In this document: positions 1 to 64,000 of the stretch, piece after piece | How the letters are laid out: every line of letters starts with the position of its first letter | Position numbering within the stretch: the stretch's first letter is position 1 | Assembly: GCA_015146655.1 (NCBI GenBank) | Contig: VKHL01000127.1 | Location: 20,446 to 84,445, forward strand | Length of the DNA stretch: 64,000 bases | Source: Ochromonas danica | Taxonomy: Eukaryota > Sar > Chrysophyceae > Chromulinales > Chromulinaceae | Direction of reading: 5' to 3' | Notes under the pieces: generated by a model | Seen by the model: only the letters and a program-made list of their open reading frames with translations | Database searches by the model: none | What the model was told of the DNA's origin: nothing | Position numbers and translations under genes: made by a program

Positions 1-304
1 CTAATGGAGATTTATGGAAAGTAACTAAAGATGACTCTCTCTCATAATCATGTTGTAAGCTTTGTCGTACAAGTCGATATTTTTCCATTGGGAAACGATG
101 TTTAGGAGGAAGAGGAACTTCATAATGATCATTGGAAAAGAAATGTACAGGAGGAAAGTTCATTCCCTCTAACTTCATCTCCATGGCCATCGCAGTGGAG
201 AGACTGCTACTGCTAGTGCTGCTACTTGCTCTCCTTCTGCTATCAAGAGCAAAAGAAGAAGTAGATCGAAGAAAACGAACCATAAGAACCATGAGACCAA
301 GCAT
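1..304 (-). CDS. Histone deacetylase-like protein, N-terminal part (runs off window)
   Basis: The reverse strand is open from an ATG at 304 to the window edge, giving 101 residues of an incomplete protein. Residues 1-40 are rich in Arg, Ser and hydrophobic residues and lack acids apart from one Asp, which would fit an organelle presequence. From about residue 50 the pattern PPVHFFSNDHYEVPLP, then KHRFPMEKYRLV, matches the start of class II/AcuC-type histone deacetylases and acetylpolyamine amidohydrolases, where a Tyr/Asp-His segment precedes a conserved HRFPMxKY motif. Catalytic His/Asp residues would lie beyond the window. The frame is closed by a TAA upstream of this ATG, so the start is secure. 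It is divergent from the DeSI gene, with about 380 bp between start codons. The family call rests on this short motif only. Confidence 0.6.
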   Translation of the reverse strand, partial: MLGLMVLMVRFLRSTSSFALDSRRRASSSTSSSSLSTAMAMEMKLEGMNFPPVHFFSNDHYEVPLPPKHRFPMEKYRLVRQSLQHDYERESSLVTFHKSPL

Positions 305-686
305 GCAAGGAACCGTCGTTTTGAGATCAACTGTATTAGAAGAAAGGTAATGGATGTTATTCGAAAGAAGAAGAAACCATCGACTTTAACTTGATTGTAA
401 AGTCAAATCAACCAATTGATGATGACATCATTCGAATGACTGCTGTGTTGGCAGTAGGCTAGAAGACAGACTTCAGATTTAGGTATTTAGGGAATTTAGT
501 ATAAAAACGGCAGCAGAAACAGCTTTTTTGTCTCCCAGAGTTCTAGACTGTCAGGCTTCTAGAAGAAAGAACAAGAGAGAGAGAGAGATCGAACGATTGT
601 CCATAGAACAACCACTCGTCAAGTACAGCTACTTGAACTATCCATTGTCTTTCCTTTTGAATACTTTGGGTTTGAATATTCTTACC
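305..686. promoter_or_regulatory. Divergent intergenic region with ATTTAG repeats
   Basis: This region separates the ATGs of two divergent genes. Its distal part carries three ATTTAG hexamers at 477, 485 and 494 (spacing 8 then 9 bp) just before an A-rich TATAAAAA-like stretch at about 500. This resembles, weakly, the 8-bp-period arrays in other divergent promoters of the window. An open frame starting with TTG at 528 covers part of it, but the purine-rich agag run and lack of conservation argue for 5' UTR. Confidence 0.4.
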
Positions 687-2318
687 ATGACAACAACAAT
701 GTTTGAAGTGAAATTAGCCATCTATGATCTATCTCGTGGAATGGCTAAAACTTTATCTCAATCTTTACTTGGTCAACAAATTGAAGGTATCTGGCATACT
801 GGTATTGTTATCTATAATAGAGAATATTATTTTGGTGGTGGTATTCAAGTTTTACCATGGGGTCAATTTTCTTCACAAAATAACTTACCACCTTATAATA
901 TACAAATTCTTGGTCATACAACGAAAACACAACATGAATTAGAATCTTATCTTTATTCTATACAAAATCAATATACAACAGCTACATATGATTTAATAAG
1001 AAATAATTGTAATCATTTTGCTGATACAGTTAGTAAATTCTTATTAAATGGTCAAGGTATACCATCTGGTATTGTTAATTTACCACAAATGATCTTTTCT
1101 ACACCTGGTGGTGCTATGTTACGTCCAATGATTGAATCTATGCAAAATAATGTTCGTCAACAACAAGGGTATGGATTAGATCCTTTTCATTCTGTTAATG
1201 CTAATAGTCGCAGTGCAACCACTGGAAGTGCAGGAAGTACACCCACTGCCTCTAGTAGTGGTACCTCTTTTGAGAATGCACTTACTGAGTCAGTCACTTC
1301 CATGGTTTTAGAAATGGCACAACAAGCAGAACAGCAACAAGAACAAGCGTCACGTGGGAAGATTGCAAAGAAAGCTATACTTGAAGAGCAACCTTATATA
1401 TCTGCTGATGCAAGCTCTGTGTCAAAGTTAATGAACAAATTGCTTACGTTGAGTGACCTGCAAGATGAACAAAAGGAACGCCTTCAAACGATTGCTACGG
1501 CATTGCAATCTTCGCAGAATACTGTTTTCTCAGTGGATGACTATTACTTACTTGAGAATATTCTAGCAACACATCCTGAAACACATTTGTCCACTCTTTT
1601 TATTGTTCGATTGATGTTCTTACATGATCGTATGACGGACTTTAAGGAGGTACGTTTGATTAAAGAGATATTGAGTCGCCTCTTAGCAAAAGATGCTCCA
1701 CAAGGCAAAGTTGAGGGTGCGCAAGTGAGTGGATTTGCTTCTGTTCCTGCACATGCTATGGCGCTTTGTGCGATTTCTAACTTATTGAGTCATGAAGCGG
1801 GATTGGCATTACTGTGTCCCAATCCTGTCACATCCGCTAAGGAAGATGATCTTACTATCACCTCTGGTGATAAATACGCTTCTGGATCGAATCTTTCTAT
1901 GGAGTTAACCAATGATATATTAGATACGGTGCTGGCTGGACTTGCTCATGGACGGGCGGAAGTGCGACAAATGAGTGCTACTCTAGCTTACAATCTAACT
2001 CTTGCTTGTACTCCTCATGGTCAACTTGCAGGGCCCTGGGCTCCATCTTCCTCGTCGTCTGGAGAAGAGATCGAACTACACAGCCAGGCATTACAGCTTT
2101 TATGTGCTTGTTTAGATGGCCTTCCAGCTGAACAAGATTCCTTGGTCCGTAAACGCAAGCTTGCCGTGGCTTGCCGTATCTTGCGAGCTTTCGGCAAAGC
2201 TGCCGCAGACTTGATACAAGATCTTGGATTAGATGGCCCTCTGCAAGTGTTGAGACAAACTTCCTTACCCAATGAGGAACTAGCTATAGTTGATGAGATA
2301 GTCGCGACTGTACGCTGA
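687..2318 (+). CDS. PPPDE/DeSI-type deubiquitinase/deSUMOylase with C-terminal PUL domain
   Basis: 543-residue intronless protein. Residues 5-145 form a PPPDE (DeSI) thiol isopeptidase domain: the segment WHTGI supplies the catalytic His, and NNCNHFAD, about 70 residues later, supplies the catalytic Cys. Such enzymes remove SUMO or ubiquitin. After a Ser/Gly/Thr linker (about 170-200) and a Gln/Glu helix, residues 285-543 form a helical repeat resembling the PUL domain of PLAA/Ufd3, which binds the C-terminus of Cdc48/p97. PPPDE-PUL fusions are known, usually with a thioredoxin domain between the two; I see none here. The ATG at 687 (or 699) is chosen because the domain starts at once after it; an upstream TTG at 528 leads only through UTR-like sequence. 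Codon use shifts from AT-rich in the protease part to more balanced in the PUL part. Confidence 0.85.
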   Translation: MTTTMFEVKLAIYDLSRGMAKTLSQSLLGQQIEGIWHTGIVIYNREYYFGGGIQVLPWGQFSSQNNLPPYNIQILGHTTKTQHELESYLYSIQNQYTTATYDLIRNNCNHFADTVSKFLLNGQGIPSGIVNLPQMIFSTPGGAMLRPMIESMQNNVRQQQGYGLDPFHSVNANSRSATTGSAGSTPTASSSGTSFENALTESVTSMVLEMAQQAEQQQEQASRGKIAKKAILEEQPYISADASSVSKLMNKLLTLSDLQDEQKERLQTIATALQSSQNTVFSVDDYYLLENILATHPETHLSTLFIVRLMFLHDRMTDFKEVRLIKEILSRLLAKDAPQGKVEGAQVSGFASVPAHAMALCAISNLLSHEAGLALLCPNPVTSAKEDDLTITSGDKYASGSNLSMELTNDILDTVLAGLAHGRAEVRQMSATLAYNLTLACTPHGQLAGPWAPSSSSSGEEIELHSQALQLLCACLDGLPAEQDSLVRKRKLAVACRILRAFGKAAADLIQDLGLDGPLQVLRQTSLPNEELAIVDEIVATVR

Positions 2319-2819
2319 CCTTCTAAGTACAAAATAAAACTAAGTAGTTGCAATAAGTCGGCAATTTAACTTAATTAATCTACCATCTAATATGACAAGA
2401 ATTGAACGAGACAGCATGCCATTTATAAATAAAAATTAAAAGTGATCGGCAAGCGATCGTGAATGGGAAATTGAAAGTTCAATTAATCAACTGCTGTTTA
2501 GTCGGCTAAGTCAAAGACATATAACCCATTGCCAAAACACAACAGCCACACGTCTGTTTATCACAAGGAGGATAACAGAGTAAAGAGAAAGTTCTTCAAA
2601 TGTACAGAAGCACGCGGCGATATGCAGTGGATATGAAGACACGAACTAAAGGCCCAATCGTGCGAACAGCACTGACAGCACAGATTACATACAACTAGGA
2701 CATTTCACTAAGCCAGTGATTCCAAAAGAAACACTCAGCATATTTACACTATACAACTATTACGACAGGATAATCATCTGTCGTTGATTTTATGACCTAA
2801 GGTGGGGGAGAAATGGGAT
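2319..2819. other. Intergenic region between convergent genes
   Basis: This 501-bp stretch holds the 3' flanks of the DeSI gene and the PX gene. It has AT-rich runs and stop codons in all frames. No tRNA, repeat or conserved ORF was seen. Confidence 0.5.
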
Positions 2820-3707
2820 CTAATTCACAACAAATTCTAGAAGCATGCCAACACTTGGAACTTCGAATAACACGTTCTTGAGGAAATTCCCCAACAAACG
2901 AGCCTCCGAACATAGGTACTTCATCGAACATTGTGGCTTGGACCACCATGGTCGATTACGAACTACCCGTTGCCATGCATGAATTGTGTTGCGAAAGATA
3001 GGATTGCCAGAGCGAGTCTTATTTAGACGATGCGCATAGGTTTGGCAAGCTTCACCCAAGTCACGGAAGTCTTTAAATTTCTTCCATGCAATCATTTCTT
3101 TACCATCCATGGTCAAGGTAACTTTATATTCAACTTCTTCTCGGTATCCTTCTTGAACAACTCTAAAGCCACCCATGGTCATACAAACTGCAACATTGTC
3201 AAAAGATCTACACGAGATTGGTGCAGCACGACTCTCAATGACACACAGCACGGCCAGGTCACTAGAGGACGATGACAAGGATGATGCAGAAGTAGAAGCC
3301 GAGGAATTGGCAAAAGAAGTTGACACCGATCCAATGCTAGAAGAAGAGACAGCAAGGTCGTTGGAAAAGGAACGTGCTGGAGTTTCTTCAGCCATAGCGA
3401 AGGCTTGGTCGCAGTCATCATAGTGACCGTATTCGTCACATTCATCCATGGACCACATCAAAGGATGCTTGCTATGAGGACCGTTTAAACTTTCATATAA
3501 GGTGGGCAATCGCTTAAGATTTTCGAAAGAAAATGACCCATCTTCACTTGTATTAGCGGTCTTTATGGTGGTTGGAGTTAGAGCGGGAGTATCCATTGAT
3601 GTTGATTCGCTTTTAAAAGAATCATAAATCATAGAATAGGAATCACAATGACTTCCTAAATGATTTAAAGTAATATCAGATGTCCTAATATTTTCAACAC
3701 TCATCAT
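2820..3707 (-). CDS. PX-domain-like protein
   Basis: 295 residues from tandem ATGs at 3707/3704; the longer open frame starts at a TTG and adds 40 residues of unlikely sequence. The N-terminal half is Ser/Thr-rich and low in complexity, with a Ser run near residues 120-155. The C-terminal half (about 160-290) fits a Phox-homology fold: beta strands with YKVTLTMDGKEMIAWKKF, then FKDFRDL, the usual PX segment preceding the phosphoinositide loop, and a closing helix ending in LLEFVV. PX domains bind membrane phosphoinositides, so a membrane-trafficking or signalling role is inferred. Conservation of the PPxxP loop is poor (NPIFRNTIHAWQ instead), so lipid binding may be altered. It faces ESS2 head to head. 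Confidence 0.6.
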   Translation of the reverse strand: MMSVENIRTSDITLNHLGSHCDSYSMIYDSFKSESTSMDTPALTPTTIKTANTSEDGSFSFENLKRLPTLYESLNGPHSKHPLMWSMDECDEYGHYDDCDQAFAMAEETPARSFSNDLAVSSSSIGSVSTSFANSSASTSASSLSSSSSDLAVLCVIESRAAPISCRSFDNVAVCMTMGGFRVVQEGYREEVEYKVTLTMDGKEMIAWKKFKDFRDLGEACQTYAHRLNKTRSGNPIFRNTIHAWQRVVRNRPWWSKPQCSMKYLCSEARLLGNFLKNVLFEVPSVGMLLEFVVN

Positions 3708-4344
3708 GATAAGATCTGATTTTGCTTCTTGATAATAGGGAGCAGAATATTGAGCTGTGAGAGTAAAGGGGGAGGAGTGGTTTTGCTTTTGGTGCACAGA
3801 ATTCCGAAATACGCTGCTGGGACACAAAGATCAAGAAGAACTTGATTTCTTTCTCTTGAATAGAATTCTTTTCTATTGAAAAAAGAAAGTGAAAGGGAAT
3901 GGTAAAAAGAGATTGGTTTTGATTATGATCAAACGTATGTCAATATGTCTCCCTCTCTCTTTTCACTGCAGCTCCGCACTGCTCAAGGTCAGCCAACAGG
4001 CTTCTGCGATCTTGTGGGTGGGTATGCGTATGTCAGCACGAGGAGCAGCACGGTGTGAGAGACGTCACTGTGGTCTGATATGGCGGGGTGGTGAGAAGGA
4101 GTGTGACGTGGGACAAGAAACTGTCAACAGCCACTACAGCTTCAAGGTAGAATGAGGTGGACAAATGACGCAGTGGTTGAATCAGAACAAACACCTCCTT
4201 CCTAACAGTTAAAACACCTTTTTGGACTTTTCTTCTGGACATGCAACTACAACACGATTGTCCATGGAAATTCTGTGGAATCCATCGTTTTTGGTTAATG
4301 AGAGCAGGAAAACAAAGCAAAAAGGCAGGAAGGAAGAAGTAGTC
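3708..4344. promoter_or_regulatory. Divergent intergenic region (PX gene / ESS2)
   Basis: This is the 5' flank of two divergent genes, 637 bp. A short hairpin-like palindrome (AATAGAA, 3-nt loop, TTCTATT) lies around 3858-3876. The stretch 4222-4344 is open in the ESS2 frame from a TTG but is taken as 5' UTR. I see no 8-bp array here. Confidence 0.4.
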
Positions 4345-5832
4345 ATGGCTTTGATACCAAGTGATGTAAAAACTTTAGCTTCAAGTAGTAAGAAGCGTAA
4401 AAATGAAGTCCTTGAAGAAGAAGAATATATTGCGAGATTAGAATATCTCATTGAAAGAGATTATTTCCCTCATCTCTCCTCCTTAAGAAACATGCTGAAC
4501 TATTTAGAGGAACATGATAATTATGATCTCTATACACTACGTCAAACCTATCGTAAGCTTTTCCCTAACCTTCCTAGTCATAATAACAAGCAGGAACAGG
4601 AGGAGATTGAGAGTGGTGAGAAAAGTGGCGGTGGGAAGATGACAATCGCTCAATTCTTTAATCGATACATTAGTGAAGACAATCAATCCTTCCTCACGTT
4701 ACAAGAGAAATCTATTAAACAACATCGACAAAAATATCACTGGATGTATGAAGCATTAGATCTCTTAGAAGATGGATCCTCTACCACTTCTTCTTCCTCA
4801 CTTCGTAGACCTGGTACGCTCATGTTATATTATATTGGAAATAAAGTCCTCACTGTGAAAGAAAGAGAAAATATTGATCGTATTTTGGATGGTAATGTTG
4901 ATGATGATATTGACAAGCGACAGAATGGATTGTCAACTTGGGCATTTCGTGTAAGAAATCAGTTAATGTTCTATCCAGAATTGCGTGACAGCCAAGCAAC
5001 CTGTCAGATGATCCCTGACGCTTCTCAACATCGACCTGACAGACAATCTATCCTTCCTATTCAAAACGAAAAGAATAGTTCTGTTGGCTTGATTACTGAC
5101 TTTGCCTTTAAAGCGCCGTCGCCTCGTCCACCTAGAATGAACAATAATGTCTCTTCATCTTCTGAGAAAATCGTGCAGAGGGCCAATGTTCATGCTTTAG
5201 GTAACGAGGTCTTACAAGAAATGGATGATTACTTACGAGGAATGGCAGCTTTATCACCGTTAGAAATGCCTCACACACCTTCGTCAGTGGGATCAATGGA
5301 TAATGCTATGACAATGCGAGCAGAAATTGGCAACAAGCGCTACCGAGAAGTGGAAATGACTCCATTAGCTGTACCAGGAAAAGGAGCATTGGCATCTCCG
5401 TTGATGACTTGGGGTGCAGTTGCTGCAACCCCTTTGCTACTTTCTTCATCGTCCTCTTCGAATCGCGTTCCCGCCACGCCGCGCGAGTATAGTGGCAACA
5501 ATGAGAAGAGTAGAGCCGAGTCCGCCGGAGTTGCGGGTCCTCATTTTTCTATGCAGCCTACTCGTCAACGTGATAAGATTGCTTTGGCATTGGATGCAAA
5601 ATTCAAAAAGCGTCGCGCATCCTATGTCACACCCCTTCGTTCCTCTGGTGATATACATAGTCAAGCCAGTGTCAATAGTGCTCAAACGTGGAGAAGATAC
5701 AGTGATGATGGCCTAGTCGGTCGGACAGGAAATGCTATAGGAGCGACTGAGCGACGAAAACTGAGTGATCTTTCTCTTGCCGCTCAAAATTTGGCCAAGA
5801 AAATTAATCCACAGCTCGCTCATCGACAATAA
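4345..5832 (+). CDS. Splicing factor ESS2/DGCR14 (Es2 family)
   Basis: 495-residue intronless nuclear protein. After about 25 residues comes the family signature LEEEEYIARLEYLIERDYFPHL, close to the LDEEDYIxxLExIIERDFFPDL motif of DGCR14/ESS2. It is followed by a helical segment and by MTIAQFFNRYISEDNQSF, matching the conserved LxxFLxxxTSEDNxSF block. Near the C-terminus PLMTWGAVAATPLLL corresponds to the conserved SPLMTWGxIxGTP motif, and the tail is basic (KFKKRRASY). ESS2 proteins associate with the spliceosomal C complex and nuclear speckles. The gene is tail to tail with SF3A1, another splicing factor, only 118 bp away. The start is the first in-frame ATG; the frame before it begins with a TTG. 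Confidence 0.85.
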   Translation: MALIPSDVKTLASSSKKRKNEVLEEEEYIARLEYLIERDYFPHLSSLRNMLNYLEEHDNYDLYTLRQTYRKLFPNLPSHNNKQEQEEIESGEKSGGGKMTIAQFFNRYISEDNQSFLTLQEKSIKQHRQKYHWMYEALDLLEDGSSTTSSSSLRRPGTLMLYYIGNKVLTVKERENIDRILDGNVDDDIDKRQNGLSTWAFRVRNQLMFYPELRDSQATCQMIPDASQHRPDRQSILPIQNEKNSSVGLITDFAFKAPSPRPPRMNNNVSSSSEKIVQRANVHALGNEVLQEMDDYLRGMAALSPLEMPHTPSSVGSMDNAMTMRAEIGNKRYREVEMTPLAVPGKGALASPLMTWGAVAATPLLLSSSSSSNRVPATPREYSGNNEKSRAESAGVAGPHFSMQPTRQRDKIALALDAKFKKRRASYVTPLRSSGDIHSQASVNSAQTWRRYSDDGLVGRTGNAIGATERRKLSDLSLAAQNLAKKINPQLAHRQ

Positions 5833-5950
5833 CCTTATATCCTGTTTCCGTTCATATAGTAACTTCTTAAATTGTTCTCAAAGCTATGTTTGGAAAGGAC
5901 TTCGAATTACAGCAGTGTTGAGATATTTATTTAACCCAAGCACACACCAA

Positions 5951-8204
5951 CTAACGCTTTCCACCACGAGATTTGATGGAAGCTTCGAGCAAAGTGCCAT
6001 CTCCGATATTCGCCGCCGCGAGACTTTGCCCATCCTTCAGAAACCCTTGTGAAGCATGGCGCAATTGCAACTTACCAGCTCCTAATGTACTTCCTAACTG
6101 CTGTAAGAGGAGCTCCTTGACTTCTTTCGCTGTTGTCGTGACTGCTGTCGTAAGGGTGATGCTTTGGCCATTGAACCCAAAGGAAGGCTCATTGGGCAAC
6201 ATTATAGTTAGAGCAGCAGGATGAGGGTGGTTGGCAATAAAGTCCTCGGCGGAAAGAAGCTCAATACGAGGCCGCTTCGATTTAACATCTTCATCAACCT
6301 CACTTTGTCTGTTGGGAGCTGGCTGTTGTCCAGGTGATCCAAAAGGCAAAGGAGGAGGCGGGCGATGCATTGCAAGGGGAGGGCCAGTTGGAGCAATGGG
6401 AAGAGGAAGAGGAACAGGAGCCATCGGCATGGCATATGTCGGCATCATGGGAGGCATGGCGGGAATAGTCATGGGCGGCATTGAGGGTACTGCCAAGTGA
6501 GGCGGCGGGGGAGAAACAACAAAGGCCGGAGGTGGCGGCAATGAAGAAACAGGTGGCATAGGAGGAAAAGAAGGTCCTACCGGCGGAACTGCACCAACTG
6601 AGGAAGATGGTGGTGCCCCTGCACCAACTCTAGAGTAAAAATCTTCTTTTAGCTTTTGCGTATTGGCAACAGTTCCTTGAAATCCATCCCATTGTATTTT
6701 ACTCGCTTCTTCTTGTCTCCTCCTTTCTTCATCCTCACTGGCAGCAATATTTGCAGCAGAGTTAGTGCCATCCACAGCTTGACCAAAGATATCGCCTCTC
6801 TTTCGCGCAAAGACACGAAGACTATCAGCGATCGAACTTCCTTCAGCAAATCCTGTCTCTTTCTGTTTCTCTTGAAAGCGACGCTGTTCTTCACGCCACT
6901 TAGGATCAATCAGTTGAATTCGCATATGCTCTTCAAGCTTATCCACTTCAATAGACTTTCCACTCACTGGATCGATGACGTTGAGAGGCTTCTTACTAGC
7001 AGAAGGATTGGCAATACGAGGAACATAGTTAGTAACAACCTTCAATCCTTCTTCGTCTTCTTCTACAACCATAGGGGCACTGCCTGAAGAAGCTGGAGGA
7101 AGCGGCGGTGGTGGAGGAGGGGGAGGTAGTCCACTAGTCAGTGCTGGAGGAGGAGGTGGCGGTGGTGGAATAACAGCTTGACTCTTTTTACTTTGGCCTA
7201 ATGAAAGATCAGAAATGCCTGGAATCTCCAACAACTCATCCTCACGAAAATCTATCACTTCCACAACAGTGAAATCATACCAATCTATCGCTTGTGATGC
7301 TAAACGATCTGCATCAGTTTGTTGATTTTCTTGACGTTTCCTTTCTTCTTCTGCTTTATGATGAGCCCATCGATGAACTGCTTTTTGAATAACTCGATCC
7401 TTTTGTAACTTTTCTTGGATTCCTTCCTTTAGACCAGTTGTTGGATGAAGAATCTTAGCATATGCATCCACTAAAGTAGTAAAATAACTAAATAATAAAT
7501 GAGTAGGTTTCAAAAAGTCAAATAATGGATTTCTTTGTTCTCGTTGAACTAATGCTGCCAGGAAGTCTCGACCATTAATAGCAGTATATTGAGCAGTCAA
7601 TTTAATAACATCAATATCAACAGCACGTGTTCCATTTGGATGATTTATAATAAATTCTAATGGTTGTGGATCTGCATTTGGTGCCTCTTTCGCATATTTT
7701 GCAATAGGATTTACTAAAGCTGCTTTAGCAGAAGAGGCTATGACTGTCTTAGCAGGAGCAGTATTAGCCACTGATTTGGATGGCTCTACTTTCTCTGGTG
7801 CAATAGCTGGTTGAACAGGTTTACTTACTAATGTTGCAGGATCAATACCTTTAGCAATAGCTTCTTCTGTCTCTCTATATTATAACATATAAATGAAACA
7901 GAGAGACTATAAAATAAAATAATTTAATTAATTAATTAATAAAAATAAAAGTACCTTACCTGATTTTCATTTCATAATAAGCATGATAAGGATCAAATTC
8001 ACGCATAAAATTAAACTTAGCAGTCTTTCCTTCACTACTAGATAGAATACGTTGTTCAAAAGATTTTCCATTCTTTCCAACAAATTGTGCTGTTTTATCT
8101 ACTACAGCACGAATCTCAGGTGGTGGGATAATGACACCAATAATTCGATTATGAGTAGTGATGGTCTTCTCTTGATCATCTTTCTCCACTTCCATTGTAC
8201 TCAT
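5951..8204 (-). CDS. SF3A1: Splicing factor 3A subunit 1 (SF3A1/PRP21)
   Basis: Two exons, 8204-7960 and 7874-5951, joined across an 85-nt GT-AG intron, encode 722 residues. Domain order matches SF3A1 of the U2 snRNP: SURP1 near residues 20-75 (IIPPPEIRAVVDKTAQFV...FEQRIL), SURP2 near 165-215 (KLTAQYTAINGRDFLAALVQRE), the conserved PRP21 region, a proline-rich segment, and a C-terminal ubiquitin-like domain (about 625-722) ending in Lys-Ser-Arg-Gly-Gly-Lys-Arg, close to the basic SF3A1 tail that contacts U1 snRNA. SURP2 binds SF3A3. The intron falls between the SURP domains and contains a (TTAA)n stretch. The start is the first ATG; an in-frame TTG at 8222 is ignored. Confidence 0.93.
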
Positions 8205-8823
8205 CCTTTCTAGAACAATCAATTCAATTCAATGACACACTTAACTTAACTTGACTTTTGCTATATGAGAAGGAAGGCAGGGACAGTAGAAGGTGTCGAT
8301 TCAAGATATACTGAAAATAGAAAGAAAGATTGTGAAAAATAAAGGAGATGAATGAATTGAAGGCTGTGAAAATCGCCAATCAGCATTGTTTAACTGAAAA
8401 ACCACTCAATAAAACGCGCTTGTACTGTTGGCTGTGGTTTAACAAGACTAAGAGATAGGTTTTGCTTTATAACTATTTCTGACAAAATATCTGATTAACT
8501 TCTATATTAGAATCTTCTATATGCTATCATTCATTCATCAACCATATATGGCTGCAGAGCTTGGGAAGTAGTATCTCTATTTAAGGCGATTGAAAGAGAT
8601 GAGATGGTGTGGGAAAGAGGGAGAGAGAGAGAGCATGAGCATAAAACTAACAATTTCATAATTCTATAAGAAATGAAAACACACAAAATGTGAGACCTGA
8701 AATTAACAGTTAACCCAAAATGGTTTATGTACAACACAGTTAACTTAACAAGAAGGTCAGGTAGCACACAGCAGTAGTGGTAGCGGTAGTAGTAGCAGTG
8801 GTAACACTTCAAACCACAAGAAG
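8205..8823. promoter_or_regulatory. SF3A1 5' flank and 3' flank of the DUF6787-like gene
   Basis: The first 200 bp upstream of SF3A1 carry repeated TTAAC/TTAAG elements (about 8240-8252), related to the GTTAAC motif of other promoters. Further on, 8707-8750 has two GTTAAC sites. An agagagag run and a degenerate GTAGTAG/GGTAGC stretch follow. No gene is supported. Confidence 0.35.
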
Positions 8824-9309
8824 TTATTTGCTAGCAGGAAACAATTTATTACGTGCTGGTTGACACATTAATCGTCTTGAAAAAGAACATGGAATAAATC
8901 TTCGAGCAATTTTCATGGCCATACCAGCAAAGAAACTATGTCTACCTGCTAATGTTCCTACCATAGTCAACATGACAGCATAGATAGGAGAGATGCAAAG
9001 TAAACTAACAATACGATAAGAGTTAGGACCTTCGATGAGTGATCCTTTGAGATTAAACACTTTCTCTACTGTAGGTCTGACTACCATCATACTAGCTGTA
9101 CCTGTTATACCAAAGACAATACAGGCAATGATTCCTTCTTTCCAATCTTTCATCCAAAATGGACGTGGTTGAGTTGTCCATTTCCAGAAAGTTTCTGTTG
9201 AGAAGGATCTTCTAGTAGATAAGGAACCAACAACAACATTATTACTACTAGTACTTGGTACTGAGAGACGTAGAGAATGAGGTCTTAATAGACGAAGAGA
9301 ACCTAGCAT
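8824..9309 (-). CDS. Small mitochondrial inner-membrane protein, DUF6787-like
   Basis: 161 residues, single exon. Residues 1-45 are Arg/Ser/Leu-rich without acids (RRSFSTE near 33-39), a convincing mitochondrial presequence. A soluble turn with WMKDWKEG is followed by one hydrophobic segment (about 60-80), VRPTVEKVFNLKGS, the sequence GPNSYRIVSLL, and a second hydrophobic stretch ending TLAGRHSFFAGMA. This order (WKE..., FxITGTxSxxxVRP, GSxxxGPxSYR, GTLAGRHxFF) is what I recall of the DUF6787 family of eukaryotic two-helix membrane proteins of unknown function. The C-terminal tail MCQPARNKLFPASK is basic. The ATG at 9309 gives the full presequence. Confidence 0.6.
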   Translation of the reverse strand: MLGSLRLLRPHSLRLSVPSTSSNNVVVGSLSTRRSFSTETFWKWTTQPRPFWMKDWKEGIIACIVFGITGTASMMVVRPTVEKVFNLKGSLIEGPNSYRIVSLLCISPIYAVMLTMVGTLAGRHSFFAGMAMKIARRFIPCSFSRRLMCQPARNKLFPASK

Positions 9310-9939
9310 ATTGAAATAGAAAGAAGTGTGATAGGGGAGAAGGTTGTCACTGCTGGGATAGTCGACGACTTGTTTGGTCTTGTCAGAGTCAATGGAAGAA
9401 GAAAGAACTTTCTCTCACTCACTCACTCACTCACACCGCAGAGGTGATGATGACAGCAGTCCAGATCGCCAGATCTGACTGGGTGGGGGATGGTGTGGGT
9501 ACTGTAGCCTTGTGGCTGGTGTAGGAGAGATAGCAGATTAGTCTACTGTAAATATGCAATTGCCATTTTACTAGAGGATTAAGTTACAGAATGTATCTGC
9601 AAGTTAGAGATGCATCATCATAGAGACAGAGTAGACTACATAGCAAAGGTCAAATTATAAGAAAGCCTATTCTACCATTACACACTACCACCCACAATCT
9701 CCCTCATCATCATCAACATCATCCGATACTCCACTAATCGGATACAAAGCAGTAAAAACACACTTTAACAAATAAAACCAAAGCCAAAAGGTATAGGACT
9801 ACAGCAGTAGTACTACAGTAACTAACCAATAGCCAGAATCAACCCAAAGTAGTAAAATGTACTCGTAAGAAAACTCCTCCATTTTCCACATTTCTCTTCC
9901 CCAGGCACCTAGACTACTGTACTGTACTGTACTTCCACC
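9310..9939. other. Intergenic region
   Basis: 630 bp holding the 5' flank of the DUF6787-like gene (with a (CTCA)n run near 9414-9434) and the 3' end of the next minus-strand gene. An ORF on the minus strand near 9909-10211 is a shadow of that gene. Nothing else is recognised. Confidence 0.4.
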
Positions 9940-11788
9940 TTACCTTCTTCTCTTGGAAGAGGCAACAGAAGCAACCTCATTATTTTGAAGAGCAGCTGCT
10001 GCAGCATTAACTCCTGAAGATCTTCTCTTAGAAACAGGTCCATTACCTCCTTCCTTCTCCACTGCAGAAGAAGTATTAGCCAGGGATGATGAATCATCTC
10101 CACCAAGACCATTCGTAGAGACAGATGTACTAGTAGTTCCACCACGTCCACCACCAGAGGATCGACGTCCATTAGGTTTCTTGTTACCACCATTTCCACT
10201 GCCAGGCTCAACAGCTAATAAAGGCACGAGAAAATGATCACCTAGTCCTTCAACACCACCAAGTTTCTCATCGATTAATCCATAGTATGCAAGTTCTTGA
10301 CGAATACGTAATTTTTCAGTTTCATCTTCTACAATAGTTTGTCGATAGAGTGATTCTGCTTTATTACGTGCTGATTGTGCATCTAATAGGATCTTATTTA
10401 ATTCATTTACTTCATGTTGCATATGTGCAACCTCTGTTAGAAGAGCAGAAGCAGCAGAATGAGAGAGACAACGAGCCATGTAAGCATTTTCTGTCATAGT
10501 AATCTCAGAAGGTAACATTGCATGTAATCCACTACAAGATGCTTCAGGTAGTTGAATCATTTCTGATGCAAGGAAACGATCTTCCATAACACTAACAGGA
10601 CTGTATAATACTCGAACACCTCTTTCCATACGTTGTCTACAATGAGATAGAAGATGTAGAGGTTCAGTAGCATTAGCACCACTACCTGCTGCTACTCCAG
10701 TTACACGACGTTTCTTACGCATTCCACTACCATTCAACTGCATAGCAATAGCAGTAGGATCAAGTACACCATTAATATACTGTATCCAAGCTTGTTGGGT
10801 AGTTAAAAGAGAAAAAGCTTGTAAGACTTCTTCTTTACTAATCTTAGTAGACCCATCTTCAGACTTGATCATACCTGCTCCTCCTCCACTACCATTTAAA
10901 GGTCTTTTTCCAGTGATAGAATAGATAATAGACAGATCAACCTCTTTATCAAAGAAAGAACTATCAATATCTCCTAAATCGCCATGTGTCTCTGATAAAC
11001 GTAATTGATCATCCAGATTATTCATATAAGCTGTCATACGTTTAATAGCTAAAGCACGTTCTTCATCATGACTTCTGGGTCTTTCTTCTACTAGGTCATC
11101 CTTCTTTACATCAACTCCTGTAGTAGCAGCTGTTGTTGCCGTGACGTCAGTAGCAAATGGGAATAGTAAAGTAGTTAATTCAGGTGGTAAAGATGATCTT
11201 GGTAATACAGTGGTAAGACCTGATGATTGTGCTACCAGACGAAAATCTTCAATTTTCATTTCCATCTCTTCTTCACGATGTTCTAATTCTTCTAATAATT
11301 CACGATTAGTAGGACATGATGAGGTTGATGTTGTTGTTGTTGCTGATGGTTGCGATGATGGTAGTGGTGGCACTGCTACTAAATTAGTAGTAGCCGTTGT
11401 TGTTGAAGTAGTAGTCATCTTCGATGTAGCAGCACATTCATTTTCACATAATGCTTGTAATGCTTTACATTGATTACGTAATTTCTTATTATCATCTTGT
11501 ACTTCAATAACTGCTTCCATTACTGCTTTACGAACAACATTAAAAGATGTAATCCAATCATTACTTTCTTTTTCTAAATCAAATCTTTGTTGACGTATTT
11601 CATTACATTTTTCTTTCCAATAGGTAATTTCTTTGTCTTTGAGTTCAGGTTGTTTAATCCATTGATTTAATCGTTGATACTTCTTTAATAGTGTGGATTC
11701 TATTTCACAAGATGGGAAGAAAGAACGCTCAATACCTTGAACTAATTCTTCTTCTTTCTCTAAATGATGTTCACGTGATAAGTGCTAG

Positions 11789-11853
<65 letters not shown>

Positions 11854-12424
11854 ACAGTCAGTGAGAGTGAGCAAAAAACAGGATATACTGTAAACCAGCC
11901 TCTATGTTTAATAGACTTACCACAAATAGTGTTCCTCTTTCTATTTCTTTATAATCTTTTTTAATTTCAGCTTTTGATAAAGTTTCAAATCCTAATACCA
12001 ACCAAAAGACAACGGTCAGTCATTACGCAGTCATCGTTAACACAGGTAGTCCCTATGATGTGATGGATTCAAACAGGTACTAACTACTAGTACATGTGAT
12101 ACAGTAGATCCATCACACTAGCACTAGCACTGCTGCACTGGCAGTGGACTAGCACTACAACTTACCTGGTACAGCAGGAATAACACGAGTTGGATTACGT
12201 GCAGCAAAACGTGTCGAGTCTGTATTCAATAATGCTGCAGAAATACGATCATATTGTTCACGAATTTTAGCCTCACGGCGTTGCCTAAATCATCATAATA
12301 GAGAAAAGAAGTTTGAAGGTTTGATGATAAACCAGACCAGACAGTCTTTGGCAGAACTTGAAGGAGAAATGTACCTTTTCTTATGAGTAGCAAGAGAAGC
12401 TGCGGTAGGAGCGGTAGTAGTCAT
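9940..12424 (-). CDS. Unrecognised nuclear-type coiled-coil protein
   Basis: Four exons (12424-12375, 12284-12166, 11991-11921, 11784-9940), all with GT-AG borders and matching phases, give 694 residues. I do not recognise the family. Visible features are a basic charged N-terminus (KKRQRREAKIREQYDRI), a charged helical region with KEEELVQGIERSFFPSCEIES and KQPELKDKEITYWKEKCNEIRQQ suggesting coiled coil, and a Thr/Ala-rich low-complexity linker. A second predicted coiled coil (AHMQHEVNELNKILLDAQ...) leads to a Ser/Gly-rich tail with two basic clusters (SKRRSSG, SKRRR) that could be nuclear localisation signals. Intron 3 carries a long (TG)n tract on the sense strand. It is divergent from the SET-domain gene. 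Gene structure is well supported; function is unknown. Confidence 0.75.
11791..11848 (-). repeat. (TG)29 microsatellite in intron 3 of the coiled-coil gene
   Basis: The plus strand shows 29 uninterrupted CA units, so the sense strand of the gene reads (TG)n. It ends 6 nt before the intron's AG acceptor at 11786-11785. Confidence 0.95.
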
Positions 12425-12759
12425 GATGTCTATTTCAAGGTGATCTATTGTATGAAAAACAAACCCAAAGAATCAAAAATTAGACATAACCAACAACAAG
12501 AGAATTTGTGGTTGTATTTACCTTCTTTTTCAAATCCTGTACAAAACGAAACAATATGGATGCAAGAAAAGGAAGTCAATCACGAATCCAAGAAAGGTCT
12601 TCTTCTTCTTCTTCTTTTGAGGTCTGACTGATGTGATTGATGGTCTGTCTACTGGGCAGGTGCAGAGAGAGAGAAAAGTGGTGATGATCCGATCGTCACT
12701 TGAACTCCTGTCCCTCTTACGGGCTACACATCCCCATACAGCAATCACCCTTTAGTTAT

Positions 12760-12843
12760 AAGTTATAACCTCCAATTTGCGAGTTAATATGAGTGGGTAA
12801 ATACTGGAGGCCATATTAAGTCGCAAATTGGAGGTTATAACTT
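12760..12843. repeat. Inverted repeat, 32-bp arms with 20-nt spacer
   Basis: The left arm 12760-12791 (AAGTTATAACCTCCAATTTG and on) is the reverse complement of 12812-12843 with a single mismatch (GAGTT against GACTT). The spacer is 20 nt. It could extrude as a cruciform, be the remnant of a small terminal-inverted-repeat element, or be a symmetric binding site. Confidence 0.9.
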
Positions 12844-12929
12844 GATGGTGTATCTTTTTGCTTCAGTGTTTACGTATTTACGCAAGAAAAGAGAAATTAC
12901 GCATGACTCATGTTTTGGTTCTTCTTACG

Positions 12930-12969
12930 CGAAAGTGCGAAAACACGAAACTACGAAAACCCGAACAAT
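12930..12969. repeat. 8-bp-period array, five CGAAANNN units
   Basis: CG dinucleotides fall at 12930, 12938, 12946, 12954 and 12962, exactly 8 bp apart, each followed by A-rich sequence (CGAAAGTG, CGAAAACA, CGAAACTA, CGAAAACC, CGAACAAT). It lies about 110-150 bp before the preferred SET-gene ATG. Confidence 0.85.
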
Positions 12970-13077
12970 GTCGTGGTGATGTTGCAATGCATTGATTCCC
13001 CCCCACGCGGTGAAGAGAATCAAGAAGAAGTCCAACAAACAAGAAGAATAAGGAAATATTTCTCTATTACAAAGAAA

Positions 13078-14922
13078 ATGATATGCAATCTCTTCATTGT
13101 CAATGTATTTCTATTCCTATTAGATCTTAAATTTTCTAATTCATTTCTATTTTACTCACCTTTTCTTGCAAGAACCCGTAGTATCAGCAGCAGCAATCCC
13201 AGCAGCACTGGCAGTAGTAGTAGTAGTAGCAATGGCAATGGTGGAAATAGTGCATTTCAACTTTCTATGTCTGAAGATCGTTCACTTTTAGAGCAAATGA
13301 AGCAAGCTTTAGGAGAATCTGAAAATCTTCTAGAAGATCCTGAAAATGAAAATAAACAATTATTACAAGGTTTACGTGATCGTGATCGTGATCCAAACTT
13401 AAAAGCTAATAATAAATTTATGGAATGGTTAGCAAGTAATAATGTCTATGTCAAGACAACTAGTTCATGGGGTAGAGCACCTCATCCACTTGTAATTGCT
13501 AGTGATACAGAAGCAGATGGTGAAACATGTGGTCGTGGTCTCTTATCAAGAGAAGGAATGACAGAAGGAGAGTTAATGATGACTATTCCACTTGATCTAT
13601 GTCTTACTAAAGCAAATGCACAATTGGCATTTGGTCAAGATATCATTACTGATGAAATGGATGAATATATTGCTATTGCCTTATTACTCATGCATGAGAC
13701 ATTAAAAGGTAGTCAAAGTCGTTGGAAACCATATTTTGATATTTTACCAACAATTGAAAATGTCTATCCTAGTTATATGTGGAAAGAAGAAGAATTAGAA
13801 ATGTTAAAAGGTTCACCAGTATATCATGCTTCAAAGTCATTAAGAAAGAAGATTGAACGAGAATATGAAACAGTCTATCAAGATGTTATCTTGAAATATC
13901 CTCAAACTTTTACAAAGGCATCAGAAATGACATTAGAACGCTTTTTATGGGCTTTTGTTATGCTTTTTTCACGTGCTGCTAGACTTTCTTCTAAGCAAAG
14001 TGGTGAAGAGATTGCTCTCGTACCCTATGCAGATCTTATGAATCATAATCCTTATAGTAATACCTATATTGATGCTCAAACTTCTGGATTACCTTTAATC
14101 TCTCGTACAGAAGAAGTTGCCGTCTATAGTGATCGAATCTATAAGAAGTATGAACAAGTGTTCATTAACTATGGTGAGAAAGGAAATGGTGATCTTCTTT
14201 TACTTTATGGCTTTGCTTTAGATCGTAACCCTTTCGACTCTGTTGATATCTCCGTTGGCTTGTCTAAAGAAGACCCTCTATTTCAACAAAAGAAAGCTTA
14301 TTTAGATAAAGCAGGACGTGGTGCAACGAATGTTCGATTCCCTTTACAACGATCTCGTTACCCATCTGAGCTTGTGGATTTCTTACGTCTACTATTAGCT
14401 GAAGCAGATGATCTGGGCATGCAGACTGTTGATCAGATTGACTTTAATGAAGCGATTTCACCTTCTTTAGAGCGTCGAGTGTTACAAACAATCATTAGCA
14501 TTTGTGAATCCTATCTTGAACAATACCCTAACCCTGTGGAAGGTGATGATATCTTGATGAATGATCGGGCTATGTTTGGTGCCTTATCACGTTTTCAGCG
14601 TATGGCTGTAAAACTTCGAGCATCTGAGAAACGAATCTTGTTACAGACAATAACTGCTGTGGAACAAGAGTTGCAAAACTTACCTAAGGATGTCACTGCT
14701 GATGGTGTAGTTGTTCCAGCGGGTAGATCTTTCGATGTTCTTAATACTCGTACTCGAGATGGTTACGTACGTAACAAGAGTGTTGCTAGCACTGGCGGTA
14801 ACAGTATCATTGACATTAAGAATGCAAAAGAAGAGCAAGGATCTTCAGGCGATGAAAAGGAAGGGAGCAAGCTGTCTATAGCTGAGAGAAGAAGGCGGCG
14901 AAGGTCTGGTGGGGATCAATAA
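13078..14922 (+). CDS. SET-domain protein methyltransferase, Rubisco LSMT/SETD3-type, possibly plastid-targeted
   Basis: 614 residues. The SET core begins near residue 110 with NKFMEWLASNNVYV and contains GRGLLSREGMTEGELMMTIPL. The long iSET insert includes WKPYFDILP, and PYADLMNHNPYSNT supplies the NH motif of the S-adenosylmethionine site, followed by VFINYGEKGNGDLLLLYGF with the catalytic Tyr. The C-terminal helical part resembles the Rubisco LSMT substrate-binding domain. Together these mark the LSMT/SETD3/SETD6 class of lysine or histidine methyltransferases. The ATG at 13078 starts a hydrophobic leader (MICNLFIVNVFLFLLDL), then SNS-FLFYSPFLARTRS and a Ser-rich spacer: a signal-peptide-plus-Phe arrangement like plastid presequences of secondary algae. 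An upstream in-frame ATG at 12910 would bury this leader. Ser/Gly low complexity follows the leader. Confidence 0.85.
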   Translation: MICNLFIVNVFLFLLDLKFSNSFLFYSPFLARTRSISSSNPSSTGSSSSSSNGNGGNSAFQLSMSEDRSLLEQMKQALGESENLLEDPENENKQLLQGLRDRDRDPNLKANNKFMEWLASNNVYVKTTSSWGRAPHPLVIASDTEADGETCGRGLLSREGMTEGELMMTIPLDLCLTKANAQLAFGQDIITDEMDEYIAIALLLMHETLKGSQSRWKPYFDILPTIENVYPSYMWKEEELEMLKGSPVYHASKSLRKKIEREYETVYQDVILKYPQTFTKASEMTLERFLWAFVMLFSRAARLSSKQSGEEIALVPYADLMNHNPYSNTYIDAQTSGLPLISRTEEVAVYSDRIYKKYEQVFINYGEKGNGDLLLLYGFALDRNPFDSVDISVGLSKEDPLFQQKKAYLDKAGRGATNVRFPLQRSRYPSELVDFLRLLLAEADDLGMQTVDQIDFNEAISPSLERRVLQTIISICESYLEQYPNPVEGDDILMNDRAMFGALSRFQRMAVKLRASEKRILLQTITAVEQELQNLPKDVTADGVVVPAGRSFDVLNTRTRDGYVRNKSVASTGGNSIIDIKNAKEEQGSSGDEKEGSKLSIAERRRRRRSGGDQ

Positions 14923-15492
14923 GTCTGATGATAACATTGTACTAAGACTGAGCATTTCTCTTTTTGATAAGTAATGTTTTGTCCATAGTATCTTCCATTC
15001 TTTTCATCTTGGGGTAGGTAACACAATCCTCACGCGAATGGCATGCTATATGTGGGAAAGGATTAGCAAGTGCAGTACACCAAATCTTGAAATAGGTGCA
15101 CTGCTAACATTTCTCTTTGTGGCGAGCATTTTTCTGTTCTATCACAATAGTCCCTTTCAGTGGTCACTTTCTCGTGCTAACAGAGTCAAGTACATCATTC
15201 ATCACTAGCATGAGTGGGCTGCACTTAATAGAAGTGTAGAAGTGAAGATGAAAAGCAAAGAACTAAACAGAATAAACCTGTGACTTGGCATGCACAGGCA
15301 AAGTCATATTACATTCAGGAAATATGATAGGTAAATCCTATAAAATCCTCTTACAAACCAGTGGATATATATCATAACAAAAGATATATCGCACCACAGC
15401 ACTGATTATACTTGGTGCACAATCATTACACTTGTGCACTATCTAACATGTCGCGATCAATCTAACAAAACTCTACTAGTCTTAACTTTGTT
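14923..15492. other. Intergenic region between convergent genes
   Basis: 570 bp between the SET gene and the BT1 transporter stop. Several partly complementary stretches (TGGTGCAC/GTGCAC around 15413-15436) occur, but no ORF, tRNA or clear repeat. Confidence 0.45.
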
Positions 15493-17403
15493 TTAACAAC
15501 CATCTCCACCAACTGCTGGCTGGCAAGATGTGTCCACATTGATCAACAAAACAGCAGCCGCCAATCCGTACTATATCAACAACCCCAAACAAACATATCA
15601 TAAGCACACACGAGAAATGATGAAAGGCCATCTTCATTAAGAACTTACCCCTACAACGAGAATAGCCAAAACCAAAGCAATATAGCCTCGGGTATCGCTG
15701 GCTCCAAGCCTCTCTCCTTTTTCCTTCCACTCTTTGCATTCTTCCTTGGAAGCAGGTAAGAATGGCACGAAAATGAACGATGCACCAACACTAATACCCA
15801 ACAATAACAAAGTATAGTTGGTAAACTTCGTTGGTCCATCAGAATCAAAGTAAGCATCCTTGGATGTAATATCCACAGAGTTGGATGAACATCCATTGGT
15901 ATCATCATCACAAGAAACAGCATCCATTGGAGTGAGTAACTGTGTGCTAATGACTCCATTCAATGTTAATGCCGCATTACCCACAGTCACAATCAGCTCA
16001 TACGTTGTCGCTTCTTGACCAGGAACAGCGAGTTCGATTACAGCCATGGAATACAACACCTGAGCTAAACCCTGAACAAATTGGGTATCTAAATCAATGA
16101 AAATAGTGAACCAAGGATCCATTAATCCACCCGTATTATGGAAGGGCACAAGCCACACAAGTCCCATGATCGCAGCAATAAAGGTAGAAGCGAATTGTGT
16201 GTATCTCCAATTTCGGTTAATAAGATACTTCTGGAAGATCCAAACAGCTAAAACTAGAGCAGCATATGTCGTAATCGTATCAATACCAGACTGGAAATTC
16301 GTCAATTTAATTATATAATACTGCACAGTGATGGAAGCATTGTTTACGAAATTTGTCAAAGAACAAGTGCCTGTAACAAAGATCAGTAAATAGAGAGTCG
16401 TCAAATTTGTCATTGTGCTCCATAAACCTTCAAAATAATGACTCCAAGAATGCACTGGAACTCGACTATTATCTAACTCTTTCAAGAAGAAGATAGGAAT
16501 TGTTAACAATGCAACAATACCAAGCAGTAATCCATAATATTGATTGACTGTCAATCCCCAAGACCAACAATCCATAGCATCAGTGGGACAATCAGGATCA
16601 TTGGTTGTCGGACCATTAAGAAGAAATGTCTGAATAACACCAGCAACCATACAAAAAGAAAAGCGAATTCGTTGACCGGTGGCAAGAATTTGACCTCTTT
16701 GTTCAGGCTTCTCTAATTGCCCCAATTCCACACAATAACCATCAGCAGGGACATCACTCAACATAACGAAGCATTGCATAAACAACAATGTGAGCATCCA
16801 AGTGGAAGAATTCATTTGATCTCCCATAATGGCTAAAACCAACAACATGATTAACACCAAGGACCAACCCATCAACATCCATGGTTTACGACGTAAACCA
16901 AAAGGACGATAAGAGTCAGTTAACATGGCAAACCACACTTTGAAACTCCAAGCAAAGAAGACAATGTTTCTAGCATTAGCACAGACGTTGGAAGCTCCGT
17001 CATAATTGTAGACACAAAAGGGAAGCAGTGTGCCAGAGGATCCGTAGAGAAGCCCTACGGAAGCATATTGGCAGTAGAGACCAACATAGTTCCAACTCCA
17101 CATGTCAGGAACTTCAAGAAGAGGTTCAGCCTCATCAATCAGACCATCGTTTTCTAATTGAAAGCATAAATTACAAGATATTATTTATGGTATAAGGCTT
17201 GGGATATGAGAGAAGAGGAAAGAAAGAGTGGTGTGAGTATTACCTTCAATGGACTTCAAGAGGGATTTGCGCACTTCTCGTTCTTCCATGACAATATCTT
17301 CTGCTTCTTGTCCTCCTAAAGCAGAAGTAATATTGGGATTGGAATCCCTATTGGATGTTAAAAACAGCTCAGAGACAATTTCATGACTAATCGTTCGACT
17401 CAT
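15493..17403 (-). CDS. Folate/biopterin (BT1) family transporter
   Basis: Three exons (17403-17244, 17153-15649, 15570-15493) give 580 residues. The last small exon was found by splicing GT at 15648 to AG at 15571: it replaces an early stop and completes the final membrane helix (VLAILVV-GYGLAAAVLLI) and a short Cys-containing tail. About 12 hydrophobic segments are visible. Family hallmarks are the YASVGLLYG start of the membrane region, a loop with FAMLTDSYRPFGLRRKPWM (the D-x-x-P-G-x-x-R-R-x-P type motif after helix 2), and SDVPADGYCVELG in helix 4. BT1 proteins carry folates, pterins or S-adenosylmethionine in protists, plants and cyanobacteria. The cytoplasmic N-terminus is acidic and Ser-rich. 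Substrate and membrane location cannot be read from sequence. It is divergent from the IQ/B-box gene. Confidence 0.88.
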
Positions 17404-17939
17404 TTTCCTATCTAATTAATTAATCTAATATGTATAAATTGAGAGTTTGTTAGTGGATGATATCCGATATCTTGTTCTAATTCTAGTTGCTTTTTGCAGT
17501 TGTGGATGAGCGAGCCAGCGGCGGCCAGCGGAACGTGAGCGGCTGGCTCCTCGTTCCAACCATCTTATTAACAGAGCAGAGCCAAAGACACCACCAAAAC
17601 CACACACAGAACGATCTTTCATACAGCAAGGGAAGACCAGAAAATCACCGGAAAAGGGTTGGCGCAGAGTACAAGATTCTGGAATTCTGGAATTCTGTAA
17701 TTCTGGAATTCTGTAATTCTGTACTTCTGGAGATTTAGCGATTTCCAAATTCTCTAATCTCTAAATCTGGAAATCTGGAAATCTGAGAGCCGAGCGTTAC
17801 TTTGCCAGCAGCAGCGGTCATCATGCTTTCTGTTTTCAATTATTTATTGATTTATAGACGTTGTTTTATATAGTAGTTTTAAAGAATGAATATTTGATTG
17901 ATTATATATAACATCAGCAACAGTAATCATTGCGTCCAT
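17404..17939. promoter_or_regulatory. Divergent intergenic region with long 8-bp array
   Basis: 536 bp between the BT1 transporter and the IQ/B-box gene. The main feature is a 14-unit 8-bp-period array at 17675-17786. GC-rich sequence (GAGCGAGCCAGCGGCGGCCAGCG, about 17507-17530) precedes it. An upstream TTG-initiated extension of the IQ gene frame to 17898 is ignored. Confidence 0.5.
17675..17786. repeat. 8-bp-period array, 14 degenerate units (AATTCTGG-like)
   Basis: Cutting the sequence every 8 bp from 17675 gives gattctgg, aattctgg, aattctgt, aattctgg, aattctgt, aattctgt, acttctgg, agatttag, cgatttcc, aaattctc, taatctct, aaatctgg, aaatctgg, aaatctga. The phase is never lost although units diverge. 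It lies 272 bp before the BT1 ATG (minus strand) and 154 bp before the IQ/B-box ATG. Confidence 0.95.
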
Positions 17940-20900
17940 ATGAGTAATAAGAACAACTTTTCTCTTCATTATCCTTCTACCTCATCATCCACTAATCACA
18001 TCCTCCTTCTCCCTCAAGAAGAGAAAATGAAAAAAACTGAAAATCTTTCTATAGAAAAAGACAATGAAAATGAAGATATGTTGACTTCTTCAGTTCAGAT
18101 TAAGAACTTTCTACGTCAATTCACTATCGATGAGATTCAACGTCCTCTCAGTCTACATCAACAAGAACAACTAGCACAACATCTTCTCACTTCCATTCAG
18201 AGACTAGATGATGAAGAAGGAAAGCTACCTGATCATCTTGAAGAGTTCAAACGGATCTATGAAGGACCTCATCATGTTGAAGCAAAGCTACCAATTCTAT
18301 CACAACTTACCCCTCGTACCAAGAAGATGATTGCTGTCATTCCTAAACCCAATGAAGCTGAAATGGCTCAAGTGCGAGCTATTGAACGAGGTACTAGGCA
18401 TCAAGTTGGTCGTCCATTCTATCAAAAGCTTAATGAAGGCCGAAATCCTATGAATAAACTCAAAGAAGAGGATGACCCAACACTCTTAGATCCTTCTCGT
18501 ATGGAACCTTTGATTCCAAGGAATACTCAACCAACAACTGTGAAGAATAAGGCAATGAGCTATCTGGATAGTATTGAGCAGTATAAGCGCAAGCAAGCAG
18601 AGCAGCAAGATAAGATTGATTTACTCTTTGGTAATCAGCGCACTATATCAACTTCATCATCAGCTCAAAGTGTTGTTGAACATAATAAGATGAAGCGCCA
18701 GGGCAGTGGAGTTCTCAGTAGTCAAACGGTTAATCTTGGATATGGTAGCTCAAGTGGTGGAGAGGGTAAGAGGGCACAGACCAGTGTCAGAGGTAGACCC
18801 AAAGAAAAAACCTCCTCGCATCGATTAGAGCCTATGACACACACCCCTTCTTCCTCTTCGGCCAAGTATGAGGCGCTTTCTAATCGATCTCCTTCGCCGC
18901 CACTCCATAGAGCTTCGTCTGCAGTCTCAGTCAGCGCTGTTGATAAGACAGCGGCTACTGACAGAAGGTCAAGCGCTAATATCGCTTCTGCGATTTCGAA
19001 TCCTATCTCCTCTATTGGAAGTCTCTTACGTCGCTCACCCAATGACGCTACCTCTAGTAGTACTGAGGTGTTGCAGGTCAAGCAAAATGAGATAAGAAAA
19101 CAGCATCAGTCTTTTCTGGAAGATTTCACTGTGCGAGTATATGAAGAGATGGGTGTTGATCTCAATAGCTCTTTTAATCGTCTTCGAAAGTACCGACGTA
19201 ACCTTGAGATCATGCTCTATCATTTTTATCGTTTTCACCTCAACAATGCTCTGCGTCGGTGGAAAGAGCGTACTTCATTAAGTCGAGAATTCCTTCGTCA
19301 ACAAGCAGCTTGGACGATCTATCGTGCCTTCCGCTACAACCATCTTTTCTCCGCCTTGAAAGTGCGTTTTACACGGCGGTATCATGAGAAAGTCCTAAAA
19401 GAGAAACGGGCAATGATTTTGGAGGCTTTTCGCAACGATACTGCAAGTCGCATCACCCGATGCTTGCGTAAGTTTGGAGAAAAGAAGCGTTTGCGGGAGC
19501 GAATGAAGCTTTCTCAGGCAGTGCGCCGTGTTCAAAGACTCTACCGCGGATGGATTGGCCGAAAAATAGCGCAGCTAAGGCTTGTTGAAAAGAAACGTAA
19601 AGAAAAAGCAGCCATTATGATCCAATGTCTTTGTCGTAGAAGATTGGCCATTCGCAAGGTATTTTAACAATGCTACTCTTATTACTTCCCGACAGCTTTT
19701 GCTAACTGTGTGTCTCTGATTAATTTTGCTCCCAGGTGTCCTTGCTGCAAAAGCTCAGTCATGTGGCCTCCTGGGTTCATGCCATGGAAACTTTTCCTAC
19801 TAACTACAGACTTCGAGCTTTGCAACAAACGTCTGCTGCCTTTATTATTAAAGCTTACCGGAGCTATCGTATAAAGAAGAAACTCTATAAACTTGTTTAT
19901 TACAATCGCTTTGCTCGTGCAATCATTATTCAGCGATACTATCGAGGATTCAGAGAGCGAAAGGCTTACCTTCAACATCTTGAGGAGAAGTATCGGGAAG
20001 AAAGGATGAAAAACAAGAATGCTGTTATCATCCAAAAATATGTTCGCCGCTTTCTGGCGGAGTTGGCGTTAGATCGACTTTATGAGGCAAAAGATAATCG
20101 CCAAATTGAGCTATATAATCAGAAGTTACTTTTACTTGCCCAAGGAGATGGCTGTTTGACATTTTTCAAACGTTACCTTCATCGCTGGCGTTACTGGCAC
20201 CCATTCTCCAAAGAAAAAGTCTACGAGAAGAAAGCGCTCTTGATACAGAAGGTGTACCGTGGCTATCATGGGAGACAACGAGCTTATCTTCTGAAAATCA
20301 TGCAAACGGTGGAGAAAGTTCAAGCAGCTCAACTGAAGCGTTATCGCGCTGTGGTGCGCATTCAAAAGCATTGGCGGGGATACCAAACAAGGTTAGTTTC
20401 ATTTCTACTCCTCATAATCAAGTTTTAGTTAATATTGTGCTGTTTCTTAATATACCGATAACAGAGTTAGATTACATCAGCGTCATCGTGCGAGTAAAGC
20501 AGTTGTTATCCAATGCCTATATCGATGTCACAACGCACGAAAGAGGTTCAACTTTCTTAAGCTGTTAAACCGTCGAGCCGCTTTCCTCACAGCCAATGTT
20601 CGTCGCATGATCAAACGTCATCATTTCCATCTACGCTATAAACGCCAGCAATATCTATTACAAGCTGCGATTCCCATTCAATGCTTCTTTCGAAGATGTA
20701 AAGCGCGGAGAATTCGTGACCGGCTCCTCAAAGAGATGCGCACCCAGCGGGAGTATAATCTGATAAATCATATCCACTTCATCCATTTATTAGCCTCCGT
20801 CCAGTTGCAAATTTTAATTGATACTATTCCAAAAGCCATTCAGCATCGTTATTACGTGGTATCCGGAGTCGATTGTCCGTGTCTCGGTCCTATTCAAGCT

Positions 20901-23900
20901 TTGTTTGTCTTGGGCATCTGCGGCAATTATAATCGTTCCGATCAGCAGACATTAGCAACAAACAAATTAGAAAATGCCAGCTTGGTAAAATTTCTCAACA
21001 AAATTGATGGAATGACTGAGAAAGAAGGCACTGAAAGAGTGAAGAATTCTTTTACCAATGGAATCTGCAACTATCCTGAGGGTGATGCAAAAGAGAGCAT
21101 CTATCTCCATCCTAGCACTCTTCATCAAGCGTTTATGACCGAAGTTTTGCTAGGCTATATCCCTTTGTTGGAAGTGCAGCATAAACTCTCTACGATTGAG
21201 ATTGATATCATCTTCAGTAGGAGCAAGAGCAGTCGCAACGTCACACATAAACTCACCTATAAAGAGTTTCTCAATGCTGCTCAACTCATTGCGGATGCCC
21301 ACTATTCTAAGGCAGAAGAGATTTTTGAGCAAGAAGAAATTGGACAACAAGCGGAAGAAGGAGTTTCTGAAGGACAGTTGTCGGTGGGTGTGGATGCTGG
21401 TGGCCAGATGGAAAGAGCTGCATTGGAGGAAGGAGGACCGTCATCTGCTTCAATTGCGACTGAATCGCAGCAAGATGAGCTAAGAACAGAAGGTGAAGTG
21501 ATGGAGGCAGAAGAGGAAGTAAAGGACGAGCTCCTTGAGGCCGTCAAAGAGATTTATGATGATCGCCAACCATTTCATCTCAAGAAATTCCTATCTGCTA
21601 ATATTCAAGCCATCAACAAGAAAAGCGGCTTCTTCCATCCTGATCGAATGCGTGCAGATCCTGATGTAGTTCGTCAAGATCCCCGCTTAGCTTTGTTTAT
21701 TCGCTGGCTTGCTTATTTTCGTGAAGAGGAGTTTGTTCAAAAAGTGTTATCCTGGCTTGATCTGGAAAGTCGGGCGAGGTTAGGTCTATTAGTCATACCA
21801 TTTCAATGTTTAGTGCGGAAACGACAAGCTCGCTTTCGGTTTCAGCGACGCTTTAAGGAGAAAGAGGAAGAAGATCGACAAGATGGTATATTGAAGAATG
21901 TCGTTAAAATGCAAAGCATAGTTCGCGGCTTTATTTGGCGCAGGCGGGTGATAAAATTGGCTCAACGGACTCTGCGCAAGTATGTCCCTACCCTCAGCGA
22001 TCCTTATTTCTTCCATCCCATCACAAAAGTGAAGTCGCGTGAGAGACCGAAAGTACTTAAAGGTCACGATTGCTATACCCTGGCATTACCAGAATCTGGC
22101 TTGGAAAATGTTGTTCGGTGCTATAATTGCCAATATCGGGAGGCAGTCTTAAACTGTCATCAATGTGAGGATTCGATGTGCAGAGTATGCTTTGACTCTT
22201 TGCATTGCAAAGGTCAACGATCAAAACATACTTATTCTATGATCCCTCATTGTGGTTATTGCTTGTTTCAAATGGCCACAAAGAGCTGTGTTACTTGTGT
22301 AGTACGTTCTTCTCCGCCAGGCAGCAATACATTACAGAGCTCGCTGCCTCCTAGCCAGCGCGGTTATTACTGTGATACCTGCTTTCTCTATGAGCATGAT
22401 TCCTTTCAGCATCAGCTGGAAGAGCAGCCTCATCTTCGCAATCAATTGAAGACCCTATTTCAAGTCTGCAAGGAAGCTTATCTCGTCGCTAACTATCTTC
22501 ATCAGCGAATATCTACACATCATCATTATGAAATGTTGACTCAGCCTTGCGAAGAGTGTCATCTACTGTCGGCATCCTGGAGGTGCTTTGATTGTCAACA
22601 AGTCTACTGTCATCGTTGCTTAATCACCTTGCATAGTTTTCATCAACAATTTGCTCGGCATTCTATGGAGTTGCTTCCTTACTACACTCATTCCATGCAT
22701 CAATCCTTTCGCAAAGATGTGGCAAGACAGGTGTTTCTTAAACAATTGGAGCGAGTTCAGCATCGAGCTAGAATTGAACGGGAAGAATATGAAGTGTACT
22801 GTGCGACGATCCTTCAGTCCTGGTGGAGGATGATTTATGGAGGAAGAATAGGCCGGCGTCACATGAAGAAGCGCAGGCAGTTACTGCGTAGAGCCTATCG
22901 GCTTCGCAAGAAAGAAAATCTTGAAATTCGATCCACATGGGGGTACCGATTTTGGACTTCTTGGGGTCGTGGTCCTGAGCTGGTATCCGACACAAGAGAG
23001 GAGCGAGTACTTAATGTCCTTCCGTGGTATCGTCGACCCATTGCAAAAACTTTCATCATGGCCAATATTGAAGATTGGGGATGGTATCAACTTAGTTCGT
23101 CCTCCTCCACTTCTATCTCATCTAGCAGTACGCGGAAGGGAAACCCACGCAAAGGTTTCGAAGTGGGCAGCATCGAAGAGTTACGAGATCAAGCTCGATT
23201 TGGTGGGTATCATATGCCGGGGCGGGTTATCGTGCAAGTAGCGGAGAGGACCTTCACAACCACCCAGGATCTTCGGGATTTCCTGCATCCAGGAGAGCTT
23301 GTTCGCATTCGAAATCGCATTTTCGGAGTCATTACCGTGGATCAAGATAGCATTAAAGTTAACCGATTATGGAGAGAAGAGCATTCACCTCGGCAGCTTG
23401 AGGAAGGAAAGAGGAGCAGCAATAGCAGTCGACGTAGAGAGGAAATAGGAGAGATTTTGTATCGTCTTCCTACCTATCGCAATGAGCCTCAGCGCTTCTA
23501 TTTCAGGATGCGGTATCGCGCCTATGACCTCACTATTGGTAATCCTATGACGCAACTGGTTTTTTACCTGTATCGACTGTATTCTCTGCGGATGATGGCA
23601 TTTTCTCTATATATGTCACACCTCAATAAGAAGAATAAGCACCGCGAAGAGGCTGTACAGTGGAAGCAAAGAGCAATAAAGTACATGGAAGCTGCTCGCT
23701 GGGCTGCATCGTACGCATCCACTGGTGATGCTTTCCGCAACCTCTCGATCGTTACCAAAGAAGAGGCTTACGAACGAGCCGAAAAGGCAAAGCAGTCGTT
23801 GAAGAGAATTGAGGAAAAGAAATCTATGAAAAAGAAAAGAAAGAGGAAAGGTGATGGAGAAGAGGAAGAAGACGACGAAGAAGAGGGACAAGCTGTTGGA

Positions 23901-24536
23901 GGAAGTCGACCTGGAAGTAAACAATCCAAAAAGTCGCGCAAGAATGGAAAAGGAGGAGATATGGATGCGGAGTTCAGTGGAAAAGAGAAGTCAAAACCAT
24001 CCTCTCGTTCTTCCAGCAGGCGATCGCGCACATCTCGTTTGCGCAGCTCGCGAGTAGCCGCGACCACTTCAGATAGCAGCCCCGCCTCGCCTTTAACCAC
24101 CACAGAGAAATCAGGTAGTCGACGAGGAACAAGCTTGTTCCCTGGTATGCTTGTTAACAGTCGATCTAATAGTGGTAAGAAGCAATCTAGACGAGGTAGA
24201 CAGAAGCCTCCCAAAGCCAAGGCTCCATGGTATGCCTCTGCGGAACAGATTGCCCAACGCAAGGCCAGAGAGGACCGCATGACCATGCAAGAGCTGGCCA
24301 ATGAGGCTCCTGAATGGAAAGAGTGCATTGATGTGATGACTGAGAACATCTATTACCTCAACGTCAACACCAACGAGATGATGACTACTGTTCCTCGTGC
24401 TGTTCAAAGCAAACGCCAATTAGAATTCGAGAACTCCAAAAACAAGAAGGCTTTCGATGAGGCAAGGCTAAGAATCGCCACTCTAGAGAAGGTGACTAAG
24501 AACCGTCTGCTCCTCACTGGTGGCCGCAAACGCTAG
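17940..24536 (+). CDS. Giant IQ-motif / double B-box / WW-like scaffold protein
   Basis: Three exons (17940-19658, 19736-20391, 20465-24536; introns of 77 and 73 nt) encode 2148 residues. The first third is Ser-rich and disordered. From about residue 440 onward there are many IQ-type segments (for example AVRRVQRLYRGWIGRKIAQ near 526 and VVRIQKHWRGYQTR), which usually bind calmodulin or light chains. Two zinc-binding B-box-like clusters follow, near 1340 (CYNCQYREAVLNCHQCEDSM...) and near 1485 (CEECHLLSASWRCFDCQQVY...). A Lys/Arg/Ser-rich basic stretch precedes a C-terminal WW-like segment near 2075-2110 (W...IYYLNVNTNEMMTTVP). This mix is typical of large protist proteins of the cortex or flagellar apparatus, but no specific orthologue is recognised. 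A start at 18027 is also possible. Confidence 0.85.
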
Positions 24537-24919
24537 TGTTCAATAAGTGGGATTGTAAATAGACTAATCAACACATAAATCCTTTGTAGAAATGGTATAC
24601 TTGGTGGATAAGTTTTGTTGCTAACTTTTGGCTGTCCAGCCAAGCGATACTGCAATGATATGGTGGTACCATCCCAGTCCCATCTTTAGAGCTACTTAGC
24701 ACCAGCAGGTTATGCAAGAGAAACAATAGTGAATGAAAAGTTACAAAGAGATACGAAAGGTCGTGCGATGTGTTGTCATCAATTTGCCAAAGGTATGCAA
24801 GATTGTACAGCCAACAGGTCACTTGGGCATGCCATTAACTTAAGAAGAATGCGACTGTCTCTGCTGCGCAAATCGATTGGAATTGATTGGAGGGGAGAGA
24901 GAGAAGTGGTCTTACCAAG
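24537..24919. promoter_or_regulatory. Intergenic region before the kelch gene
   Basis: 383 bp between two co-directional genes. It holds the 3' flank of the IQ gene and the kelch 5' flank. A short ORF on each strand has no family resemblance. No array or motif was seen. Confidence 0.4.
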
Positions 24920-25954
24920 ATGACCTCCGAATCTACAACCTTCACCTGTAACAAATGTCAAGCTGATCATTTCACTTCCCGCAATAAGCTATTCAGTCAT
25001 CTCAAGACTTGTCTATTAGACCGTAATCCCAGTCATCATGTCTCCATGGATGAGGAAGAATTCCATGGAAAGGTAGATGCTTATATCTATGTTACAGGAG
25101 GACGTATTCGAGGCAAGACATTAGGTTATGTAGAACGTTATCATTGTGGTAAACGCTTATGGGAGCGTAAGACTTCTCTAGTAGAGAATCGTGGTAGTCA
25201 TGGCTCTGGTGCGATCGGAGAGAAGCTTCTCGTTGTGGGTGGTGGAGGATTTCGTTCTAATCTACATAGTCTAGAATGTCTTGATTGTTCTATTGGAGAA
25301 TGGAAAGTGATGTCTCCTATGCCTACAGCACGTCATGCCTTGATCACAGTAGTAATTGGTCGATCACTCTATGTGATAGGAGGATGGATCAATGGTTCTA
25401 TCTCTTCCACTGATCTTGAACGATATGATATTGATTGTAATCAATGGACAACATGTACACCTATGCCCACAGGAAGAAGGTTATTAGGTGCAGCAGGTTA
25501 TATGGATCAAATCTATGTCTTTGGAGGGATTGCTACGACAGGACATTGCAAGACTGTAGAGATCTATGACATCGCTAGTAACACTTGGAGAACTGGACCA
25601 GATCTCCCACTAGCTAGTCAAGCAAGTGCAGTTGCCATAGCAGATTATCTCTACGTTATCTTGCATGGTGATTCCATCTGGAGATTCGATCCTCGTACAA
25701 TGACTTATCTCAAGCTGGCAGAGCTTCCATTGCAGCGATGGTTCTGCTTCGATGCCACGGTCGTCAATGATCGCCTCTATCTCGCGGGAGGCAATGTAGA
25801 GGGCGTATGGAGTGGAGAGCTTTGGAGCTACGATGTCTTTCTGAACAAGTGGGAGAAGTTGCCTTCAATGAGCAAGGAAAGGAGGAGATGCTGTGCAGCG
25901 GCCGTTCTACTGCCTAAACCTCAACCTCTACCTCAAGCAAATTCTTCGTCGTAG
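24920..25954 (+). CDS. Kelch-repeat protein with N-terminal C2HC zinc finger
   Basis: 344 residues, intronless. Residues 8-31 have a single zinc-finger-like pattern (C-x2-C-x12-H-x3-C). From about residue 50 to the end come kelch motifs of about 47-50 residues: each has a GG doublet (YVIGGW, YVFGG, LYLAGG), then a Tyr/Trp pair in the next strand (LERYDIDCNQW, VEIYDIASNTW, LWSYDVFLNKW). Five or six blades are visible, enough for a beta-propeller. No BTB or BACK domain is present, so this is not a standard Cullin-3 adaptor. The partner is unknown. The ATG at 24920 is the first in the frame; the longer frame starts at a TTG at 24887. The C-terminal tail is a short Pro/Gln/Ser run. Confidence 0.85.
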   Translation: MTSESTTFTCNKCQADHFTSRNKLFSHLKTCLLDRNPSHHVSMDEEEFHGKVDAYIYVTGGRIRGKTLGYVERYHCGKRLWERKTSLVENRGSHGSGAIGEKLLVVGGGGFRSNLHSLECLDCSIGEWKVMSPMPTARHALITVVIGRSLYVIGGWINGSISSTDLERYDIDCNQWTTCTPMPTGRRLLGAAGYMDQIYVFGGIATTGHCKTVEIYDIASNTWRTGPDLPLASQASAVAIADYLYVILHGDSIWRFDPRTMTYLKLAELPLQRWFCFDATVVNDRLYLAGGNVEGVWSGELWSYDVFLNKWEKLPSMSKERRRCCAAAVLLPKPQPLPQANSSS

Positions 25955-26111
25955 ATCACACGCTAGAAGTCAGTATGTAGCAACATTCACATGACTGTAT
26001 GCCGCGATGTTAGTATGTTAAATAGAGTTGATTTATTATAGCATTTGTGGCAGGCTACATCATCAAAAAAGCACATCAAATCAAAAACAGCGATCCTGGT
26101 TCAAAATTATA

Positions 26112-27801
26112 TCACCCACGACGACGGCAGCAAAAAAGTCTTTTGACTCTCTTTTTCTCTTCCAGCTTGTTGAAGTCGATCTCCACTCGACTCATCATGC
26201 TGTCCACAGTTGCTTCGTCGTTCGATTGCTGCAAGCCTGATTGAGTTGAAGCATCCACACTTGAAGCAATGTCGCTGGTTTTAGGTTCTTTTTCATCATC
26301 ATTGTTCTTGCTTTCATCCTTTGAGTGGTCGAGGGATTGTGGAAGCGAGCTGCCATTAGTTGAATCCACATCGAAATGAGTCTTCGGAGGATGTGAACGA
26401 GGCTCGCCAACTGGATTACTGCTTGTAGATGCAGCTGGTGTGACAATCTCCCAGTCCTCATCCGTACCGCAATGCGCTGACATAGAACACTCCACTCTTT
26501 CCTTAGTAGCGGCTGATACAGGCGGTAACGCTGGCAGCTCTTCACTGTCATCATCACACCACATTGTCCACGATTGTCCCACTTGAACATCACTGGGGTT
26601 AGAGTCGATTGATTCATGTGCTTGTAACGATAGTCGACTTTCCTTCTCCATCGGTAAGAGATGACTGTCAATATCCAACACGTACCCTACACAAGAAGAG
26701 TTTCCACAAGCATTCTTTAGACCAATAGCCTATCCTTAAACGAAGCGCACAATTACTTACCAAACTTACTGACGATACTATTTTGGGAAAGAGAGCTTCC
26801 CATAGGGCCAGCTAATAGAGCATGAGTCTTGTAGAAACTCTCGGCCAATTTAATACTAGAAATATATCGATTAGTCTCAAGAAACTTGAGCAAATTGCGC
26901 TCAACGAGAATCTCGAAAGAGCATGTGGGTACTTCTATGCCCCTGAACAAGACAAAACATGTAATCAGTGTCAGCAAAACTAGAAAACGCTAACAAAGAA
27001 ACATGCTAACCATCGTATGAATCGCACAGACCACTTATGCATACTAGCCAAATGAAAGATATCTGCCATGTGCTCATCACTATACCAATAGATTCGTTCA
27101 TTTTCATCTGGTTTCTGTAGCTTTTGTTTGATAAATTGGAAAGCTGGTGAGAGGGAAAGAGTTTCTTCGTCAATCAGAAGAAACCCTCGAGTAGTAACCT
27201 ATATGATTACATAGATGGTGGTTGTTATTTAATCCATTGCTATAGTCCAACAAGTTATATGCCATCCCATACCTTTAAATGATGACCACTATCAAGTAAT
27301 CTAATAGCCGAGGTAATCACATAATCTGCTACAGAAGGAATGGGTATGATCGCTTCCATACGTAGACGAAAGTTATCTTCATCCAATAACTTCTGAAAGA
27401 AGGCAACCAATAGCTTAATTTCATTATCCTCTACCAGCATGCATAACAACATAGTTTACTGTAGATCAGAGGCAATCAAATGTCAGTATATACACTACTA
27501 CACCTGTTTGTAAGAGTAGTTGCTTCATCTTTATACTATGGTTTAGTGGCAGGTTGTTTAGAGGTGAGAAGGTCAGCAGGCATGGTGACGATGATGATAA
27601 TGATGGTAATGCCTCCTCGCCAGTAAGACCTTCCTCTGCTAGGAGAGGAGCGATCCGCTGAAGGAGACAGAAGACAGTTAATCATCATGTCTACTCAGCT
27701 TATCCTAGTATGTAATTACTTACCATTAGCAAGATAGCATTGAGTGGAGCTTGATGCTCACTCTTAGTTGACCTTCGTACAGACCAAGAAGGGAACCTCA
27801 T
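26112..27801 (-). CDS. Unrecognised six-exon protein with C-terminal dicysteine
   Basis: Exons 27801-27724, 27657-27504, 27430-27273, 27198-27011, 26942-26761 and 26686-26112 join in consistent phase with GT-AG introns of about 66-80 nt, giving 444 residues. The acceptor at 27431 is the one that avoids an in-frame TAA left by a nearer AG. The N-terminal 250 residues look globular and mostly helical (LLVAFFQKLLDEDNFRLRME, SVADYVITSAIRLL, HMADIFHLASMHKWSVRFIRW). The C-terminal 190 residues are acidic, Ser/Thr/Pro-rich and probably disordered. The protein ends KRLFCCRRRG, where the Cys pair beside basic residues could be palmitoylated. I cannot assign a family. It is divergent from the small mitochondrial gene. 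Confidence 0.7.
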
Positions 27802-28346
27802 GTAAGAGATAGTTTGATAGGAAGGAAGGTTCCTATACAGTATATGGTACTCCGAGAAGAAGTTAGTCTTATTTGATTCTATTCCTTTCCTGTGGTCTCC
27901 TCTGTACTTCTTTCTTCAACAATCCACCCTCATCTCACTTGACCATTCATAGGATAGGATAGATAGGATGAGGTTGGATGATGCTTGAGAGGGTAGGACT
28001 GCCTTCTACTGTCCTCTCTCTCTCTCTTTGATGACCTTACATCTAGTCATTCATCTTCATTCGATTGTATTCTCTATAACACATTCATCAATCCTTCTTA
28101 TAGAAAGAACAAGAACAAGAACAAGAATAAGATACCATGAAATTTCACATTTCACTTGATCTTGAAAACTGAAAGAAGACCGAAGAGAGGACGCTTTTTT
28201 GTTTGTGTGAAGTTAACACTCCCTCCCTCTCTTGGACCTTTAACTTCCCTCTGCCTCTTGGTGCTGCTGTGGCGCGGCTCATCACTACTCACTCATCCTT
28301 CAAGGGAATCACTTGGAATAAATAAATCAACAAAATAAAATAGAAA
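27802..28346. promoter_or_regulatory. Divergent intergenic region
   Basis: 545 bp. It includes simple-sequence tracts (TCTCTCTC near 28016-28028; AAGAAC repeats near 28104-28126) and one GTGAAGTTAAC site (28207-28217) about 130 bp before the mitochondrial gene's ATG, followed by a pyrimidine-rich leader as in highly expressed genes. Confidence 0.45.
28207..28217 (+). promoter_or_regulatory. GTGAAGTTAAC motif, copy 1
   Basis: An exact 11-mer shared with the 5' flanks at 50378, 52294 and 52320. It lies 130 bp before the ATG at 28347. The role is inferred from position and recurrence. Confidence 0.5.
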
Positions 28347-28892
28347 ATGCTTGCTCGTTCTGTTGTTCGTGTTACCACTGCTGTCTCTAAGACTTGTACG
28401 TTTCATTTAATTTTGCTTGCATGCTTTTTTTTTTGGGTGATTTGTTTTGCTTGTTGTGTGGGTGATGTGATGTCATTGTACTCGCACTGATTTTCCTTTT
28501 CATGCTAGTCTGACTCTGTTAGATTTTTTTAAACTATATTTTTATATTTTCTTTGGTAGTTTTTCTTTTCTCTTAATCTGACATGATTTCATGCATTTTG
28601 TTTTTAGCCGTCAGAACCATGTCTATTTTCCAGCCTCAGTGCCATGGCAACTGGACCCGCAAGATGGAGCGTCCTGCTGACTTGGACAAGGATGTTGTTG
28701 TCCCTGAGCTTGCTGACACTCTTGAGTGGCTTCTTACCTGCCCTACCCCTGTCCATCAGTTCGAGGAGCCTCCTGTAAGATCGTATCTTTCATCTTCATG
28801 TCTTCAACGAATCCTCATTGACACTTTTCATGGTTCTATAGATCATCATCGAAGTGGAGCACTTGAAGAACCTTAAGACTCCTGCTCATTAA
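28347..28892 (+). CDS. Small mitochondrial protein, probably respiratory-chain accessory, unrecognised
   Basis: Exons 28347-28395, 28608-28774 and 28842-28892 give 88 residues. The first 20 residues (MLARSVVRVTTAVSKTSVRT) are basic, hydroxylated and acid-free, a clear mitochondrial presequence. The mature part is compact and soluble: a CHGNWTRKMERP segment, an acidic helix (PELADTLEWLL) and a charged C-terminus (IIIEVEHLKNLKTPAH) with no membrane helix. Codon use favours C- and G-ending codons, as in the eL36 gene and unlike neighbours, suggesting high expression. Size, presequence and codon bias suggest an accessory subunit of a respiratory complex or ATP synthase, but I do not recognise the family. 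Intron 1 is long for this window (212 nt). Confidence 0.8.
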
Positions 28893-29084
28893 ATAACACA
28901 ACCACATGATATTATCTCTGTTTTTGTGGAAGTTAGTGTAGAGAGGAGGAAAGGTCACGATGCCCTCAAGCAAATTATTATCTCATGTAAATGCTAAGAG
29001 CATCGTCGAACTTAAGTTATTCATCACATAAAAGATATCTCATCACAAAAACTCTCACTACTTCATCTTGTGCTACTGCTGCTA

Positions 29085-29696
29085 CTAATTGAGGTGACGG
29101 GGGTGAGAGGAGAAGATATTTTTGATGTTTTCACGTAGATGTTGTTCTTGCAAAATATCTTCATAATCAATTTTCCTTGTCACTAATCCATCTTCTCCTA
29201 TGATCTTTTCATGAGTAGCATTGACAAGACGAATAGTTCGATAATGATGTTCAATGCGAGATTGAGTCTTCTTCAACCATACTACAAGATTCATGTTGTC
29301 CTTCCATGCTTCAGGAAGGGTAGCATTCCATCTATCTTCACTTATCTTCTTTCGTTGTTTCATATCTTTCCATCGACGTCCTCCACCTTTATACGACTTC
29401 CAGGAAGATAGTGAGACCCACTTGTTGTTGTTGGTAGTTGTAAGAGTAGACGGTGGAGAGGATACATTGGATGATGTGGTCATCATCTTCGCAGAATATT
29501 TCACTCGACGGATGACTTGTTCTCTTTGAAGGGCATGTCGGACAAAAGAAGAAGGAGGTTGGAAACCTCCTCCTAAAGGACTGAAAAGAAGGAGAAGGAG
29601 GAGAATAAGGCAGAACCAACAAACCCATCCTTTCTTTTTATTATCAACACGGAAGAATGAGAAGAAGTCTCTATTAACCAATACTGACTCTATCAT
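29085..29696 (-). CDS. Orphan protein with signal-anchor or bipartite plastid-type leader
   Basis: 203 residues, single exon. After a 23-residue basic N-terminus comes a strong hydrophobic segment (WVCWFCLILLLLLLFSPL), then GGGFQPPSSFVRHALQREQ. A Phe directly after a predicted signal-peptidase site and a basic Ser-containing stretch resembles the ASAFAP-type plastid entry signal of algae with secondary plastids. The mature part is basic and soluble: KSYKGGGRRWKDMKQRKK, then a charged helical end (WLKKTQSRIEHHYRTIRLV...). No family is recognised. If not plastid-targeted it would be a single-pass membrane protein with a luminal or cytosolic basic domain. Confidence 0.7.
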   Translation of the reverse strand: MIESVLVNRDFFSFFRVDNKKKGWVCWFCLILLLLLLFSPLGGGFQPPSSFVRHALQREQVIRRVKYSAKMMTTSSNVSSPPSTLTTTNNNKWVSLSSWKSYKGGGRRWKDMKQRKKISEDRWNATLPEAWKDNMNLVVWLKKTQSRIEHHYRTIRLVNATHEKIIGEDGLVTRKIDYEDILQEQHLRENIKNIFSSHPRHLN

Positions 29697-30039
29697 CTTC
29701 TCAGAAGCTTAAGACTACTATCACAACCACTATAATCTCTCTCTCTCTCTCTCCGACAAGAGTGACAGATGTCGATAGAATAGAATACGATCAACAACAA
29801 CAAAAGCAGTGTTTGGTTTTGGGAGAACACAACATGAACAGCCAGCCAGCAGTTGATGTGCACTTGCAAAGTCAAAGTACGGTTTGGGTATAGAAGAATA
29901 TGAGTTATAAACTACAATAAGAAGCTTTCATCCAACGGCAGAAATTAACCTCATACAGTATACTACATACATTTAGAGTTTCATACATGTATGAAATAAG
30001 TTGACACGCAGATGAACACTTAGAGATCAATATGAAGAA
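29697..30039. other. Intergenic region
   Basis: 343 bp between the orphan's start and the seipin stop. A (CT)n-type run (29731-29751, TCTCTCTCTC) lies near the orphan start. Two overlapping ATACATGTAT-like palindromes occur around 29967-29995. No gene is seen. Confidence 0.4.
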
Positions 30040-31493
30040 TCAATCTACTTTGCTTTCAAGTATATCATCATCAACTACTTCTTCACTTGGTGCAAGGCTG
30101 CTTAGACTAATTGCATCAATTCGACTTTGTACATTAGCAGACCGCCTATTTCGAAGCAATGCACGTGCAGCTTGGCCTCGACTTTTTCCTTCTACAGCAC
30201 TTGTATAGACCGAACCATTACGACTAGGAATAGTCACTTCTCGGGCTGCAGTGACATCCTCAGTTGATTTACTACGACTACGATCTCTCATGGACTTACT
30301 ACTATCATCTATTTCTCCAACCATACCTATCCTTGTCATATCTGAATCATCATCATTAACTCTGTCATCTTGGAGTAACTTTATTACCCATTGAGTAAGA
30401 AGATAGGTCTAACATAACAAAGAGGTAATTAGGATTATTATTAGTGAACGTGGTAGCACTTTTTTGTTTCAGTTGTTTGTTCACTTACCGCAATAATACC
30501 TACCAGAGCGACATATTGTACACCCACTAGAATAGAGATTATAACAATTGCTGACAAGCATGGATAGTAATAGAGGAAATAGGAAAGACCTCGAACTTGA
30601 GGTAAAACCTCAACTGTCATATCAACTAAATCCATCTTATTATGAGAAAGATAGAATCTCAAGGCTGTAGTAGGAGGATAACTTGTAGGTGGTTCTTCAA
30701 AATGATTTATCATAGGTAAGATCACTCTTGTTGACTCTATCACTACTTCATTACTATGACTATTCTTCTTCTCTCCTCTCATTAACCATGTGAGAGGAGA
30801 GAAGAAGAGAAGAAATCTAAAAGGTATATAATAGAATATTGACTCTAAATAGAGACTTGGTAATGATTGAAATGGCATAATTAATGGACGATAAGATTGT
30901 GCTATAATAGTATTACTAGAATCAATGACTTCAAGATGTAAGACAACATTTCCTAGATCATAATTACGTATTGATTTAGCAAGTTCAGCATAGACTATTA
31001 TATTATATTTCATGCCACTATGTAATAGACGATCTTCTAACCAAGGCTGGACAGAGTGATGATCTTTGACCCTCCTAGAAGAAGAGGAGGAGGAGGAGGA
31101 GGAGGTAGTGGTGGTAGTGGTGGATAGGGAGTGACTAGGTACTCTATGCCATTGCTTCTCTGGATGAAGTAGAGTGAGATAAGCAGAAGGTTGACTTTCT
31201 GCTAAATTAAAGTATAATCTCTCTTGATGTAATGGTTTAGGTAGATAACTACGATAGAGATAGGAATAGATAAGAAGAGAGAAGGTCAAGATAAGAAATG
31301 AAGTGATAAGAAATTGACTGACGAGGAGACTTCCTCGCCATAGAAGATCTACTGTGAGGTTCACATAACCTTCATACCAAGAAGAAGAAGGAGAAGAAGA
31401 AGTAGAAGAAGAAGAGCGATCTGTATTGGGAGAGGTAGTAGTATTAGTAGTGGTAGTAGTAGAGAATGATGGAGGAGGGAAATTCCTTCTCAT
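30040..31493 (-). CDS. Seipin (lipid-droplet biogenesis protein)
   Basis: Exons 31493-30489 and 30408-30040 (80-nt intron) give 457 residues. A Ser/Thr-rich N-terminus is followed by membrane helix 1 (about 55-80), then the luminal seipin domain: SYLPKPLHQERLYFNL, AYLTLLHPEKQW, LLHSGMKYNIIVYAELAKSIRNYDLGNVVLHLEVIDSSN and SYRPLIMPFQS, the hallmark order of seipin beta-strands. Membrane helix 2 (YYPCLSAIVIISILVGVQYVALVGI) follows, and then a charged cytosolic tail. Seipin oligomers at ER-lipid-droplet contacts gather triacylglycerol. The ATG is at 31493; a GTG at 31502 opens the frame but is not a start. A small Ser run near residue 145 interrupts the first luminal strands. Confidence 0.85.
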
Positions 31494-31524
31494 TCTCTCC
31501 ACTGTACTGTTGGACTAATATCTG

Positions 31525-31548
31525 TAACCCTAACCCTAACCCTAACCC
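31525..31548 (+). repeat. Interstitial telomere-type repeat (TAACCC)4
   Basis: Four perfect TAACCC units, i.e. TTAGGG on the other strand, 32 bp upstream of the seipin ATG and 159 bp before the TPR gene. It may be a telo-box-like promoter element or a scar of break repair. Confidence 0.95.
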
Positions 31549-31585
31549 TCCTACTGAAATCTCTTATGAGAGGGCTAGTCGTCCA

Positions 31586-31633
31586 GAATCTAGAGATCTA
31601 GAGATTAGTCTAGATTGCTAAATACCTAGATTT
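31586..31633. repeat. 8-bp-period array, six CTAGAT-type units
   Basis: Cut every 8 bp the sequence reads gaatctag, agatctag, agattagt, ctagattg, ctaaatac, ctagattt. Units are degenerate but in phase. It lies in the seipin/TPR divergent promoter beside the telomere-type repeat. Confidence 0.6.
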
Positions 31634-31706
31634 AGCTTTCTATCCAACAACAACAGAAACGGTAAATTGAAATAGTGTAGAGACTATCCCTATTACTACT
31701 ATTAAT

Positions 31707-34700
31707 ATGGTTGATCTAGAAAAGATAGACTTCCTCCCAAGATATCATCTTCACTCTCTAGAGGTGAAAGTGAGTGAATGTCTCTCTGACCCTTGGCGTG
31801 TTGATCAACATCTCATGATCCCTGAGGTTGAGAAAGCTGACTCTCTTGAGGCCTTGGGAGTGGCACAGTTCTTTATGGGTGACTATGCTGCTGCTAGAGA
31901 TAACCTTTCCCTCTCCCTCTCTTTCAAAGCTTCTCTTGCGAGACGAAGCAGACATCGACTAGTCTATGCCACTCTCTTAGTAAGTTAACACCCCCCCCAC
32001 ACACACTCCCTTCCTGGTCTCCTCCTCACTGTATATACTTTAATAGTTAGGTATGTCAAGATTCCGACTAGGAGATCTTCAACAAGCTGACGATGATCTC
32101 AATGGAGCTGCTCGGCTCGCTCTGGAGGGTACCTCCTCCTCCTCCTCCTCCCCCACTCATGGAGGTGATGGTGGCAGTGGACCCCAACAACAAGTATTAG
32201 GAGAACTTGCAGCTTGTGCACTTTCGAATCGAGCTATTGTGCTTATGAAGAGAGACCTTCTACCCTTGGCTATTCTCGAGGCCAGAAAGGCAGTCGATGT
32301 CTCTATGGAATACCATGTCAAACACAGTCCACAGGTAAGACCTCCACCTCCACCTCCACCTCCTCCTCCTCCTCGCATTTAATAGAAATGGCAATCTATG
32401 TACAGCATCTTCAATATGTACGTATACTCTTCTTACTATATATGAAGAGTCAAGAATTAAGTAAAGCTGAAATCTTACTTGAAGAAAATGAATTTCCTCC
32501 TCAAGGTATGTGTCATCATTACTTGTAGAACTCTATTATTACAGTCAAGTTACTATATGACTTCGCGATTATTGTTTTACGTGCGAATAAGTCCGTTTCT
32601 TACTCATGATTTGCACTAACGCGTTTCTTCTCCACACACTTCCTGACTGCACCAGAGGGACGAATGTTGTCTGCTGGATTGTTCTTATTGCGTGGGGATT
32701 GGCTTACAGCTGAGCGCTTGTTGAGTGAGCTGTATGATGACCTCAACCATTCCCAACACTCCCAACAGAATCGAAACCTTCTCCCAGGAGGAGAAGAACA
32801 TGACCCTAATGACCCTAGTCATAGCCATAGTTATAGCCATGGTCAAGGTCAGCGGCTAATGGGAGGTGAGGTATCTTCCTCACATCGAGGGAGTGGAGGT
32901 CTCATAGGAGGAGAAGAGGAAATGATGTCCGCCTCTATTAAAGTAGGAGAGAAGAGTATGGCTGAAGAAGACAATGAAGCAGCTTTCAAACCTTCCTTCT
33001 TCCATAGCCTGGAGCCTCTAATAGATGACCTACCTGCTAACACTACCTCAGCTACTTCAAGAAGTGCCTTAGGACTAGAAGCACTACTACAGAGAGCGGA
33101 GCTATTGATTAACTTGCGCATGATATCACAATTTACAACAGATAACGGAGGGGGGTCAGGAGGAGGAGGAGGAGGAGGAGGAGGAGGTAGTGAGAGCAGT
33201 GTCCATGCTGACAGCGATCTCATCCATCTCTCTAACAGTCTTAGTGTGACGAAAGAGGACAAGACTGCTTCAGCTGGGGGAGGAGGAGGAGGGGTCCCAT
33301 TACCTTCTCCTCATCAACTCTTTCAAGATGCCTTGGCATTCTTACGAAAGATCGCAGGCACACTCTATACCATGCGATCACAAAGTCAAACTCGTAGTAA
33401 TCGTACTCTAGAAGAAGAAAACCTACTTCTCTATTATGATGGAGACAACAATATGCTTGAAGCAGGTGGAGCAGGAAGAGAGAGACGTAAACCTGACTAT
33501 CTACCTTATGACTATTACATGTACTGCATTGCTATGTGGTCTACCTTACTCCTCGCTAAAGCAGAAGAGCAGACTGTACATGCAGCCTATCATCGAGGAC
33601 TAAGGATTCAGTGTGGAGAAGTGGTGATCGAGGAAGTGGACCCCGAGGTGAAAGCTACTCTCAATACGATAGAGACCTCCTATAAGACAGCGTTGGGTAT
33701 CTTAGAAGCTTGTCGAACACAGACTTTAGCCTTGGAAGAGAGCTCCAAGTTGTTTAGTGAGCTTTCTACTACTGCTCCTCCTCCTCCTGCTGCTGCTAGT
33801 GTTGCCATGGAGCCCTCAACTTCTTCCACGACGACGACGACACCTTCCATCATGATAAAAGAAGATGATGGTGAAGGTGAGCGAGAGGAAGATATTGAAA
33901 GTATTGTTTCCGAACATGTGCAAGACTTGACTAGGACACCTCAAGATTGTCCAGATACAATGATCATGAAAGATGCTCTTCAGAGCTTCTCTTTGTATCG
34001 TTCTTTGCATCCCAATAACTCAGAAGCGAGACAGGGGCAGGGAGGAGAAGTGCAGGACCAAGTCTCCTACGAAGCCAGTGTTCTTCTCAAGCAACAAGGT
34101 GTGGAGTTTAATCCTCGTACTGGACAATTAATCTCTCGCGCAGGCAATATCGCTAATAATCCCACTACTACCACAGCAACTCCTAGCAATGCTAATGCTA
34201 CCAATTCTCGAAAATCCACACTGGAGAAGGCTTCTCCATCCAGAAGCACTCGATCAACAATGAGAGCATCACCCAGCAGCATGAAAGTGAACACGGCTAC
34301 TCCTACAAATGTTAGCAACAGCAACAATGGTAATGGCAATGGTAATAACAATAGCCTGAGCAATGACTTCTACGTGGCCAATCAGGTAGATCGTCTGTCT
34401 TGTCGAGCAGAGATGTTGCCCTTATTAGATCGATTTGGTCGTGATGAAGTTGCAGCTTGGTTGACTTGGGCATTAGCGAATTGTGGTGGTGTTTCCTTGG
34501 GATATCTTGGTACTACCTTCCAACAACCTACTACCACTACTACTGCCTCCCCCTCCCCCACAACTGCAATAACTACCACCACCACTTCCTCGGAGGTGAA
34601 GTCTCAAGCCTTTCTAATTGAGTTAAGAAATCGTTTATTAGAGGTTGATCGCCGTCTCTCTTATAACTATGAAGAAGAAGGGTCTTATCATCATGGTGAA

Positions 34701-35276
34701 TTAGAGTTTCGTGTGCTGGTTCTCTTGCTGTTAGTGAAAGTGACGACTCAGCTGCTACTCAAAGGAGACGTCCTCCCTCTTATCAATCACTTGCAAAAGG
34801 CATCTGACCTGCTCTATCATCAAAAGCCATGTTTGGATTCTATCTTCTATGTTGCCTTAGCCCACAAGTTTAAGATCGAATATGAGGAATGGCTCATGAC
34901 ACCCTATCTCTCCACAGAGGAACGAGCACAGCTCCTCATGACAACTTTCCTACCATTAGTTAAAGTCTATTTTCATCGAGCACAAGCAACCAAGAATGTT
35001 CACTTGAGACAGGATGGATATAAGAAACGCATTAACACCTACACGGCGTTGAATAAGTGCTGGACGAAGATAATGAACTCTGCTTCTAATAGTTTAGCAA
35101 GTGGAGGTGGGGCAGGTCATCAAACAGAGTTAACTGTTGAGGAGGAACTCGCTACATTGGATGAGAAAGTGATTGAACAGTATGAGCGAAATGATCTACG
35201 CTGGCTGCTTCGTCACAGTAAAAAACGTGCTGCACATTTCTTCCAAGAGATGAAAGCCATGATGCAAAGCCTATGA
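31707..35276 (+). CDS. Large TPR-like protein, function unknown
   Basis: Four exons (31707-31979, 32047-32334, 32406-32505, 32656-35276) give 1093 residues; phases agree when the exon 2 acceptor at 32046 and exon 3 acceptor at 32405 are used. The first 260 residues carry TPR-type helical hairpins (EALGVAQFFMGDYAAARDNLSLSL, LGMSRFRLGDLQQADDDL, CALSNRAIVLMKRDLLPLAILEARKAV, AGLFLLRGDWLTAERLLSELY). The middle is low complexity: poly-Gly, poly-Thr, poly-Asn and His/Ser tracts. The C-terminal 230 residues again look helical and ordered. The arrangement is reminiscent of trafficking-complex TPR subunits, but I cannot name one. It is tail to tail with CCT8, 184 bp away. Confidence 0.75.
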
Positions 35277-35460
35277 TGCGCAAGATTGTATAATAACAAG
35301 AAGATGAAGAAAAAATCAAAGAAAAGAAAGAAGGACAGAAAGGTTATAAAGTTAGGCTATTATGGCCGAGATCCTCCTCGACTACCTCCTTCACCCTACA
35401 TCACATGAACAACCTCCAGCAAGCAAAGAGCAGAAATAGGGACAAGACAGAAGATGCCTT

Positions 35461-37230
35461 TTAATCATCATCAGGGTCATTAGGACCTGGAGCACGTGGC
35501 TTAGGACCTCCAGCAGGCTTGGCCATGACAATCTGATCCACTTTCAACACTGTGATGGCAGCATCCACGGCAAGACGAATGGCATTCACCTTAGTAGCAT
35601 AGACATCATAAATACCAGCAGCTAAAGCATTGAAAGGAGCATTCTCTTCCACATCGAAACCCATATAATCAGTTTCTTTCGCCTCTCCACTCTGAGCAGT
35701 ATGCAAGGCATGCATGATGCTGGTGGGATCACATCCACTGTTCTCCGCCAAGGTACGTGGGACCACATCCAAGGCTTCAGCAAACTTGCGCATACCATAT
35801 TGATCTAATCCAGGATTAGCATCAGCCAAAGCTTTAATACGCTTGGACAAGGCAAGCTCAACTGCACCAGCTCCACACAATAAGCGCTTGTCTGCTAACA
35901 AGGTCTTGAAAGCATGAATACCATCATCTAATGCTCTCTCAACATCATTAAGAACATTCTCTGTAGAAGCACGTACAACAATAGTTGCAACAGCAGTATC
36001 TTCATCATGTTGTTGATCAAAGACAATCACTTTTCGACCACCAACTTCACGTACTTCAACTAAAGAGCATTCACCAATCTCTTCAGGAGTTAAAGCACCT
36101 AATTTAATAGAAGCAGTAGCACCAGTAGCACTACAGATACGACGAAGATCATACTTGGACATAATCTTCACAACCATCAGATTAAACTTATCCAAGAAAT
36201 GTAATGCCATTTCTGAAATGGAACCATTACAAACAACAACTTGTACACCAGAGGATGCAATTGCTTCAATCATTTCTTCCATCTTACGTTCTTCACTTTT
36301 ATTATAATTACGTAATTCTTCAGCATTCTTTAATAAGATTGTTCCTTTAGCTTCTGTACTGGATGCTTCAATACCACAACCAAATACTGCAATTTTAGCA
36401 TGTACAGCACGTTTAATTAAACCTTCTGTATCACGTAAGAAAACCATTCCTTTTACAACAGCACTTTGTAAGACACTACCACCTTTACATTTTACAATAC
36501 GAACACTATCCAAATTTAATTTTGGATTTTTCGATTGTGGTGATAATGTAGTTAAACATGCTTTAACAATAAGATCACTTAAGAAATCTTCATAACCATA
36601 TTGTTTCGTTGCAATAACTGATTTAATAGAAGCATGCATTTCTTGTTCATTACGAACGTCTTCTACAGATTTGATGACTAATGTAGGGTAGATTTCTAAA
36701 GCATGATCTAATGCCTTTTGATAACCTGAAACAACTTCTGATGTATGTAAACCAGAACGAAGAAGACTTTCTGCTAATTTTAATAATTCACCAGCAAAGG
36801 AAAGAACCTATTTAATACAAACAATAACAATAACCACAACAACAGACATGGTCAGAAGGAATAGGAATAGGAGGTGGTGGTGGTAGTGGTAGTGGAGGAG
36901 GAGGGGTTGACTTACAAAATTAGTATTATCACCATATTCTGATTCTTGCATCTTAGCAGCTAAAACTAAAATATTAGCAGCAGGATGTTGGACTTCTAAT
37001 TCTTTTAGAATTGTCGCACAATCAGAAGAAACAATAATCTTTTCTAAATGATTCACAACTAACTTATTCATACCATTAGGTCCTAATGAAGTACGAACCA
37101 TAGTAGTAATTGCTTTAGCAGCATCAATATTCTTAATAATAGCTCCTTCGAGACCTTCATAGGATCTCATGCCTTCTTTTAACATTCCACGTAATCCTGC
37201 TGCAGCATTTAAATTCATTGATTTTGCCAT
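35461..37230 (-). CDS. CCT8: Chaperonin CCT/TRiC subunit theta
   Basis: Exons 37230-36916 and 36807-35461 (108-nt intron) give 553 residues, the normal length. Group II chaperonin features are TSLGPNGMNKLVVN (the LGPxGxxK site) and SSDCATILKELEVQHPAA. The nucleotide loop reads GDNTN where most subunits have GDGTN. The theta subtype is indicated by KAKVAVF-like strands, EMALHFLDKFNLMVVKI, RASTENVLNDVERALDDGIHAFKTL, GAGAVELALSKRI and the terminal VDQIVMAKPAGGPKPR, all close to CCT8. As part of the double-ring TRiC complex it folds actin, tubulin and WD proteins in the cytosol. The intron splits the protein directly after the GDNTNF loop. It is divergent from eL36. Confidence 0.95.
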
Positions 37231-37781
37231 TTCTTAATAATTGAATTAATTGAATTATTTTATTAATTATTAATTTTTTTTTCTTTCAGTGACAGGTGAC
37301 AGAGGATTGGTTTGTCCGAGAAGGACCACAAGGTACAGTAATCGAATGAAATCAAATCGTGTGGTTAGAGGGAGACAAACAACGCGTTTCTTGGAAACTA
37401 CAGAGGTAGTTCTTCGTTTGTCCTATTCCTCAACAACAAACGGTCTCTTCTCACCACCACTCAGCAGGGTGCTGCTGCACTGTACTTGTACAGTAATAGT
37501 CTTTAAGTGGTAAGAATGACAAAAATAAACATCTACCTCCCCCTCCTGTTTGAGACAAATGAATAATACTATCAATCAACAAGAATCCATTTTCTGCTGC
37601 TGTCTGTCATTCATTCTCATTACTAATTTTTGATGTTTTGAGAATGGATGCCAACGAGCCCCGAAATTCCGAAATTCCGAAATCTCGAATAATCCAGGAA
37701 GCCACACAACCACCAGCCAGCCAGCCCCAGCCGTGCTTTGCTCTCATCACAAGAGATAGTTAATCACAGATTGAGAAGAGA
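37231..37781. promoter_or_regulatory. Divergent intergenic region CCT8 / eL36
   Basis: 551 bp. AT-rich sequence next to the CCT8 start, a purine-rich middle with no convincing gene (a 74-codon ORF at 37289 lacks features), then the four-unit 8-bp array (37662-37693) 89 bp before the eL36 ATG. Confidence 0.5.
37662..37693. repeat. 8-bp-period array, four CGAAATNN units
   Basis: Units cgaaattc, cgaaattc, cgaaatct, cgaataat start at 37662, 37670, 37678 and 37686. The unit matches the CGAAANNN array at 12930 in both sequence and period. Confidence 0.9.
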
Positions 37782-38281
37782 ATGTCCTCTACAGGAATTG
37801 CAGTTGGTTTGAATAAGGGTTACCCTGTGACCAAGGTTGCTAAGGCTGCTCGCCCTGCTGATAGCAAGGGAGTAAGTAATTCTTCTTCTTATTATTATTA
37901 GCATTTCTTCTTTTTGTTGTTGTTTTCGATGGTCTCACACCTGGCACATTATGTTCTTCTGTGCTATTATAATAGAAAGTCTCTAAGCGTACCAAGTTCA
38001 TTCGTGATTTGATCACTGAGGTGGTTGGTCTTTCTCCTTATGAGAAGAGACTCTTGGATATGCTCAAGACTGGTGGTGCCAGCTCTGAGAAGCGTATGTA
38101 CAAGTTTGCTAAGAGAAGAGTAAGACATCTCATTATCTTCATCTACTACTATTATCATCTTACCATCCTTCTAATAATCATAAATACGATGTTGATTGTT
38201 TAGCTTGGCACCCACAGAAGAGCCTTGAAGAAGCGTGACCAGGTCAAGGAACTCTATGCCAAGATCAGAGCTCGTGGTTAA
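37782..38281 (+). CDS. RPL36: 60S ribosomal protein eL36
   Basis: Exons 37782-37871, 37976-38119 and 38204-38281 give 103 residues, the typical eL36 length. Signature segments are GIAVGLNKGYPVTK at the N-terminus, SKRTKFIRDLITEVVGLSPYEKR in the centre and KFAKRRLGTHRRALKKRDQVKELYAKIRARG at the end, matching eL36 almost throughout. It is a large-subunit protein near the exit-tunnel side of the ribosome. Codon choice is biased to AAG, GCT/GCC, CGT and ACC, as expected for a highly expressed gene. Introns are 104 and 84 nt with clean GTAAG donors. The 5' flank carries the 8-bp array. Confidence 0.97.
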
Positions 38282-38682
38282 ACGCTTGCTTGGAGACACT
38301 TTTCGCCCCCAATCACATGAAAAACTAACTACAAAACTGGTGGTGAAGTGTATCTAACACTGCTAGAAAACAAACCCAACAAGTTGTTATTGGCAGTTGG
38401 ATTCTCTTTCTGTGTACAATATCTAAAGCAAACCACAAAACAACAACCAAGTCCTCTTGACACATTCTTCACTCTCTTGTTCACTCTATTATTGTTCACG
38501 ACTAGTTGTCAAGACTACTGCATTGCTCTGAATGCTATGGGATACCTTGCTTATTACCTCACACACCCTTCCTTATCCAATTTTGGTTTGATGATATGAC
38601 AACTGCATTAACCTTTTCTTACTTTACACTTTCTACTGTGACACTAGTTAGACTAGTTAGCTGCTAGCTTACAGTCTTTATT
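38282..38682. other. Intergenic region between convergent genes
   Basis: 401 bp between eL36 and DDX55. An 83-codon ORF at 38348 begins with ATG but has no recognisable domain and ordinary 3'-flank composition. CTAGTTAGACTAGTTAG repeats occur near 38644-38662. Confidence 0.4.
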
Positions 38683-41332
38683 TTAACTTCCACCATGACG
38701 TTTCTTCTTGTTACGATAGTCGATCTTCTTCGTCGATGCGGCTGATGAAGCTGCTGCCAATTGCTTTCGTCTCTGACTTCGACTCACTGCTGGCTCATCA
38801 TCATCATCGTCTTCATTATCATCATCATCATCATCTCCATCACTTAACTTGGACAAACTTGTGAGCTTCTCATCATATTCTTCTTTCGAAATCTTGCCTT
38901 TCTTAAACTTGCGATATAAAGCTTCTTCTCCAGCGATATCATCCCAATCTGCTTTAAACTTTTGTACAAAGCTTTGTTTACGTTTGCGTTGTCTTTTCTC
39001 GAGTAAAATTTCTCCATCTGCAGTAGCTTTCAGATGACTACGTTGTGATGGATGAATATTCTTATTACCTAACTTCTCTTGAACAAGTTCTTGATATCGT
39101 TCAGCAGGAATCCAAGCTGCTTTCATTTTACCTGACTTCGTCGTAAGAAAAGTTCTAGTGGTACGAACAGTTGCTTTCTCATGGACACTACTCACTTCAT
39201 CTTTATCATCATTGTTATCATCACCACTGTTTCCTTCCTTGTCATGGTTGTTGTTATCATCACTATCATTATCGGATGCACCACCACCATCACCCAGAGC
39301 ATGGTCACTGTCAACTTCTCCACCACCTAATACATCGAAATTCACTTGCTCTGCTTCTTCTCCTTCAAGTTCTTCTTCCTCCTCCATGGCTGCTTGGAGT
39401 CTTTTCTGTCTTGCACTTTCTTTCGATTCATTACGATAGGAAATCATAGCAGTATTCGTAGGATCAGTATCAAAGAGAATAGGTTTGCCTTTCACACCAC
39501 GTGTCTCAGCCATCTTAGGCAGTCTTAATAAAGCATAACTACGAGCAACAGCACCAATATCAAGTTCAGCAAGACGGAAGATATAAGAACATAAATGTTC
39601 TGTATAAGCACGTAAGAAACCAACAAAAGCAGCAGAACCCATTTCTAAAATATCTCGATCATGTTTAGCCATATATTTAAAAAGATTTAAAATATCATAA
39701 CAATGACGATAAGTCACTTTACGACTATTATAATCATTACGTGATATAGGATAATTTATCTGATGATCATAAGAGAGTATCATAGATGACTTCTCTACAT
39801 CTGCTTCTGCTGTTTCATTCTCTTTCTCATCACTATTATCAATATCAGCATTGTTAAGTGGTACACCACGTCCACGTAATAAATCTAAATAAGGCAATTC
39901 ATGACTAGCTAAAAAGAGTAATGCTTGTCCAACACGACCTGCACGTGCAGTACGACCAACACGATGTACAAAGAAAGCAGGATCCTTTGGTGCAGTTAAT
40001 TGAATAATCCAATCAACATCTGGAATATCAATACCACGTGCTGCCACATCAGTAGAAAACATGACCCCACCTCCTTTTCCATTATCATCATTATTATTAT
40101 CATCCTCTTGCTTTTCTAATGCTTTAAATCGTCGATAACATAAAGTACGTTTCTTGGTAGGCATTTTCCCATGAAATCCAACAACAACATAAGAAGATGG
40201 TAAGATCGCATACTCAGATCGTGTTAATTGATGAAAAACTGTAGCATAATAATCAACACATGCACAAGTAGCACAAAAGACAATAATTTTCTCTCTTATA
40301 TGACTTAATAAGAAATGTAACAAAGTATGTAATCTTTCATCATAATTACGTACAAGATACCAATTCTTTAATGACGTTGGCACTATTTGTGTATTTTGAT
40401 TAATAGGTTGGTGTTGTTGCTGTGTTTGTTGTTGTTTCTTAACCTGTTGCTGCTGTTGTACAGTGACAGCTACTACAACAGGATTTCTTAAACCTGCACG
40501 TACTAATTCTTTCACTTCTTTAGTTTGTGTAGCAGAGAATAATCCTGTACGACGTTGTTTAGGGAGAAGGGAAAGAATTTGATTAACAGCCTCTTTGAAC
40601 CCCATATCTAATAGTTTATCTGCTTCATCTAAGACAAGAACTTCTAAACGACGGAAAGAAATAATTCCATCTAGACGAGTTTTAAGATCAAGAATACGTC
40701 CTGGTGTACAGATAATAACTTGTCCACCTTGCTTGGTATAGAGTGAAGCATCTTGTGAGACAGATGTTCCTCCTACGAAATGGACTGTTTGAAGTGTATG
40801 ATGATGTTGAGAGAAGACTGCCAACACATCATAGATCTGCATGGCCAACTCTCTGTGAGTGAATGACAGAGTAAGTGAATGTGAGTGAGAGAGTGAGTGA
40901 GTGAGTGGGTGAGGGGTACAGGGGAGAGAGGGGAGAAGGGTGAGTCAGTCAGCTTGGATATATAGAGAGAATAGACGGTATTGATAGACTTGCTTACCTA
41001 GTAGGAGAGACAACCAAAGCCCCCACGTCATGCTCCCCCAGTGCAGGTGAGACACGAGCTAGCATCTCAAAGATAGGGATAGCAAAGGCTAGTGTCTTCC
41101 CTGACCCTGTCGTAGCATCAACACAGACATCCTATAACATAGTCATGACACGCACACTCTCATCAGATGGCCACCTCCTCGGGGGAAGAAGAAGTGGTGG
41201 TAGTATTACCTTATTTTTTAAAAATAAAGGAATGGTAGCTGCTTGAACAGGAGTAGCATGTTCAAAATGAAAAGTTTTTAAAGCATCTAATGTTGCTTGA
41301 GATAGTTTTGGATTAATATCAATAAACTTCAT
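38683..41332 (-). CDS. DEAD-box RNA helicase, SPB4/DDX55 type
   Basis: Exons 41332-41210, 41131-40998 and 40852-38683 give 808 residues. All helicase motifs are present: the Q motif ([10 protein letters not shown]), I (ATTGSGKT), Ia (SPTREL), Ib (TPGR), II (DEAD), III (SAT), V ([10 protein letters not shown]) and VI (HRVGRTAR). The loop after motif I, the extra Gln-rich insert (about 215-235) and the C-terminal extension with [21 protein letters not shown] point to Spb4/DDX55, which remodels pre-60S ribosomes in the nucleolus. The tail holds an acidic Asp run and a basic end. Long Asp/Asn/Gly-rich inserts (about 500-570) make it larger than the 600-residue norm. The start is the ATG at 41332, after an in-frame TTG. 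Confidence 0.9.
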
Positions 41333-41424
41333 AGTAATCAATACCTTTTGATTGGAGTGGAAGAAAGGCTTGGTTGATCTCTATCCATCTTAAGTTAACG
41401 TTGCGCTAAGTTAAGATATGCAGT

Positions 41425-41456
41425 GTAATTCCCTAATTCGAGATTTAGACTAAATC
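41425..41456. repeat. 8-bp-period array, four units (weak)
   Basis: Cut every 8 bp it reads gtaattcc, ctaattcg, agatttag, actaaatc. It shares the agatttag unit with the long array at 17675. It is in the divergent DDX55/AT-hook promoter, which also has TTAAGTTAAC-like sequence at 41390-41415. Confidence 0.45.
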
Positions 41457-41556
41457 CTCAATGAAAGAGGTTTGAAAACCAAAGCCAAAGCAAAGCAGAA
41501 GAAAACTGAAAAGAAAAGGAAGTTCAAACATTTTCAGTTCAGTTTCAGTTATTGTC

Positions 41557-44165
41557 ATGGATTTCATTCGGCAGTTCACTGACGATGATGATGAATCCAC
41601 AGCAAGCAGTGAATTAGTGTCAGTGACAGAAGGAGAGGGAGAAGGAGAAGTGGGACTAGAGGGGGTTGATGATAGTTTGTCCCATCCACAAAATCCTTCC
41701 TCTCCCAGTCCTATTATGAAGAATAAGAATAAGAAGAAGGATAGGAAAGAAGAAGAGAATGAGAAGGATAGCTCTGAGGTATTCTCTGATGAGAACAACC
41801 TCACCACTTCCACCACCAACAACCAACACCAGGAAGAAGTATCTTCAAAAGATGAAAATGAGGATGAAGGAGATAGAAGCTCTCCTAGTAACCCTCCTCT
41901 AGGAGAGACATCATCATCTCACTCTAACCCACTCTTACCTGTCTCTACCATTGATCTGAGTCAATATACTAAACGTATTATGATTCATGAACATGCTCGT
42001 AAGAAGAATGAAACACTCTATCTATCTTTACCAACCTTATTAGAAGCATCTCGTGAAGGTCTACGAGATCGTGAAGATCGTTGGTTTTCCTTTTCTAATC
42101 GACGTGAATACTATCCCTTAGGAATCGTTAATATTGACACCCCTAATAAATATCTTCCATCTTCTACCTCAATCAAGATCAATATGCATATCTCAAGTGT
42201 GAGTGATAATGACGTGGTACCTTATAATATCTCAACAGTTCCGAAGGCTGGCGTGTATTGGTTCTCGGCTATTCGTGCTCACTCTCCAGGAATTATTCGT
42301 TTATTCTTTTCATCTAGTGATCCTGAAATAGCCCCATTAGAGCATTTTGTTCTAGTCGAGGGAGATCCCAGTGAGGATGAAGAGGAGGAGGATAGCGAGG
42401 AGGAGGAGGAAAAAGAAGAAGGAGACATTTCGGAGGAAGAAGAGAAGGAACAGGTGGAGGAGAAGGAGCAGGAGGGAGTAATAGAAGTCGACGAGGAAGA
42501 AGAAGAGAAGGAGAAAGATAAAAGCAAACTTCGTGAAGAACGATTAGCAATAAAACGCGAGCGTGAACGTGCTCGACGTGAGCGTTTGAAAGAAGCTCGA
42601 GAACAAAAGAAACAACAACAACAAGAACAAGAAGTTAAACAAGAATTGCCACAAGAAGTTCCAGTCGAAAAGGAGAAGCGACTTAGAAGGAGTTCAAGAG
42701 TAACTAAAGAAGTGGAAGAAGTGTCCGGTGAAGAAGAATTACAAGCAGAAGTCATAGTTGAAGAAGAAAGCGAAGAGGACGATGTGGTTGTGAGACAAGC
42801 TTTAGAGGAAAAACGAAATCGTGAGCGTGAGCGAAGAGAGAGTAAAGTTCTTGTACAACAAAATCGTCGTCAATCAGAACGAGGAAGACGTGCAAGCAGG
42901 GGAAAGAACGCATTAGAAGAAGTAGTTGAAGAAATACCACGCAAGGATGAGGAACCTCCACAAGAAGAACAAGAGCCAACTGTGATGAGTCGAAGTTCAC
43001 TCAGGAGAGCGAATCGTGCAGAATCGCCTATGCCATCTACACCGCCTCCTGTTGTGAGTTCTCGTAAACGAGGAAGGCCAGCAGCAGACTCGTTGAGTGC
43101 TGCTACGCCACCTCCTCCTGCCAAGCTACCGAAGACAGAACCACGTTCGGAACGTCGTTCTCTCCGATTAATCAATACCGAAGAAAATGTTATGGATCAA
43201 GAGCAAGAAGATATAAAAGAAGTTATAACAGTTGCTGCCAGTGGGCGTAAAAGAAGGACATCTACTTCTGACAAGCAGCACACAGTGAAGTTAGAGCAGC
43301 AACCAGTTGAAGAGGAGCTGGACTTGAACGAGCAAGAGGAAGAAGAACAAGAAGACCAATTTGTCGTATGGCCAGCTTATACTCCCGATCAACTGAAGAC
43401 TTTTCTTGATAGTGTTATGCGGCCACCTGAGTTTGCTCGGAACTTGACGCATCGTCTTGAGCCTCCTTCGCAAATGAAACACAAGCCTGCTGGAAGTCAT
43501 GGTTTACTCTCCTTAACAAATCATGCCAAAGGTGCTGGGGGTCATGTCATTCAAATTCAAGGACCAGCTATATCTCTTCCCGTGCCGCAGTGCTTAGTCA
43601 TGGCGCTTCATCGGGATAAAAATGTCATATCTCACATTTTCTGTGAACATATCAAATCTCGTCAATCTGAGCAAAAGCCAAAAAAATCATCTAGCTTCTC
43701 TTATTTATCAGCTCTGCCTAACAATCTCTGTCTTCCATCAGTTAGCAAGATGTTCAAGATCCTTCAAGAACGCTCAGTACATATCCCTAAGCACGGCGAT
43801 GTCATCAGCCTATTGCGAGCGCTTTTCGAAGATTCTATCAACAACGAGCTTCAATATGAACATGAAGAAGATATCCTCAAGGGTATTAGCCAGCAAGCGC
43901 GGCAACAATGCCTTCTCATGGGCGATATTCTCGGACCATGGTATTTCTTGCGCTTTCTTTTCTTCGTTCTTCTTCACGCCGCCCCCAGCACAACAGGTAA
44001 GCACTATTGTTCCTATCAGCTAGATCTATTGCTCATTTCCTTGCCATAGATACAAATAATGGTATTGGCAGCACGCGAACAAAAGGAGCACTTTATGATA
44101 TTGAACAAGTACTGGCAGCGGCGTTCAAACTCCTCGATGAGCAATATTTGGATTGGTTTTGTTGA
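41557..44165 (+). CDS. Acidic nuclear protein with AT-hook-like motif, unrecognised
   Basis: Exons 41557-43996 and 44050-44165 (53-nt intron) give 851 residues; splicing replaces a spurious C-terminal tail by DTNNGIGSTRTKGALYDIEQ and on. The N-terminus is acidic and Ser-rich. Residues about 130-265 look like a folded unit (STIDLSQYTKRIMIHEH..., EYYPLGIVNIDTP, YWFSAIRAHSPGIIRLFFS). A Glu-rich acidic tract (about 268-320) leads to a long charged helix rich in Arg/Lys/Glu/Gln. Near residue 503 there is SRKRGRPAAD, an AT-hook-type core, and there are several RRSxR motifs. The final 200 residues appear ordered. Composition suggests chromatin association, but no family is assigned. It ends 45 bp from the SNAPC3 stop. 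Confidence 0.75.
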
Positions 44166-44210
44166 AGCAATAATACATATAATAGGAAGAACAGGGAATG
44201 CTGTTGCCGC

Positions 44211-45979
44211 TCAAATTCGACTGTGTGGATAGGGATAGTATAGGAAATCGTCATAAAGCAATTGCCCCCCAACTCCATAGTGCAACATTTGAAAGCAATT
44301 CTTGCAGAAAAACGCCGCTATTCTGATTTGTTGCTTGTCATGTGAAGTAGCACTCGCCAAACGATCGTGATAGGTCATACATTCCGCAGGGAATAGTTCA
44401 CAGACTTCGCACTTCCTACTGTTGCGAAAACGAAAACGAAAGGTTTCCCGAGGAAAATGTTCCCGATAGGAAAGATTGACATCACTAACTTCTCTTTCAT
44501 TCTCGACAGAATGAGATTGACCTCCAGCATTCAAATCAAAGAAATGCTTCTGCATTACTGAACGAGGTCGACGAACATCTATTAACGACAAAAGATGCTC
44601 ACAACAGTGTTCATGACAATAGAGATATTTCTCCCCAATAATAGGATTTAAATCTCTTAGGACAGCAGTCTTCATGGATGCTTTTTGCAAGGTATTGGGG
44701 TTAACTCCATAAGCAAATGATGGAGTAGTGGGTTGAGGTACTACTTTTCGTCGTGGTCGTTGTGCTTGTTCTATTCTTTGTCGTTTCTTCCCTGCAGTTG
44801 GCAAGGATGGTTGAGCTTCTAAGGCAGCTAACAGTGCTTGTGCTAATGCAGCATTGTTCATCATGCTACCTTTCTGACTGTTACCACCTCTACTGGTTAC
44901 TGATGATACTGATGCTGGGATACTCACTAAAGGAGGAGCAACATTCCCATCTATTACCTCTTCTTCTTCTCCCTCTATCATCTCATTTACTGATGAAGAA
45001 TCCTTTCTCAGCCATGTCATAATACTGTCCACATTGGAAGACAGTCGAGTAGAGGTAGATTCTTCCACCCTATCTTCCTCCTCCTCCCCTTCTTCTTCCT
45101 CTTCTTCATAAAATATATTCTCAATAAAGAAGAAAGCCTTACTTGGTGTATCATATCCAACCTGCTTCTGTATGCAATAGGAAGCTTGATGAAGGTCATG
45201 TAAAGTCTGACTGGCCAACACCTCCACCACCTGCTCTAACTGACCTGAACGGATATGATAGAACCCCCAAACAAAGACATCTTCTTCTACCTCAGAAATG
45301 ATAATATCACTGGCAGGTGAAAGAACCACTAGCTGACTAGGAGGAATCTTATTGTTTAGCAATGGTAAAGCTTGCTTGGTTAGAAGAGAGGTTGTGTCAG
45401 AAAGAGATACAGGATGTGAGGAGGAGGAAGAAGAAGCAGAAGAGGAGGTAATGGTGCGGAGAGAAGGGATTTGTTGAAAGAGATCTGCTAATTGGATGCA
45501 ATAGTCTTCTTTGATATGGTCTGGTAGATCCTCTATCTCACAGTCTAATAGTGTTTGGACTTGTCGCAACTCTCCTGTATGCTTTATTGAATTGTATTGA
45601 TGACAACGTGGAAGGGAAGGATGTACAGAATATCTCTCATTCAACTAATGATTCATGAATAAACAAAACGGACATTATCACACAGTGAGACAACAACTGT
45701 AAGATAGTGGTAGAGGTACAAAAAGAGATGGATCTCACAAAAGTTGAATCACAGTGTTACCTTCTCCCATTGTTTGTTACAATCCACTATCCAACGTTTT
45801 GTCTCTTCAATTGGATCAGATGCACGAAGTCGAGCAATTCTTGTTTTAGAAAGACAAATACAAAATAAGAGTTAAAGAGACTATGGAAAGTTCAAGGGAT
45901 CTTACTTCGAATAGAAAGGAGGAAGATCATTCTTTGTCACACCACTGCTACTAGCACTACTTGTACCACTATTTTCCAT
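44211..45979 (-). CDS. SNAPC3: snRNA-activating complex subunit 3 (SNAPC3/SNAP50)
   Basis: Exons 45979-45906, 45839-45761 and 45644-44211 give 528 residues. The C-terminal half carries the SNAP50 zinc-binding signature: YLYCHEHCCEHLLSLIDVRR, a charged link with RFRNSRKCEVCELFPAECMTYHDRLAS, and FFCKNCFQMLHYGVGGQLLYDDFLYYPY, close to animal and plant SNAPC3. Before it, EVLASQTLHDLHQASYCI and KAFFFIENIFYEEE match the family's conserved LxSQTLxxLRDxI and FFFIExxFY elements. SNAPc binds the proximal sequence element of snRNA promoters for RNA polymerases II and III. Glu-rich and Ser-rich low-complexity inserts separate the blocks. The neighbouring AT-hook protein ends only 45 bp away. Confidence 0.9.
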
Positions 45980-46618
45980 TCCATCAATGGAATGACCATT
46001 TCATTTCACTCCTCGCACGCATCACAATAATATGCGACCTTTGGGGAGGAAACCCTTCGACTTTCAACCACACATTTTGCTGATTTTTGGTGCAGTAAGA
46101 GTGGATTGAAATGGTCCCGTTTTCGGGTGGTACGTCATGAGCAGGTGTGGACAGGTGGCTTCCACATCAGCAGTGTCACTGTCACTGTCACTGTCACTGT
46201 CACGGTGTGTGGGAGAGTGTGGCAGTATGGCAGGGGCCCTCACTATCTTCTCCTCCTTTATATTGATTTCTTCCTTCCCTCCTGTGCTGTTGTCTGTCTC
46301 TGCTGTGCTGCAGTCAAAGGTGCTTGCCATCATCATCATCATCATCATCATCATCCAAGTACACTTCCTTCGCTGTTATTGTCTATCGCTTAGGCTACAG
46401 AGACTCTTATCACTTCTTGGCGAATTGAGAAAATCCTCCTCAATTGAGTCATTCTTGAGACACAACAACACTATCTTCTCCTCTATAAGATACTATCCTA
46501 TAGACCTTTTTCCTGTCTGGATTTTCATTTACTAAAAGCATAACCTGTACTGCTACTAGAACTCACTCACTCATCATACCATCTCATTATTATCCTATTT
46601 AGAAGAAAAGCACAAGAA
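45980..46618. promoter_or_regulatory. Divergent intergenic region (SNAPC3 / desaturase)
   Basis: 639 bp. Contains a period-6 tract of CACTGT units (46165-46203) and an ATC/CAT trinucleotide run (46331-46357). Short ORFs over these tracts are repeat artefacts. A small palindrome (CATTCCAT...ATGGAATG, 45974-45992) overlaps the SNAPC3 start. Confidence 0.45.
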
Positions 46619-47518
46619 ATGGCAACTTGGTCTGAAATCACTGAAAGTCTCTTGATTACACTCATCCTCTGGCCTCTTATCATCTCTGTCCCCTTGGTTC
46701 TCACTTATAACAACCTCTATCAATCTATCTTCCCTTCTTCTTGGTATGACATGGAAGCTGTTGATTATTGGACAAAATCTTACTGGCCATCTCCTTTAGG
46801 ATTATCTTTAGGTATCCTTACGGTCATTGTTGGACAAGTGATTACATTAGTTTACTTTGTTAATTGGAAGAGAGGCAAGTTAACAGAACTGCATCCTATT
46901 CAGAAGGAAGGTGCACCAAACTATGACATGTGGGAAGCCATGCAAGTTCATCTTTGTCAACCAGAAGGATTTGTAATGTTAGGTGGTTATCTCATCTTAA
47001 CTTGGATGTTTGGTTTAATGCCTGCATCCTATTATTCATTCTCTGGTGGAATTAATGTAAAACATGTTCTTTTACAGCTTTTGGTACAAGATACTATTCA
47101 AGCAACTGTTCATTGGTTAGAACATGTTGCTAGTCCTGCATTCTATGGTCTTTCACACAAACCACACCATCGCTTCATTAACCCCAAGCTGTTTGATGCT
47201 TTCAATGGCTCTGTCTGGGATACACTCTTTATGATTCTGTGTCCATTAGCTCTCACGGCACGTATTGTTCCTGCAAATGTTTGGTCCTATATGGTCTTTG
47301 GAAGTCTGTATGCCAATTGGCTTACTTTAATTCATTCCGAGTATAAGCAGCCATGGGATAGTGTTTTCCGCTTCTTAGGTTTGGGCACATCAGCTGATCA
47401 TCATGTCCATCACAAACTCTTCAATTATAATTATGGACATCTCTTTATGTATTGGGATTATGCATGTGGAACCTACATTAACCCGAAGGATGTTAAGCAT
47501 TTTAACAAAGATGTCTAA
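46619..47518 (+). CDS. Fatty-acid-hydroxylase/sterol-desaturase superfamily membrane enzyme
   Basis: 299 residues, intronless. Four or five hydrophobic segments alternate with loops. The three histidine boxes of the non-haem di-iron superfamily are present: HWLEH (HX3H) near 183, HKPHH (HX2HH) near 196 and HHVHH (HX2HH) near 280, with a further His at IHSEY near 259. These coordinate the oxygen-activating di-iron centre in C4-sterol oxidases, C5 desaturases and sphingoid hydroxylases. Length fits the group. I cannot decide the substrate; sterol C4-methyl oxidase-like or a wax/alkane type are both possible. The C-terminus (DVKHFNKDV) lacks a clear KKXX ER signal. Confidence 0.8.
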   Translation: MATWSEITESLLITLILWPLIISVPLVLTYNNLYQSIFPSSWYDMEAVDYWTKSYWPSPLGLSLGILTVIVGQVITLVYFVNWKRGKLTELHPIQKEGAPNYDMWEAMQVHLCQPEGFVMLGGYLILTWMFGLMPASYYSFSGGINVKHVLLQLLVQDTIQATVHWLEHVASPAFYGLSHKPHHRFINPKLFDAFNGSVWDTLFMILCPLALTARIVPANVWSYMVFGSLYANWLTLIHSEYKQPWDSVFRFLGLGTSADHHVHHKLFNYNYGHLFMYWDYACGTYINPKDVKHFNKDV

Positions 47519-48128
47519 AAGATGTATGATGGGATATATGCCATGCGAGTATGTTGTTGTTATGACTCAATAGTTTAATAGTAGTGGAGGAGAAGGAGGA
47601 CTAAAGGTTTGATTCTTCTGTTGTAATTCAGAGATTTCTTTAAATTGAATCTTTCTCTGCTTTTATTCTTGCGACAGTTTTTATGTTGTTAACAACCACT
47701 GTGCAGTATGCGTGCATTCGAAGTTGGATGAATCAAACTATTTTAAAAATCCTTAGGCGTGAAGATGTCACACCTCAAATTTGATTTCATCATAATGCAA
47801 TGCCGAATGACAGTTTACACGTCCAGAGACTTTTTTGTTAGCACCAGACAGCAACTTAAGAAGGAAATGCACCTCTTCACTCACAGGCGGTAACTTAAGA
47901 AGGAAGTGCAGGCACACCAGCTGGGCCTTTCTCTTCGTTGATGCTGATGTCTGTTTGTTTGTTTGTCTTCTTCTAGACTAGATTAGATACCAGAAAAAGA
48001 AAAAGAAATACAATCTAGTCTATTGTTAAAGAAGTATAGACAAAGTGTTGACTTATAGAGAGTCACTGATTCATATCTATTCTTATCACTTTGATAGATT
48101 TTGAAAGGGTTTATAGTAATCAGAGAAA
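47519..48128. other. Intergenic region with short direct repeat
   Basis: 610 bp between two co-directional genes. A 19-bp unit AACTTAAGAAGGAAATGCA at 47853-47871 recurs at 47892-47910 with one change (39 bp apart). T-rich 3'-end sequence follows the desaturase stop. No RNA gene or ORF is supported. Confidence 0.5.
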
Positions 48129-49246
48129 ATGAATTTCACCCAAATCAATGCTGGAACAATTGGTACTAAATTAGGATTTGCAGAAGAACCAGCATGTGCT
48201 AAATATTGTCCTAACCTGACTTTCAAACAGGTAATTGACCTGTCATTAGTTCTCCTTTCTAATCAAAAACTTGTCATAAGATTGACATTTTCCATTGTTT
48301 GGAATTATTTATGATTAATAGAGGATTATTGGATTTGCTTGTTGTTCTGGTTTGGGTTGGATGTTATCTCTAATGGTAATAATGAAGTCTATAGTTGATG
48401 ATATTGTAATTCTTGTTGTTGTTGTCGTTGTCTGATAATAAAATATTTTTATCTATTATTATAGGGTGTAATTGTCTTATTTGGAGGAACAAGTTCAAAT
48501 AATGTTAATACCTTTATTGCTCTCTATGTCGTAGGCAATGTAAGTGTCATCTTCCAGTGTTGGATGTTAGTGATAGAGCTAACTGCTTCCCCATGCTAAC
48601 CCTCCCTCATCTACAACTCATCCGTATTACACACACTTCTATTGTGGCACTGTGTTGTTCACGTTAACGCTTGTCTGACTTGTTGTTTGTATGGAAGGTC
48701 GTGTCTGTATACCTGTAATATCTACTACTCTTACATGTACAAACACACAAACTTCTCCGATTACTTGTTGTGTCACTGTGTTGTCCATACTAACACTTAT
48801 CTGATTTGTTGTCTGTGTGTCTTTAACAGGTTGTTGCTCTTTGTGGAACTGGTTTTCTATTAGGACCAAGATCACAATGTCGACAAATGTTTCATCCAAC
48901 ACGTCGTTGGACTACTTGCTTCTATCTTTCAATGCTTATCATTGTCTTCAGTGTTGCCGTGACAAAACAAAATGTTGGTCTGGTCTTATTTCTCTTATTT
49001 ATTGAAATTCTTGCAGCATTATGGTATACCATTTCCTTTATTCCTTTTGCAAGAAAGATGTTCATAGCTTTCTTAAGAAGAAGTCCATGTGGACCACTTA
49101 TTCAAGCTGTGGATGATGCGAAAGAAGCGATGGGATTTAAGAAACCACCTACACCTAGTACAACTATTAATAATACGTTAGCTGGTGTGACTGGAAATAA
49201 TGCCAAGAAGAAAGGATTCTCCTTTTTAGGTGGTGAAGACAATTGA
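48129..49246 (+). CDS. SFT2/Got1-type Golgi vesicle transport protein
   Basis: Exons 48129-48230, 48465-48539 and 48830-49246 give 197 residues, the size of SFT2 proteins. Four hydrophobic segments cover residues 34-60 (LTFKQGVIVLFGG), 61-78, 99-120 and 123-145. Diagnostic pieces are PNLTFKQ before helix 1, GTGFLLGPRSQCRQMFHPTRRWTTCFYL between helices 2 and 3, and FARKMF before the tail. SFT2 proteins act with SNAREs in retrograde fusion at the late Golgi. The C-terminal tail is Thr/Asn/Lys-rich. Both introns are unusually long for this window (234 and 290 nt), the second with an internal duplication. Confidence 0.88.
48648..48816. repeat. Imperfect duplication inside SFT2 intron 2
   Basis: The 43-bp segments 48648-48690 and 48774-48816 align along their length with about seven differences (CACTGTGTTGTTCACGTTAA against CACTGTGTTGTCCATACTAA, and so on), 126 bp apart. 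This explains part of the intron's length. Confidence 0.75.
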
Positions 49247-49558
49247 GTCTAGGTGGGTTGAATGACATGACATGACCTGACAACAGGGCTGGAGGGATGA
49301 CATTACAGTTAGCGTGTGGGAGGAGAGTTAGTTAGTTTTAACCATCGTTATCTTCTTCAAGTGCAATAGCATATAGTCTAGTAAGACTATGACGTGCCGT
49401 GTAACTTGCAGATTAGATGTACTGTGTGTGTATGTATATAAGAAGAAAGGGTTAAGAAGACTGTAAAGTTGTTAGATACAACTTTGTGGTTATTGTTATG
49501 ACACTAATGACTGTTAGTGTTATTATGAAGTTGCCTCGCCTAGTAGTCTAGTCTAGCA
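49247..49558. other. Intergenic region between convergent genes
   Basis: 312 bp between SFT2 and the small membrane-protein gene. Contains ATGTAT/TGTGTG-rich and TAGTCTAGTCTAG sequence near 49540-49557. Nothing coding is seen. Confidence 0.45.
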
Positions 49559-49906
49559 TCAAGGAAGGTCTTCGGAAGTCTTCGCTTCTTGTTGTAAGAG
49601 ATGGCCTTGTTGTTCTCCACGGTCATGCCACCATCGCCATGGAAGAGTATTGGACAGTTGCACGACTACACCACCATGAGATGATTCCAAAGATTCAAAT
49701 TTAATCCCTGACACTGCTCCTGCTTCATCTTCATAATCATTGTTTCCTGCGGGTTGTGGTGATTTATGAAAGCAACAAGAACAAAAGGGAGGAGAGTCTG
49801 GGAAAAGACAGCGATAGACTGCCATGAGAGTTATGATCAATAAGAAGAAGGCTAATGCTGACCATAATGCTATCGTAGCTGAAGGAAGTGCTCCCATCTG
49901 ACTCAT
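49559..49906 (-). CDS. Small single-pass membrane protein, unrecognised
   Basis: 115 residues. A short N-terminus (MSQMGALPSAT) is followed by one hydrophobic helix (about 12-31, IALWSALAFFLLIITLMAVY) and then a Cys/Pro/Ser-rich juxtamembrane segment (SPPFCSCCFHKSP), whose Cys cluster beside the helix could be palmitoylated. An acidic, soluble tail completes it. No family is recognised. The frame is open from a GTG at 49966, but the ATG at 49906 is preferred. Codon use resembles the neighbours, so it is probably real, but support is only the ORF length, helix and composition. Confidence 0.5.
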   Translation of the reverse strand: MSQMGALPSATIALWSALAFFLLIITLMAVYRCLFPDSPPFCSCCFHKSPQPAGNNDYEDEAGAVSGIKFESLESSHGGVVVQLSNTLPWRWWHDRGEQQGHLLQQEAKTSEDLP

Positions 49907-50297
49907 GTTTAGAAGGTTTCTATTGGTGAAAGGAGGTTGATGAGCAGTGTTGATCTCACTTGACACTCACAGTTAGCAATAAGTTGACAGGGAGGATAGG
50001 ATGGGATGGGACGGTCTACTATCCATCCTCCCTTTGTTTGTTGGTGAAGAAAGGTTGGATGAAAATGACTACAGAGAGAGTGGACTTTTTGTTGTCAAAG
50101 ACTGCTACTGCATTGCATGTAATCTATGTATGTATGCTTTTATTTGTATCTTACATCCTAACACAGGTTAACACATAAAGGATTCATCCTAATCCTACTG
50201 TAAACATTTTAGTCTAACAATGATCTGTTTGTGTAAGACTGACAACAACGGATAGCCTAAAAACTACAGGTTTTCAAATAAACAGTTTTTCTGGACT

Positions 50298-50318
50298 CCC
50301 CCCCCCCCCCCGCCCCCC
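50298..50318 (+). repeat. Poly-C tract
   Basis: Twenty C residues broken by one G at 50312. An error-prone homopolymer; the exact length may be uncertain. Confidence 0.8.
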
Positions 50319-50377
50319 AATGTCGTGTTTTCCTATTGTAAAAGTCTGCTTTCTTGTTGTTGGTGTGGGTGAGGGAG

Positions 50378-50388
50378 GTGAAGTTAAC
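50378..50388 (+). promoter_or_regulatory. GTGAAGTTAAC motif, copy 2
   Basis: An exact match to the 11-mer at 28207, 162 bp before the kinase ATG. Confidence 0.5.
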
Positions 50389-50549
50389 GCATTTTCCCAT
50401 CCGCTTCTTCTGATCATTCGCTGCTGTGCTGTGCGAGAAGATCATCTGATGGGATCATTCTTGATCTGATCTTAATTAATTAATTAATTAAATAAAATAA
50501 AATAAAAGAAAAGAAATTCGATAGAAAGAAAAGAAAAATAATAATCCTT

Positions 50550-51605
50550 ATGACAGAAGAAGAAGGAGAAAGTGAAAGTGAAGGAATAGAGAGAGAATTG
50601 AATAATAACAATAATAATAACAACAATAATAATGGTAATGTTGTTGTTATTGATGATGAGGATGATGATGGTCGTCATCCAATAGGAGAAGAGTCATCAC
50701 TACCACCCCAGCAGCATGAGCAACAGGATACACCTGTAGCAGCACCAGCTGTACCTACTACCACTACTACTACTACTACTAGTGGTACTTCTCCCTCCTC
50801 CCCCATTTCTACCACTCCTCCTCCTCCTCCTACACATGCACCTATAGAAGAAGATGGAAATGACAAAGCTTCTAATCAGTCTCCTGCTCCTGCTCCTCCT
50901 ATTATTAGTATTCGACAATTAACTATTCGTAACTTAGATACGGGTGAAGAGTTTATTATAGGAGAGAATGATCCTGATTTTGATTTTGATACATTTGAAA
51001 TTGGTAGTAGACAAGGTCAAGAAGATGGTGGTGAAGGAGTAGCAGCAGGAGGAGGAGGTGGAGGAGGTATACCCACTACTGACACAACAACAACACCAAC
51101 AACAGCAAGAGGAGTTAATGGGTTAGACAGTCCTGAAGCAGCTGCAGCTGCTCATGCAGCACAAGAACGAATTTCATGGTGGCGTTCCTTTTTTCGTTTT
51201 ATTTATGGTGCAAGACAAGATAAAGTTGATGAAAAAATGGCCAATGTAACAGAAGAAAGTTCATCTAACAAACCTAAAACACCATTTACAAAATTATCAA
51301 GTTTTAAATTTCGTAAAGAATTAGGTAAAGGTGCATTTGGTCGTGTATTATTAGCTGAAGCAAGAACAGATGGTCATTTATATGCATTAAAGATTATTAG
51401 TAAGAAGAATATGCGTAGTTCAGATCGTCGTCAAGCCAAAGCAGAACGTGATATATTACATGCTATGACATTAAAAGCACCACATCCTTTTACATCAGGT
51501 TTAAAATTTGCTTTTCAAAGTGAAAATAATTTATATTTAGGTATGGATTATATTCCTGGTGGGAATTTAAGAGAATTAATTAAAAGATTTAAATATCTAC
51601 CTGAG
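50550..51605 (+). CDS. AGC-type protein kinase, N-lobe only (truncated)
   Basis: 352 residues from the ATG to a GTAAG donor at 51606. The first 215 residues are low complexity (Asn, Thr, Pro, Gly runs). The kinase domain starts near residue 250 with FKFRKELGKGAFGRVLLAEA, the glycine loop. YALKIISKKN holds the ATP-binding Lys, QAKAERDILHAM the helix-C Glu, and NLYLGMDYIPGGNL the hinge, of AGC-family style. The sequence then stops after KRFKYLPE at the exon end. No catalytic HRD loop, DFG or C-lobe is found anywhere downstream in the window. The intron that begins here runs straight into a long TG tract and then an unrelated Myb-like frame, so the gene is either broken, misassembled, or its rest is lost. 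Confidence 0.75.
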
Positions 51606-51678
51606 GTAAGTAGAATATTACCAATTACTTGGTATTATATTTCGTTACTATAGCTAGACATTGAAATGCTAATGACTG

Positions 51679-51679
<1 letters not shown>

Positions 51680-51757
<78 letters not shown>

Positions 51758-51782
51758 TGTGTGTGTGTCTGTGTCTGTGTGT
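51680..51782 (+). repeat. (TG)n microsatellite downstream of the kinase exon
   Basis: Pure TG from 51680 to 51756, then TG with C interruptions to 51782. It starts 74 nt after the kinase exon's donor and ends 11 nt before the Myb-like exon. Confidence 0.95.
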
Positions 51783-51793
51783 AATGACACTAG

Positions 51794-52181
51794 ATGGGAG
51801 AGAGAGCTAAGTCGTCTATTGAATGCTTCTCCTTGGACCAAGCAAGAAGATGATCTTCTCATCGTCTTGCGCAATAAAGCGCTTCAGTATGACGATATAT
51901 TTCGTCATTTGAAGAGCAGAACTTATTCTGCTATAGCCCAGCGATGTAACGAGCTTGGAGTGGCAATGAAGTCAAGCAGGCGTTGGACAGAGGATGAGGT
52001 TGCGTTGTTGGCCAAGCTCGTCAATGAAAGTAAAGAAGGTGGCGGTCTAGTTAATTGGAAGTGGATTGCCAAACAAATGCCATCGAAAAGAACAGCTGGT
52101 GCATGCTATTGTAATTTGAAGAAGGATAGTAAAGCGAAAACAGAAGAAAAGCAAGAGGCTGAGACTTCTGAGAAGAGTTAA
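51794..52181 (+). CDS. Myb/SANT-like two-repeat fragment, 5' end missing
   Basis: From a possible acceptor (CACTAG, ending 51793) to the TAA at 52179 the frame codes 128 residues. Two Myb-type repeats are visible: residues about 11-55 (SPWTKQEDDLLIVLRNKALQ..., RTYSAIAQRCNELG) and about 59-105 (RRWTEDEVALLAKLVNESKEGGG...WKWIAKQMPSKRTAGAC), each with a leading Trp, acidic EDE and a final basic helix. The tail is Lys/Glu/Ser-rich. It could be the last exon of a DNA-binding or telomere-binding-like protein. This acceptor needs a phase-2 donor, but the kinase donor is phase 0, so the two frames do not join cleanly. No ATG in a sensible position exists before the TG tract. Confidence 0.6.
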
Positions 52182-52557
52182 GCTATGTCATCGCTGGGAA
52201 TGAACACGGTCTATAATGGGGAACCATAGCTATCCTTTCTTTCTCCTTCACTCTCACTCAATTGTGTGTTTAATTTGATCATCTTAACTTAAGGTGAAGT
52301 TAACCATCACGCATACCATGTGAAGTTAACAATATTGGCGCTCTTTCCCCACGCATTGAATAATATCCGTTCCAATCCAAACTGAACGAAAGCAAGCCAA
52401 GAGGAAATTTGAATAATTAAACCTTCCTTTCTATCGAGAGAGAAGATCGTCTTGAACTCCTTTCTTTACCTTTTATTATTTCTAGTCGTCCTTTACTGTC
52501 AGACTATAACTTTGTTCTTCTTTCTTGTCTCTAGTCATTTCTTTCTATTCAGAGATA
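52182..52557. promoter_or_regulatory. Kinesin gene 5' flank
   Basis: 376 bp. Contains two GTGAAGTTAAC sites and ends in a T/C-rich leader. The ATG at 52558 follows a TTG-opened extension (52525) that is not used. Confidence 0.5.
52294..52330 (+). promoter_or_regulatory. Paired GTGAAGTTAAC motifs, copies 3 and 4
   Basis: Exact 11-mers at 52294-52304 and 52320-52330, 26 bp apart centre to centre, 264 and 238 bp before the kinesin ATG. Confidence 0.55.
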
Positions 52558-54457
52558 ATGGAAGATCAGTCTGAACCTGTACAAGTTTTTGTACGTATTC
52601 GACCAGAGATTGAAGAAGGTCTAGGTAATTCTACTACAGCCAATAGTAGTAATGGTATAAGTAATGGCCAATCATCCAATAAGGTAACCCCTGAGAAGAT
52701 CATCAAATCTACCACTTATGGAAATCTTATGAAAATTAACACGACCGTAACGGTTACTAATAACAATTACTGTGTGACATCTCCTGATGATCATACAATA
52801 CGATTAATGCCACCTGATGGTTGTTATGCATCACGTAAAAGTGTATCAGCTGTTGATGATAAAATCTATCATTTTGATCATGTTTTTAATGAAGCAACAA
52901 CACAAGAACAGATTTATGAAACAGTTGCTGAACAAGTATTAGCAACTGTACGTGGATATAATACAACTATTTTTGCTTATGGTGTAACAGGATCAGGGAA
53001 ATCATATACTATGACAGGGAATAAACAAGCACCTGGTATTATACCTCGTGCTATTGGTGATATCTTTAAGAGTATTGATCAAGCTGCGAATGAAGAAGAT
53101 GTATATTTCTTTGTTCGTTTAAGTTATGTTGAATTGTATAATAATACATTTCGTAATTTATTAGAACATGTCGCTAAGGAGACCTTTGGTAGTGGTGGTG
53201 GTAGTGGTAGTAGTAACAAGACCATCAATTCTAATATGAGTATGAGTGGATTCTTTACAGAATTAGATGATTTAAGTATTCCTGCTGCCTATGAAGCACA
53301 ACATGGACCTACCTTTGCTTATGGTCGTGCAAGCTCTAATATAGCAAGTGCTGCAAGTCGTAGTGAGAAGATTGAAGTACGAGAAAGTCAAAGTGCAGGT
53401 GTCTTTCTATCAGGACCTAATTTGAGATTTCCTGTTACATCTGCTGTAGAAGCTTTTCAATTAATTGCAAAAGGAAATAAATATCGTGCAACCGGTGCAA
53501 CAAATTGTAATGAAGAATCATCCAGGTAGAGATTTTGTTCTTGTCGTCATTATTGTGTTTGATATAATAATGGGGTGGACTGACATATTGTGTGTATGTG
53601 TGTGCGTGCGTGTGTGTGTCTGTGTCTGTGTGCTCCGGTTGATTGGTAGGAGTCATGCAATTCTTACATTCCATGTGGAGAGTCGTATTTCTACACTTAT
53701 CGAAGGAACTGCAAAATCAGAAATTCGTATTGGCAAGATTCATCTTGTCGACTTGGCAGGTAGTGAGCGATTGACATTATCAGGTGCTGATGGAGACACT
53801 CTCGTAGAGACCAAAAGTATCAATTCTTCTTTAACTGCATTGGGTGATGTTCTCTCTGCTCTATCAAAGAATGCATCTATATTAATGCAACAACAAAAAC
53901 AATCAAAATCAGGGAAAGAAGGCAGTGATCGTGTAGTACCAACACTTGTCCCTGTACCTTATCGTAATTCCAAGTTAACACATTTATTAAAGGATTCTTT
54001 AGGTGGTAATTCCAAGACTATTATGATCACTACAATTCGCAAAACCAATGAATATTATCAACAAACTGCTGTATCATTAATGTATGCTTCACGTGCTAAG
54101 AAAGTTCGTAATCGTACAACAGTTAATCGTAATGTTATTGGAGATTCTGGTATCTTTAATATTCAGACAGAATTTGAACGAATAACGTAAGTAATCCCTT
54201 TGTTGTTCATCTCATTATTGTCCAGTTGTCATTGGTGACAATATCGTGTATTGGGTGTATTAGGAAAAGCTTGGAAGAGAGAACATTAGAGTTTGAACGA
54301 TTACGTATGATGCAATTAAAGGATGCTAAGGAGAATTCTGTATTGAAAGCTCGATTACAAGAGATGAAGATGGCTAATGAACAAGAAAAGCGACTATTAG
54401 AACAACAGGTAAATAATATTACCTCACACTGTGTTGTACACTCTACCCAACGCTAAC

Positions 54458-54539
<82 letters not shown>

Positions 54540-57500
54540 TGTGTGACGACGGGGGTATAGGTGGGACAGCTCATTTCCTCACAAACTGGTCAATTACAGT
54601 TACAAAAGGAAAAGATCTCACAATTACAATTAGCTTTACAAGATGAATTAACACAATCACAAAATCGTATTGCAGAACAAGAACAAGAGATTAAATGGTT
54701 GAAAAAAGCATTAGATGAAAGTAATCAAGCTATGCCAAAAGATCAAATGGAGAAGATGCAACATCTTATTGATGTCTGGCAATCACAAGCTAAAACAGCT
54801 CATATGGAATTAAGTATTGTTTTACGTCAAGCAGAAGAATTAAAAGGTATTAATACTAATTTAGAAGAAAAGATACGTGAGTTAGAAGCAAGTAATAAAC
54901 AACTAACAGATGAAGCAGATGCAAGTGATGCAGAAATTGCAGAATTAACAAGTAAATATACTTTAGCTTTACAAGAAAAGGAAAATCTTGATGAAGTGAT
55001 CAAATCAAGTAAGAAAGCATATGATGAATTACGTTTAGTAATTACAGATCAGATTAAAGTGAATACAGAACGTGAACAAGTGTTAAAGGAAAATACGAAA
55101 TTAATTCAATCTTTAGAAGTTGAACGTGTACAATTACGTGATCGATTAACAACAGAAGGTAATGTTGCAAAGGAGAAACAACAAGAATTAACCAATCGAA
55201 TGAATCAATTAGAAAAAGAAAATATGGAATTAACGAATAAGTTAACAACTACTATACGATCATTAGAACAAAAGACACAAGATATGGTAGAAGATGCTAA
55301 TAGTAAGATTTCAAAATTAGAAGATGATTTAGTAATAAGTCAACAAACTAATCAACAATTATTACAAGAAATTGAAAATAATAAGAAATTAGTTGAAGAA
55401 GAAAAATCATCTTGGATTGTTCAAATGGAACAAAAAGAGAAATCATTAGCTGATATTGAAGCTGCGTTAAGAAGAGAATTACAAAATTCATCTAAATTAT
55501 CGAATCAAATTATGAATTTACAAAAGGAAAATTCGAATATGAAAGATAAAAATCAACAACAACAAAAGAAATCACAAGAACGATTTGATTCATTAGCTAA
55601 ACGATTACAAGAGAAAGAAGATGTTATACATCATCAAGAAAAGGATTTACAAGAATTACGTGATTTAAAAGAACAAGAAAAGAATACTTTATTACTTGAA
55701 TTTGAACGTATTTTACAAGAAAAACGATCACAACAATTACAAGAAATACAAGAATTACGTAAACAATATGATAATAGTAATCAATTAAAAGAATTAGATT
55801 ATCAGAAGTTATTAGAAGAAGAAAAAGAGAAATATCAAGAAAAGGAAAGACAATTTCAAGAACAATTACAAGCTACTGAAGTAAAAGTACGTGAAATGAT
55901 TGAAAAAGAAATTGAAGAAGGTATGATGACATTACAAGAAAGACATCGTATAGAGATAATAACCATAAAAGAACAAATGATGAAAGATCAAGAAGAAGCT
56001 ATGAAATCATTGAAAGAAGTATATCAAAAAGAAAAACAAGATGCTTTACATGATCAAGAAGTATTATTAGCACATCGATATGAGATTATTAGTGAAGAAA
56101 AATTAGATGCACAAAAGAGATTATTAAATACAGAAAAAGAAGAAATATGTCAAAAAATTAGACAACAATGTAATCAAGACATGTTTAAGAAATTAGAAGA
56201 ATTAGAATTATTAAAAGATCATCATGGTGAAGAAATGAAGAAAGAATTAGAATCTTATCTAACAAGTCAATTTACACGTGAGAAGAAAGATTTGATCGAA
56301 AAAATGGAAAGAAATCAAAAATTGAAAATAGAAGAAGAAAGAATGAAATTAGAGAAAATCTATGAAGATCAATATCATAATAAAGAAGAAGAATTAATGA
56401 AAGAATTAGAAGATAATAAGAAAGCTTATCAACGTGAAAAAGAAGAAGCATTAACAAGATTAAAAGTTCAATTATTAACAGAAATGAGTAAGAAAATGAA
56501 AGAAATAGAAGAACAAAAAGAATTAGAAAATCAAGAACAACAAGCTATTCTAATTTCAGAATATCGTGAAAATGCGATAAAAGAAAAGAAAGATGCATTA
56601 GATCGTTTAGAGAAAGCATGGAAATTGAAATGGGATGAAGAATTACGACGATTAGATAGTTTACATGAAAATAAACAACATGATAATGAATTACGACATG
56701 TACAAGAAATTGAAGAATTAACAAAACAATTCTTAAAAGAGAAAGAAGAAGCTATTACTAAAGTGAAAACACAAGGTAATATGGAATTACAACGTAAACT
56801 ACAAGAATGTATTGATAGTCATGAAAAGGCATTATCTGAATTAAGACAAGAATTAGAAGTTCAATTAACAGGACAATATAGTTTAGATATGAAAGAAGCC
56901 TTAGTTAAACAAGAAAGTCAATTAAGACAACGATATGAAGATCAATTACGAAGACAAGAAGAAAGTCTAATACAACAACGTGAAGTCATTGAAACAACAT
57001 TAAATGATGAAATTCAACAATTAAGACATAATTTACAAATTGAAAAAGAAGGAATAACAAGATTAAAATTAATTCATAATAATGAATTAACACGTCGTTT
57101 AAAAGAATTAGAAGATATGAAAGATCAATATCTATTAGAAGAAAAAGAACATCTAAAACAAGAATATAATAGAGAGAAAGAATTAGCTTTAGAACGACAA
57201 GAAAAGATATTTAAACAGAAATTAGACGATGCTTTACGTAAAATTGAAGAACGTTATCAACAACAATTACAAGAACAAACTGATAGTTTACAAGAGAAAA
57301 TAGAAGCAGAACGTGTTGTATTATTAAGTGAAAAACAAGAAGCTATTACTAAAGTGAAAACACAAGGTAATATTGAATTACAACGTAAACTACAAGAATG
57401 TATTGATAGTCATGAAAAGGCATTATCTGAATTAAGACAAGAATTAGAAGTTCAATTAACAGGACAATATAGTTTAGATATGAAAGAAGCCTTAGTTAAA

Positions 57501-60500
57501 CAAGAAAGTCAATTAAGACAACGATATGAAGATCAATTACGAAGACAAGAAGAAAGTCTAATACAACAACGTAATGAATTAGAAGAAAATTATCGTAATG
57601 AAATTGAAAGTTTACGTCGTAATTTACAAACAGAAAAAATGGATACAATAGCAGTAATACGTGGACAACATATACAAGAATTAAATAAACGATTAGAAGA
57701 TTTAGAACAAGCTAAGGATAAGTTTTGTTCTGAACAATTAACAATCTTACAAGAACAACATGAAATTGAACGACAATCTCTAACAGAAAGATTAGAAAGA
57801 CAATGGAAACAACGTTTAGATGATGAAATACGTAAAATAGCACAACAACATATACGACAAATGCAATCACAAGAAGATGATTTTAATGATCGTTATGAAG
57901 AATTACGTAGACATTTACAAAATGAACAGAATGAAGTATTAGTTAAAATGAAAAATCAATATGAAAATGAATTAACTAAGAAAATACAAGAGTTAATAGA
58001 TCAACAAGGTGAACAATGGAATCAACATGAATTAGATCTTAAAATAACATTAGAAGAACAATCTAATATGAAATTAAAAGAAGCTTTAATAAATCAAGAA
58101 CGATCATTAAAACAAGTCATGGAAGAGAAAATTCGTCAATTAGTTCATCAACATGATGAAGATCATGAAAATCAAGAGAAATACTATACGATTCAATTAG
58201 AAGAACAAAGACAAGTATGGCAATTACAAAAGGAAGAAGCTATTAATAAGATCAAATTATTTTATAATAATGAAAATGATCGTAAAATAGAAGAAATGAA
58301 TAATTTACGTGAATTACAATTAACAGCATTAAGACATGAATTAGAAGAAATGTTTATAAATGAAAAGAAAGAAGTATTAGAGAAACAAGAAAGATTATTA
58401 AAACAAAAGTTTAATGATCAAATGAATCGATTAGAAAATCAAAAACAGAAAGAGAAAGATGAATTAATTGAATTACATCAACAAGAATTACAACATCAAC
58501 AAGATGAATTTGAATTATTAAAATTAAATGCTTTGAATACATTAGAAAAGACATTAACTATACGATATGAGAATGAAAAGAAGATGTTATTATCTAATTA
58601 TGAAGAATCCATGGAAAATCTTCGTCATCATCTATTATCAGAGAAAGATCATGATCTAACTAGCATATTAGATGAACAAAAGAAAGAATGGACGAATAAG
58701 ATGAATGAACAAGATAGACTTTATTTGAAACGAATACAAGAGATAGAAGATAAACAGAAAGATGAACTAATTCAAATAGAGAAAGATTATCAAAATAAGC
58801 AACAACAAGTAATAGAAACATTACAAAATGAACATGAAATAAGATTAATAAAGGTTAAACAAGAGATAGAAAAGAAACAAGAAATAGTATTAGATCAAAT
58901 GAAAGATGAGTTAACTAGACAATATCAATTAACTTTATCACAGATGAAAGAAGATCATATGAATGAGATAACAGATCTTAATCAATCTCATAGTAATACA
59001 ATTAATCAAATGAAACAAGAAATGGAAAATGAATATGAAAAATCATTAAATCAAGTTAAAGATAATTTAACTCAAAATCATCAATTGATGTTAATACAAA
59101 TGAAAGAAGAATTAGTTAAAGAACATCAACAAGTCATAACTAATCTTCAACAAGAAATGGAAAGAAAACAAAAATATTTAATTTCTCAATTACAACAAGA
59201 AAAAGATGAAAATCATAATCATTTCATTGAACATCTTCAAGATAGTTTAGAAAAAGATCATCAACAAGCAATGAAAGTATTTAAAGATGAAATAGAAAGT
59301 TCATATAAGAAGATGATGAAAGAATATCAAGAGAAACATATACAAGAGATAAATACTATTCATCAGAATTATCAACAACAATTAGATATGATGAATACAA
59401 AACAAAAGGAAATAGAATTATCTTATCAAAATCAAATGAATCAATTAAAGAAAGATGTTGAAAAAGATAAATTAGATTGGATAAAACAAGAAGAAGATCA
59501 TTGGCAATCTACTAGACGATCATTAGAAAAATCATATCAAGAAGAATTAGAAGAGAAAGAGAATCAACTCTTATTACAATCAAAAGAGATGAAAGAATTA
59601 ATTCGTAAACATCGTGAAGAAATGACGAATTCATTATTTCAACAACAAAATGATTTATTTATGAAATCAAAAGATGATTTAGATAAAGTACGATTAGAAC
59701 AAATAGAACGTGAAAGAATTCATCAAAATGAATTAACACAATTAACACATCAACATGCTATGGAATTAAGACAACAAAGATCATTAATTGAAGAAAGTCA
59801 TGAAAAAGTATTATCAGCATTAAAAGATGAATTATTAGAAACAAGACGAAAATTAACAGAAGCATTAGATTTTCATACCATACAATCCAATGAAGAACTT
59901 TCAGCTAAATTAGAATTAAGAAATAAATTAGAAGAAAGTTATAAAAAGAAAGAAGAGATATTACAATATAATTTAATAGAAGAAAAGAAACATTTAGAAG
60001 AATCTTATCAATATGAAATAGAGAAATTACAACAAATAATAACAAAATTAAAGAAAATACAAGAAGATGAAAATAAACAATCTGAAATTACTTTACAAGA
60101 GAAAATAAAAGAATTAGAATTCTATTGGAAAGATAAGATTATGAATTATCAAGAAGAATCTCAATTAGAAATTAATCGTTTAAATACAAATTGGAATCAA
60201 TCCAAAGAGAATTTAATGAAATTTCAACGAGATTTTCAATTAACATTAGAAGAGAAAGATCATCATATCTCTTTATTAGAAGGACAAGTTAAAGAGTTAC
60301 AAAGTAATCTTTTAGTTAATAAATCAAATGCAAATAAGAATGAAATAGAACAGAAAAATCAATTTCATCAAGAATTACAAGATTTATTACAACAAAAGAT
60401 GAAATTAGAACAAAATCTAAAAGAACAAGATCAACAATTACAAGAAAAAGTTAATCAATATCAGATACTATTGAAAAAATGGCAAGATCAAGAAGTTCTA

Positions 60501-63500
60501 AAGGATAATTTACAAAAACAATTGGAAATGATATTAAAACAACATGAAGAAGAGAAAAGTAGTTTACATTCTATGAGTCAATTAAATACTCTAGAACAAT
60601 TAGAAAAACTAGAAAAGAAATATAAAGAAGAATTGAAACTATTTCAAACAAGACAAGATGATCAAATTCAACAATTACAAGATTTACATCAAAAGGAATT
60701 ATGGCGACGAGATGAAAAAGTCAAAGAAGTGGAGGAAAAAGTCAAAGAATGGCAAGAAAAAGTCCAACAACGAGATTTGGTATTAGTCACAACAATTGAA
60801 GAATGGCAAAAGAAAGTTAAACAAGAACAACAAAAGATAAAAGAGTTAACAGAGAATTATCAAAAAGAAAAAGATATGAAAGAAGGACAATATCGTAATG
60901 AAATTCATTCTTTAACAAATCAACATCATCAAGAAATGGAACAATTTATACAACAACAATTACAAGAAAATCAATTAATACGTTTACATTATCAAGATGA
61001 AATTAAACGATTACAAGATGAATATCAAGATGAAATAAATAAAATGAAAGAAAAAAGTAATGAATATCATCTTTATAAAATGAAAAAAGATCAAGAATGT
61101 CAAAATTTGACTGAAAATTTGACTTCAACAGAATATCAATTAAATCATTTAAATACAAAATATAAGAAATTACAAGATGATTATCAAGAGATTTTACTCT
61201 ATCATGAAGATATAACAAAGAAATATAAAGAAGAAACAGAATATCGTGTACAAACATTATTACAACAACATGATATTGTCATGATTGAAAATAAAGAAAA
61301 AGAAAATATTAAAAATAAATTATTAGAAGAAGAATGGAATATACAAAAGAAGAATTATCATGTACAGATAGAAGAAAAAGAGAAGAAGCTATTAGAATTA
61401 TCTAATCTAATTGATAAGAAATGTCAAGAATGTCAAAGTTTACAAGTTTTAACAGAACAACAACAAATGAAATTACAAAGTCAAGAACAAGAATTAGAAG
61501 AATCTTCTATGACTTATACAAAGAATTGTTCTCTATTAGAGAAGAAAATTAAACTAATAGAAGATGAATTAATAACAACACGTCATGATTATCAAAGACA
61601 AGTATTAACATTACAATCAACATTAAATGAAAAAGATATTCATTATCAAAATGAAATGAAAAAACAATTAGAAGAACAACAAACAATATTACAAGATAAA
61701 TATTTAACATCTATTAAAGAACAAATGAATATTGTTGTACAAATGATTAAAGCACAAGCTGATGGTAAATCTACTGATTCACATTTTCAACGTAAGTTAT
61801 AGTCTAACGGCTAGTTTCGTTTTTACCTCTACTATACCTCTACTTGACTAACACGTTGTTGTTATTATTGTTGTTGTGTTAATAGAGTTACAAAGTCGTT
61901 TCTTAGATCTAGTACAAGATCTACCTGATCTATGGCAACAAAAACATGGTGAGAAGTTCTTATTAAGTTCACTCACTTCCTCTTCTAGACACGGTAGTGG
62001 TAGTGGTAGTGGTACTGGTGGGCATACAAGTCAAGGAGTACCTAGAACACCTATACATGTCCTTGCTACAGCTTCTCAACAAGAAGTCATAGACCATGCT
62101 ACCACCACTACTGCTAATGCTTCAACTGCTAATGCTACCTCTCGCTATCCTACCAACAACCAACAACATAGTGCTAACAGTCACAATCGACCTAGTAATA
62201 GTAGTGGTAATAGTACTAGTAGTGGTATGCCTTGGTCATCACCTAGCTTACGTGCTTCACCAACAGATCAACTTATTGCTGCTATATTAGATGGTGATGT
62301 ACAAGGTATTCGTACTATAATACGATCAAAAGGAGAAGATCTATTAGGTGATTATTGGCATTCTATTGCAATGTCTATCTTACCATTACATCGTGCTATA
62401 TCAGGTTTACATTTCCATGGTAATCATAAACTATTAATGAATACATTAGAAACATTATTATCACTTGGTGCTGATATTCATGCTATAGATCATAATGGGA
62501 ATACTGTTTTACATAAAGCAATACAAATATGTACAAGTAAAAATATATTACAAGTATTACATTTATTATTAACAAAAGGAGGTATTAATTTAGTACAAGT
62601 GATTAATAAAGAAGGTGAAACAGCTCTACATGTTGAATGTAAACGATTACGTAGTGCTTCTATTGAAGTCATTGATACATTAGCTACCATGATGGGTGAT
62701 AAGATTAACTTACGGAATAAGCTATTACCAGCATGTAGTCCATTAACTCTTGTCTTAATACGTGGAGCATCTACAACGAATGTTGGTAGTCAATTAATTG
62801 GTCAGAATGCTATGGGTACCATTGGTGGTGGTGGAGCAGGAGGAGGGGTATTAGAGGATGGATCATATCCATCTCCTCTCCCTGGTGGAATGGTAGCAAC
62901 AACATCTTCTGCTTCTACTACAGCAGCAGTAGCAGCAGGACAATCTACCACACCACAAGATCTTGAACGAGCACGTCATTCAGGTCGTAAATTATGGATT
63001 AAAGCTGCTGAACGTCTTATTAAAGCTGGTAAGACTGACTGACTTATGTTATGATATGATGATGATGATGATGATGATACTAATGTTGTTGTAATTGTTG
63101 TTGTTGTTTAGGTGCTTTTTGGGATGGAACATGGAGTAGTCCACAACAACATGTTACACAATTACATTTACTACTTGCTGCTTATCCTCCATTACGTGAA
63201 GATTCTCATAGTTATTATCAATTATTACGTCAAGCATTAGGAGTCATACATCCTGGTGAAGAAGATGATCGTGGACGTAATGGTTTGTTTATCTTTTGTG
63301 AAGTGTTAGCACAGACTACATTAGAGAATACTACTACTACTACTGCTACTGCTGATTGTCAACGTATTCTCAAGTTACTATTAGATCAAATGGCTATCCA
63401 ACAGATTCCAATTGGTGGATCAGATCGTACAGGACGAACAATCTTTGATATTGCAGAGTCTATACCACGTTCAGCGCTAAGTTCAGTACGTGGATTGTTA

Positions 63501-64000
63501 TTAGAAGCTACAGGTGCTATTGCTATGAGAAGAAGTGGTAATGGTAGTGGTAGTAGTAGTCGTTCTACTGCTTGGGAGGATGCTGTAAGTCCTCCTTTGA
63601 GTAGTAATATCATGACAGCTAGTAGTACTGCTGCTGGTGGTGGTAGTGGACCATACCATCATCATCATCCTCATCATCGTGTCTCTTCAGCAGTTGTGGC
63701 ATCATCAGTCCGTCCTAATGCTGCCATTACTACTACTACATCATCATCTTTGAATAGTTTCCCTCCTGCACCTCCTATAGTACCAATCAGGCAATCTCAG
63801 CTAATTGGAGGATCTGCTGGAGAAGCAGAAGCCAAAGCTGCGGCAACAACTGTAATGGGTAGTAGTAGTAGTAGTAATCGTCGACGGGGTAGTAATGGTG
63901 GATCAATACGATCGTATTTTGATGAGGAAGAAGAAGAAGTAGCAAGTCATCACACACTTGCTAGTCGTGCTTCCGCGGCTAGTCTTCGCGGATATCGTCG
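52558..64000 (+). CDS. Giant kinesin with ~2400-residue coiled coil and ankyrin repeats (3' end outside window)
   Basis: Exons 52558-53525, 53650-54186, 54264-54408, 54561-61791, 61886-63028 and 63112 to beyond 64000 join in phase; at least 3637 residues. The N-terminal motor (about 5-480) has the P-loop GVTGSGKSYT near 141, switch I NEESSRSH split exactly by intron 1 near 320, and switch II DLAGSER near 356. Exon 4 alone codes about 2400 residues of almost uninterrupted Glu/Gln/Lys/Leu-rich coiled coil. Exon 5 adds ankyrin-type repeats (about 3085-3250: LLSLGADIHAIDHNGNTVLHKAI, NKEGETALHVE). The rest is Ser/Gly/Thr-rich. ATP-driven microtubule motion by the motor is family knowledge; cargo and kinesin family are unknown. 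Exon 4 codons are strongly A-rich (GAA, AAA, TTA, CAA). Confidence 0.9.
53589..53632 (+). repeat. Interrupted (TG)n in kinesin intron 1
   Basis: A TG-rich tract with C and A interruptions, 17 nt before the acceptor of kinesin exon 2, on the sense strand. Confidence 0.85.
54459..54545 (+). repeat. (TG)n in kinesin intron 3
   Basis: An almost pure GT/TG tract of about 87 nt, ending about 15 nt before the acceptor TATAG of exon 4, on the sense strand. It fills more than half of this 152-nt intron. Confidence 0.95.
56746..57572 (+). repeat. 236-bp direct duplication inside the kinesin coiled coil
   Basis: 56746-56981 and 57337-57572 are identical except for G/T at 56783/57374 (Met to Ile). The offset is 591 bp, 197 codons, so the frame is kept. 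Protein copies lie near residues 1279 and 1476. Flanking sequence is not alike. Confidence 0.95.

Follow-up and report, generated by a model that had tools for sequence, protein, structure and literature searches.

A promoter of the alga Ochromonas danica carries an array of short units repeated every 8 bp, and arrays of the same kind recur across the genome on the 5' sides of predicted genes, mostly in divergent promoters. The arrays share a class of five-base cores, among them TCTGG, and this core is found far more often at 8-bp steps than at 7- or 9-bp steps. We consider it probable that such an array is a promoter-located homotypic cluster of putative binding sites for one or a few related DNA-binding factors, with core and spacing under selection. 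The array was detected in a window of 64,000 nucleotides (C127:20446-84445), which belongs to an assembly of 31.2 Mb in 337 contigs.

The array lies between two start codons that were read from the sequence, at 17403 on the minus strand and 17940 on the plus strand. Coding segments, here and below, were predicted with a crude hexamer model, for which 40 ORFs from the analysed sequence served as the training set and which finds the BT1 start codon. The features of this region are as follows.

15640..17403, minus strand: BT1-family transporter gene (Pfam PF03092); the predicted first coding segment, 17266-17403, begins at the start codon
17404..17939, no strand: divergent intergenic region with the array, from start codon to start codon (sequence and coding prediction)
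17675..17730, plus strand: array block 1, composed of seven units of 8 bp whose core is TCTGG/TCTGT (lag-8 identity, Tandem Repeats Finder, shuffles)
17731..17762, plus strand: degenerate stretch of four units with weak core matches, separating the blocks
17763..17786, plus strand: array block 2, AAATCTGG AAATCTGG AAATCTGA, sharing its phase modulo 8 with block 1; 17766-17786 was also scored separately
17940..19667, plus strand: ORF on the plus-strand side (coding prediction)

The preliminary description had placed the array between BT1 and IQ/B-box genes. As to BT1 and the B-box, Pfam agrees, with BT1 on the left (minus strand) and an ANCHR-like B-box in the next ORF rightwards (20607-24536, plus strand); a Pfam search of the ORF directly beside the array (17898-19667) gave no match. 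The Pfam content of the window is eukaryotic. In the assembly, the chlorophyll-binding family PF00504 has 47 matches, and one such protein has LHCI, XLH, VCPI, and FCPI chains as its closest relatives of solved structure, of which XLH and VCPI are, we assume, tied to particular algal groups. These features indicate a photosynthetic eukaryote, and the light-harvesting chains suggest an ochrophyte alga. Four chlorophyll-binding matches with identical scores, spaced 2407 bp apart, form a tandem gene array at C224:8673-16382. Long TG and GT runs adjoin long ORFs of the window at 51680-51782 and 54459-54545.

The 8-bp period claimed for 17675-17786 was confirmed. Bases 8 bp apart are identical at 78 of 104 positions (75%), compared with 39/105 at lag 7 and 32/103 at lag 9, and identity stays high at longer multiples (64/96 at lag 16 and 51/88 at lag 24). 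The best lag-8 segment scored 49.2, against a mean of 4.9 and a maximum of 12 in 1000 dinucleotide shuffles of the intergenic sequence 17404-17938. Tandem Repeats Finder reports only 17676-17731. Fourteen units in exact phase had also been described, and this holds in part. Both good blocks keep the same phase modulo 8, for which the chance expectation is 1 in 8, whereas the units are unequal. The TCTGG-like core fits 10 of the 14, in the order of seven fitting, four degenerate, and three fitting units; units 1-7 and 12-14 match 4 or 5 of the 5 core positions, and units 8-11 (17731-17762), read in the array's phase, match 3, 2, 1, and 3.

Searches of the whole assembly revealed that the array is one member of a family. 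Three copies of AATTCTGK, with up to 3 mismatches, were found at 25 places, 5 of them in the 17675-17786 array, and at none for the reversed pattern; most matches consist of TCTGG or TCTGT plus a varying three-base spacer. A search for four TCTGG cores at 8-bp spacing (TCTGGN3), in which as many as 3 mismatches were allowed, returned 428 overlapping places versus 16 for the reversed pattern. When TCTGG-core spacings of 7, 8, and 9 bp were compared genome-wide, four cores were found at only 7 places with 7-bp spacing (4 reversed) and 14 places with 9-bp spacing (7 reversed), making the 8-bp arrangement 30-60 times commoner than either. All such counts of places are lower bounds. The 428 places overlap within arrays, and by our reading the first 100 listed represent about 60 separate arrays; we therefore estimate a few hundred arrays in the genome. 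In 270 kb, the TCTGG scorer found 5 runs that reached 4.0 and lay outside the centres of the array loci, the 17675-17786 array accounting for two; the reversed sequence gave 0.

The core is wider than TCTGG. Four units of TTCGGN3 were found at 94 places versus 3 reversed, and four of TCTAGN3 at 176 versus 81 reversed, a high control that may be inflated because TCTAGAGATCTAGA arrays contain GATCT. Many of the listed TCTAGN3 matches mix TCTGG, TCTAG, and TTTAG within single arrays. A pattern of T, pyrimidine, pyrimidine, purine, G (TYYRG) and three loose bases covers the observed cores.

A preference for 8 bp was also observed in DNA that had not been selected for arrays, namely the window and 60 kb of contig C3 with the 17675-17786 array masked (40.8 kb noncoding and 83 kb coding). 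In its noncoding part, TYYRG pairs at 8 bp number 16, whereas distances of 5-40 bp average 4.3 and the second highest, 5 bp, has 10 pairs; in its coding part there are 7 against an average of 6.1. The corresponding noncoding count for TYYGG is 7 versus 1.1, and pooling in the noncoding flanks of the array loci raises the TYYRG count to 41 versus 12.6. The Poisson p values (1.2e-5 for TYYRG and 1.6e-4 for TYYGG) are both too small, because the 16 pairs take in several from one array as well as palindromic TCTAG on both strands and are not independent. The preliminary description would have divergent promoters enriched in lag-8 signal. Core-based counts and the array loci bear this out, but plain autocorrelation does not: in the noncoding DNA of the same sample, lag 8 does not stand out for exact 5-mer repeats (188, compared with 417, 97, 262, and 111 at lags 6, 7, 9, and 10). 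With the 17675-17786 array included, a TYYRG pair at 8 bp is present in 5 of the 13 divergent gaps, 4 of the 43 same-strand gaps, and none of the 12 convergent gaps, a sample too small to demonstrate lag-8 specificity per promoter since distances of 5, 6, or 16 bp reach 4 of 13 divergent gaps. The sequence TCTAGTCTAG would space TYYRG cores 5 bp apart, which is the runner-up pair distance.

To define the setting of the family, 51 array loci were drawn from the best listed of the 428 places, 33 from the searches (including the 17675-17786 array) and 18 added. Twenty of the roughly 60 first-listed arrays, C3:141045 (inside L061), and C95 were left out. The set includes L020 and L021, which were entered by their searched place since the scorer found no run in them. 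It also counts one duplicated segment three times, as L024, L025, and L026, all of which fall among the 10 loci with one predicted neighbour. Both neighbours were predicted at 41 loci, of which 24 are divergent, 15 same-strand, and 2 convergent; at the other 10, the array is on the neighbour's 5' side in every case. Random noncoding positions are divergent in 24.5% and convergent in 15.1% (binomial p 3.6e-6 and 0.04, respectively, for the array loci against them). Among arrays scoring at least 6, 16 of 22 are divergent by hand count (p 2.6e-6). The arrays of L037 and L072 overlap predicted coding sequence. The 5' sides of predicted genes, mostly divergent promoters, are therefore the general setting of the family. 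The flanking peptides that we looked at seem mixed by eye; we take them to include PCNA-like, uS11-like, clathrin-like, aldolase-like, and other proteins. At L066:600-2400, the divergent genes around the array resemble paralogues by eye, as if an inverted duplication had occurred about the promoter.

The window itself holds three further sites of this kind.

478..547, no strand: fourth site, with a TTTAG pair on the plus strand and a TCTAG/TCTGG pair on the minus strand, each spaced by 8 bp; the genes on either side are predicted and divergent
31589..31630, minus strand: third site, TCTAG/TTTAG runs with a step of 8 bp, located in a seipin-family gene's divergent promoter (seipin by Pfam)
37661..37689, minus strand: second 8-bp array of the window, with a TTCGG core (lag-8 segment; C127:58106-58134, 1 mismatch in the TTCGG search)

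The last of these occupies a divergent promoter between a CCT chaperonin gene (minus strand, by Pfam) and a plus-strand gene that we recognised by eye and take to be eL36-like. The promoter of the third site also contains (TAACCC)4 at 31525-31549, the same as the telomere repeat. This co-occurrence with TYTAG units might suggest that the arrays are interstitial telomeric repeats or mobile-element copies, a reading we find scarcely credible. A search for TTAGGG returned 408 places, at least 9 of the first 100 listed lying at contig ends; because the telomere repeat is this 6-bp unit, which differs from the array unit, the arrays are not telomeric. A dispersed mobile element was likewise rejected, as the flanks of the 51 loci are unrelated, with two exceptions: the duplicated segment of L024, L025, and L026, and 28 bp in which L014 and L038 match. 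Contig-internal TTAGGG runs were seen at C6:102499-102561 (contig of 387222 bp) and C9:181956-181991 (373832 bp), and the array promoter of L024, L025, and L026 (C219 and C256) sits within duplicated segments close to contig ends.

The orientation of the cores was compared with that of the genes at 47 loci (without L020, L021, L025, and L026). With one gene downstream, 12 arrays are sense and 10 antisense; relative to the nearer gene of divergent pairs, 11 are sense and 12 antisense. The median distance from an array to the nearest downstream predicted coding segment is 209 bp for 45 arrays, the two convergent loci having none. Such proximity in half of these arrays would suit RNA elements in 5' untranslated regions, recognised by an RNA-binding protein, but the near equality of antisense and sense cores makes this very improbable. 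The preliminary description had raised a transcription-initiation platform, in which every unit would be a start-site element and initiation would occur at 8-bp spacing. The arrays are indeed close to gene starts, and TATA-like words are denser within 200 bp of them than in further noncoding DNA (49 loci, without L025 and L026), although the latter includes introns and 3' regions and the enrichment may partly be one of promoter over non-promoter sequence. Initiator elements are directional, however, and cores that face either way relative to the genes make us regard such a platform as improbable. This independence of orientation argues for action at the DNA level, and the position of the arrays for action at promoters; the density of TATA-like words also counts in favor of promoter-located binding sites. 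In the same comparison, with the same reservation, GACTAG/TCTAGT words are about 4-5 times enriched in noncoding DNA within 200 bp of arrays.

How the units arise was addressed by comparing 35 four-unit cores. The spacer bases of adjacent units are identical at 136 of 210 positions (65%), versus 30% between loci. This identity points to local duplication as the probable maker of units, and much of many arrays appears to be its product. Units directly outside the searched cores match in phase at 2.60 and 2.57 of 5 positions, versus 0.46-1.83 at other offsets, figures lifted by several long arrays whose core was picked from the middle; the second units out are hardly raised (1.40 and 1.71 of 5). 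Like minisatellites, then, the arrays have head-to-tail units and local homogenisation, and some are near perfect, such as the ten TCTGGCTC units on C1 (L030). These properties, with the 65% spacer identity, are what neutral minisatellites would display if slippage spread 8-bp units in open promoter chromatin, leaving core and spacing without function, and we treat this as a possible though rather unlikely alternative. Slippage does not explain a single core with a single period, and duplication by itself would give 8 bp no advantage over 7 or 9. Within the comparison of 7, 8, and 9 bp, unit sequence and length are not arbitrary between loci for the TCTGG core; unlike minisatellites, arrays at unrelated loci have a single class of core in common and favor one period, and they lie on gene 5' sides. 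Three-base spacers differ between arrays and at times inside one, and L034 and L048 each retain four exact cores despite three different spacers. The earlier proposal of selection on spacing rather than slippage is accordingly upheld as to selection, given the excess of 8 bp over 7 and 9 bp (428, 7, and 14 places) and the varying spacers, while slippage may still be the source of units.

Among known systems, homotypic transcription-factor site clusters come closest, being likewise many copies of a short promoter site in either orientation. As in such clusters, the site is repeated beyond chance and located on gene 5' sides, where a regulatory role is predicted; a fixed 8-bp register over many unlinked loci is unusually strict for them. 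Sites of the yeast general regulatory factors Rap1, Reb1, Abf1, and Tbf1 are found at promoters of many unrelated genes, divergent ones included; the arrays, too, are located at promoters, beside genes that seem mixed by eye. The yeast sites usually number one or two per promoter, unlike the long head-to-tail arrays of the alga. The window array also contains TTCTGGAATTC, that is TTCnnGAA, as heat-shock elements do. Heat-shock modules alternate every 5 bp, and inverted nGAAn modules at this interval are not seen in 17675-17786 (15/107 at lag 5 and 24/102 at lag 10 versus 78/104 at lag 8), in line with the original remark that classical heat-shock elements do not match. Across the family TCTGG is retained, whereas the spacer varies, and so do the bases needed to form GAA; a heat-shock element was rejected for the family as a whole.

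In the explanation we favor, a homotypic cluster, putative sites would be packed head to tail, one per 8 bp, at promoters that are mostly bidirectional. The factors would read the TYYRG core (TCTGG, TCTAG, TTTAG, TTCGG, etc.), followed by three less constrained bases. Neighbouring proteins may fill the array cooperatively, and a filled array may keep the region nucleosome-free, so that the cluster probably acts like a general regulatory factor site and serves both genes. Units would be born by local 8-bp duplication and then drift, with selection keeping the in-register cores. Steps of 8 bp rotate neighbouring sites by about 270 degrees (10.5 bp per turn), and same-face stacking is therefore not the aim; small domains packed tightly head to tail, or one repeat-built protein, would fit. 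The stacked binding array suggested from the outset fits the 8-bp preference, the variable spacers, and the divergent setting, with the binding itself presumed from these patterns. A bolder version is a lineage-specific, register-based promoter code, in which TYYRG cores are interchangeable and are read at steps of 8 bp, or three quarters of a helical turn, by a single protein that is built of repeats or forms filaments; we hold this to be unlikely. If true, promoter strength would be set by the number of in-phase units instead of one consensus site, and many bidirectional promoters of an algal lineage would be marked in this way.

No description of 8-bp TYYRG promoter arrays was apparent among the papers listed by our literature searches, which covered few subscription papers. 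Homotypic site clusters and general regulatory factors are both familiar, whereas none of the papers listed appears to describe an 8-bp register kept so strictly, with exchangeable cores, at many loci. To our knowledge, little has been reported on the promoter architecture of ochrophyte algae. An element that recurs genome-wide with strict spacing, and that can be recognised without data other than sequence, is a pointer to a dominant DNA-binding factor, for which the array is a ready bait; for algal biotechnology, it suggests a rule for designing two-way promoters that can be put to the test.
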